DNA from: an uncultured Chlorobiaceae bacterium | GTDB lineage: Bacteria; Bacteroidota; Chlorobiia; Chlorobiales; Chlorobiaceae | Direction: 5' to 3' | Length of the DNA stretch: 43,446 nucleotides | NCBI GenBank assembly: GCA_903915955.1 | Contig: CAIWUU010000056.1 | Span: 1-43,446, forward strand | Shown here: positions 1 to 43,446 of the stretch, piece after piece | Layout: every line of letters starts with the position of its first letter | Position numbering within the stretch: position 1 is the first letter of the stretch | Program-made: the position numbers and the translations under genes | Notes under the pieces: generated by a model | Seen by the model: only the letters and a program-made list of their open reading frames with translations | Databases searched by the model: none | What the model was told of the DNA's origin: nothing

Positions 1-38
1 ACCACATCTCTTAAATGCAGCAGCAGCAGGTGATTTGA

Positions 39-157
39 AGTCTCCGCCTGTACGGCGACTCCGAGGGGCCCACCCTCATCTCTTGCGCAGCATAGCTGCA
101 CGGAGGACTCTCATCCTCCTGTGCGCCTTCGTGGCACACAGGCGTCGATATTTCGAC
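39..157. repeat. run of consecutive short stem-loops
   Basis: At least five perfect or near-perfect inverted repeats follow one another with almost no spacing: 45-48/54-57, 63-67/73-77, 87-91/95-99 (5 bp, loop ata), 102-107/114-119 (6 bp), 118-127/133-142 (10 positions, one mismatch, loop ttcgt) and 144-148/153-157 (5 bp, loop tatt). The frame that encodes the helicase-like protein downstream is closed here by a stop at 93-95, so this stretch is not normal hsdR sequence. It could be the end of an inserted element or a structured RNA. No reverse transcriptase, transposase or intron domain V is visible in the few bases available, so its identity is open. Confidence 0.5.
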
Positions 158-182
158 CGCAGGCAGACGCTTTGCCGTCATT

Positions 183-1955
183 GTGGACGAAGCGCACAGC
201 TCGCAGAGCGGCGAAACTGCCATGGAGCTGAAGAAAATTCTTAACCGTGAGGGGATTGAGTCGGCCATTGCCGAACAGATTCTCGACATGAACGACGAAC
301 CGCTCTCGGACGAGGCAAAACGCTCCATGCTGCGTGATCAAATAAAGCGAACGAAGCAACCGAACCTGAGCTTTTTCGCCTTTACGGCCACACCGAAGTT
401 CAAAACGCTTGCGGTGTTTGACGAGCCCGGACAAAACGGCACATCCCCCTTCCACCTCTACAGTATGCGTCAGGCCATTGAAGAGGGGTTCATTCTCGAT
501 GTGCTGCAAGGGTACACCTGCTACAAACGATATTATCAGTTGATCCGGACGGTCGAGGATGATCCCGAGCTGCCGAGAAGAAAGGCCGCACGAGCCCTTG
601 CCCGGTATGTTGATCTGCACGACTACAACATTACGCAGAAGGTTGAAATTATCGTTGAGCATTTCCGAACGCACACCCGCCACAAGATCGGCGGACAGGC
701 CAAGGCGATGGTGGTGACCGGCTCTCGTGAACATGCCGTGCGCTACAAACTGGCCTTCGACAGCTACCTGAAGGCTAAAAAGTACCACGACATTAAAACC
801 CTCGTCGCCTTTTCAGGTGAACTCTCTCTTGACGACCATCCCGGAATCAGGTTCACCGAAATACAGATGAACCACGGCATCAGGGAAACTGAGTTGCCTG
901 AGCGGTTTGCATCCAATGAGTTTCAGGTGCTGCTGGTGGCAGAAAAGTATCAGACAGGCTTTGACCAGCCCTTGCTGCATACCATGTACGTCGATAAAAG
1001 GCTCTCCGGCATTCAGGCAGTGCAGACCCTTTCACGCCTGAACCGCACCTGCCCCGGCAAGGAGAACACCTTTGTGCTTGATTTTGTGAACGACCCGGAA
1101 GAGATCTACCTCTCCTTCAAGCCCTATTACGAAACAACAGAGCAAGGTGAAGAGAGCGATCCGCATCAGCTCAACGAGCTTGAACACCAACTTGACCTGT
1201 GGAAGGTTTACGACCAGCCGGAGGTGAACTCGTGGTGCGAAATCTGGTTCAGCAACCGGATGCACCCTACCGGAGCAGAGCATAAAAAGCTGAACAGCAT
1301 CCTTGATGTCGTCGCTGAGCGGGTCAAAAAGCTTGAGGAGGAGGAGATTGATCTCTTCAAAAGCCAGTTTTCCAGCTTTCGGAACCTCTACGGATTCCTC
1401 TCGCAGGTTATCCCCTATCAGGATTCAGCTCTTGAAAAGCTCTACACCTTCGGGCGTTACCTGCTCGCAAAGCTTCCCCGCGACACAGGACGGCATATCA
1501 GCATTGATGATGAGGTGCAGTTGAAATACTACCGTCTGGAGAAGTACAGCGAAGGGGCCATTTCATTGAGGGAGGGAGAGGCACCTCCATTGACTGGCCC
1601 GAAAGAGGTCGGAACCGGAAGCGCAGATGAAGAGGTGCCCCTCTCCACACTGGTTGAACAGCTCAATGAACGGTTCGGCACCGATTTCACCCCTGCCGAT
1701 CAGCTCTTTTTTGATCAGTTGGAGTCTGCCGCCACAGAAAACGAAAAAATCCGGCAGGCGGCGGAGGCCAACACCCTCTCAAACTTCGAGCCGGTCTTTA
1801 ACCAGCAGTTCGAAACCCTGCTGCTCGACCGCATGAACGGCAACGAAGCCATCTTCAACCGCATCATGAACGACGATGCCTTCAAAAGCGCTATTGCGCA
1901 GAGGCTGATGCTCAACGTCTTCAAAAATCTCAACCAAATTATTTCCGCACCGTAA
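183..1955 (+). pseudogene. hsdR: type I restriction enzyme R subunit (HsdR), N-terminally truncated
   Basis: This is the C-terminal part of HsdR, the ATP-dependent DNA translocase and nuclease subunit of type I restriction systems. Reading opens just before a DEAH box (VDEAHSSQSGE), followed by FFAFTATP (about residues 64-71, motif III), then TGFD (258-261) and QTLSRLNR (281-288), the motif V and VI regions of the second RecA-like lobe, then the helical C-terminal region. The nuclease domain and Walker A motif, which should lie well upstream of the DEAH box in the same frame, are missing: the frame closes at 93-95 in unrelated stem-loop sequence. The GTG at 183 lies inside the DEAH motif and is only a formal start. 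No hsdM or hsdS lies downstream. The remnant is probably inactive, but the window edge hides what lies upstream. Confidence 0.8.
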
Positions 1956-2115
1956 AGAGCAGCTTGAACATCCGGCACGTTAATCAGGAGCGGAAACAAA
2001 AAATATATCCTTACAAAAAACTTTTTCGCAGAGTAAAACTTTTCCAACAAATTTAATGTTGTTACTAACAGGACAAAAAAAGTCTTGTATTGTCAAATTA
2101 TAACAATATTGTACC

Positions 2116-2646
2116 ATGCAAGTAACGATCAATAATCACCAGTATGAGGCGAATATAGGCGACAGGCTTCTTGATATCGCACGCAGTAACCATGAACATA
2201 TAGGGTACTTCTGTGGGGGGAACGCCTTGTGTCAGACCTGTTACGTCAAGGTGCTTGAGGGCAATGATCTGCTCTCTCCCCTGAATGAAGAGGAAACGGC
2301 GCTATTGTCCGACAACCTTATCAAAGAGGGAACAAGAATGGCCTGCCAGGCAACCATTGAAAAGCCTGGAACAATAAAGCTTGTGTCGGCAGTCGAAGAG
2401 GTAAAACAGATGTTTGAACAGGAGCCAGTGCAATTGGTTGGCTATGCGGCAAAAATGGGCTGGGAGGCGATGGTGAAGTTGCCGGATACGTTGCAATTGC
2501 AGGCAAAGAGAGAGTGGGATCTCTGGATTCTACTCTCGGATGTGCTAAGTGGCATTGGCGATGCATTCACCCTGATTGGAAGAGCATGCCAGCCGTCGTG
2601 TTGTTGCAAAACCTGGAGCTGCGAATGCGAGTCAGGAAAGGGTTGA
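2116..2646 (+). CDS. csmX: chlorosome-envelope-type 2Fe-2S protein (CsmI/J/X family, probably CsmX)
   Basis: The N-terminal 90 residues form an adrenodoxin-type ferredoxin domain with Cys33, Cys39, Cys42 and Cys77 (CX5CX2C...C) as cluster ligands. The following stretch (GYAAKMGWEAMVKLPDTL and a hydrophobic IGDAF segment) resembles the membrane-facing part of the chlorosome envelope proteins CsmI, CsmJ and CsmX, which are thought to control electron flow or redox quenching in the antenna. At 176 residues it is shorter than the roughly 225-245 expected for CsmI/J. The last 20 residues are strangely Cys-rich; shifting the frame near 2585 gives a more ordinary tail ending at 2650, which suggests an indel. 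Its neighbours alanine dehydrogenase and carotenoid isomerase fit a green sulfur bacterial csmX locus. The family is fairly sure, the exact paralogue less so. Confidence 0.72.
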   Translation: MQVTINNHQYEANIGDRLLDIARSNHEHIGYFCGGNALCQTCYVKVLEGNDLLSPLNEEETALLSDNLIKEGTRMACQATIEKPGTIKLVSAVEEVKQMFEQEPVQLVGYAAKMGWEAMVKLPDTLQLQAKREWDLWILLSDVLSGIGDAFTLIGRACQPSCCCKTWSCECESGKG

Positions 2647-2692
2647 TTGAGACAGTGAACAAAATGATTATATTTTGTTTTTTCTCTCAACC

Positions 2693-3925
2693 ATGGAACT
2701 GCCGATGGGATACCCTTCTGATATAGGGAATGTAGAGTTTGATCTTGGAGCAAAGACCCTTGAACGGTGGCTGATCAAACCTGAGAAGACCATGAGTATT
2801 GTGCTCGGTATTCCCAGAGAGCGGGCTCAGGATGAGCGCCGGGTGGCGATATCCCCACCTGGCGTTCAGATTCTCGTCGAGCAGGGCATCCAGGTGATCG
2901 TTGAGAAATCTGCGGGACATTTCTGCAACTTCACCGATCTCGCGTACGGCGAGGCCGGTGCAAGGATTGTTGAGTCACCTGAAAAGCTGTACGAGCAGTG
3001 TAATGTGGTTGTGAAAGTCTCGCCCCCTCAGCCAGAGGAACTTTCGCTCTTTACCCCCGGCCTGTTGCTCATTTCAGCCCTGCATATCGGAACGGTCACT
3101 CCCCTGCTGCTTAAAACGCTGCTCGAAAAAAATATTACGGCCATCGGCTTTGAGTTTATCGAAACAAGGGATGGTGAACTGCCGATTGTAAGAACACTGA
3201 GTGAAATCGCAGGATCGCTTGCGGTTCAAACTGCTGCCAAATATCTTGAAACAGGTTATGGCGGCAGCGGTATACTCCTCGGCGGTATTGCCGGTGTTCC
3301 TCCGGCTCATGTGACCATTATCGGAGCGGGAACCGTTGGGCTGTTTGCTGCGCAGGATGCGCTTGGACTTGGTGCGCAAGTCACCGTCATCGACAAGGAG
3401 ATCAACCGCCTGAGACGGTTTGAGGCATTTTTTAATCGCCATCTCGTCACGGCCATCGCCAACGATCATTACATCGCGGAGCTTGCAAAGATGTCGGATG
3501 TACTGATTGGCGCACTAAGCCCGAAACAGAAAATCAGCAAACCTCTTGTGAGCGAACAGGTGGTAAAGTCGATGAGGCCCGGCTCCGTGATAATTGATGT
3601 ATCGATTGATCAGGGGGCCTGTTTCGCCACAAGCCGACACACCTCACACACCAATCCGATCTATGTCAAGCATGGCGTAACCCATTACTGCGTTCCCAAT
3701 ATTCCCTCAGCCGTCGCAAAAACAGCATCTTTCGCCCTGACCAACACCCTGCTGCCTTTTCTGCTGAAGTTGACGGCACATGAGACTATTTCCGATATTC
3801 TCTGGAAAAGCCACAGCCTGAGAAGAGGCACCTACCTTTTCAAAGGATACGTAACAAAAAAAATTCTGGCTGACCTTACCGATGCTCCGTTCAGGCAGAT
3901 CGATATGCTCCTTGCGGCCTGTTGA
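2693..3925 (+). CDS. ald: alanine dehydrogenase
   Basis: NAD-dependent alanine dehydrogenase (L-alanine + NAD to pyruvate + ammonium) of the AlaDH/transhydrogenase-alpha family. Visible signs are the N-terminal GIPRERAQDERRVAISP, the Lys of VVVKVSPP and the His of ALHIGT (substrate-binding and catalytic residues in the family), the Rossmann motif GAGTVG, and the IIDVSIDQGA segment with the catalytic Asp. The start is uncertain: the conserved core begins at the ATG at 2792, but an open extension of 33 residues reaches the ATG at 2693 and the family sometimes carries such extensions. None has a strong ribosome binding site. It follows the csmX-like gene by about 45 bases and ends 6 bases from the convergent crtH. 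Confidence 0.85.
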   Translation: MELPMGYPSDIGNVEFDLGAKTLERWLIKPEKTMSIVLGIPRERAQDERRVAISPPGVQILVEQGIQVIVEKSAGHFCNFTDLAYGEAGARIVESPEKLYEQCNVVVKVSPPQPEELSLFTPGLLLISALHIGTVTPLLLKTLLEKNITAIGFEFIETRDGELPIVRTLSEIAGSLAVQTAAKYLETGYGGSGILLGGIAGVPPAHVTIIGAGTVGLFAAQDALGLGAQVTVIDKEINRLRRFEAFFNRHLVTAIANDHYIAELAKMSDVLIGALSPKQKISKPLVSEQVVKSMRPGSVIIDVSIDQGACFATSRHTSHTNPIYVKHGVTHYCVPNIPSAVAKTASFALTNTLLPFLLKLTAHETISDILWKSHSLRRGTYLFKGYVTKKILADLTDAPFRQIDMLLAAC

Positions 3926-3931
3926 GCAAGA

Positions 3932-5455
3932 TTACACCAGCTCATCAAGCGGTTTGCCGAATCGTCTCGCGATATAGGATGCACAGGATACGCCCGAATA
4001 GGTAACGGCTATGACACCTTGTCCGGGAAAGGTACTGTCACCAGCAGCAAAAAGGTTTTTAATCGGAGTTGTGTTCTGGGGTTTTTGCAAAATATTCTGA
4101 CCCGGTTTAAGCAGGGGGCCATAGGTACCGTTGATGCGATTAAGGTAACGCTGATGCGTCAGTGGCGTAGCAAGAACTTTCAGCTCAACGGCTTTTGAAA
4201 GGCCCGGCAGAATTCGTTCCGTCCTTGAAATAATCCCGGCAGCCATCTCCTCTTTTGCGCTCTTGTATGCACTGCTTCCTCGCTCGTACTGCTTCCACTG
4301 ATCCACCTCTCCAGTCACAAAGGCATGGACAATATGTTTGCCTGGAGGTGCCAGAGATGGGTCAAGAATCGTCGGCGATGAAAAATAGATGGTTCCGCCC
4401 AGCTTGTCATAGCTCTTCCAGTCATCGACCAGAATATGGTGTACATCAAATCCGGCAGGAATAACGGCAGCATCAACACCGAGAAAAAGCTGAAACCAGC
4501 TTGGCGCCTGCAGAAACCGCTTTTCATCGACTCTGTATCGGGAGTCAGTGACAAGGCGGTTGAAGGTATCCCAAATAGTGGCATTGCTGATTACAGCTCT
4601 CGCATAATGCTCAGTTCCGTCAGCAAGCCTGACCCCGCGAGCCACTCCATTGTCGACCAGGATCTCTGTCACCTCAGATTGATAGCGGATAGTGCCTCCA
4701 AATTTCTCAATGCCCTGACATAAGGCTGCAGGAATGGCGCCTGATCCACCAACAGGATAATTGATACCACCGAAATGACGATCGGCAAGACAGATGCCCG
4801 CATTGACCAGCGGGGTGGAAACCGCATCCTGCACTGCCCAGGAATAGGCTTCAATATCAATGAAGTGCAGCAGCTCCTCATCACGAATATACCTCCGCGC
4901 GGTTTTCCCCATAGATCGGAAGCTCTTCAGGGCCAGCGCCACCGTCTTGAGAGGAAAAGAGGCGCCGACTGAGAGCAGATGTGTCACATCCTCAAGTGAA
5001 CCGGCGGGCAGAGAGCTGAGAATCTCATAAACCTCATCAAGTTCATGGTAAAACTTTGTAATTCCCTCGGCTTCATGAGGAAACCGGTCAGCAAGAGCCC
5101 CAAGAAATGCATGGCGATCATAACACGCCGCCACGGTAAAATCGCCAGGCAAGTGATAATGAATCTGTACCGGATCAGGAATCGTACGAACTTCAACTCC
5201 CAACTTCCTGAATATTCTCGTGTGCAAATTCAGCGTACCGCTGGTACCATTTTCACCAAAACCATAAAAAACCGAAGCGCCAGCATCAAACCGGTAACCA
5301 TTGCGCTGAAAAGAGGAGCAACTGCCACCGGGATAAGGGTTCTTTTCGAACACCAGCGTCGAAATACCCCGCTGCTGGAGCAGCGCTGCTGCGGTCAATC
5401 CTCCAATACCGGAGCCTATAACGATGACATCAGGCGATTGTGTTTCGGAAACCAT
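3932..5455 (-). CDS. crtH: carotenoid cis-trans isomerase / phytoene-desaturase family (CrtH-type)
   Basis: A 507-residue FAD-dependent carotenoid oxidoreductase. It has the N-terminal dinucleotide fold VIGSGIGGLTAAALL, the family signature YPGGSCSSFQRNGYRFDAG, the glycine-rich NYPVGGSGAIPAAL in the middle and the C-terminal FAD signature NLFAAGDSTFPGQGV. Length and motifs fit CrtISO/CrtH, which in green sulfur bacteria isomerises poly-cis-lycopene to all-trans-lycopene on the way to chlorobactene and isorenieratene, at the inner membrane. Assignment as isomerase rather than desaturase rests on length, motif flavour and locus, so it is probable rather than proven. It is transcribed alone, convergent with ald, and a 7-bp inverted repeat sits just upstream of its ATG. 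Confidence 0.8.
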   Translation of the reverse strand: MVSETQSPDVIVIGSGIGGLTAAALLQQRGISTLVFEKNPYPGGSCSSFQRNGYRFDAGASVFYGFGENGTSGTLNLHTRIFRKLGVEVRTIPDPVQIHYHLPGDFTVAACYDRHAFLGALADRFPHEAEGITKFYHELDEVYEILSSLPAGSLEDVTHLLSVGASFPLKTVALALKSFRSMGKTARRYIRDEELLHFIDIEAYSWAVQDAVSTPLVNAGICLADRHFGGINYPVGGSGAIPAALCQGIEKFGGTIRYQSEVTEILVDNGVARGVRLADGTEHYARAVISNATIWDTFNRLVTDSRYRVDEKRFLQAPSWFQLFLGVDAAVIPAGFDVHHILVDDWKSYDKLGGTIYFSSPTILDPSLAPPGKHIVHAFVTGEVDQWKQYERGSSAYKSAKEEMAAGIISRTERILPGLSKAVELKVLATPLTHQRYLNRINGTYGPLLKPGQNILQKPQNTTPIKNLFAAGDSTFPGQGVIAVTYSGVSCASYIARRFGKPLDELV

Positions 5456-5483
5456 CGGGAAGTGATTGTTCGTTGACGAAAGC

Positions 5484-5513
5484 TTGAAAATGGTTTAAAT
5501 ATATCGTTTTCAA
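5484..5513. promoter_or_regulatory. inverted repeat upstream of crtH
   Basis: Perfect 7-bp arms TTGAAAA (5484-5490) and TTTTCAA (5507-5513) are separated by 16 AT-rich bases and lie 29-58 bases upstream of the crtH ATG. This is the place for an operator or for core promoter elements. The AT-richness makes chance occurrence possible. Confidence 0.3.
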
Positions 5514-5712
5514 TTATTATTGAAGCTTTTTTGTTTATCTCCCCTGATCAGAAGAGATGGGTGAGAAGATAAGAACCACAACTCAGCAGCTCCCGGAAAA
5601 GAGATGTAACACTGTTTACTGAAAAACATTATATTTGGGTTGATTACTTTAAATTCCTGACAGAAGTTTTAATGCGTCGCCAAAGGTATCTGAACCCGGA
5701 AGATTTCAGCTT

Positions 5713-6342
5713 ATGGACAATCCCGATCCAGCTCATCAGAAAAAAAGTCTGCAAACCAATGAGTCACTCTCTGCGGGAGAGCATAAAAAACAGATCGAGT
5801 TTCAGAATGAAGCCGTAGTTCACTTGAATGCACTTTATAACTATGCGCTTCATATAACCATGAATCCAGATGATGCGAAGGATTTGGTGCAGGAAACCTA
5901 TCTCAAAGCCTATCGTTTTTTTAATTCTTTTGAACGGGGAACAAACTGCAAGGCCTGGCTGTTTAAAATTTTGAAGAATAACTACATCAATCTCTTTCGG
6001 AAAAATTCAAAGGAACCGGGGAAGGTTGATTATGATCTTATAAAGGATTTTTATCATTCAATCAAGGATGCCCGGAATGATACCTCAGAAACCGACAGTG
6101 ACTTTTTCCATTCGCTACTGCATGAAGAGGTTTATCAGGCGCTTCTCTCACTGCCTGAGGAGTTCAGAGAGGTGATCCAGTTGTGTGATATTGAAGGGTT
6201 CACTTATGAGGAGATTGCCAATATGGTAGACAGTCCTATCGGCACAGTAAGATCAAGGTTATACCGGGGCAGGAAGCTGCTTCGGGCCCAGCTTGAGGGA
6301 TACGCGAGAAAGTATGGTTTTGCTACTGATACAGATCAATAA
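5713..6342 (+). CDS. ECF-type RNA polymerase sigma factor
   Basis: A 209-residue sigma-70 family protein. Region 2 lies at about residues 38-100 ([17 protein letters not shown] for core binding, [15 protein letters not shown] for -10 recognition) and region 4 at about 145-195 ([20 protein letters not shown], then a helix-turn-helix ending [11 protein letters not shown]). Region 3 is absent, as expected for group 4 (ECF) factors of the RpoE/SigH type. The next gene encodes a small protein with a zinc anti-sigma motif, so the pair is likely a redox- or stress-responsive switch. About 30 residues precede region 2, a little longer than usual. The targets cannot be read from the sequence. Confidence 0.9.
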
Positions 6343-6370
6343 ACTGGAGACGCACAACGTAATTCATACT

Positions 6371-6610
6371 ATGAACTGCATTGAAACCCGCGCACTTATA
6401 AGTGCCGCTGTAGACGATGAGCTCTCTTTTCTGGAGGAAAAGCAGTTTCTTCTGCACCTCTCGGAATGCAATGAGTGTACAGTGGAGTTTGACGACGCTC
6501 AAAGAACGAAGCTGATCATCAGAGAGAGAGTTGTTCGATTTAAAGCTCCTCAAACCCTTATTAATTCTATCATGCAACTTACATCATTCAGTACAAAAGA
6601 GATGTTCTAA
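6371..6610 (+). CDS. zinc-type anti-sigma factor (ZAS-like, soluble)
   Basis: A 79-residue protein carrying HLSECNEC (HX3CX2C), the zinc-binding signature of anti-sigma factors such as RsrA and ChrR that release their sigma factor on oxidation or zinc loss. The upstream sequence MNCIETRALISAAVDDELS matches the usual first helix of this fold. No membrane segment is present, so the protein should be cytoplasmic. The ATG at 6371, 28 bases after the sigma gene, is chosen because conserved sequence begins there; an upstream start at 6293 would overlap the sigma gene. It is the presumed partner of the sigma factor just before it. Confidence 0.8.
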   Translation: MNCIETRALISAAVDDELSFLEEKQFLLHLSECNECTVEFDDAQRTKLIIRERVVRFKAPQTLINSIMQLTSFSTKEMF

Positions 6611-6739
6611 TGCAAAAACTGTTACACAAGAGACAGCAAGATATTTTGTATTTACAACAATAGTCATAGTATGAAGGGTGTCAATCTTAATAAACATTAT
6701 CGCTGACGGCAAAAATAGTACTTTGAGCAACATTTGATC

Positions 6740-7150
6740 ATGAACAAAACATTTACCATAACAACAGACGAGGTGACCAAATGGAACCTCATTTTACCGG
6801 ATGAGATGCTTGAGGCCGTATCCAATAGATTCAAGCTTCTCTCTGAGCCAATGAGACTTAAAATATTGCGCGCACTCTGTGACCGTGAACGTACCGTTCA
6901 GGAAATCGTCAATGCCATCCATGCGAACCAGGCGAACGTCTCCAAGCATCTTGCACTGATGTATGACAACGGTATGGTAACCCGCAGAAAAGATGGCTTG
7001 AAATGCTATTACCGCATTGCTGATTACAGTACGGTATTTGCCTGCTATCTGACATCGAAAAGCGTTGTAGAGAACCTTCAACATCGCCTCAATCAGGTAC
7101 AGAACTTCAAATCAAATCTTCAGGACGAAGCTACTCCCACCACTCACTAA
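6740..7150 (+). CDS. ArsR-family winged helix regulator
   Basis: A 136-residue protein with an ArsR/SmtB winged helix: [20 protein letters not shown] followed by a recognition helix in [18 protein letters not shown] and a wing in [14 protein letters not shown]. The usual metal-binding CXC pair in the recognition region is absent; single cysteines lie in ALCD, LKCYY and FACYL, so sensing, if any, is not classical arsenic or zinc binding. The ATG at 6740 is preferred over the TTG two codons upstream. It lies between the sigma/anti-sigma pair and hsp20-dnaK on the same strand, so control of the stress genes is possible. Effector and operator are unknown. Confidence 0.85.
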
Positions 7151-7155
7151 CATTT

Positions 7156-7184
7156 TGTCACACCCGCAACACGGATGTGTGACA
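7156..7184. promoter_or_regulatory. 8-bp palindrome between arsR-like gene and hsp20
   Basis: Arms TGTCACAC (7156-7163) and GTGTGACA (7177-7184) are perfect and 13 bases apart. No T-run follows, so it is not a normal terminator. It lies about 65-95 bases upstream of the sigma-54-like -24 element, a spacing typical of an enhancer-binding-protein site, but it could equally be an operator for the ArsR-type regulator. Confidence 0.45.
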
Positions 7185-7247
7185 TTATCACCACAGCACC
7201 GTCATATCTGACACATTTTTCTGTTCAAAACCGAATAAGAACGTATA

Positions 7248-7262
7248 TGGCACGTTTTTTGC
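7248..7262 (+). promoter_or_regulatory. sigma-54 (RpoN) type promoter of hsp20
   Basis: The sequence TGGCACGTTTTTTGC matches the sigma-54 consensus (TGGCACG, four bases, TTGC). GG at 7249-7250 and GC at 7261-7262 are exactly 10 bases apart, as required. A start near 7274 would give a leader of about 70 bases before hsp20. A matching activator protein is not in the window. Confidence 0.6.
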
Positions 7263-7342
7263 GGTACTATGTCAGGTGGGTCATTTCTCACGAATGTTTG
7301 GCTTATGAATTTAAACAATAGCGCGAGTAAAAGGAGAATACC

Positions 7343-7741
7343 ATGCTGTTAAAATTATCAAAGGATCCTCTTAATCTGTTTGATGATATATGGTCTGGTT
7401 CACAAGTGCCGTCCGCGCCAGCTTTCAGGGTGGATATTTTCGAGGATGCTACGGCATTTCATATTGACGCAGAGCTACCGGGACTAACAAAGGAGCAGAT
7501 TTCGCTCGTTATTGAGGACGATATGCTCACCATCAAGGCAGAGAGAAAGCAGGAGACGGAAGAGAGTAAAAAAGATTATCACCGTGTAGAGCGGATGTCT
7601 GGAAGTTTTTCAAGAAGCTTTAATCTTGGAGAGGTCATTGACCAGAACACTATTCAGGCAGACTTTGAAAACGGCATACTTCGCGTCACCTTACCCAAAG
7701 CTGCGCCAGTAATAAAGACAAAAGAGATCGTTATCAGATAA
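7343..7741 (+). CDS. small heat shock protein, Hsp20 family
   Basis: A 132-residue alpha-crystallin-domain chaperone. The domain runs from about residue 28 ([14 protein letters not shown]) to 118, with the family's end motif [11 protein letters not shown] and a short tail (KTKEIVIR) carrying an I-X-I type anchor. The N-terminal arm is very short. Such proteins hold unfolding clients as oligomers and pass them to DnaK, which is the next gene. The start is set by a strong ribosome binding site, AAAGGAGA, six bases before ATG. A sigma-54-like promoter lies upstream and a terminator downstream, so it may be transcribed alone during stress with only part of the transcripts reaching dnaK. Confidence 0.93.
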
Positions 7742-7752
7742 CGACATGATCG

Positions 7753-9743
<1,991 letters not shown>

Positions 9744-9771
9744 TCTGAACTAAAGTGGTTATGTTTTGCAG

Positions 9772-9801
9772 AGGGATTCATCGTGAATCCCTTTGTTATT
9801 T
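9772..9801 (+). terminator. terminator after dnaK
   Basis: Perfect 9-bp arms AGGGATTCA (9772-9780) and TGAATCCCT (9784-9792) with a three-base loop, followed by the T-rich TTGTTATTT, 28 bases after the dnaK stop. Confidence 0.75.
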
Positions 9802-9878
9802 AACCGGCTTTTAGTAATTTGTGATTTACTGAAGGAAAAAAACCTGTATTACATTTGCAAATTTAAACTGTGCAGACA

Positions 9879-10313
9879 ATGCAACCTCAGCTCAGCCGTC
9901 CGGACACCAGCAAAAACCAGGTCAGGGTCAGTACCGCAGGGCCGTGGTCGGGTAATGCAGCTCATAAAGTAGAGAAGTATTATATCACTTCAGCAAAAAG
10001 GGATCAAAACGACAAGCTGCAGGTACAGATAGCTCCGGTCTCTGGGCGAAGGAAGTTATCACCAACGAAAGAGATGATTAATAAAATCATTGGCGGAGAG
10101 ATTGAGCTTTTCGTACTTTCAACCCAGCCTGATATAGGAATTGACCTCAAAAAGAAGATCCTTGATAACGAGAATCGTTATGTTATTGATTTTGATAATC
10201 GAGGTATAAAGTGGACGATGAGGGACATTCCTGTCTTTTATAATTCGCTCGACCAGAAGCTCTGTATCGAAATTGACCGGCGTACCTACACGCTCGATGA
10301 GTTCTTCAAGTAG
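9879..10313 (+). CDS. conserved-looking hypothetical protein
   Basis: A 144-residue soluble protein that I do not recognise. It has no signal peptide or membrane segment. The first 30 residues are polar and probably disordered; the rest alternates charged and hydrophobic residues and looks folded ([48 protein letters not shown] at the end). It is flanked by terminators on both sides, so it is a single-gene transcript. The ATG at 9879 is taken rather than the GTG at 9870; neither has a close Shine-Dalgarno sequence, though GAAGG lies about 45 bases upstream. Clean codon use supports a real gene. Confidence 0.65.
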
Positions 10314-10330
10314 CAATAAAAAAAAAAGAG

Positions 10331-10386
10331 CAGCCAGATGTGCGTTGAAGTTTTTTCAAACTGTTCCCGCACATCTGGCTGTTTTT
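10331..10386. terminator. bidirectional terminator
   Basis: Perfect 14-bp arms (10331-10344 and 10368-10381) enclose a 23-base loop. A-rich sequence on the left and TTTTT on the right make it work in both directions, ending the hypothetical gene on plus and the tol operon on minus. Confidence 0.85.
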
Positions 10387-11218
10387 ATCTCTTCTTCACT
10401 AATCCGGCTTCCGGTGAATTTGGGTAAACTTTAAGCAGGTCTTTATCCCTTGCATTTGCATTGACAGTATCCCCTATCTTTTGGAATGAACGCGCCTGCT
10501 TGTAGAGCGCTGCAGCACGGTTGCTGCTTTTGAGATATTTGGCAATCACCACCTGATAGGCAAGAATGGCATTTTCATACTTCTTCTCCCCAAAATAGCT
10601 CTCAGCAAGCTGAAACTGGGCCTTATCGGCCAACTCAGATTTTGGATAGTTTTTTAAAAGAGCGGCAAAACTCTCTCTGGCCAAAACATAATTTTGTTGC
10701 GCAAGCTTCTCTGATCCATCCCTAAGCAGTCCCACATCATCCAGGGGCACGGGGGTCGAAGAGTCGCCTGTTTTCTGCGCAACTCCGCCAGGTTGATTTC
10801 CCTGTTTACCCAATTCCGCCAACTGCTCCAGCTTCTGCAATCGCACGTCCAGATCATCTACCTTGTAAACGAGGAGAGAGTCCTCCACTCCCAAGCGTTT
10901 GAACGCCTCGCTATTCTTGTGAAGACTCCCCTCAAAACTTCCCTGCAACCGAAAAACATCATCATGAATTTGCTGGGCATCAGAATATGAGCTTGCCGAC
11001 TGCGCTTTAATTCCGTCAATATCATTCGTCAGCTTTTGAATTTCAGCACGCAACTGTTGAATCTCTGTTAAAGAGCCTTCGGATTGCGTCTTAATCGCTT
11101 GAGAATCGTTCTTCAGCTTTCGCAGATCGTCGTTAAAAAGAACAAGATCCTGCTTTGAAGCACAGGCGGAAAGTACCATAAACGGCAAAAAAGCAAACGG
11201 TTTGATCTTTGTGTTCAT
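10385..11218 (-). CDS. cpoB: Tol-Pal system protein CpoB/YbgF, TPR lipoprotein
   Basis: A 277-residue periplasmic protein with a lipoprotein signal (FMVLSAC, lipidated Cys19), a long helical coiled-coil region (about 25-135) and a C-terminal tetratricopeptide region (about 165-277) with repeats such as NYVLARESFAALLKNYPKSE, KAQFQLAESYFGEKKYENA and RAAALYKQARSFQKIGDT. This is the CpoB/YbgF architecture, which links outer-membrane constriction by Tol-Pal to cell wall synthesis at division. The lipobox differs from the E. coli protein, which is soluble, but similar lipoproteins occur elsewhere. It is the last gene of the tol operon, immediately before a strong terminator. Confidence 0.85.
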   Translation of the reverse strand: MNTKIKPFAFLPFMVLSACASKQDLVLFNDDLRKLKNDSQAIKTQSEGSLTEIQQLRAEIQKLTNDIDGIKAQSASSYSDAQQIHDDVFRLQGSFEGSLHKNSEAFKRLGVEDSLLVYKVDDLDVRLQKLEQLAELGKQGNQPGGVAQKTGDSSTPVPLDDVGLLRDGSEKLAQQNYVLARESFAALLKNYPKSELADKAQFQLAESYFGEKKYENAILAYQVVIAKYLKSSNRAAALYKQARSFQKIGDTVNANARDKDLLKVYPNSPEAGLVKKR

Positions 11219-11299
11219 GAGTTAATCAAAGTTTTCAATCAATAAAGCTGTTAACTGGATGCACGATGGTTCAATCCGCCAAAGCAATGCTATGCCTCG

Positions 11300-11917
11300 T
11301 TATTTTACAACAAAATGTGCCCGACGGTTTTTCGCCATCGCCTCATTGCTCTTGCCGGAATCAAAAGGACGTTCCTCGCCAAAACTGACTGTTTCAAGGC
11401 GGGGCGACGCAACTCCAAGCCTGACCATGTACTCCTTTGCACTCGTCGAACGACGCTCACCAAGCGCAATATTGTATTCCGAGGTGCCTCTGGAATCACA
11501 GTGGCCCTCAATACGTGCACTTTTCGATGTATTGCGTCCAAACCAGGCCGCATTTTTCGCCAATTGCTCCTGGGCTTTGGAGCTCAGCACGCTACTGTCA
11601 AATTCAAAAAACACATCCCCGACGGGCCCCGTCTGCCACTGGTCAAATCCATAGCCAGATTGGGACAATCCATTTTGCTCTGATGAAGAGGGGGTTGTGG
11701 GAGAAGCCGCTGACGACACGCTTGGCAATGCGGGTGGAGTGACAGCAACCGGTGCTGCTGGTGGTGGTGGTGGAACAGGTTTAACAGAAGGCGAAGCTGC
11801 GGGTGCCAGACTTGCTGGAGTGACAGTACTGCCAGAAGTGCTCAAGGCCGCATCAGATGAGCATCCCGCAATAACCAACAAGGGAAGAATAAGGAACCCA
11901 TTTATTTTTTTTTTCAT
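11300..11917 (-). CDS. pal: peptidoglycan-associated lipoprotein Pal (OmpA-like)
   Basis: A 205-residue outer-membrane lipoprotein. The lipobox VIAGC gives lipidated Cys19. A Ser/Ala/Pro-rich linker with a run of prolines (PPPPPAAP) covers about residues 20-95, longer than in E. coli Pal. The OmpA-C domain binds peptidoglycan through [16 protein letters not shown] and [13 protein letters not shown] and ends in FVVK. GGAG eight bases upstream supports the ATG at 11917 rather than the GTG two codons earlier. It works with TolB and TolQRA to draw the outer membrane inwards at division, and lies between tolB and cpoB. Confidence 0.93.
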
Positions 11918-12025
11918 GACCACAACTCCGTTTAATAGATAAAGAATTGGAAAGAAATTAAATGATCTTCACGCGTCAAGGCGAATTATCATTTATCAAA
12001 CAGACCCAACGAACTATAAATAATA

Positions 12026-13321
12026 TTATTTTCGAAACAAAGACCAAAACGCCTGCATCTGCTCACCGCTCATCTGCAACAGTGCAAGCTGATTTCTGCC
12101 CGTCGCACCCATGGTGTACAATCTTTTTTTACCGTCACGATTAGAGGTAAACACAATCATCTCACCATCCGGAGACCACGAGGGCGACTCGTTCTGCCCC
12201 GCCTGCGCCGTCAACTGCCTTAAACCTGCACCATCGGTACCCACGGTAAAGATATTGAATTCTCCACTATTTTCGCATGTCGTATAGGCAATTTTATCCC
12301 CGGACGGAGACCATGAGGGCTGTGTATTGTAGTCGCCATTGAAGGTCAACCTTCTTGCCTCACCCGACAGAAGATCCTGGATAAATATCTGTGGCTGACC
12401 GTTTCGTCCGGAAACAAATGCCATCTTGTTGCCATCAGGCGAAAAAGTGGGTGAAAGATCTATTCCATTACTCCTGGTCAACCTTCGGTATAAGGCTCCA
12501 TCGCTCTTGAGCAGGTAGATCTCCTGGTCGCCTTCAAAAGAGAGGGTTGTTGCAAGCTCTCTGCTATTTCTCCATGCCGGATCAATGCTGATCCCGCTTT
12601 TGCTGGCCATGACGGTCTTTCCATCAAGCTGATTCCGGATATAGAGTGCTGGACGACCAGTAGAGTAATCGGTATAGGCAAGATTTTTCCCGTCAGGGGA
12701 GAGTGCCGGTGTCAGGGAGATGGAGCGTGAGCTGGTCAATTGTTCGACATCTTTTCCGTCAAAATCGCATTGATAAATCTCTTTAAATCCCGTCTTGTTG
12801 GAAACAAAGACAATTTTACTGCCAAACGCCGACCTTCGTCCGGTTAGATGCTCAACAAGATCGGCACAAAATGCATGACCTACAGGACGAAGCTGCGTCT
12901 CCTTACCTGAGTATGTTTTGCTGAATAATAATTTTGCAGCGCCGATGCTGTACACCTTCATGTCAAGAGTGACATTGCCTGCAATTGTGGTAACGGTTCC
13001 TCGGACATACACCTCTGCATTTATCGAACCAAGAGCGCTGTAATTAATGCCACTGTTATCCTGAACAGTGACCTGTGGTGCAAGAATGGTAAAAAGTGCC
13101 GGGAAAGCAAGGGCATCACGAATAATCAGATCAAGACTATGTGCTACTTTTCCGTCATCTCCCCTCTGTACATCAAGTTTATTGAGCGCCAGAGTAATGT
13201 TCTCAGACCCTTTTTTGCTGATAATGATATACTCTCCCTCCGGCGCAGCGACAAGATGCAAAGGGATAACAAATAAACAGAGGGCAAAAATGGTGGAGAT
13301 GACGTTTCTGTAGAATTGCAT
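12026..13321 (-). CDS. tolB: Tol-Pal system protein TolB
   Basis: A 431-residue periplasmic protein. It begins with a signal peptide (hydrophobic stretch to about residue 25), then the N-terminal TolB domain, then a beta-propeller built from WD40-like repeats with the recurring SPDG and related motifs (ALSPDGKNLAYTD, FSPDGNKMAFVSGR, WSPSGDKIAYTT, WSPDGEMIVFTSNRDGKKR). TolB links Pal to the inner-membrane TolQRA motor. It is co-directional with tolA (61 bases upstream) and pal (108 bases downstream). Length and repeats are normal. Confidence 0.95.
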   Translation of the reverse strand: MQFYRNVISTIFALCLFVIPLHLVAAPEGEYIIISKKGSENITLALNKLDVQRGDDGKVAHSLDLIIRDALAFPALFTILAPQVTVQDNSGINYSALGSINAEVYVRGTVTTIAGNVTLDMKVYSIGAAKLLFSKTYSGKETQLRPVGHAFCADLVEHLTGRRSAFGSKIVFVSNKTGFKEIYQCDFDGKDVEQLTSSRSISLTPALSPDGKNLAYTDYSTGRPALYIRNQLDGKTVMASKSGISIDPAWRNSRELATTLSFEGDQEIYLLKSDGALYRRLTRSNGIDLSPTFSPDGNKMAFVSGRNGQPQIFIQDLLSGEARRLTFNGDYNTQPSWSPSGDKIAYTTCENSGEFNIFTVGTDGAGLRQLTAQAGQNESPSWSPDGEMIVFTSNRDGKKRLYTMGATGRNQLALLQMSGEQMQAFWSLFRK

Positions 13322-13382
13322 GATATAAACAACAAAAAGTTAAATGGCATCACTTGTTCGCGACAATACAGTCATACGCTTA

Positions 13383-14258
13383 CTACTCAATGCCTTCGGG
13401 GGTAAACACAAAAGCCACCCAGACACCCTGCGCACCCTCTCCTCTGGGTAAAGGAGGTAGCGGTGAAGATTTTTCAAGTGCTTTTTTCACGGAATTGTTC
13501 AGGTACTCACTCAATGATTTTTTGACAAACAGAATTTGACCAATCGATCCATCAGAAAAAATATTAATCCGAACAGTCACATTCATACCAAAACTATTCT
13601 TCAACAATGGATTGGCAAGCTCCCAGTTTCGCCGAATAATTGAGGCAATTTTCATCTTGTAGGCAAGTGACGCTCCTGATCCTCCATACTCTTTTCCAGC
13701 ACCGCTATTTCCGCCGAAAACACCGGCACGCTCCCCGGAACCTCCAGCAACAGCTGGGACTTTTTCTGAGGTAACTCTCTTCTCAAGTTCGGCAAGCGCC
13801 ATCTTCACCGAACTGCCGGGAGATGGCTGCTGTGGTTGAGCTTTGTTGCCGACAACCTGCTTAAGTCGCTCAAGGGCACTTGATAAATCCGCCTTCTCTG
13901 CAGATTTTGGCGCTGGCATTTTCTCCAGAGGCACGACCTTTGTTGGTTTGGATTTGGCTGGCAACGGAGTTCTGGATACGGCATTCACCGTTTTGTCTGC
14001 CGGTGGGGGCAGAGGAGCCAGAGTGGTCGAAGGCAAAGAGGGCTGCATCACTGAAGGGTTTGGAGCAATCGCTGAAGCAGTTTCTCTCAAGGGTAATGAG
14101 ACAAGGGTGATACTCACTATTTTCGGTTCCACCTGCTTGCGGGCATCAAGTATCTGCAAAAAGAAGGGGGCTGAAAGTACAACGACGTGCAGTATGGCCG
14201 CAACGGCCAGCCAGAAATAAATTTTTTTTTCGGACTGCACTCTCTGACCTTGCTTCAT
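13383..14258 (-). CDS. tolA: TolA-like energy transducer (TonB C-terminal family)
   Basis: A 291-residue protein with a single N-terminal membrane anchor (about residues 12-34), a Pro/Ala/Lys-rich periplasmic spacer with a short charged helix (SALERLKQVVGNK), and a C-terminal TonB-like domain (IRRNWELANPLL, VTVRINIFSDGSI, WVAFVFTPEGIE). The position between tolR and tolB marks it as TolA rather than TonB, although the C-terminal fold is shared. It carries force from the TolQR motor across the periplasm to TolB/Pal. The spacer is shorter than in E. coli TolA. Confidence 0.85.
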   Translation of the reverse strand: MKQGQRVQSEKKIYFWLAVAAILHVVVLSAPFFLQILDARKQVEPKIVSITLVSLPLRETASAIAPNPSVMQPSLPSTTLAPLPPPADKTVNAVSRTPLPAKSKPTKVVPLEKMPAPKSAEKADLSSALERLKQVVGNKAQPQQPSPGSSVKMALAELEKRVTSEKVPAVAGGSGERAGVFGGNSGAGKEYGGSGASLAYKMKIASIIRRNWELANPLLKNSFGMNVTVRINIFSDGSIGQILFVKKSLSEYLNNSVKKALEKSSPLPPLPRGEGAQGVWVAFVFTPEGIE

Positions 14259-14267
14259 ACGGTCACC

Positions 14268-14690
14268 CTATCTTCTGACCTGCTGTTCAGCCGAAGCTGG
14301 TTCAGTCACCATTCCGATTTTTTCAATGCCTGCATCCTTGATTTGTGCGATGACATCCATCACGACTCCATAAGGAAGAGATTTATCCGCTTTAAGATAA
14401 ACCTCCTGAGTCCGCGCAACATCAAGAAGAGTCGGGAGCTTGCTGCGCACCTCTGAAACATTAAGCTGATCATTATTGACAGAAACCCGACTTGACGCAT
14501 CAATACTTATCACCACCGCATGCTCCTGCACATCCATCTTTTTCAGCGTTGTTTTTGGTGTATCGACCTTGATGCCATGCGTCATCATTGGAGCCGTTAC
14601 CATAAAAATAATGAGCAACACCAGCATGACATCAACAAACGGTGTGACATTGATGTCGCTCATCAATCGGCCTTTTCCTGAAGTTATCAT
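14268..14690 (-). CDS. tolR: biopolymer transport protein TolR/ExbD
   Basis: A 140-residue protein with one membrane helix after the signature MSDINVTPFVDVMLVLLIIF, which holds the proton-carrying Asp, and a periplasmic peptidoglycan-binding domain. The ATG at 14690 is chosen: it lies 11 bases after the tolQ stop and gives the family's usual length, whereas the longer frame to 14750 would overlap tolQ by about 50 bases. With TolQ it forms the proton-driven motor of the Tol-Pal system. Nine bases separate it from tolA. Confidence 0.93.
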   Translation of the reverse strand: MITSGKGRLMSDINVTPFVDVMLVLLIIFMVTAPMMTHGIKVDTPKTTLKKMDVQEHAVVISIDASSRVSVNNDQLNVSEVRSKLPTLLDVARTQEVYLKADKSLPYGVVMDVIAQIKDAGIEKIGMVTEPASAEQQVRR

Positions 14691-14700
14691 TCTTGGGCCT

Positions 14701-15354
14701 CTACGGTTCGTTAAAAAATGCGTCAACAAAGTCAGAGGAAAACTCATCAATATCCCGCTCGATCACCCCGATCTTCTGAGTTAGATAGTTATAACCCATA
14801 ACTGCTGGAATCGCTGCGGCAAGACCGGCCGCTGTAGCAATCAGCGCCTCTGAAATGCCTGGCGCAACAACAGCAAGCGAAGCCGACTGGGTAAATCCAA
14901 TGGAATGAAACGATGTCATGATTCCCCAAACCGTCCCGAACAGACCGATAAATGGTGCCGTGTTGCCAACCGTTGCAAGAAATGGCACCAGAGAGGCAAG
15001 CCTTTTGTTCTCAGCATTAGCCTCACGCTTGACAGCCAAGACAATACGACTTCTCGAAATATCTCCCTTGCCATCAAAAGAGCGATACTCAATGTAGCCC
15101 GAGCGAAAAATTCTGGCAAGAGATCCACTCCTGTACTCTTCGCTTTTTGTAAACGCTTTGTCAACACTGCGGACTTCGAAAAAATAGTCAAGAAACGCTT
15201 TCGATTCTTTCAGGGATTTCCGGATATATCCAAACTTGAAGGCAATAATTGCCCATGACACAATGGAGAACAAGAGCAGTGTGGCAAGCACAAACAACAC
15301 AACAGCTCCAGCATCAGAAAGAAGGCCGATAATCCCGAGTTTTGAATCAAACAT
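14701..15354 (-). CDS. tolQ: MotA/TolQ/ExbB proton channel protein TolQ
   Basis: A 217-residue inner-membrane protein with three helices: about 15-40, and a pair in the C-terminal half around LASLVPFLATVGNTAPFIG and ALIATAAGLAAAIPAVMGYN. The conserved GLFGTVWGIMTSFHSIG lies between the last two. The cytoplasmic loop between helices 1 and 2 is the usual size. It forms a 5:2 motor with TolR that uses the proton gradient. It lies 24 bases downstream of the isoprenoid-kinase fusion gene and starts the tol part of the operon. Confidence 0.93.
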   Translation of the reverse strand: MFDSKLGIIGLLSDAGAVVLFVLATLLLFSIVSWAIIAFKFGYIRKSLKESKAFLDYFFEVRSVDKAFTKSEEYRSGSLARIFRSGYIEYRSFDGKGDISRSRIVLAVKREANAENKRLASLVPFLATVGNTAPFIGLFGTVWGIMTSFHSIGFTQSASLAVVAPGISEALIATAAGLAAAIPAVMGYNYLTQKIGVIERDIDEFSSDFVDAFFNEP

Positions 15355-15378
15355 ACAAAGAGAGGCAATTATTGTTCA

Positions 15379-16959
15379 TTAAAACTGGTGGGAATTTCTG
15401 ATGATCAGATAAGCCAATGTAGAGCCCGACAGAGCACAAAGTGTATTGACCAGATCATTATTGACCAGGGGCGTTCCCTTGATAAGCCTGTTCTCAACCA
15501 TGATGCCGTTGGGAGCAAGACTGTGAGTTCTCTCCGTCACCTTCTCCCGGACAGGATCAAAATACTGAGCCTGCACTGTCGCACCTAAAAAACTGTCAAC
15601 CAGACTTGCAAGGAGCCCTGAAAAACCAATGAGAAGAAGCGATGGAATCCAGCCGAAATCAGACAACCACTGGACGTTAATAGCAAGAGCGCTTGCGCAT
15701 ATAAGGATCGATCCAAAAAAAGCGGCCGATGTGCCTGGCCCAGAGACTCCGCCTGAGGTACCAACAGGCACCTCTTTAAATGTAGTCACTAACCAAGCTT
15801 TTGGATTTGGCCAAAGGGTACCGATTTCCGTGGCCCATGTGTCAGCCTGTACTGCGGCAAGAGTTCCGAGATAGGCGAAAAAAATTGCAGGATCATTGTT
15901 CAGCGAATAAATAACCATAAGTACCCAGGCGATCCCGCCATTGGCATACACTTGAGCAGCATCGCGCTGGGAGCCTTTTTCAAAAACAAGGTCAAATTTC
16001 GCCTTCCGTTTCTTCCCGAGTTTTGACAGTACCGACGACAACAGGAAAAAGGTGAGCATTGGCACTGTCCATGCCATGCCGCCAATTCCAAAAATAGTTG
16101 TTCCGAGCAGAAATGTCGCCGTTGCGCCGCTGTTTGTGAGAAACTTGACCTTAATCGAAAAAACTGCGAGAAGAAAAGCAAAAAGTCCACCAAAAAGAAA
16201 ACGCTCCAGAAAAACCGGTTGATTCATCTGGAGAAGATACAGTATGTAGGCAATTGATACGGGAATAAAAAAGTTATCCAGCCCGTATGATAATAACGCT
16301 TCAACAGCGGTAGCAACAAGCGCAAGAAGAAGGGCAAGAGCAAAAAGCATCACGACCGGGGTGTTGGCAAGAGCTCCAGTGAAAGAGGGGCTGAAAAAAA
16401 ACAGTGACGCGCTGAGCAGCACAAATGCACTGAAAAACATGGCCAGAGATCCCTCAACAGTTTTCGGGTTCTTGGTCAGGTGCTCAATATGCTTTTTGCC
16501 GACAGAACTGCCAACCAGAGCCGCAAGTGAGTCACTGACACCCATCACAAGCATGGAGGTCTGCAATATCCATTTATGGGATTCCCAGAGAAAAAGAATC
16601 TGCAACAGAAACACAAGAGGAAAAAGAAGTGTTCCATAACTTTTTACTGCCGGGGCATGGGTTTTATCATCATCAGGGAGAGCCAGTAGAGAGATAAACC
16701 ACTGAAATCGAATATTCAGAGCGTTAAAGAGGAGTAAAAGCAGAGCGGCCAGAACTGGATAAAAATTGGACTGGAAATAGCCTGGGACGAAAAAAATCAC
16801 CACACCCACAGAAAGATGGACTACTTTTCTTACAACCAGACCACTGACATTCAAGCGCCTGGTCAGCAGCTCGGCCAAAAGAACAAAGAGAAAGACGAAG
16901 CAGAGGGTAAGAAAAAAAGCTGGCGAATCCTGGGGTAAAGCAGCTTGAAAAGTAAGCAT
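15379..16959 (-). CDS. phytol/farnesol kinase-like domain fused to DUF92 (VTE5-VTE6-like)
   Basis: A 526-residue multi-pass membrane protein with two recognisable halves. Residues 1-250 resemble CTP-dependent polyprenol/phytol kinases (VTE5/SEC59 family): RKVVHLSVGV at 44-53, VSDSLAALVGSSVGKK at 141-156 and KTVEGS at 166-171. Residues 255-520 are a DUF92 domain, the family of plant and cyanobacterial phytyl-phosphate kinase VTE6: RDAAQVYANGG (332-342), ADTWATEIG (372-380), PVGTSGGVS (398-406) and SLVDSFLGAT (452-461). If both halves act as in plants, the protein converts an isoprenoid alcohol to its diphosphate in two steps. Farnesol or phytol released from bacteriochlorophyll is the natural guess. 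The ATG at 16959 is taken because the hydrophobic domain starts there. It heads the tol operon. Family fairly sure, substrate inferred. Confidence 0.75.
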   Translation of the reverse strand: MLTFQAALPQDSPAFFLTLCFVFLFVLLAELLTRRLNVSGLVVRKVVHLSVGVVIFFVPGYFQSNFYPVLAALLLLLFNALNIRFQWFISLLALPDDDKTHAPAVKSYGTLLFPLVFLLQILFLWESHKWILQTSMLVMGVSDSLAALVGSSVGKKHIEHLTKNPKTVEGSLAMFFSAFVLLSASLFFFSPSFTGALANTPVVMLFALALLLALVATAVEALLSYGLDNFFIPVSIAYILYLLQMNQPVFLERFLFGGLFAFLLAVFSIKVKFLTNSGATATFLLGTTIFGIGGMAWTVPMLTFFLLSSVLSKLGKKRKAKFDLVFEKGSQRDAAQVYANGGIAWVLMVIYSLNNDPAIFFAYLGTLAAVQADTWATEIGTLWPNPKAWLVTTFKEVPVGTSGGVSGPGTSAAFFGSILICASALAINVQWLSDFGWIPSLLLIGFSGLLASLVDSFLGATVQAQYFDPVREKVTERTHSLAPNGIMVENRLIKGTPLVNNDLVNTLCALSGSTLAYLIIRNSHQF

Positions 16960-17004
16960 AGTCCGAACTTTTTGGTTAAGGAATAAAAAGCAAATTCCCT
17001 CTGG

Positions 17005-17010
17005 ATTATA
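17005..17010 (-). promoter_or_regulatory. -10 element for the tol operon
   Basis: On the minus strand a perfect TATAAT lies about 45 bases upstream of the ATG at 16959. The -35 position 17 bases away is only a weak match (ATTAAT). Confidence 0.3.
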
Positions 17011-17023
17011 CAATTTTTAATTT

Positions 17024-17052
17024 TTGTATTAATAAAACATTAAATGTAATTT
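17024..17052 (+). promoter_or_regulatory. possible promoter of the ilv-leu operon
   Basis: TTGTAT (17024-17029) and TAATTT (17047-17052) are 17 bases apart in AT-rich DNA, overlapping the divergent promoter region. A start near 17059 would give a leader of about 330 bases before ilvD. Confidence 0.25.
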
Positions 17053-17109
17053 ATATCAAGTTTTCGGTTAGTGCCGAGGAAGTTTCTGTTCGCATTCTCT
17101 ATCAAAGCA

Positions 17110-17154
17110 ATGTCTGTATTCAGCTCTCTCTCTCAGCTCACGCCACCACTCTGA
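17110..17154 (+). CDS. candidate leader peptide of the ilv-leu operon
   Basis: A 14-codon frame, MSVFSSLSQLTPPL, holds three Leu codons (all CTC) and one Val codon upstream of structured RNA. Branched-chain amino acid operons are often attenuated through such peptides. There is no clear ribosome binding site and the regulatory codons are not clustered, so this is only a candidate. Confidence 0.2.
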   Translation: MSVFSSLSQLTPPL

Positions 17155-17258
17155 AAAAGTCGCGCGATGCGGGGAAAATATTTCCGGCAGCAGTACCACG
17201 CATCTGTTGAAATCCACTGGCTCAAGACTCGGCATCGTCACTTCTGTCGTGATCGTGC

Positions 17259-17348
17259 GAGCACTTATTATTGTGCTCTGAATCGAGAGCCGCTCCCAAG
17301 TTTAACATTCTCTTCACACGACTCTTCATAGTAACTTCGGGAACGGCT
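17259..17348 (+). promoter_or_regulatory. stem-loops in the ilvD leader
   Basis: A perfect 6-bp stem (17259-17264/17273-17278, loop of eight) is followed by a 10-position stem with one mismatch (17288-17297/17339-17348, loop of 41). No T-run follows either, so these are not plain terminators. GGAGG at 17354 onwards lies too far from the ilvD ATG to serve as its ribosome binding site. Confidence 0.35.
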
Positions 17349-17389
17349 ACCCTGGAGGCGTTTGTTTAATTGCTAAATTTTTATCTTAC

Positions 17390-19087
17390 ATGAGATCTGA
17401 CATCATAAAAAAAGGGTTTGAAAAAGCGCCGCACCGCAGCCTTCTTAAAGCCACAGGCTCTATACTCTCCAACAACGACTTTCGCAAGCCCTTTATCGGG
17501 ATCTGCAACTCCTTTAACGAACTGATTCCCGGCCACTCTCACCTGCAGGAGCTGGGCAAAATAGCAAAAGAGGAGGTACGCAAAGCTGGAGGCGTTCCCT
17601 TTGAATTCAATACTATCGGAGTTTGCGACGGCATTGCGATGGGCCATATCGGCATGCGTTACTCGCTGGCAAGCCGTGAATTGATTGCGGACAGTGTTGA
17701 AACCGTTGCCGAAGCGCACCGCCTCGACGGGCTTGTCTGTATTCCAAACTGTGACAAAATCACCCCCGGAATGATGATGGCGGCGCTTCGCATCAACATT
17801 CCGGTCATCTTCGTCTCCGGTGGACCCATGAAGGCTGGCCACACCCCATCAGGTAAAACCGTAGATCTGATTTCAGTCTTTGAGGCGGTCGGTCAATTCA
17901 GTGCCGGAAAAATTGATGAGAGTGAACTGGAATCCATAGAAGAGAGCGCCTGCCCGGGATGTGGGTCATGTTCTGGCATGTTCACGGCAAACTCAATGAA
18001 CTGCCTCAGCGAGGCGCTTGGCTTTGCCCTGCCAGGCAACGGCACAATCCTTGCGATTGACCCCCGACGCAATGATCTTGTCAGGGAGGCTTCTCGCCGG
18101 ATTATAGATCTGGTCAACAAGAATATCAGACCAAGGGATATTCTCTCGCGAAGTGCGTTACTCAACGCCTTTGCCCTTGATTTTGCGATGGGAGGCAGCA
18201 CCAACACCATCCTGCATACGCTCGCCATTGCCAACGAAGCAGAACTTGACTTCGATTTTTCTGAACTTAACGGCCTTGCCGCAAAAACACCCTATATCTG
18301 CAAGGTGAGCCCGGCTACTATGGCTGTCCATATTGAAGATGTCGATCGGGCAGGGGGGGTATCGGCCATTCTGCATGAACTCAGCAAGATTGAGGGTCTT
18401 CTTGACCTCTCAGCAATGACGGTCACCGGCAAAACTCTTGGTGAAAACATTGCCAATGCAGAGATAACAGACAGTGCTGTTATCAGAAGTATTGAAGAGC
18501 CATACTCCGCCACAGGTGGCCTTGCCGTTCTGTACGGCAATCTGGCGCCGCAGGGAGCCGTTGTCAAAACCGGCGCGGTCAGTCCGCAGATGATGACACA
18601 TACTGGCCCGGCAAAGGTTTACGACTGCCAGGATGATGCGATCAAAGGCATTATGGAAGACGATGTCAAAGCTGGCGATATTGTTGTTATACGTTATGAA
18701 GGACCAAAAGGGGGGCCGGGAATGCCTGAAATGCTCTCTCCCACCAGTGCCATTATGGGTCGCGGGCTTGGGGATTCAGTGGCACTCATCACTGACGGAC
18801 GCTTTTCAGGAGGATCACGGGGTGCCTGCATCGGCCACATCTCTCCCGAAGCTGCCGAAAAGGGACCGATTGCGGCACTGCAAAGTGGCGATAGCATCAC
18901 AATTGATATTCCGAACAGGAGCATTTCTGTAAACCTTTCAGAAGATGTTATCAGCAAAAGAGTTGCCGCATTGAAACCGTTTGAGCCAAAAATAAAAAAA
19001 GGCTATCTGGCCAGGTATGCCCAAATGGTCACATCAGCCAATACCGGCGCAATTCTGAAAAGCCCTGTTTCCTGTGAACTTAAATAA
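17390..19087 (+). CDS. ilvD: dihydroxy-acid dehydratase
   Basis: A full-length 565-residue iron-sulfur dehydratase that makes 2-oxoisovalerate and 2-oxo-3-methylvalerate, the last common step to valine and isoleucine. Expected cluster ligands are visible: Cys39 (ICNSFNEL), Cys121 (NCDKITPG) and Cys194 ([11 protein letters not shown]); Asp80/Asp122 fit the magnesium site, and GRFSGGSRG lies near the C-terminus. The N-terminus [19 protein letters not shown] matches the family, which fixes the ATG. It is the first gene of the ilvDBNC-leuBCD-cimA operon, preceded by a long leader and followed 7 bases later by ilvB. Confidence 0.97.
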
Positions 19088-19094
19088 ACCAACT

Positions 19095-20816
19095 ATGCAC
19101 TCATCAGGCAAAACTCTGAATGGCTCAGAGATATTTATTGAATGTCTGCGACGTGAAAACGTTGACTATATTTTCGGGTATCCGGGTGGATCCCTGCTGA
19201 AAGTTTATGAAACTCTTTATGATGTCAAAGATATCGTGCATATCCTTGTCCGTCATGAACAAGGTGCAACCCACATGGCCGAAGGGTATGCCCGTGCCAC
19301 AGGAAAGCCCGGCGTGGTGCTTGTCACCTCCGGCCCCGGAGCAACAAACACCGTCACCGGTATTGCAAATGCCTACATGGACTCCTCTCCGATGGTTGTC
19401 TTTACCGGACAGGTGCCAAGCACACTGATTGGCAACGACGCTTTTCAGGAGGCTGACATTGTCGGAATCACTCGTCCAATAACAAAGCACAATTTCCTTG
19501 TCAAAGATGTCAAGGAGCTTGCCATGACCATTCGCAAGGCATTTTATCTGGCAACAACAGGTCGGCCAGGGCCAGTGCTCGTCGATATGCCCAAGGATAT
19601 CCTGAATGCATCATGTGTGATGGATTGGCCTGAAACTGTTGAAATTCGCGGATTCAAGCCGACACTCAAATGCCATATCAACCAGGTTGAGAAAGCAGCT
19701 CAAAAAATTGCCCATGCAAAACGTCCTCTTTTCTATATCGGGGGTGGTGTCATCAGCGCGGAAGCATCTGAGGAGCTGCGGGCACTCGCCATACAACAGA
19801 ATATACCGGTCACCATGACGCTGCAAGGGCTTGGGGCTTTTCCCGGCAATCATCCACTCAGCATGGGCATGCTTGGTATGCACGGCACCTACTGGGCCAA
19901 CCAGGCGGTCAATAAATGCGATCTTCTGATTGCTGTCGGCGCACGCTTTGACGACCGGGTTACCGGTAAAGTTGATACCTTTGCGCCCCAGGCATACAAA
20001 ATTCATAATGACATTGATCCAACCAACGTCGATAAAAATATCCAGGTTGACTTGCCAGTCGTTGGTGATGCAAAAAACTTTCTTGCTGCACTTCTCGATG
20101 TCATGCCGGGCACTAAAGAAAACCGCGATCCATGGCTTGCCGAAATCAACGCATGGCGTGAACAGTGCCCCCTGAGTTACAGCAGCGAGGACAACAGCCT
20201 GCGAACCGAATTTGTTATTGAAGAGGTCTCAAAACAGACGAAAGGCAACGCTGTTGTTGTCACCGATGTTGGGCAGCACCAGATGTGGACATCACAGTTT
20301 TATACCTTTCTTAATCCACGCTCCATCATCACCAGCGGCGGGCTTGGCACCATGGGCTACGGTCTGCCTGCGGCCATCGGCGCAGCCTTTGGCATAAAGG
20401 ATCGTCCGGTTGTGCTCTTTTGCGGAGACGGTGGATTTATGATGAATATTCAGGAGCTCGTTACAGCAGTTCATCACAAGATACCGATCAAGATATTCCT
20501 CATCAACAACAGCTTTCTTGGCATGGTGCGCCAGTGGCAGGAGCTCTTCCACCAGGAAAAGTACTCTTTTACCGATTTGGGGAACAGCAATCCCGACTTT
20601 GTCAAGGTTGCTGAGGCCTTTGGGTGCAAAGCGTTAATGGCAGAGAACCCCGACGGGGCAAAAGAGGCTATAAAGGAGGCTCTTGCCTGGAACGACGGAC
20701 CAATTCTTGTTGATTTCAGAGTCGTCAAAAAAGATATGGTCTTTCCGATGGTGCCTGCCGGAGGCTCAATTTCCGACATGCTCCTTGCCCGGTTAAACCC
20801 TAAAACAATGGTTTGA
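19095..20816 (+). CDS. ilvB: acetolactate synthase, large (catalytic) subunit
   Basis: A 573-residue thiamine-diphosphate enzyme that condenses two pyruvates to acetolactate, or pyruvate with 2-oxobutyrate to acetohydroxybutyrate. The catalytic Glu55 lies in RHEQGATHMAEGYARATG, with the flavin-binding middle domain and the diphosphate-binding GDGGFMMNIQELVTAV in the C-terminal third. The start is set at the ATG at 19095, just after the ilvD stop; the frame is open upstream to a GTG inside ilvD, but conserved sequence (GSEIFIECLRRENVDYIFGYPGG split across residues 10-32) does not need it. The regulatory subunit follows 4 bases downstream. Confidence 0.97.
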   Translation: MHSSGKTLNGSEIFIECLRRENVDYIFGYPGGSLLKVYETLYDVKDIVHILVRHEQGATHMAEGYARATGKPGVVLVTSGPGATNTVTGIANAYMDSSPMVVFTGQVPSTLIGNDAFQEADIVGITRPITKHNFLVKDVKELAMTIRKAFYLATTGRPGPVLVDMPKDILNASCVMDWPETVEIRGFKPTLKCHINQVEKAAQKIAHAKRPLFYIGGGVISAEASEELRALAIQQNIPVTMTLQGLGAFPGNHPLSMGMLGMHGTYWANQAVNKCDLLIAVGARFDDRVTGKVDTFAPQAYKIHNDIDPTNVDKNIQVDLPVVGDAKNFLAALLDVMPGTKENRDPWLAEINAWREQCPLSYSSEDNSLRTEFVIEEVSKQTKGNAVVVTDVGQHQMWTSQFYTFLNPRSIITSGGLGTMGYGLPAAIGAAFGIKDRPVVLFCGDGGFMMNIQELVTAVHHKIPIKIFLINNSFLGMVRQWQELFHQEKYSFTDLGNSNPDFVKVAEAFGCKALMAENPDGAKEAIKEALAWNDGPILVDFRVVKKDMVFPMVPAGGSISDMLLARLNPKTMV

Positions 20817-20820
20817 ATCT

Positions 20821-21297
20821 ATGAAACACATCATATCCGTATTAGTTGAAAACAAGTTTGGCTCCCTTAACCAGGTTGCAGCCATGTTCAGCGCTCGTGG
20901 GTTCAACCTTGAGAGTATCTCCATCGGCGAAACTGAGGACCGCGAAATTTCGCGCATGACCATTGTTACGCGGGGTGACGACCAGATTATCAGCCAGGTG
21001 CTCAAGCAGTTGAACAGGCTTGTCGATACGATCAAGGTTATCGATCTGACCCGTCAGCCTCATGTAGAGCGTGAACTGCTCCTGATGACCCTGAAACTCA
21101 CCAAGACACAGCAGCACGAGATTTTTGAGCTGATCAATGTTTTTAAAGGAAAAGTGGTGGATATAAAACAAAAATCCATTACTATTGAGGTCATCGGATC
21201 GCCGGACAAGATCAACACAACCATTGATATCTTCAGGGTCTACGGCATCAAGGAACTCGCTCGATCAGGTGCGGTGGCAATTCATCGGGGAGAGTGA
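20821..21297 (+). CDS. ilvN: acetolactate synthase, small (regulatory) subunit
   Basis: A 158-residue ACT-domain protein. The ACT domain covers about residues 3-77 (ISVLVENKFGSLNQVAAMF, then RGFNLESISIGETED) and the second domain provides activation of the large subunit (TKTQQHEIFELINVFKGKVV). It gives the holoenzyme activity and feedback inhibition by valine. The length is typical of the longer IlvH-like form. It lies 4 bases after ilvB, suggesting translational coupling. Confidence 0.96.
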   Translation: MKHIISVLVENKFGSLNQVAAMFSARGFNLESISIGETEDREISRMTIVTRGDDQIISQVLKQLNRLVDTIKVIDLTRQPHVERELLLMTLKLTKTQQHEIFELINVFKGKVVDIKQKSITIEVIGSPDKINTTIDIFRVYGIKELARSGAVAIHRGE

Positions 21298-21341
21298 CGG
21301 TATTTGCACAGTATATATATTAATCAAAACCATTGTATGCG

Positions 21342-22334
21342 ATGAACGTTTATTATGAGAAGGATGCCGATCTCAGTTATCTGCAAGGCAAAAAGATTGC
21401 GATTCTCGGTTACGGCAGCCAGGGCCATGCACATGCCCTGAACCTCAAGGAGAGTGGACTGGACGTCTGCGTCGGCCTTCGCCCCGAAAGTGCATCGTGC
21501 GCAAAAGCACGGGAAGCCGGACTGGAGGTCAACACGGTTGCTGAAGCGACAAAATGGGCTGATATTGTGATGGTGCTTCTCCCCGACCAGACCCAGAAAG
21601 CAGTCTACGATGCAGAAATTGCTCCAAACCTTGCGGCAGGCAATACCCTTGCTTTTGGGCATGGCTTCAATATTCATTACAAACAGATTATTCCTGCAGA
21701 GACAATCAACGTCATCATGATTGCCCCGAAAAGCCCCGGCCACCTTGTGCGCCGCACCTTTACGCAAGGCAATGGCGTCCCCTGCCTTATCGCCGTTCAT
21801 CAGGACTACACCGGCGAAGCCAAACAGCAGGCGCTCGCATGGGCGAAGGCACTTGGCGGCACCAAAGCGGGTGTTATTGAGACAACGATCAAGAACGAGA
21901 CTGAAACCGATCTTTTCGGTGAACAGGCTGTCCTTTGCGGCGGCTCCGCTGAGCTGATCAAGGCTGGATTTGAAACCCTCGTTGAAGCGGGATATCCTGA
22001 AGAGCTTGCCTACTTCGAGTGTATGCACGAGTTGAAACTGATTGTGGATCTCTATTATGAAGGCGGCCTGTCGAGAATGAACTACTCCGTGAGCGATACG
22101 GCTGAATACGGCGGCATGACCCGTGGCCCGCGCCTTATTACTCCAGCGGTCAAAGCTGAGATGAAGAAAATTCTTGAAGAGGTTCAGGATGGACGTTTTG
22201 CCAAAGAGTTCATTGATGAATGTAACGGTGGATACAAGAACCTGAGCAAGCTGAGAACGGACAACAGCACCCATGCTATTGAAAAGGTAGGATCGAAACT
22301 TCGCGATATGATGAGCTGGCTGATCAAAAAATAA
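21342..22334 (+). CDS. ilvC: ketol-acid reductoisomerase, class I
   Basis: A 330-residue NADP-dependent enzyme that isomerises and reduces acetolactate and acetohydroxybutyrate. The Rossmann motif [10 protein letters not shown] starts at residue 23, and the all-helical C-terminal domain carries the metal-binding Glu residues ([33 protein letters not shown]). Length is right for the short class I form. The ATG at 21342 gives the family start [17 protein letters not shown]; an in-frame TTG three codons upstream is ignored. It is followed by leuB after 17 bases. Confidence 0.97.
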
Positions 22335-22351
22335 TTCATTCAGAAAAAAGA

Positions 22352-23410
22352 ATGTACAAGATAGTCTCAATACCAGGTGATGGTATAGGCCCGGAAGTGG
22401 TTGCGGGAGCTGTTTCAGTACTGGAGCAGCTCTCAAAAAAACATGGCTTTGAAATCGTTATTGAGGAGCACCCTTTCGGCGGTGCCTCCTACGACCTGCA
22501 CGGTGAAATGCTCACTGACGCTACGCTTGATGCCTGCAGGAAATGCGATGCTGTACTGCTTGGTGCCGTTGGTGGCCCGAAATGGGAAAAGCTGCCTCAC
22601 GAACACAAGCCGGAAGCGGCGCTGCTCAAAATCCGCAAAGAGCTTGAACTCTTTGCCAATCTCAGACCGGCAAAAGTCTATGACGCACTGCTTGACGCAT
22701 CATCACTCAAGCCTGAGGTCGTTCGCGGCACCGATTTCCTCGTCTTCAGAGAGCTTACCGGCGGCATCTATTTTGGCCAGCCACGCGGCTTTGATGAACA
22801 CAAGGGGTGGAACACCATGGTCTATGAAGGCTATGAGGTTGAACGCATTGCCCGTCTCGCCTTTGAAGCTGCCCGCAAGCGCAAGGGCCGGGTCATATCC
22901 ATCGACAAGGCAAATGTGCTTGAAGTGTCACAGTTCTGGCGGAATGTGGTGCACGCGGTGCACAAGGAGTTTACGGATGTTGAACTGAGTGACATGTATG
23001 TTGATAACGCCGCGATGCAGATCGTGCGCAACCCGAGACAATTTGATGTTATCGTCACGGGAAACCTCTTTGGTGATATTCTGAGCGACATTGCCGGTAT
23101 GATTACCGGAAGTCTCGGTATGCTCCCTTCAGCAAGCATAGGCACAAAACATGCCCTCTACGAGCCAATCCATGGCAGCGCTCCTGATATTGCAGGCCAG
23201 AACAAGGCAAACCCGATTGCCACCATCGCGTCGGTGGCCATGATGTTCGAGCACAGTTTCCATCAACCGGAGATTGCAAAAGAGATCGAGGCTGCAATTG
23301 AGGCAACCCTTGCATCAGGATTACGGACAGCCGACATTGCCAATCCAGGAGAGCCCGCCATTTCAACCACAGCAATGACTGAGGCAATTGTGAAGCATCT
23401 TGGCGCCTGA
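22352..23410 (+). CDS. leuB: 3-isopropylmalate dehydrogenase
   Basis: A 352-residue NAD-dependent beta-decarboxylating dehydrogenase. Seen are the start [14 protein letters not shown], the substrate-binding LRPAKVY and [10 protein letters not shown], the metal-binding [12 protein letters not shown] and [22 protein letters not shown], and the NAD-specificity stretch [17 protein letters not shown]. It serves leucine synthesis and, because cimA is in the same operon, probably also converts beta-methylmalate to 2-oxobutyrate for isoleucine. The ATG follows AGAAAAAAGA. Confidence 0.97.
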
Positions 23411-23434
23411 TGAAACAATACTATTACTGAAACC

Positions 23435-24730
23435 ATGGCACAAACCATAACCCAGAAAATCCTTGCAAAGGCAGCAAACCGGAAATTTGTCGATGTTGGC
23501 GAAAGTGTTTGGCTGAATGTCGATATCCTGCTCACTCACGATGTCTGCGGTCCGCCAACCTTTGATATTTTCAAAGAGGAGTTCGGCCCTGATGCAAAAG
23601 TTTGGGATCCGGAGAAAGTTGTTGTGCTGCCCGACCACTATATCTTTACGGCTAACGAGCACGCTCACCGCAACATTGACCTGTTAAGAGAGTTTGCAAA
23701 AAAGCAGGGGCTCAAGCACTACTACGATGTTGGTACTGACCGATACAAAGGGGTCTGCCATGTCGCACTGGCCGAAGAGGGGTTCAATCTCCCTGGCACC
23801 GTGCTTTTCGGCACCGACTCCCACACCTGTACATCCGGCGCATTCGGCATGTTCGGCACCGGCATTGGCAACACGGATGCCGCCTTCATTCTTGGCACCG
23901 GCAAACTCTGGGAAAAAGTGCCTGAATCCATCAAGTTCACCTTTGAGGGAGAGATGCCAGCATATCTCACCGCCAAAGATCTGATTCTCCAGATTCTCGG
24001 CGATATCACCACCGACGGCGCAACCTACAGGGCAATGGAGTTTGATGGTGATGCAATTTTCTCCCTTCCCATGGAGGAGAGGATGACGCTGACCAACATG
24101 GCTATTGAAGCCGGAGGAATGAATGGCATTATCGCTGCCGACAAGATCGCCGAGGAGTATGTGCAGGCAAGAAGCAGCAAACCTTACGAACTCTTCCAGA
24201 GTGATCCTGACGCACAGTATCACAGTAAATACCACTACAATGTCCGTGACCTCGAACCCGTTGTTGCCCAGCCGCACAGCCCCGACAACCGTGCGACGGT
24301 GAGAAGTGTCGCTGGCACAAAAATCACCAAGTCCTACATTGGCTCCTGCACGGGCGGCAAGCTGACCGATTTTGTGATGGCCGCCAGAATTCTGAAGGGG
24401 CAGAGGGTTTCGGTAACCACAAACATTGTTCCCGCCACTGTTCAGGTTGCCCGCAGTCTTGAAACTGAACAGTATCAGGGTGTAACTCTTCAAAAGATTT
24501 TTGAGGATGCCGGATGCAGCATTGCACTTCCTTCATGCGCAGCATGTCTGGGGGGCCCTGCCGATACCGTCGGGCGCTCGGTTGACAACGATGTCGTCGT
24601 CTCTACCACAAACCGCAATTTCCCCGGACGAATGGGCAGCAAGCATGCAGGTGTCTATCTTGCATCGCCACTCACGGCAGCCGCATCGGCAATTACGGGT
24701 AAACTCACCGATCCGAGGGATTTCCTCTGA
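23435..24730 (+). CDS. leuC: isopropylmalate/citramalate isomerase, large subunit
   Basis: A 431-residue aconitase-family protein of the shorter archaeal/bacterial LeuC2 type. The 4Fe-4S ligands Cys305 (IGSCTGGK), Cys368 and Cys371 (SCAACLGG) are present, as is the active-site segment FGTDSHTCTSGAFG. With LeuD it isomerises 2- to 3-isopropylmalate, and in the citramalate route converts citramalate to beta-methylmalate through citraconate. It is followed by leuD after 26 bases, with GGAGAAG in front of the leuD start. Confidence 0.96.
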   Translation: MAQTITQKILAKAANRKFVDVGESVWLNVDILLTHDVCGPPTFDIFKEEFGPDAKVWDPEKVVVLPDHYIFTANEHAHRNIDLLREFAKKQGLKHYYDVGTDRYKGVCHVALAEEGFNLPGTVLFGTDSHTCTSGAFGMFGTGIGNTDAAFILGTGKLWEKVPESIKFTFEGEMPAYLTAKDLILQILGDITTDGATYRAMEFDGDAIFSLPMEERMTLTNMAIEAGGMNGIIAADKIAEEYVQARSSKPYELFQSDPDAQYHSKYHYNVRDLEPVVAQPHSPDNRATVRSVAGTKITKSYIGSCTGGKLTDFVMAARILKGQRVSVTTNIVPATVQVARSLETEQYQGVTLQKIFEDAGCSIALPSCAACLGGPADTVGRSVDNDVVVSTTNRNFPGRMGSKHAGVYLASPLTAAASAITGKLTDPRDFL

Positions 24731-24756
24731 TCGCACTTGTCAGGAGAAGAAACACT

Positions 24757-25323
24757 ATGGAAAAAATCATTCAGGGAAAAGCTTACGTTTTAGGCAAAAA
24801 TATTGATACCGACCAGATTATTCCAGCAGAACATCTGGTCTACAGCCTCTCCGATCCAGAAGAGGTGGTGCTGTATGGGAAATATGCTCTTTCCGGCGTG
24901 CCTCCCGAGCAGGGTGGACTTCCGGCAGGAAATATCCCCTTTATCGCAGAGGGCGAGGTGCACTCAGCATTCACCATCATCATCGCGGGGCCAAACTTTG
25001 GTTGCGGATCGTCAAGGGAACATGCGCCATTTGCGTTAAAAGTGGCAGGCGTTAAAGCTATTATTGCAGAGTCATACGCGAGAATTTTTTATCGCAACTG
25101 TGTGGATGGCGGATTTGCAATTCCTTATGAAACTGCAGAGCAGCTTAACCAGCTCATCAAAACTGGCGACGAGCTGAAAATCGATGTTGAGGCGAACACC
25201 ATCGAAAATCTTACAAGCAACGTCACGTACAAGCTCAATCCCCTTGGGAGTGTCTTTAACATCGTCGAGGCTGGAGGTATTTTTGCCTATGCCCGACAGG
25301 AAAATTTAATGGCTCAAAGCTGA
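24757..25323 (+). CDS. leuD: isopropylmalate/citramalate isomerase, small subunit
   Basis: A 188-residue swivelling-domain subunit of the isomerase. Visible motifs are [13 protein letters not shown] near the start, [15 protein letters not shown] (substrate-binding loop) and [16 protein letters not shown]. Length and motifs fit the partner of a LeuC2-type large subunit. It is preceded by a good ribosome binding site (AGGAGAAG) and followed by cimA after only 3 bases. Confidence 0.96.
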
Positions 25324-25326
25324 TTT

Positions 25327-26934
25327 ATGACTGTTGCAACAGGCGCTATAGAACTTTACGACACCACCCTGCGTGACGGTACGCAGGGCGAGCATATCAA
25401 CCTTTCAGTGCAGGACAAGCTGCTTATTGCCCAGAAGCTCGACGAGTTTGGTATGGACTATATTGAGGGAGGATGGCCAAGCAGCAACCCGAAAGATGAG
25501 GAGTTTTTCATCAAGGCCCGACAGCTTGATCTGAAACATGCAAAACTCACCTCCTTCGGCTCAACAGCCCGTTTTGTGGCAAGCGTTGAAAGTGACCCGA
25601 ACCTCCTCGGTCTGCTGCACTCCGAAACTCCGGTTATCACCATCTTCGGAAAGACCTGGAAAGCCCACTCAATGAAGAGTCTTGGCATCTCCGACGAAGA
25701 GAATGCCGAGCTGATCTACCGCTCCGTTGCCTTTCTCAAGCAAGAGGGACGTGAGGTATTTTTTGATGCCGAACATTTTTTTGACGGCTACAAGGATGAC
25801 CGCGACTTTGCCCTGGCCATGCTTCGTGCAGCAGTGGAGGGGGGAGCATCACGACTTGTGCTGTGCGACACCAATGGCGGTTCCCTGCCTCATGAGGTTG
25901 CGGAGATTGTTGCCCACGTCCTTGCGGTCAGCGGCATCCCTGTGGGCATTCACAGCCACAATGATGGAGACCTGGCGGTGGCAAACTCCATCACAGCAGT
26001 CCTGGCTGGAGCAACGCATATTCAGGGTACCATCAACGGTATTGGTGAACGCTGTGGCAACGCCAATCTCATCAGCATCATTCCCAATATCATGCTGAAA
26101 CTCCAAGACAAATGCACCTCGGTGCATCATCTCAATCAACTGACTTCACTCTCGAAGTTTGTCTATGAGATTCTGAATATGCCGTCGAACACCAGAGCGC
26201 CCTTTGTCGGGAAATCAGCTTTCGCCCATAAAGGGGGTATTCATGTGAGCGCGGTGATGAAAGAGAGTTCGCTTTACGAACATATCGACCCGAAACTTGT
26301 CGGAAACCATCAACGGGTTCTGGTTTCAGAACTTGCGGGCCAGAGCAACATCCGTTATAAAGCACAGGAGCTTGGCATCACTCTGCCCGAAAAAAGCGAT
26401 CTCTTCAAAAATATTGTCCACAACGTCAAAGAGCTTGAACACAAAGGGTACCAGTTTGATGGCGCTGAAGCCTCATTTGAGCTACTCCTGCACCGGGAAC
26501 TCGGGAACTTCAAGCCGTTCTTTGAAGTACTTGAAACCAAGGTGCATATTGAGTCGGGGAAGGATGCAAAAAATGTTGACCAGGCCGTACTCAAGGTGAA
26601 GGTTGGAGAGGAGATTGAGCATATTGCCGCCGATGGCGATGGCCCGGTCAACGCGCTCGACAAGGCTCTCCGCAAAGCGCTGATCCATTTTTACCCGGAG
26701 ATCAAGAATATAAGGCTGGTGGACTACAAGGTGCGTGTACTGGAGGAGAAGCGAGGAACAAGCGCCAAGGTACGGGTACTTATAGAGTCAAGCAATGGCC
26801 GCTCTACCTGGGGTACCGTTGGTGTTTCAACCAATGTCATTGAAGCAAGTCTTCTGGCGCTTCAGGACAGCATGAACTACCATCTCTTTACCCTGAAGGC
26901 AACAGCGCCGGTTATTGAGACCCATAACGCATAA
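25327..26934 (+). CDS. cimA: (R)-citramalate synthase
   Basis: A 535-residue member of the 2-isopropylmalate/homocitrate synthase family, of the CimA subgroup found in Geobacter and green sulfur bacteria. It begins with ELYDTTLRDGTQGE (catalytic Arg-Asp). The second family signature is HSHNDGDLAVANS followed by GTINGIGERCGNANL. The C-terminal LeuA-type regulatory domain runs from about residue 400. It condenses acetyl-CoA with pyruvate to citramalate, bypassing threonine on the way to isoleucine. CimA is preferred over LeuA because the GEHINLSVQDKL and GGWPSSNPKD stretches belong to that subgroup; a homocitrate-type activity is less likely. It is the last gene of the operon and overlaps the opposing gene by 23 bases. 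Confidence 0.9.
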   Translation: MTVATGAIELYDTTLRDGTQGEHINLSVQDKLLIAQKLDEFGMDYIEGGWPSSNPKDEEFFIKARQLDLKHAKLTSFGSTARFVASVESDPNLLGLLHSETPVITIFGKTWKAHSMKSLGISDEENAELIYRSVAFLKQEGREVFFDAEHFFDGYKDDRDFALAMLRAAVEGGASRLVLCDTNGGSLPHEVAEIVAHVLAVSGIPVGIHSHNDGDLAVANSITAVLAGATHIQGTINGIGERCGNANLISIIPNIMLKLQDKCTSVHHLNQLTSLSKFVYEILNMPSNTRAPFVGKSAFAHKGGIHVSAVMKESSLYEHIDPKLVGNHQRVLVSELAGQSNIRYKAQELGITLPEKSDLFKNIVHNVKELEHKGYQFDGAEASFELLLHRELGNFKPFFEVLETKVHIESGKDAKNVDQAVLKVKVGEEIEHIAADGDGPVNALDKALRKALIHFYPEIKNIRLVDYKVRVLEEKRGTSAKVRVLIESSNGRSTWGTVGVSTNVIEASLLALQDSMNYHLFTLKATAPVIETHNA

Positions 26935-28132
26935 TGACGAATGTCGGAGTAAAGGTTTGTGCACGTATCACCGTAGCATCGTGTACAGTATCCGTGCTTT
27001 TGGCCTGGCCTGCATTGCCATACAGTTTGATACGGTCATTTCCTGCACTGCCAGTAAAGCTGTTTTGACTCACAGCAAGAAAATTGATCGCATCGAAAGC
27101 ACTTGTAACCACAATGGCCGCAGGTTTATCAAATATTGTGTAGCCTGTTACATCATATAAGCCGGGAAATTCTGGCGGATCATTATTCCAGAAAAAAGTT
27201 CCAACGAGCCAGTCTGGTTTCATTGAACCAGCCCAGGTATCCATAAAACTCTGATACCAGTTCGCCTGCGTCACCAGGTCAGTTTGTGTATCAGCCTTTC
27301 CAATCAGCGCATCAGTATAGATACTTCTGTTGGCAGCTCCAACAAAACTGGGTGAACCTGTTTCTGTAAAAATAATCTGTTTACCTGTACTTGCTGCGAC
27401 ATCAGCCAGATCCCTCTTCCAGCCTTGTGTCACCCATACAGAATCAAGTTGAGCAACTGTTGGTGTTATTGTGCCTGTAGGAAAATCAGGATACATATCG
27501 ACACCGACATAATCGAGCTTATCCCAAAACTGAATCTGCAACACTTCGCTATTGAGCGGATATTGCACATCCGTCAATGCGGCATAGGTCAACTTACCAC
27601 CATAGAGCGCACGGACACTGGCGATGATATCATCCCAATATGCAGTATACTCAGGCTTCGTTGCAGCCAGCATCTCATTCCCGATCGACAACAGTGGGAT
27701 ATGATATTGCTCGGCTAACGTCGCCCACTGCGATATATATCTCTGATAACCCGAAAAAAAGGCTGTTGGATCAGAAATAGCAAGATTCCGATCCGTAAGG
27801 TTACTGTACTCAGTACCAGTATATCGGTATGATGCGGGGTTAAGTGCGTGAATCTGCGGCTTCAAAAAAACATCCAAGCCTTTTGCTTCTGCATCAGCAA
27901 TAGCCTCGCCAACACTTGCTGAACTGGCTGTTCTATTATAATCCTCCTCACCGACCCACTCTTTTACCGCACCTGTACTCAAGTCGATAATAGAGACACT
28001 ACCCAATCCTACGGAGTTCGCGCCCAGATCAACCGCCCTGGACAGCAAATTTGCGTACCCGTTCCCTTCATAGCCTGTCTGGCTATACGCTGATATACTT
28101 ACTCCTTGAAAAATCACTTCCGTGCCCGCCAT
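26912..28132 (-). CDS. glycoside hydrolase-like TIM-barrel protein with truncated RTX-like tail
   Basis: A 406-residue protein. Residues 1-345 look like a glycoside hydrolase TIM barrel of the GH113/GH53 kind: LLSIGNEM carries the Asn-Glu pair expected for the acid/base, KQIIFTETGSPS the likely nucleophile Glu, and WLVGTFFWNNDPP closes the barrel. There is no signal peptide. From residue 357 the sequence NSFTGSAGNDRIKLYGNAG looks like the first unit of a calcium-binding RTX nonapeptide array, which normally leads to a type I secretion signal, but the frame ends about 30 residues later over the 3' end of cimA. The natural tail has probably been lost by deletion. Family number and substrate are uncertain. 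Confidence 0.65.
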   Translation of the reverse strand: MAGTEVIFQGVSISAYSQTGYEGNGYANLLSRAVDLGANSVGLGSVSIIDLSTGAVKEWVGEEDYNRTASSASVGEAIADAEAKGLDVFLKPQIHALNPASYRYTGTEYSNLTDRNLAISDPTAFFSGYQRYISQWATLAEQYHIPLLSIGNEMLAATKPEYTAYWDDIIASVRALYGGKLTYAALTDVQYPLNSEVLQIQFWDKLDYVGVDMYPDFPTGTITPTVAQLDSVWVTQGWKRDLADVAASTGKQIIFTETGSPSFVGAANRSIYTDALIGKADTQTDLVTQANWYQSFMDTWAGSMKPDWLVGTFFWNNDPPEFPGLYDVTGYTIFDKPAAIVVTSAFDAINFLAVSQNSFTGSAGNDRIKLYGNAGQAKSTDTVHDATVIRAQTFTPTFVIMRYGSQ

Positions 28133-28339
28133 AACAGCTCTGCCAAATTATATCGCATAATCACACAAACAGCTCAATAAATGCCAGGCAAACACATGAC
28201 GCATCAATCAGGATTCGTTGTTAGGACACTGGAACTATTTTTTTAACTGCCTCTCAGAAAGAGATTCAGTCAAAATTGCACGAGAAGATCATTACAACTC
28301 TACGAGAGTTAGCTGTTGCGTAAAAAAAGTGTTCGCTCT

Positions 28340-28376
28340 GAAAAAAAGTAGAAGCAATTCTTGTCAGTATTGCTTC
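28340..28376 (-). terminator. minus-strand terminator, second of two
   Basis: Perfect 8-bp arms (28351-28358/28369-28376, loop of 10) are followed on the minus strand by TACTTTTTTTC. It would end transcripts coming from the small gene at 28635-28886. Confidence 0.65.
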
Positions 28377-28388
28377 ATAGAGGTGCAA

Positions 28389-28426
28389 AACTAAAAGACT
28401 AATCGTCAGTAGGTACTGACGATTAG
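28389..28426 (-). terminator. minus-strand terminator, 13-bp palindrome
   Basis: Arms 28399-28411 and 28414-28426 are perfectly complementary with only two bases between them. On the minus strand the stem is followed by TCTTTTAGTTTT. It probably terminates the small gene upstream; the near-continuous palindrome could also be a protein-binding site. Confidence 0.55.
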
Positions 28427-28634
28427 ATGTCGCATGTACAGCAATCCAGGTATTTACCAACTCAAGAGCTCCAATTCATCCAGAACAGGCAATTAAAGTA
28501 ATTCAATCTATTAAGCAAATCAACACACCCGCTTTGGAGCCATGCTTATTGAGAAGCACCAAGACAATTTATTATTATATAACACGTAATGCTGTTATAG
28601 TGGTAGTCTATACATCTGAAAACCGGTTCGTTAA

Positions 28635-28886
28635 TCAGTTTGACGTACCATCCGTAACAGCCTGAGGCTCATTCTTCTTCAGAATGCCATCGTCAACCAT
28701 CTTGTTGATCGCCTGTGACAATTGCTCGTGGGTGCGAAGCAGAGCAGGTACCGACATCGCCAAAGCAGCAACCTGGCGAATATTGGCTTTTTCTTGTTCG
28801 ATCTGTGTGATATTGACAAGATCAAGACGAATAATACCATCAATCAGTGTAATGTTGGCAATTCCGTCAGCATAGATAGTTTGCAT
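28635..28886 (-). CDS. small conserved-looking hypothetical protein
   Basis: An 83-residue protein that I do not recognise. It has a compact beta-rich start (MQTIYADGIANITLIDGIIR, LDLVNITQIEQEK) and a helical second half (ALLRTHEQLSQAINKMVDDG) with a polar tail. No signal peptide, membrane segment or cysteines. The start is well supported by AAGGGAG nine bases before ATG, one of the best ribosome binding sites in the window. It is flanked by a tRNA upstream and by two tandem terminators about 210 bases downstream, so it is a short, probably well-expressed single-gene transcript. A link to the adjacent hydrolase-like protein is possible but not shown. Confidence 0.7.
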   Translation of the reverse strand: MQTIYADGIANITLIDGIIRLDLVNITQIEQEKANIRQVAALAMSVPALLRTHEQLSQAINKMVDDGILKKNEPQAVTDGTSN

Positions 28887-29000
28887 GTTTTTTTTCTCCC
28901 TTAAAAATGTTTTGTTTTTCGCTTCGCATACCTCTGCGCAGCGTCAATATATTACCGATGCAGTTTACTAAAAAAAAATTTGTCATAAGGAGACGGGAAA

Positions 29001-29029
29001 TAAAAAAAGCACGGGAGCCCCGTACTTTT
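29001..29029 (-). terminator. terminator after tRNA-Val
   Basis: 8-bp arms (29008-29015/29019-29026, one G-U pair on the minus strand, loop of three) are followed on the minus strand by seven T. The plus-strand side has TTTTCTTT, so it may act both ways. Confidence 0.7.
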
Positions 29030-29049
29030 CTTTCGTACATATAGATGTG

Positions 29050-29123
29050 TGGGCGATAGTGGATTCGAACCACTGACCTCTACAGTGTCAATGTAGCGCT
29101 CTAACCAACTGAGCTAATCGCCC
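29050..29123 (-). tRNA. tRNA-Val (anticodon GAC)
   Basis: Read on the minus strand, a complete 74-base cloverleaf: acceptor stem GGGCGAT/ATCGCCC, D-arm with TTAGCTCAGTTGGTTAGAGC, anticodon stem CTACA/TGTAG with loop TTGACAC (anticodon GAC, reading GUC and GUU), and T-arm with GGTTCGAATCC. The terminal CCA is not encoded. Confidence 0.96.
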
Positions 29124-29192
29124 TTCCTGAAAGGCTGTTAATATAGACTTTCAACGCTAAAACACAAAGCTGGCAATCCGCATTTCCTCACT

Positions 29193-30509
29193 TTATGCAA
29201 TTTTTTTCTTTTTCTCCTCACCTGAAAAATACTCCGGCAGCGCCTTGTTCTCAATAGTATCAGCCGTAATACGGCATTTGCGGGTATTTTTCATTGAAGG
29301 GATCTCAAACATAATGTCGATCATCACATTTTCAAGTACCGAACGTAGCGCACGAGCACCGGTTCCTCGTTCAATGGCAATCTTCACCACCTTGTCAAGC
29401 GCATCTTCGTCAAACTCCAGCTCCACACCATCCATCTCAAAGAGCTTTTTATACTGTTTGGTAATGGCATTTTTCGGTTCAACAAGAATATTGCGCAAAG
29501 CCTTTTCATCCAGCATGTCGAGAGTCGAAATCACGGGGAGACGACCAATAAACTCCGGAATAAGACCATACTCATGCAAATCGTCCTGGGTAACCAGCTT
29601 GAGAATTTCGGGATCGTATCCAGTCTGACCGGTTTTCACCTTCGCACCAAAGCCCATTGATGATTTTGAGACCCTCTTGGCTATGAGTTTGTCGAGCCCC
29701 TCGAACGCGCCGCCACAGATAAAAAGAATGTTCTTGGTGTTGATGTTGATCAGTTGCTGTTCAGGATGTTTACGACCACCTTTTGGTGGAACACCAACCA
29801 CAGCGCCTTCGAGAATTTTCAGGAGTGCCTGCTGCACACCCTCACCGGAAACATCGCGGGTAATGGAGACGTTTGCCGATTTACGGGCAATTTTATCGAT
29901 CTCATCAACGTAGATAATACCACGCTCCGCCCGTTCAAGGTTGAAGTCCGAAGCATGAAGCAGTCGGGCAAGTATCGTTTCAACATCATCACCAACATAT
30001 CCCGCTTCGGTCAGCGATGTGGCATCAACAATGGAAAAGGGTACTTCAAGCAAATTGGCAAGAGTCTGGGCAAGGAGGGTTTTTCCTGTCCCGGTCGGTC
30101 CAATAAGCATGATATTGCTTTTTTCAATAACAACTTCATCATGCTCATGCTGGTTCTGCTGGGAATCAATCCTTTTGTAGTGGTTATAAACCGCCACGGC
30201 GAGTGACTTTTTGGCACTCTCCTGCCCCACAACGTACTGGTCAAGCGAACTCATGATCGCTTTAGGGCTTGCAAGGCGTGGCTGAAAGGGCTTTTCACGA
30301 AGCTGATCGGGTTGCGGCTCCACGTTAAGCTCTTTGCGCAGGATCTCGTATGATGTTTTGATACAGCGATCACAGATAAAGGCCTTCGGGCCCGCAATCA
30401 TGCTGTTGACCTCCTGGGCACTTCTGCCACAGAATGAACAAGAGACCTGATCTGTGGTATCGTTAGCGCCTCTTGTTTTTCCTCTTGATGGTTCTCGTTC
30501 TTTTGTCAT
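29193..30509 (-). CDS. clpX: ATP-dependent protease ATP-binding subunit ClpX
   Basis: A 438-residue AAA+ unfoldase. The zinc-binding domain has Cys24, Cys27, Cys46 and Cys49; Walker A is GPTGTGKT at 137-144 and Walker B IIYVDEID at 198-205; the RKH pore loop lies in GGRKHPEQ near 244-251. The ClpP-docking tripeptide usually IGF reads MGF here (285-287), a mild change. ClpX unfolds tagged substrates for ClpP, which is not next to it. The N-terminus has a charged extension of about 20 residues before the zinc domain. It follows the DUF4404 gene by 41 bases on the same strand. Confidence 0.97.
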
Positions 30510-30550
30510 GAAACAATCACACGTTCTGTCACATTTGTAAGGTATACATC

Positions 30551-30820
30551 TTAAAATCCCATCTTGGCCAAGCTATCCAACAGGTGCTGAATGGTCATAC
30601 TCAACTTTGGATGATCACTCTCAAAATGGTCGAGAGCTACATTCATACGCTCCATAAGAGGGGCGTCCTCTTCAAGAGAAGGCCCTTTTTCGTCAAGAAG
30701 TCTCTGCATATCCGCCCTGAGATTCGACAGCACAACTTCCGTTGTTTCATCGACAGAGTCCACCTGCTCAAGCTCCTGATGAAGTGTCTTGAGGAGCTCC
30801 CTCAGTTTTTGCTGTTCCAT
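30551..30820 (-). CDS. DUF4404 family protein
   Basis: An 89-residue, all-helical acidic protein. The pattern [20 protein letters not shown] at the start and [20 protein letters not shown] with LAKMGF at the end fits the small uncharacterised DUF4404 family. No membrane segment or cysteine. Function unknown. It lies between gltD (24 bases upstream) and clpX (41 bases downstream) on the same strand and may be co-transcribed with them. No Shine-Dalgarno stronger than AAGGCGAGGAT-like sequence is seen before the ATG. Confidence 0.8.
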
Positions 30821-30844
30821 AATCCTCGCCTTATTAAGTAAAAT

Positions 30845-32320
30845 TTAAGGAAGATGCGTTTCGCCCATCAGAAACCGGTCGCACTCTCGCGCAGCAGCTC
30901 TGCCCTCATGAATAGCCCAGACAACAAGACTCTGGCCTCGGCGAGCATCGCCAGCAGCAAAAATTCGCTCCCGATTAGTAAGGTACGTTGCATCCGTCGC
31001 ACGAATGTTTGAGCGTTCGTCCTGAACAACCTGCAGTTGCTGCAACAGATGCTCCTCCGGCCCGATGAATCCCATCGCAAGCAACACAAGATCGGCGGGA
31101 AGAATCTCCTCTGTACCAGCAACAGGTTGCGGCATAAAGCTTCCGTCAGCCTTAACCCACTCCACGCTTGAGACCTCAACTGCCTGAAGTACGCCATGGT
31201 CATCAGCAAGAAACTTCTTTGTCATCATTGAATATTTTCTTGGATCCTCTCCCTGCAGAGAGGCTGCCTCCTCCTGTCCATAATCAACCTTGAAGGTTTT
31301 CGGCCACTCCGGCCACGGATTATCCGGCTGTCGCTCAAGAGGAGGCTTCGGCATAATTTCAATCTGAATAACGCTTTTGCACCCTTGACGCAGTGACGTA
31401 GCGACACAGTCAGTACCGGTATCGCCTCCACCAATAACAACAACATGTTTCCCCGCAGAGGAGAGCACCGGTTCACGGTGGTCAAGCAGTGCTTTGGTAC
31501 TGGAACGAAGAAAGTTCATGGCAAAGTGAATTCCAGGAATTTCCCTCCCCTCTGCGGCAAGATTACGGGGCTTTGTTGCACCGGTACAGAGAACAACAGC
31601 ATCGAACTCTTCAAGAAGCTTGTCTGCCGGATAATCGACTCCGACCTCGGTACTCTCCATAAAGGTGATCCCCTCCTGCTTCATCAGATCAATACGGCGA
31701 TCAATCACCAGTTTCTTATCGAGCTTCATATTCGGAATGCCGTACATCATAAGGCCACCAAAGCGATCGTCACGCTCAAAAACCGTCACGCCGTGGCCTG
31801 CCTTGTTAAGCTGGTCGGCGCAGGCCAGGCCCGAGGGGCCCGATCCAACAACCGCCACCCGCTTGCCCGTTCTGTTAAGAATCTGTTTTGGTTCAACCCA
31901 CCCTTCCGAAAAAGCGTGTTCAATAATCGAGTACTCAATATTCTTGATGGTCACCGGCGGGTCAATAATGCCAAGGACACAGGAGCCTTCGCACGGAGCG
32001 GGACAGACCCTGCCGGTAAACTCCGGAAAGTTGTTGGTCTTGGTAAGCCGGTCATAAGCCTCATGCCAGAAACCATTGTAAACATAATCGTTCCACTCTG
32101 GCACAAGATTGTGAATCGGGCAACCGCTTGCCATACCACTCAGCATCATACCGGTATGACAGTAGGGAGTACCACAATCCATACAACGAGCTCCCTGATT
32201 TTGCAACTCCCCGGAAGTCATCTCCTTATGAAACTCCTGCCAGTCTTTTATTCTTTCCAGAGGTTCCCTGTCGGCGGGCAGTGCTCTCTGGAACTCCATG
32301 AACCCTTTAACTTTTCCCAT
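30845..32320 (-). CDS. gltD: glutamate synthase, small subunit
   Basis: A 491-residue FAD and iron-sulfur protein of the GltD family. N-terminal cluster cysteines lie in [25 protein letters not shown] and [12 protein letters not shown]. The FAD fold [17 protein letters not shown] and the NAD(P)H fold [18 protein letters not shown] follow, and the end has [17 protein letters not shown]. It passes electrons from NAD(P)H, or in some bacteria from ferredoxin directly to GltB, for glutamate formation from glutamine and 2-oxoglutarate. It follows gltB after 25 bases. Confidence 0.97.
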
Positions 32321-32345
32321 ATCAATGAGTTAATCTTTTGCAGCC

Positions 32346-35300
32346 TTAATTACCTGAAACACGTGCCGGGTCGTGAATATTTTTTAGAAATGCGGCCATA
32401 ACTGCTTCGTCTCCACTGAGCCCAGCCGCCTCAACCTCTCTCATAGCCTCAAGAGCACGTCGGTAATCATGTGGCATTACTTTAACAAATCGCTTGCAAA
32501 GAGCATCCTGATCGTCAAGAATTGACTGTCCAAGGTTGCTTCCGGTAAAGGCGACATGCCGTTCAATCATGGATTGCAGCTCCGCAAACTCAATCGGATC
32601 CTCAATGGCAGACAATGCCACCATCTCATGATTACAGTTCTCCGACAAGGTGCCATCTGCATCATACACATAAGCCACACCACCCGACATCCCTGCAGCA
32701 AAGTTCCTGCCGGTTTTACCGAGAATAATCACAATTCCGCCTGTCATATATTCGCAGCCATGATCACCAATTGCCTCAACCACAGCGTGAAGACCGCTGT
32801 TGCGCACGCAAAAACGCTCTCCGGCCATACCTCTTATAAACGCCTCTCCGGAGGTCGCACCGTAAAAGCCCACGTTGCCAATAATGATATTCTCTTCGGG
32901 CACAAATGAGGAGCCTTTGGAGGGATAAACAATAATACGACCCCCGGAGAGCCCCTTGCCAACATAGTCGTTGGCGTCACCTTCAAGTTCAAGCGTCATC
33001 CCCTTCGGCATAAACGCACCGAAGCTCTGACCGGCTGAACCGATAAATTTCAGGTGAATAGTGTCATCAGGCAACCCTTCAGCGCCATACGCTTTGGTTA
33101 CTTCATAACCGACAATGGTGCCAACAACCCTGTTTGTATTTCTGATAGGAAGAGTGGTAAAGACCTTTTGCTTCCGTTTGATCGCCGGTTCACAGATCGA
33201 GAGCAATGTCGTTCGATCAAGACTCTCGTCAAGACCGTGCTCCTGAGCGATGGTGCAGTACCTTGTCGCATGCTCGCCAACCTCTGCCTGATAGAGAATC
33301 TTTGAGAGGTCGATTCCCTGCGCTTTCCAGTGATTGACAGATTTTTTCATTCTGAGCAGTTCGGTACGTCCGACAAGCTCATTCAGGGTACGAACACCGA
33401 GACGCGACATATACTCCCGCACCCCTTCTGCAAGAAAACGCATGAAGTTTTCCACATGCTCCGGTTTCCCCTTGAAATGCTTGCGCAGTTCCGGGTTCTG
33501 GGTAGCAACACCGACCGGACAGGAGTCATCCTGGCAGCAGCGCATCATGATACAACCCATAACCACAAGGGTGGTTGTAGCAAATCCGAACTCTTCGGCG
33601 CCAAGCATGGCGGCAATAACAATGTCTCTTGCGGTTTTTAACTGGCCATCCGTCTCAACAACAATTCGGCTTCGGAGGTTGTTGAGCACAAGCGTCTGGT
33701 GGGCTTCTGCCAGGCCAAGTTCCCATGGCATACCTGCGTGCATGATACTCGAAACAGGTGAGGCACCAGTTCCACCATCATGGCCGCTGATCAGCACAAC
33801 ATCGGCATGAGCCTTTGCCACACCTGCGGCAATGGTTCCGACGCCAACTGTAGAGACAAGCTTGACGTTGATTCGAGCCTCGGGATTAGCATTTTTCAAG
33901 TCATGGATAAGCTGCGCCAGATCCTCAATCGAGTAAATATCATGATGGGGAGGCGGCGAAATGAGGCCAACTCCAGGCGTTGAATAACGAACCTTCGCTA
34001 CCCACGGATAGACCTTGGAACCTGGAAGCTGACCCCCTTCACCAGGTTTTGCTCCCTGGGCCATCTTGATCTGAATCTCATTGGCATTGGCCAGATATTC
34101 ACTGGTAACACCAAACCGTCCGGAGGCAACCTGTTTGATGGCCGACATTCTTGAGTCGCCGTTGGCATCCTTATGGAAACGCGCAGGATCTTCGCCGCCT
34201 TCACCGGTATTGCTCCTTCCGCCCAGCCGGTTCATGGCAATAGCAAGCGTTTCATGAGCCTCCTGGCTGATCGAGCCATAAGACATGGCACCAGTCTTGA
34301 AGCGTTTCAGGATAGCCTCAACCGACTCAACCTCATCAATCGGCACTGCCTGCTCACTGAAGCGAATATCCATCAGACCACGAATCGTACAGAGATTCTC
34401 GCTCTGATCATCAATAAGGTTCTCATATTTTTTGAATAACCCATAATTCCCGGTTCTGCAGGAGTGCTGCAAGAGATGTATTGCCTCGGGGCTGAAGAGA
34501 TGAAATTCTCCGCTATGGCGCCACTTCCGCTCTCCACCGGCATCCAGACCACGATCAACCTTGTTGCCTGTACGAGGAAAAACAGACTCATGACGCCGGT
34601 GAACCTCTTCGGCCACAATATCCAGACCAATACCCTCAATACGAGTAGGGGTGCGGGTGAAATAGGCATCAACGATCTGCGTATTAAGGCCGACTGCCTC
34701 AAAAATCTGGGATCCACGATAACTCTGAATGGTTGAAATACCCATTTTGGCCATGGTCTTCACCACGCCCTTGACAGTAGCCTTGACATAGTTCTTAAGT
34801 GCTACCTTCTCATCAAGCTTTATTCGGCCCGATGAAACCAATGAATGGATGGTTTCAAACGCCATGTAAGGGTTAATTGCTCCAGCGCCATAACTAACAA
34901 GCATGGCAAAATGATGCACCGTTCTCGGCTCAGCCGATTCAAGCACCAGGCCAATCTGCGTTCTGATACCTGCGTTGATAAGAAAATTATGGAGTCCGGA
35001 AACTGCCAGAAGCGCCGGTATGGGTGCACGGTCACTCTCAAGCTCTCCCTTGTCGGAGAGAATGATAATATTGACCCCTTTGCTCGCTGCCTGCTCAGCC
35101 TGACGATAAAGAGCCTGCATGGCAGCTTCAATACCCTTGCCTCCCTGTTCCACAGCATAAAAAATCGGCAGCGTCACCGCCCTGAAACCTGGCTTGTCAA
35201 TACCGCGAATCTTTTCAAGAGCCTGATTGCTCAAAAGCGGATGCGGCAAGCGGATGCGGCGACAGTTCACCTCCGAAGGCTCCAGCAGATCTCCCTCTGT

Positions 35301-36947
35301 GCCAAGCATGACTGTTGTAGAGGTTATCAGCTCCTCACGAAGCGAATCGATTGGCGGATTGGTAACCTGGGCAAAAAGCTGCTTGAAATAGTCATAAAGC
35401 ATCTTCGGCTTGTTTGAGAGCGCCGCAAGCGGAGTATCGTTACCCATCGATCCGATCAATTCTACCCCTTTTTCGCTCATAGCCTTTATCTGCAGAGAGA
35501 TATCCTCCTGGGTATAGCCAAAGACTTTCTGACGCGCAGTAAGACTGTATTTATCCTCATCAGGATTTTTCATCTGCGGATGATCCGCCAACGACTCCAG
35601 ATCAATCACATTGCGCTCAATCCATTCGCCATAAGGCTGCTCCGCAGCAATTGTCTCTTTGATCTCTTCATCCGAAATAATGCGTCCCTGACCCGTATCA
35701 ACCAAAAACATGCGACCTGGCTGCAAACGATCTTTTTTAAGGATCCTCTCCGGTGCAATATCGAGCACACCAACCTCGGACGCCATAATCACAAGGTCAT
35801 CTTTCGTGATGTAGTAGCGTGACGGGCGAAGTCCATTGCGGTCAAGCACCGCACCAATCTGTACGCCATCAGTAAAGGTTACAGAGGCGGGCCCATCCCA
35901 TGGCTCCATAAGGCAGCTATGATACTCGTAGAACGCTTTCTTCTTTGCAGATATCGCATCGTTGCCCGACCATGGCTCAGGAATAATCATCATGGCCGCA
36001 TGAGCAAGCGAACGGCCTGAGAGCACAAGAAATTCAAAGGTATTGTCAAGAATGGCGGAATCGCTGCCATCCTCCAGAATAACGGGTTTGATATTCTCAA
36101 GGGCATTACCGAAAACCTTCGACTCAATATTTTTCTCCCTCGCCTTCATCCAGTTGACATTGCCCTTGAGCGTATTGATCTCGCCATTATGGCTCAAATA
36201 ACGATAGGGGTGTGCCCGGTCCCAGCTCGGAAAAGTGTTGGTACTGAAACGGGAATGCACCATGGCAATGGCGCTCTCCATGTCAGGATCGTGCAATTCA
36301 GGGTAAAACAACCCGACCTGCTCGGGAAGGAGCATCCCTTTATAAACGATAGTCCTGCTCGACAAGCTTGAAATATAAAAATAGCTGGTACCAAGAAGGC
36401 CTGCGGTATACTTGACCCTTTTTGTAATGCGGCGGCGAATGATGTAAAGTTTGCGTTCAAACTCGAGTTCGGACATCGTACCCTTGCCCCACCCAACAAG
36501 AAGTTGCTTGACCACCGGCTCCTGTGAACGGGCTGTATCGCCAAGTGAATCATTGCATGTCTCAACTTTTCTGAAACCAAGAAACTTCTGACCCTCAGCC
36601 TGTATCATGACACGACAGATATCCTCAATAGCACGTCTCTGTGATATATCCGGCGGCAGGAAAATCATCCCCACGCCATACCGGTTATCGGGTGGAAGCT
36701 CAATACTTGCTTCGGCACAAACCCTGCGGAGAAACTTGTCTGGAAGCTGAAGAAGAATTCCGGCCCCATCACCAGTATTATTTTCACAGCCACAGGCTCC
36801 GCGATGTTTCAGGTTTTCATTGATCCGTAGACCCTGCTCCACAATATCATGTGACTTGACGCCCTTGATATGGGCAACAAACCCTACACCGCAAGCGTCA
36901 TGCTCAAACTGAGGATCATAAAGTCCTGCATTTAACGTAACGTTCAT
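32346..36947 (-). CDS. gltB: glutamate synthase, large subunit
   Basis: A 1533-residue enzyme. A short propeptide ends before Cys19 (DACGVGF), the nucleophile of the class II amidotransferase domain. The central domain leads to the FMN domain (about 850-1200) with [20 protein letters not shown] and [12 protein letters not shown], and the 3Fe-4S site [15 protein letters not shown]. The C-terminal beta-helix ([29 protein letters not shown]) closes the ammonia tunnel. It releases ammonia from glutamine and makes glutamate, the main nitrogen-assimilation step. The ATG at 36947 is chosen over a GTG four codons upstream because it gives the usual propeptide. Confidence 0.97.
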
Positions 36948-37060
36948 ATTTTCAGGCACAACTTTTCATACAGTTTCAAAAAAAAGGCGACAGAAGGATC
37001 ATGGCGCAGAATATAAATGTTTTCAGACAATATACCCCGACTTCCTCAAAACCCGCCAAT

Positions 37061-37804
37061 CTATGCTTTCCCCTGACTGGCAACAGCATCGACGGCCCTC
37101 TTCAGCGCCTCCTGATCCCCAAGGTAATAACTCTTCAAAGGCTTGAGATTATCATCAAGCTCATACACCAGCGGAATCCCGGTAGGAATATTGAGACCAA
37201 CGATATCCTCTTCAGAAATATTATCAAGATACTTGACCAAGGCACGCAATGAATTTCCATGAGCAGCAATGATAACCTTTCGACCCTTGCGAATTTCCGG
37301 GGCTATCGTCTCATGCCACAATGGAAGGAAACGATCCACCGTGTCTTTCAGACATTCACTCAGGGGAATCTCCTCTTCGGTCAACGTGGCATAACGAGGG
37401 TCGGAACCGGGATAACGTTCATCGCTTTTCTCCAGTGCAGGTGGTGGAGTATCGTAACTTCTCCTCCAGACCAGCACCTGCTCCTCGCCATACTTCTGCG
37501 ATGTCTCCGATTTATTGAGCCCCTGCAATGCCCCATAATGGCGCTCGTTCAACCTCCAGTTCTTGAACACAGGAATCCACATCAGATCCATTCCATCAAG
37601 CACGCCCCAGAGTGTCCTGATTGCACGCTTCAGCACTGAGGTATAGGCAATATCGAAGACAAATCCAGCCTCCTGGAGCAGTTTACCAGCATTTCCAGCC
37701 TCCAGTCTCCCCTGTTCACTCAGATCAATGTCATACCATCCAGTAAATCGGTTCTCACGGTTCCACTGACTCTCTCCATGCCGCAACAAGACAAGTTTTA
37801 TCAT
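37061..37804 (-). CDS. gpmA: phosphoglycerate mutase, 2,3-bisphosphoglycerate-dependent
   Basis: A 247-residue histidine-phosphatase-fold enzyme that interconverts 3- and 2-phosphoglycerate. [20 protein letters not shown] carries the phosphorylated His9; the catalytic Glu is in [14 protein letters not shown] and the second His in [26 protein letters not shown] before the ATG at 37804 settles the start; the frame is open for 32 codons upstream but that stretch is not conserved-looking. In a green sulfur bacterium it connects carbon fixation products to sugar synthesis. It precedes gltB on the same strand by about 113 bases. Confidence 0.96.
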
Positions 37805-38118
37805 AGCAAGCTCTCCCTTTTCTGGATTTTTTTTATTCCGAAAATTTCTCATTTCCGGTTGTTTGGTCCGCAATTTAATATTCTCTGCACCTTTTCTCAA
37901 ACTTCATCCTCTCCCGAGAGCTAAAGTTTACTCAAGAAGAGACGGAATAGTTGAAAAGAGGGAGGTTTTCAAAGAATTCACTGTAGATTTATAAACTGAA
38001 ATGTGATATCTTAGATCATTTTTGGCGCAGGATTGCAAGGCCGCCACAAGTGTGCTTGCCCCCTGTTCCCAGTGGTAGTGATTGATCTGTAAATGCTCTT
38101 ATACTGATTTAAACGACA
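37805..38118. other. 314-base divergent intergenic region
   Basis: It lies between gpmA (minus) and the nitronate-monooxygenase-like gene (plus). AT-rich in the middle, with no gene and no strong inverted repeat. Both promoters should be here, but I could not pick a convincing -35/-10 pair for either. Confidence 0.4.
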
Positions 38119-39375
38119 ATGAACGTAGACAATTTCAGGCTCCAACTAGGTGGAAAAGAGTATGTCCCCATCATTATTGGGGGTATGGGGGTAAATATTT
38201 CGACAACCGAACTTGCTCTTGCTGCTGAAAAACTGGGTGGTATAGGCCATATTTCTGACGCTTTGGTTACCTACGTCTGTGACAGGATTTTCAGTACCTC
38301 TTTCGTAAGCCGGAAGAGAAAAAAATACGCTCAATACAGCGGCACTCCCGACAAATCAGCAGTGCTGTTTGACCTTGAAGAGCTCGCTGAAGCACAAAAA
38401 AAGTATATCGAGCACACCATCTCCCAGAAAACAGGCAAGGGCGCTGTTTTTCTGAACTGTATGGAAAAGTTGACCATGAACAGCGGCATTGAGACGTTGA
38501 AAGCAAGACTTTCGGCGGCAATGGATGCCGGTATTGACGGACTGACCCTGGCGGCAGGCCTGAATCTCAGAACGCTTGATCTTATCCAGGATCACCCAAG
38601 ATTCCGTGATGTCAACATAGGTATTATTATCTCCTCTGTCAGGGCACTCGCCATATTCCTCAAACGCGCCATACGCCTGAACAGAGTGCCGGACTACATT
38701 ATTGTTGAGGGACCACTTGCCGGGGGGCACCTGGGGTTCGGGCCTGCCGACTGGCACACCTTTGATCTCAAAACAATTTTTTCGGAAGTTCTTGCGTTTC
38801 TTAAAAAAGAGGGGCTGAATATTCCGGTTATCCCGGCAGGTGGTATTTTTACAGGCAGTGATGCTGTCGATTATCTCCAAATGGGGGCTGGCGGGGTGCA
38901 AGTTGCAACCCGCTTTACCATCAGCAAGGAGGCAGGCCTGCCTGCTGATGTCAAACAGAACTATATCAATGCCCGAGAGGAGGATATCGTCGTCAATATG
39001 GCCTCTACCACAGGCTATCCCATGCGCATGCTCACCTCGTCACCAACCCTGCGCTACGCAATAAAACCCAACTGCGAGGGGCTGGGCTATCTCCTTGAAA
39101 ACGGTGGAAAGTGCACCTATATCGACGAATATTACAACGCCCTGGCAGAAAGAAAGGCAGGCGAACCGCTTGTTGTAAAGGAGAAAACCTGTCTCTGTAC
39201 CGGTATGGCAAATTATGACTGCTGGACATGCGGCCATACCACTTACCGCCTCAAGGAGACAACCATCCTTCTGCCGAATGGAAAATGGCAGCTCCCCAGG
39301 GCAGAAGATATTTTTAATGACTATCAGTTCAGCCGCGACCACTCCATCATGCGTCCAGAACCAGAGGTAACATGA
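38119..39375 (+). CDS. nitronate monooxygenase-like flavoprotein
   Basis: A 418-residue FMN TIM-barrel protein of the nitronate monooxygenase / 2-nitropropane dioxygenase family. The barrel starts with VPIIIGGMGVNISTTELALA; the phosphate-binding region has VEGPLAGGHLGFG and VIPAGGIFTGSDAVDYLQMG, then GVQVATRFTISKE. Beyond the barrel a C-terminal extension carries Cys358, Cys360, Cys368 and Cys371 (CXC-X7-CX2C), which could bind zinc or an iron-sulfur cluster and is not part of the classical fungal enzyme. Substrate unknown: these enzymes are often annotated by fold only, and a FabK-like enoyl reductase is an alternative. Its stop overlaps the start of the next gene by four bases (ATGA). Confidence 0.75.
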   Translation: MNVDNFRLQLGGKEYVPIIIGGMGVNISTTELALAAEKLGGIGHISDALVTYVCDRIFSTSFVSRKRKKYAQYSGTPDKSAVLFDLEELAEAQKKYIEHTISQKTGKGAVFLNCMEKLTMNSGIETLKARLSAAMDAGIDGLTLAAGLNLRTLDLIQDHPRFRDVNIGIIISSVRALAIFLKRAIRLNRVPDYIIVEGPLAGGHLGFGPADWHTFDLKTIFSEVLAFLKKEGLNIPVIPAGGIFTGSDAVDYLQMGAGGVQVATRFTISKEAGLPADVKQNYINAREEDIVVNMASTTGYPMRMLTSSPTLRYAIKPNCEGLGYLLENGGKCTYIDEYYNALAERKAGEPLVVKEKTCLCTGMANYDCWTCGHTTYRLKETTILLPNGKWQLPRAEDIFNDYQFSRDHSIMRPEPEVT

Positions 39376-40373
39376 AACGAAAAGCAAGCCTGTTTCTCTC
39401 TGCCACTCTTGTTGCGATAACTCTTCTTGTGGTTGTTTTTGTCGTGAACCAGTTGGTTGCGCTTGCCGGGCTTCTGAGCTCTCTGCATCCCAATGCAGGA
39501 GCTCTTTTCCTTATGTTCAGCGTATCAGTTATCCTTTTTTCTCTCTATAACGGAATCAGATTTTTTTCTCTGCCAAGAAAACCCGCACTTCCTACAGATG
39601 AAAATTCGCAGACAATGGCGGCATACTTTGCCTATATAACCGGAAGACTTCCGGTTCATCCCATGCATCCTGAACCAGCTAAAAATAAAAAAGATCAACG
39701 ATGGTTGCGTACCAACCTTAAACTTCTCGATACTGACTCACTCAACATAACCAGACAGATCGCCACCAGAAATTTTTTTGTAGGAGCTTTTGCCCAGAAC
39801 ACATCCTACGGAACAACCACGTCGCTGATCAATAATCTCAAAGTGGTGTGGAATATCTACACTTTTCACAACCACGAGCAACACTTCAGGGAGTTCATAA
39901 TCCTGGCTCGATCAGTTTACGAATATCTTCCACTTTCAGACTTTAAAAAGGAGGACATTCAGGCCCATATCAAACCGATTATTCAGTCGGCGTTCAGCAA
40001 TACCCTCTCCTCCCTGCTGCCAGCAGGGAACCTGCTCGCTCCCTTTTTCCTCAACCTCTTTCTGGCCGGAGCGACCAACACCTACATCACCTGCCTTGCC
40101 GGAATTATTGCCACTCGCCACTGCCAGAGCATCACGAGTGAAGACAAAAGGGAGATCATTCAGCAAAGCATGTTCGAAGCATCGTTCATGCTGAAAGAGA
40201 TTGTCAGAGAGTGTAACCCTATTTTATCGGTCACCATCAGTAATGCCATAAAAAAAGCAGGTATCGAAAGTCTCGACACCATGCAGTCTCCTTCAGCAGG
40301 AGGCGGCATGGCCAAAGACATTGTCTCACATCTGGCAAGCTCGCTGAAAAATATTCTGAAAGAGAATGGGTAA
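39372..40373 (+). CDS. membrane protein of unknown function (DUF697-like tail possible)
   Basis: A 333-residue protein. Two N-terminal membrane segments (about residues 7-28 and 40-60) precede a soluble helical region with a conserved-looking middle (RWLRTNLKLLDTD, RNFFVGAFAQNTSYG). A further hydrophobic stretch at about 205-247 (LLPAGNLLAPFFLNLFLAG) resembles the membrane part of DUF697 proteins, but I cannot be sure. It overlaps the flavoprotein gene by four bases, so the two are translationally coupled and probably act together. It ends 18 bases from the convergent tadA. Confidence 0.6.
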   Translation: MKRKASLFLSATLVAITLLVVVFVVNQLVALAGLLSSLHPNAGALFLMFSVSVILFSLYNGIRFFSLPRKPALPTDENSQTMAAYFAYITGRLPVHPMHPEPAKNKKDQRWLRTNLKLLDTDSLNITRQIATRNFFVGAFAQNTSYGTTTSLINNLKVVWNIYTFHNHEQHFREFIILARSVYEYLPLSDFKKEDIQAHIKPIIQSAFSNTLSSLLPAGNLLAPFFLNLFLAGATNTYITCLAGIIATRHCQSITSEDKREIIQQSMFEASFMLKEIVRECNPILSVTISNAIKKAGIESLDTMQSPSAGGGMAKDIVSHLASSLKNILKENG

Positions 40374-40378
40374 GTTGG

Positions 40379-40397
40379 CAGTTATCAGTTATCAGTT
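40379..40397. repeat. short heptamer tandem repeat
   Basis: The heptamer CAGTTAT occurs twice in direct tandem (40379-40385 and 40386-40392) followed by a partial third copy. It spans the tadA stop codon and the gap to the convergent gene. Confidence 0.5.
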
Positions 40398-40853
40398 GCT
40401 TTTGCGGAGTTCGCGGAAGAAATCTTTGAGTAGTGTTTCGCATTTGCTCTCCATGATTCCACCGAAGACCTCTGGCTGATGGTTGAGTTGCTGGCATCCG
40501 GTCACATTCATGACCGTGCCTGAGGCTCCCGCTTTTGGATCGTAAGCGCCAAAGATAACACGGCCGACCTTTGCATTGACGATAGCGCCAGCACACATCG
40601 GGCAGGGCTCCAAAGTTACGGCCAACGTGCAATCGTTGAGATATTTGCTGCCTATGGTCGCCATGGCTGAGGTCAAGGCAATCATCTCCGCGTGCGCTGT
40701 AGCATCGCAAAGTGCCTCCACCTGGTTGTACCCCCTCCCGATAACGTGGCCACTACTATCAAGCACAACAGCCCCAACGGGAACCTCCTTCCGTTCAAAC
40801 GCTTTCATGGCTTCCCGAAAAGCCAGCTCCATGCACCAGGTAAAATCCATCAT
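40392..40853 (-). CDS. tadA: tRNA-specific adenosine deaminase
   Basis: A 153-residue zinc deaminase that makes inosine at the wobble position of tRNA-Arg(ACG). The catalytic HAE is at 54-56 and the zinc motif PCPMC at 83-87, with KVGRVIFGAYDPKAGASG and a C-terminal helix KCETLLKDFFRELR characteristic of TadA. A second ATG directly follows the first, so the true start may be one codon downstream. It overlaps a short heptamer repeat at its stop codon. Confidence 0.95.
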   Translation of the reverse strand: MMDFTWCMELAFREAMKAFERKEVPVGAVVLDSSGHVIGRGYNQVEALCDATAHAEMIALTSAMATIGSKYLNDCTLAVTLEPCPMCAGAIVNAKVGRVIFGAYDPKAGASGTVMNVTGCQQLNHQPEVFGGIMESKCETLLKDFFRELRKSN

Positions 40854-41193
40854 ACTTTTTGTGTCAACAATACTTGCTGAAGAAGAGAGAACACGTTAGT
40901 TTACGTTTGAATGTTTCATTGATTATTCTTCAGGAAGATAGCTTCTCGATCGTAGAAAACCTATCAAGAGGTGCCGCAACAGTATCACGGAGTGGGTTTA
41001 ATCCGCTTGGATCAGCGTATGAATCTTAGGAATTTCAGAGTTGCAACTGAATATTGTCAACAATTGTTCGTAGAATGCGTTAGAAATGTGCAAGCTGGTG
41101 TCATCACGATAACAGTGTTGTTTTAAAAACGAAGCGTTACAGGAATCTGTCACCGCAGTGACACAGATACCTCTGAAGCTTCAAACCAGAATT
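40854..41193. other. 340-base intergenic region
   Basis: It lies between divergent tadA and the CNNM/CorC gene. No gene seen. The only clear structure is a perfect 6-bp hairpin TGTCAC-CGCA-GTGACA at 41148-41163, about 30 bases before the ATG at 41194; it could influence translation of the transporter or be chance. Confidence 0.4.
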
Positions 41194-42525
41194 ATGGAAA
41201 TACTTTTTCTTTTTGCCCTGATTGTTCTTAACGGCCTTTTCGCCATGTCGGAGATAGCGCTGGTCACGGCAAAGCGCTCCCGTCTTGCAAAATTGGCCGA
41301 TGATGGAGAGAGAGCTGCGGTTACGGCGCTGAAACTTGGCCAGGATTCAACAAGGTTTCTCTCGACCATCCAGATTGGCATTACCTCTATTGGTATTCTT
41401 AACGGTATTGTCGGGGAGAGCGCTCTTGCCGCCCCTTTGGCGACGACGCTGCAAACATTAGGAATGAATCCTGAACCAAGCCATATTATTGCAACAGCAG
41501 TTGTGGTTCTTGCCATCACCTACATCACCATTGTGATCGGTGAGCTTGTACCAAAACGACTTGGCCAGTTGAATCCTGAAGGAATTGCTTGCCTGGTTGC
41601 GCGCCCAATGCTCACCCTCTCGGCAATAACCCGGCCATTTGGGCGTCTGCTTTCGGCCTCAACCGATACGGTTCTCCGTCTGATGGGAAACCCCCCACAA
41701 GCCATGCCGAGCGTTACGGAAGAGGAGATTCATGCGATGCTTGAGGAGGGATCCGAAGCCGGGGTGATTGAGCAGCAGGAGCATGAGATGGTACGGAATG
41801 TCTTTCGACTGGATGATCGTCAACTGGGCTCACTGATGGTTCCAAGAGCAGACATTGTCTTCCTTGATGTCTCGCAACCGCTGGAAGAGAATATCCAGCG
41901 GGTGACAGAGTCTGAACACTCACGCTTTCCAGTCTGTAACGGCGGCCTGCAGTCTCTGATTGGTGTGATCAATGCCAAACAGCTTTTAGCGAAAACCCTG
42001 AAGGGACGCTTGACAGAATTTACCTCACAGTTGCAGCCCTGCGTCTATGTGCCCGAAACCCTTACCGGCATGGAGCTGCTCGACCATTTCAGAACTTCAG
42101 GCACCCAGATGGTTTTTGTTGTTGACGAATATGGTGAAATCCAGGGGCTGGTTACCCTCCAGGATATGCTTGAAGCTGTTACCGGAGAGTTTGTTCCACG
42201 AAATCTTGAAGATTCATGGGCAGTACAACGTGAGGATGGCTCATGGCTGCTTGATGGCCTTATTCCTGTCCCAGAACTTAAGGATACCCTTGAACTGAAA
42301 AACGTACCAGAAGAGGACAAAGGGCTCTACCATACGCTCAGCGGGCTGATGATGTGGTTGCTCGGTCGTATGCCTCGAACCGGTGATATCATGACCTGGG
42401 AGAGCTGGAATCTCGAAATTGTTGATCTTGACGGCCAAAGAATTGACAAGGTACTTGCTTCGAAAATCTCTGAAGTTCCACAACAAGAGGCCGGAAACTC
42501 AGTAACGTCCGTACCGGCAGAGTAA
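41194..42525 (+). CDS. CNNM/CorC-family transporter (HlyC/CorC, CBS domains)
   Basis: A 443-residue inner-membrane protein. The CNNM domain (about 1-190) has three to four membrane segments with LNGLFAMSEIALVTAKRSR, TRFLSTIQIGITSIGILNG and VIGELVPKRLGQLNPE. A pair of CBS domains (about 205-325) starts at LMVPRADIVFLDV and contains FVVDEYGEIQGLVTLQDMLE; the CorC/HlyC domain closes the protein. Family members export magnesium or cobalt or take part in metal homeostasis; the ion is not deducible. The start at 41194 gives the normal short N-terminus; a GTG 12 codons upstream is ignored. Confidence 0.9.
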   Translation: MEILFLFALIVLNGLFAMSEIALVTAKRSRLAKLADDGERAAVTALKLGQDSTRFLSTIQIGITSIGILNGIVGESALAAPLATTLQTLGMNPEPSHIIATAVVVLAITYITIVIGELVPKRLGQLNPEGIACLVARPMLTLSAITRPFGRLLSASTDTVLRLMGNPPQAMPSVTEEEIHAMLEEGSEAGVIEQQEHEMVRNVFRLDDRQLGSLMVPRADIVFLDVSQPLEENIQRVTESEHSRFPVCNGGLQSLIGVINAKQLLAKTLKGRLTEFTSQLQPCVYVPETLTGMELLDHFRTSGTQMVFVVDEYGEIQGLVTLQDMLEAVTGEFVPRNLEDSWAVQREDGSWLLDGLIPVPELKDTLELKNVPEEDKGLYHTLSGLMMWLLGRMPRTGDIMTWESWNLEIVDLDGQRIDKVLASKISEVPQQEAGNSVTSVPAE

Positions 42526-42634
42526 CAAGGAACCCTTTTCGTGCGCGCTCTGACGGCAAAACCCTTTGGAGCACAATAGTTGGTAGCGGAGTGTATGCCG
42601 CAGAACGGCACCAAGGGGCTGTCAATGCTCTGAC

Positions 42635-42684
42635 GGGGCTGAGCAAAATAGTTTTTGGCTAATTTCATCCAGCCCCGCAGGGGC
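42635..42684. repeat. GC-rich inverted repeat in the corC-hit gap
   Basis: GGGGCTG at 42635-42641 (also present at 42616-42622) can pair with CAGCCCC at 42670-42676, and the latter also forms a small hairpin GCCCC-gca-GGGGC at 42672-42684. The alternatives are mutually exclusive. It looks like a dispersed intergenic repeat rather than a terminator because no T-run follows. Confidence 0.4.
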
Positions 42685-42746
42685 AGCACAAGAGACAAAC
42701 TCCCGGAAAATCAGAATATCACTAAAATAAATTATTTTAATCAGTT

Positions 42747-43106
42747 ATGAAACATCAAGAGGCCGATTGTCTCTTTTGCCGGATAGTGCGAGGAGAGATC
42801 CCCGCCAAGGTCATCTACCGCAACGAGCACGTTGTGGCTTTCAGAGACATTACCCCGGTCGCCCCAAAACATGTACTGATTATTCCTGTCAGACATATCT
42901 CTTCACTCAGTGAGCTCCAGCCCGAAGATGAAGCAATAGCCGGTCAGATTCTTCTTGCCACCGGAGCGGTTGCCGAAATACTGGGTATCAAAGCATCTGG
43001 CTACCGGTTTGTCTTTAACTCCGGCGCTGATGCCATGCAGAGTGTTTTTCATATCCACGGCCATCTGATAGGCGGTCAACAGATGGGCTGGCCTCCCTTT
43101 CCATAA
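42747..43106 (+). CDS. HIT family protein (HINT-like nucleotide hydrolase)
   Basis: A 119-residue histidine triad protein of the Hint/HinT branch. The triad reads HIHGHLIGG (His102, His104, His106), with upstream CLFCRIVRGEIPAKVIY (Cys8 and Cys11 as possible zinc ligands) and FRDITPVAPKHVLIIP. Such proteins hydrolyse purine nucleoside phosphoramidates. Length is normal. It stands alone between the transporter and feoA. Confidence 0.94.
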   Translation: MKHQEADCLFCRIVRGEIPAKVIYRNEHVVAFRDITPVAPKHVLIIPVRHISSLSELQPEDEAIAGQILLATGAVAEILGIKASGYRFVFNSGADAMQSVFHIHGHLIGGQQMGWPPFP

Positions 43107-43170
43107 CCATTGCTGCTGCGGCTTTGCTCAACTCTTTCTGCAAAAACCGTCGATCTCCATGAATTTTTTT

Positions 43171-43199
43171 TTGTTCCTTGCTGTTATACTGGTTATAAT
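43171..43199 (+). promoter_or_regulatory. promoter upstream of feoA
   Basis: TTGTTC (43171-43176) and a perfect TATAAT (43194-43199) are separated by 17 bases, about 45 bases before the ribosome binding site AGGAG at 43231. No obvious Fur box was identified. Confidence 0.55.
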
Positions 43200-43243
43200 C
43201 GGTCCGATTTATTTTTTTATTGTTTAGTGCAGGAGATCATGGA

Positions 43244-43446
43244 ATGCGGTTATCAGAGTTGAAGGTTGGCAGGGAGGCTGAAGTGACGGCGGTAAAAGCT
43301 GAAGGCGCTGTAAGGCGCAGAATTATGGATATGGGACTGATCAAGGGCACCAGATTCAAAGTGGTCAGAGTCGCACCGCTCGGCGATCCTATGGAGATTT
43401 TTTTCAAGGGGCTCCATCTCGCCTTGAGAAAAAATGAGGCTGATGG
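43244..43446 (+). CDS. feoA: FeoA-like protein, ferrous iron transport (partial, runs off the window)
   Basis: The first 67 codons of a small SH3-fold protein: MRLSELKVGREAEVTAVK, then RRRIMDMGLIKGTRFKVVRV and GDPMEIFFKGLHLALRKNEA, the standard FeoA core. FeoA regulates the ferrous iron transporter FeoB, expected just downstream outside the window. AGGAG eight bases before the ATG at 43244 supports this start over the out-of-frame ATG at 43239. Some FeoA domains are fused to other domains or to a second FeoA, which cannot be judged here. Confidence 0.88.
   Translation, partial: MRLSELKVGREAEVTAVKAEGAVRRRIMDMGLIKGTRFKVVRVAPLGDPMEIFFKGLHLALRKNEAD

What the first reader, a model, noticed from the sequence alone, without database searches (positions are those of the whole stretch)
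39..176. Dense run of stem-loops joined to a decapitated hsdR
Six or more short inverted repeats follow each other with little spacing over about 120 bases and stop where recognisable HsdR sequence begins (about 162-171). The HsdR frame has a stop at 93-95. This density is unusual and fits the structured end of an inserted element or an RNA gene. The family could not be recognised.
Basis: seen in the sequence. Interest (0 to 1): 0.5.

Follow-up and report, generated by a model that had tools for sequence, protein, structure and literature searches.

The report
Group II intron end interrupting hsdR
The cluster of hairpins is the first 139 bases of an ordinary self-splicing mobile intron (a group II intron) that landed backwards inside a restriction-enzyme gene, seen only in part because the assembled contig stops inside the repeated intron.

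Summary
The stem-loops are real. On the minus strand, window 139 to 1 is the 5' end of a bacterial group II intron: it starts GTGTG at 139, matches Rfam RF01999 at 77-1 (67.7 bits, gathering 36), and folds into six hairpins (z = -3.6) that covary across ten 5' ends. It lies antisense in hsdR between bases 139 and 140. In the relative L004 the uninterrupted hsdR agrees at 31 of 31 bases on the exon side and 6 of 30 on the intron side. The identical 139 bases end another contig (C124) beside different DNA. Full-length relatives are about 1.87 kb; one encodes a reverse transcriptase/maturase. Base 1 is a contig edge inside this repeat. The assembly lacks the intron interior and the first 404 residues of HsdR, and contig C111 stops inside hsdM of the same operon. 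So 'decapitated' is partly an assembly gap; the interruption is real. It is an ordinary find. Mildly interesting: five of ten aligned copies sit in the YxDD box of another reverse transcriptase gene.

The parts
1..139 (-). 5' end (first 139 nt, part of domain I) of a group II intron; reads from 139 (GTGTGCC) to 1, cut by the contig edge
   Evidence: Rfam RF01999 at 77-1, 67.7 bits; GTGYG start; fold z -3.6; covariation; identical second copy with another flank; 94% identical to full introns
139..140 (.). intron/exon junction (insertion site in hsdR, antisense)
   Evidence: relatives' hsdR aligns from 140/141 on; L004 agrees at 31 of 31 exon-side and 6 of 30 intron-side bases
140..1955 (+). 3' part of hsdR (type I restriction subunit R), about residues 405-1007 of the intact protein; longest ORF with its own start is 183-1955 (590 aa)
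   Evidence: Pfam T1R_D3-like and SWI2_SNF2; 96% identical to intact HsdR of a relative; ORF list
140..145 (-). candidate IBS1 (ACGCCT on the minus strand), pairing 5 of 6 with candidate EBS1 AGTCGT at intron nt 259 of the relatives
   Evidence: weak, since 4.4% of all window 6-mers pair as well

Best explanation
A copy of a mobile group II intron (about 1.87 kb in its full relatives, one of which encodes an intact reverse transcriptase/maturase without a recognisable endonuclease domain) retrotransposed into the antisense strand of a chromosomal hsdR in a Chlorobiaceae genome. Shown: the 5' end, the exact junction, the antisense orientation, and a second identical copy. Inferred: the intron RNA chose the site by EBS-IBS pairing with a sequence resembling its usual target, reverse-spliced into the DNA and was reverse-transcribed. 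Because the intron is antisense to hsdR it cannot be spliced from hsdR mRNA, so HsdR is interrupted at about residue 405, after its N-terminal part and Walker A motif and before the DEAH box. The window begins at base 1 because the assembler broke inside the repeated intron (inferred).
For: Rfam RF01999 hit. GTGTG start with a sharp loss of hsdR identity at that base in 10 of 10 relatives compared. The same 139 bases at the end of contig C124 with different flanks. 82-94% identical 5' ends in six other genomes of the genus, three of them read as introns of about 1.87 kb ending GACTCGAC. The G065 copy encodes group_II_RT_mat, 456 bits, with RVT_1 and GIIM. A matching 3' end lies at the start of own contig C156. 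Covariation: 95.7% of cells paired and 12 two-sided pairs, reached by 0 of 500 shuffles and by no slide.
Against: Domain V, the RT and the 3' junction of this very copy are not in the window or the assembly, so it could be a 5' fragment rather than a full intron. The IBS1 match is only 5 of 6. Splicing and mobility were not tested.
Confidence: 0.95

Rival explanations
1. The copy in hsdR is a truncated 5' fragment of the intron, joined to other DNA, so hsdR really lost its front half.
For: The HsdR N-terminal 404 residues have no close match in the assembly, which is 97.76% complete, and no second 3' intron end is found. A 2013 paper says that most bacterial group II intron copies are truncated (PMC4028801, passages read).
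Against: Contig C111 ends inside hsdM of the same operon, its last 110 bases 95% identical to the intact locus L005, so the missing stretch of about 5.85 kb between it and the window looks like one assembly gap. The contig edges at C56 and C124 fall 139 and 141 bases into the intron, as an assembly break at a repeat would give.
Confidence: 0.2
2. The junction is a chimeric mis-assembly: an intron end from elsewhere wrongly joined to hsdR.
For: It lies at a contig edge; the sequence is a repeat; no reads were available.
Against: The junction falls exactly at the intron's GTGYG start, which a random mis-join would not do, and the flanking exon resembles the family's other target sites.
Confidence: 0.03
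3. The hairpins are a stand-alone regulatory RNA or a repeat such as REP/BIME, unrelated to an intron.
For: Density of hairpins only.
Against: The Rfam hit and the full-length relatives with splice-type boundaries and an RT.
Confidence: 0.01

Closest known systems
Bacterial group II introns matching Rfam RF01999 (group-II-D1D4-2)
   Same: 5' end GUGYG, domain I hairpins, 3' end AY in the full relatives, RT/maturase ORF of TIGR04416 in one of them
   Different: Only the first 139 nt are present here, at a contig edge
Related introns on enterobacterial (Shigella, E. coli) plasmids
   Same: 100% of the 139-base query covered at 81-84% identity in the best listed plasmid records
   Different: Other hosts; mostly no feature annotated there, once 'putative reverse transcriptase', a few times a transposase gene; not studied further
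Thermosynechococcus and Methanosarcina twintrons (PMC2882425, PMC4424553, passages read)
   Same: Group II introns that use other group II introns as landing sites, as the relatives in G084 and G065 do
   Different: The Thermosynechococcus inner introns insert between two start codons of the outer ORF (passage), not in the YxDD box; the copy in this window is in hsdR, not in an intron

Membership tests
group II intron | 5' boundary GUGYG | tested here: met
   GTGTG at 139-135 on the minus strand, exactly where hsdR identity stops
group II intron | domain I structure (Rfam covariance model) | tested here: met
   RF01999 67.7 bits against gathering 36, model 1-77 of 118, cut by the contig edge; covariation
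group II intron | domain V/VI and 3' boundary AY in this copy | not testable with these tools
   Lies beyond the contig edge. A 3' end of the same family (96% over 135 bases) is at own contig C156, by synteny the likely partner of C124, not of this copy
group II intron | intron-encoded RT/maturase | tested here: inconclusive
   Absent from the own assembly (interior missing); present in relative G065 (TIGR04416 456 bits, RVT_1, GIIM)
group II intron | multiple copies with different flanks | tested here: met
   Two identical 5' ends in the own genome with unrelated flanks
group II intron | splicing and retrohoming activity | not testable with these tools
   Needs an experiment

The most novel reading that the evidence does not exclude
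The intron belongs to a lineage whose regular home is the catalytic YxDD box of other reverse transcriptase genes (group II introns and perhaps a DGR-like RT), so it may silence its competitors unless spliced out, with hsdR hit as an off-target site resembling that box.
Probability: 0.4. Interest if true: 0.4.

Novelty: new member of a known kind. Interest (0 to 1): 0.15.

Why it matters
It explains the odd contig start and the broken hsdR, and gives an annotation: intron 5' end plus a disrupted type I restriction gene, not a new RNA. It warns that 'decapitated' genes at contig edges in fragmented assemblies may be repeat breaks. The target-site pattern of the relatives (YxDD boxes of other reverse transcriptases) would be worth a proper survey.

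Tried and rejected
Rejected: REP/BIME repeat, riboswitch or stand-alone RNA gene (Rfam gives only RF01999 here). L012 and L086 looked at first like the same interruption but are internal deletions of hsdR. Own contig C156 was considered as the other side of the hsdR copy; its flank is not hsdR, and its later sequence lies beside the C124 homologue in relatives L122 and L120, so it is the likely partner of C124. The IBS1-EBS1 pairing is too weak to carry weight: 4.4% of window 6-mers pair equally well, the G084 site pairs only 5 of 6 with that EBS1, and the C124 site only 4 of 6. The RT-like flank in G080 had no Pfam hit and only weak NCBIfam hits, all far below their cut-offs; its likeness to a DGR reverse transcriptase is recalled, from no call.

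Literature: five searches. Passages were read in PMC4424553, PMC2882425, PMC8919778 and PMC4028801; the rest were seen as search listings only. No description of group II introns homing to YxDD boxes was seen in these, but the library lacks most subscription papers, and this is not a claim that it is unpublished.

Full report
What is there. Window 1-139 carries, on the minus strand, the 5' end of a group II intron. Rfam matches RF01999 (group-II-D1D4-2) at 77-1 with 67.7 bits (gathering score 36), cut at its 3' side by the contig edge. The sequence begins GTGTGCC at 139. Folded as RNA it forms six hairpins that account for most of the stretch (-62.9 kcal/mol, z = -3.6, 0 of 200 shuffles as good). 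In an alignment of ten 5' ends (9 distinct rows: the two own copies, six other genomes of the genus, Metabacillus and Serratia symbiotica), 95.7% of cells are paired, and 12 of 45 pairs change on both sides. None of 500 shuffles and none of six slides reaches these values. The structure was taken from the window's own sequence, which favours it on the first measure. The Rfam model covers only the part 77-1; the three hairpins nearest the junction rest on this alignment, and one of them (helix 3) has no two-sided change.

Where it sits. The window is contig C56 of a 201-contig, 2.52 Mb genome. The named relatives with a homologous hsdR are mostly Chlorobiaceae MAGs (10 of 12 loci are Chlorobiaceae or Chlorobiota), and one of them (L003) has the same coordinates and full identity as genome G084 of the window's genus. 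hsdR homology begins at base 140/141. In 10 of 10 relatives compared, 23-31 of 31 bases agree on the exon side and 5-7 of 30 on the intron side; L004 agrees at all 31. In L003 and L005-L011 the HsdR frame runs open through this place; in L004 it does so from its contig edge, and L012 is internally deleted. So the intron was inserted between 139 and 140, antisense to hsdR, at about residue 405 of 1007. The window's hsdR remnant keeps the DEAH box and later domains and lacks the N-terminal part with the Walker A motif (motifs recalled and read from the intact protein).

Other copies. The same 139 bases end contig C124 (5775-5913 of 5915), with an unrelated flank. Of 86 genomes of the family, the own genome included, 23 have a match at E up to 1e-4; those covering 118-139 bases at 82-94% identity are in six other genomes (G084, G065, G072, G080, G073, G049), and the rest match 46-72 bases and look like other introns of the type. 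G084, G065 and G049 could be read to an end GACTCGAC about 1.87 kb on. The G065 copy has an intact ORF: group_II_RT_mat 456 bits, RVT_1 and GIIM, no endonuclease domain found. Its closest solved structure by sequence is the GsI-IIC RT, 6ar1.

Why the window starts here. The own assembly has two 5' ends (C56, C124) and one 3' end (C156, first 135 bases, 96%) and no interior. C156 downstream lies next to the C124 homologue in L122 and L120, so C124 and C156 probably bracket one copy, and the 3' end of the hsdR copy is missing. So is the front of HsdR: the best match to residues 1-404 is at 26% identity. Contig C111 ends inside hsdM, its last 110 bases matching the first 110 of L005 at 95%; only scattered short matches to the next 5.85 kb of L005 exist in the assembly. 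The simplest reading is a gap between C111 and C56, but a real loss is not excluded.

How it works (inferred). The intron RNA with its RT recognises a DNA target by base pairing, reverse-splices and is copied. The 5' exons of the ten aligned copies were compared. Five end in the YxDD codons of a reverse transcriptase-like frame (G084 YADD, G065 YTDD, G080 YVDD, G073 YCDD, Metabacillus YADD). For G084, G065 and G073 the flank matches group II RT/maturase; G080 has only weak RT hits, and the Metabacillus frame has stops. G084 and G065 also show parts of an outer intron (RF02005 and RF00029; RF02001). The other five (this window, C124, G072, G049, Serratia symbiotica) are not in such a box as far as read; the Serratia flank was not translated. 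The hsdR site (ATCGACGCCT) resembles the box (GCCGACGACC), but the pairing with the candidate EBS1 is 5 of 6 and weak as evidence.

Verdict. A correct observation with a correct general guess, now identified as an ordinary mobile group II intron and a contig break most likely caused by the repeat.

Noticed in passing
L100 1427/1428, L101 3047/3048, L103 2270/2271, L105 118/119, L114 2459/2460: Relatives of this intron sit exactly after the YxDD codons of another reverse transcriptase gene (five of ten aligned copies), so the active site of that RT is split.
   Followed up: partly
L103 about 2030-2270: The interrupted gene in G080 reads like a diversity-generating-retroelement RT (likeness recalled; no Pfam hit, weak NCBIfam hits only).
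   Followed up: partly
L012 4919-6543 and L086 1504-2013: Two other relatives carry hsdR with internal deletions, so this hsdR seems to decay repeatedly in the genus.
   Followed up: no
G000 contigs C95, C140, C159 (5' ends) and C50, C93, C136 (3' ends): A second, multi-copy group II intron family also lies at contig edges in the same genome; pairing of these 5' and 3' ends was not tested.
   Followed up: no
L113 137 to about 6200 (own contig C156): About 6 kb, including an ORF with TPR-like and membrane-protein stretches (likeness recalled), lies between the intron 3' end and the stretch that in relatives adjoins the C124 region: a further local insertion.
   Followed up: no
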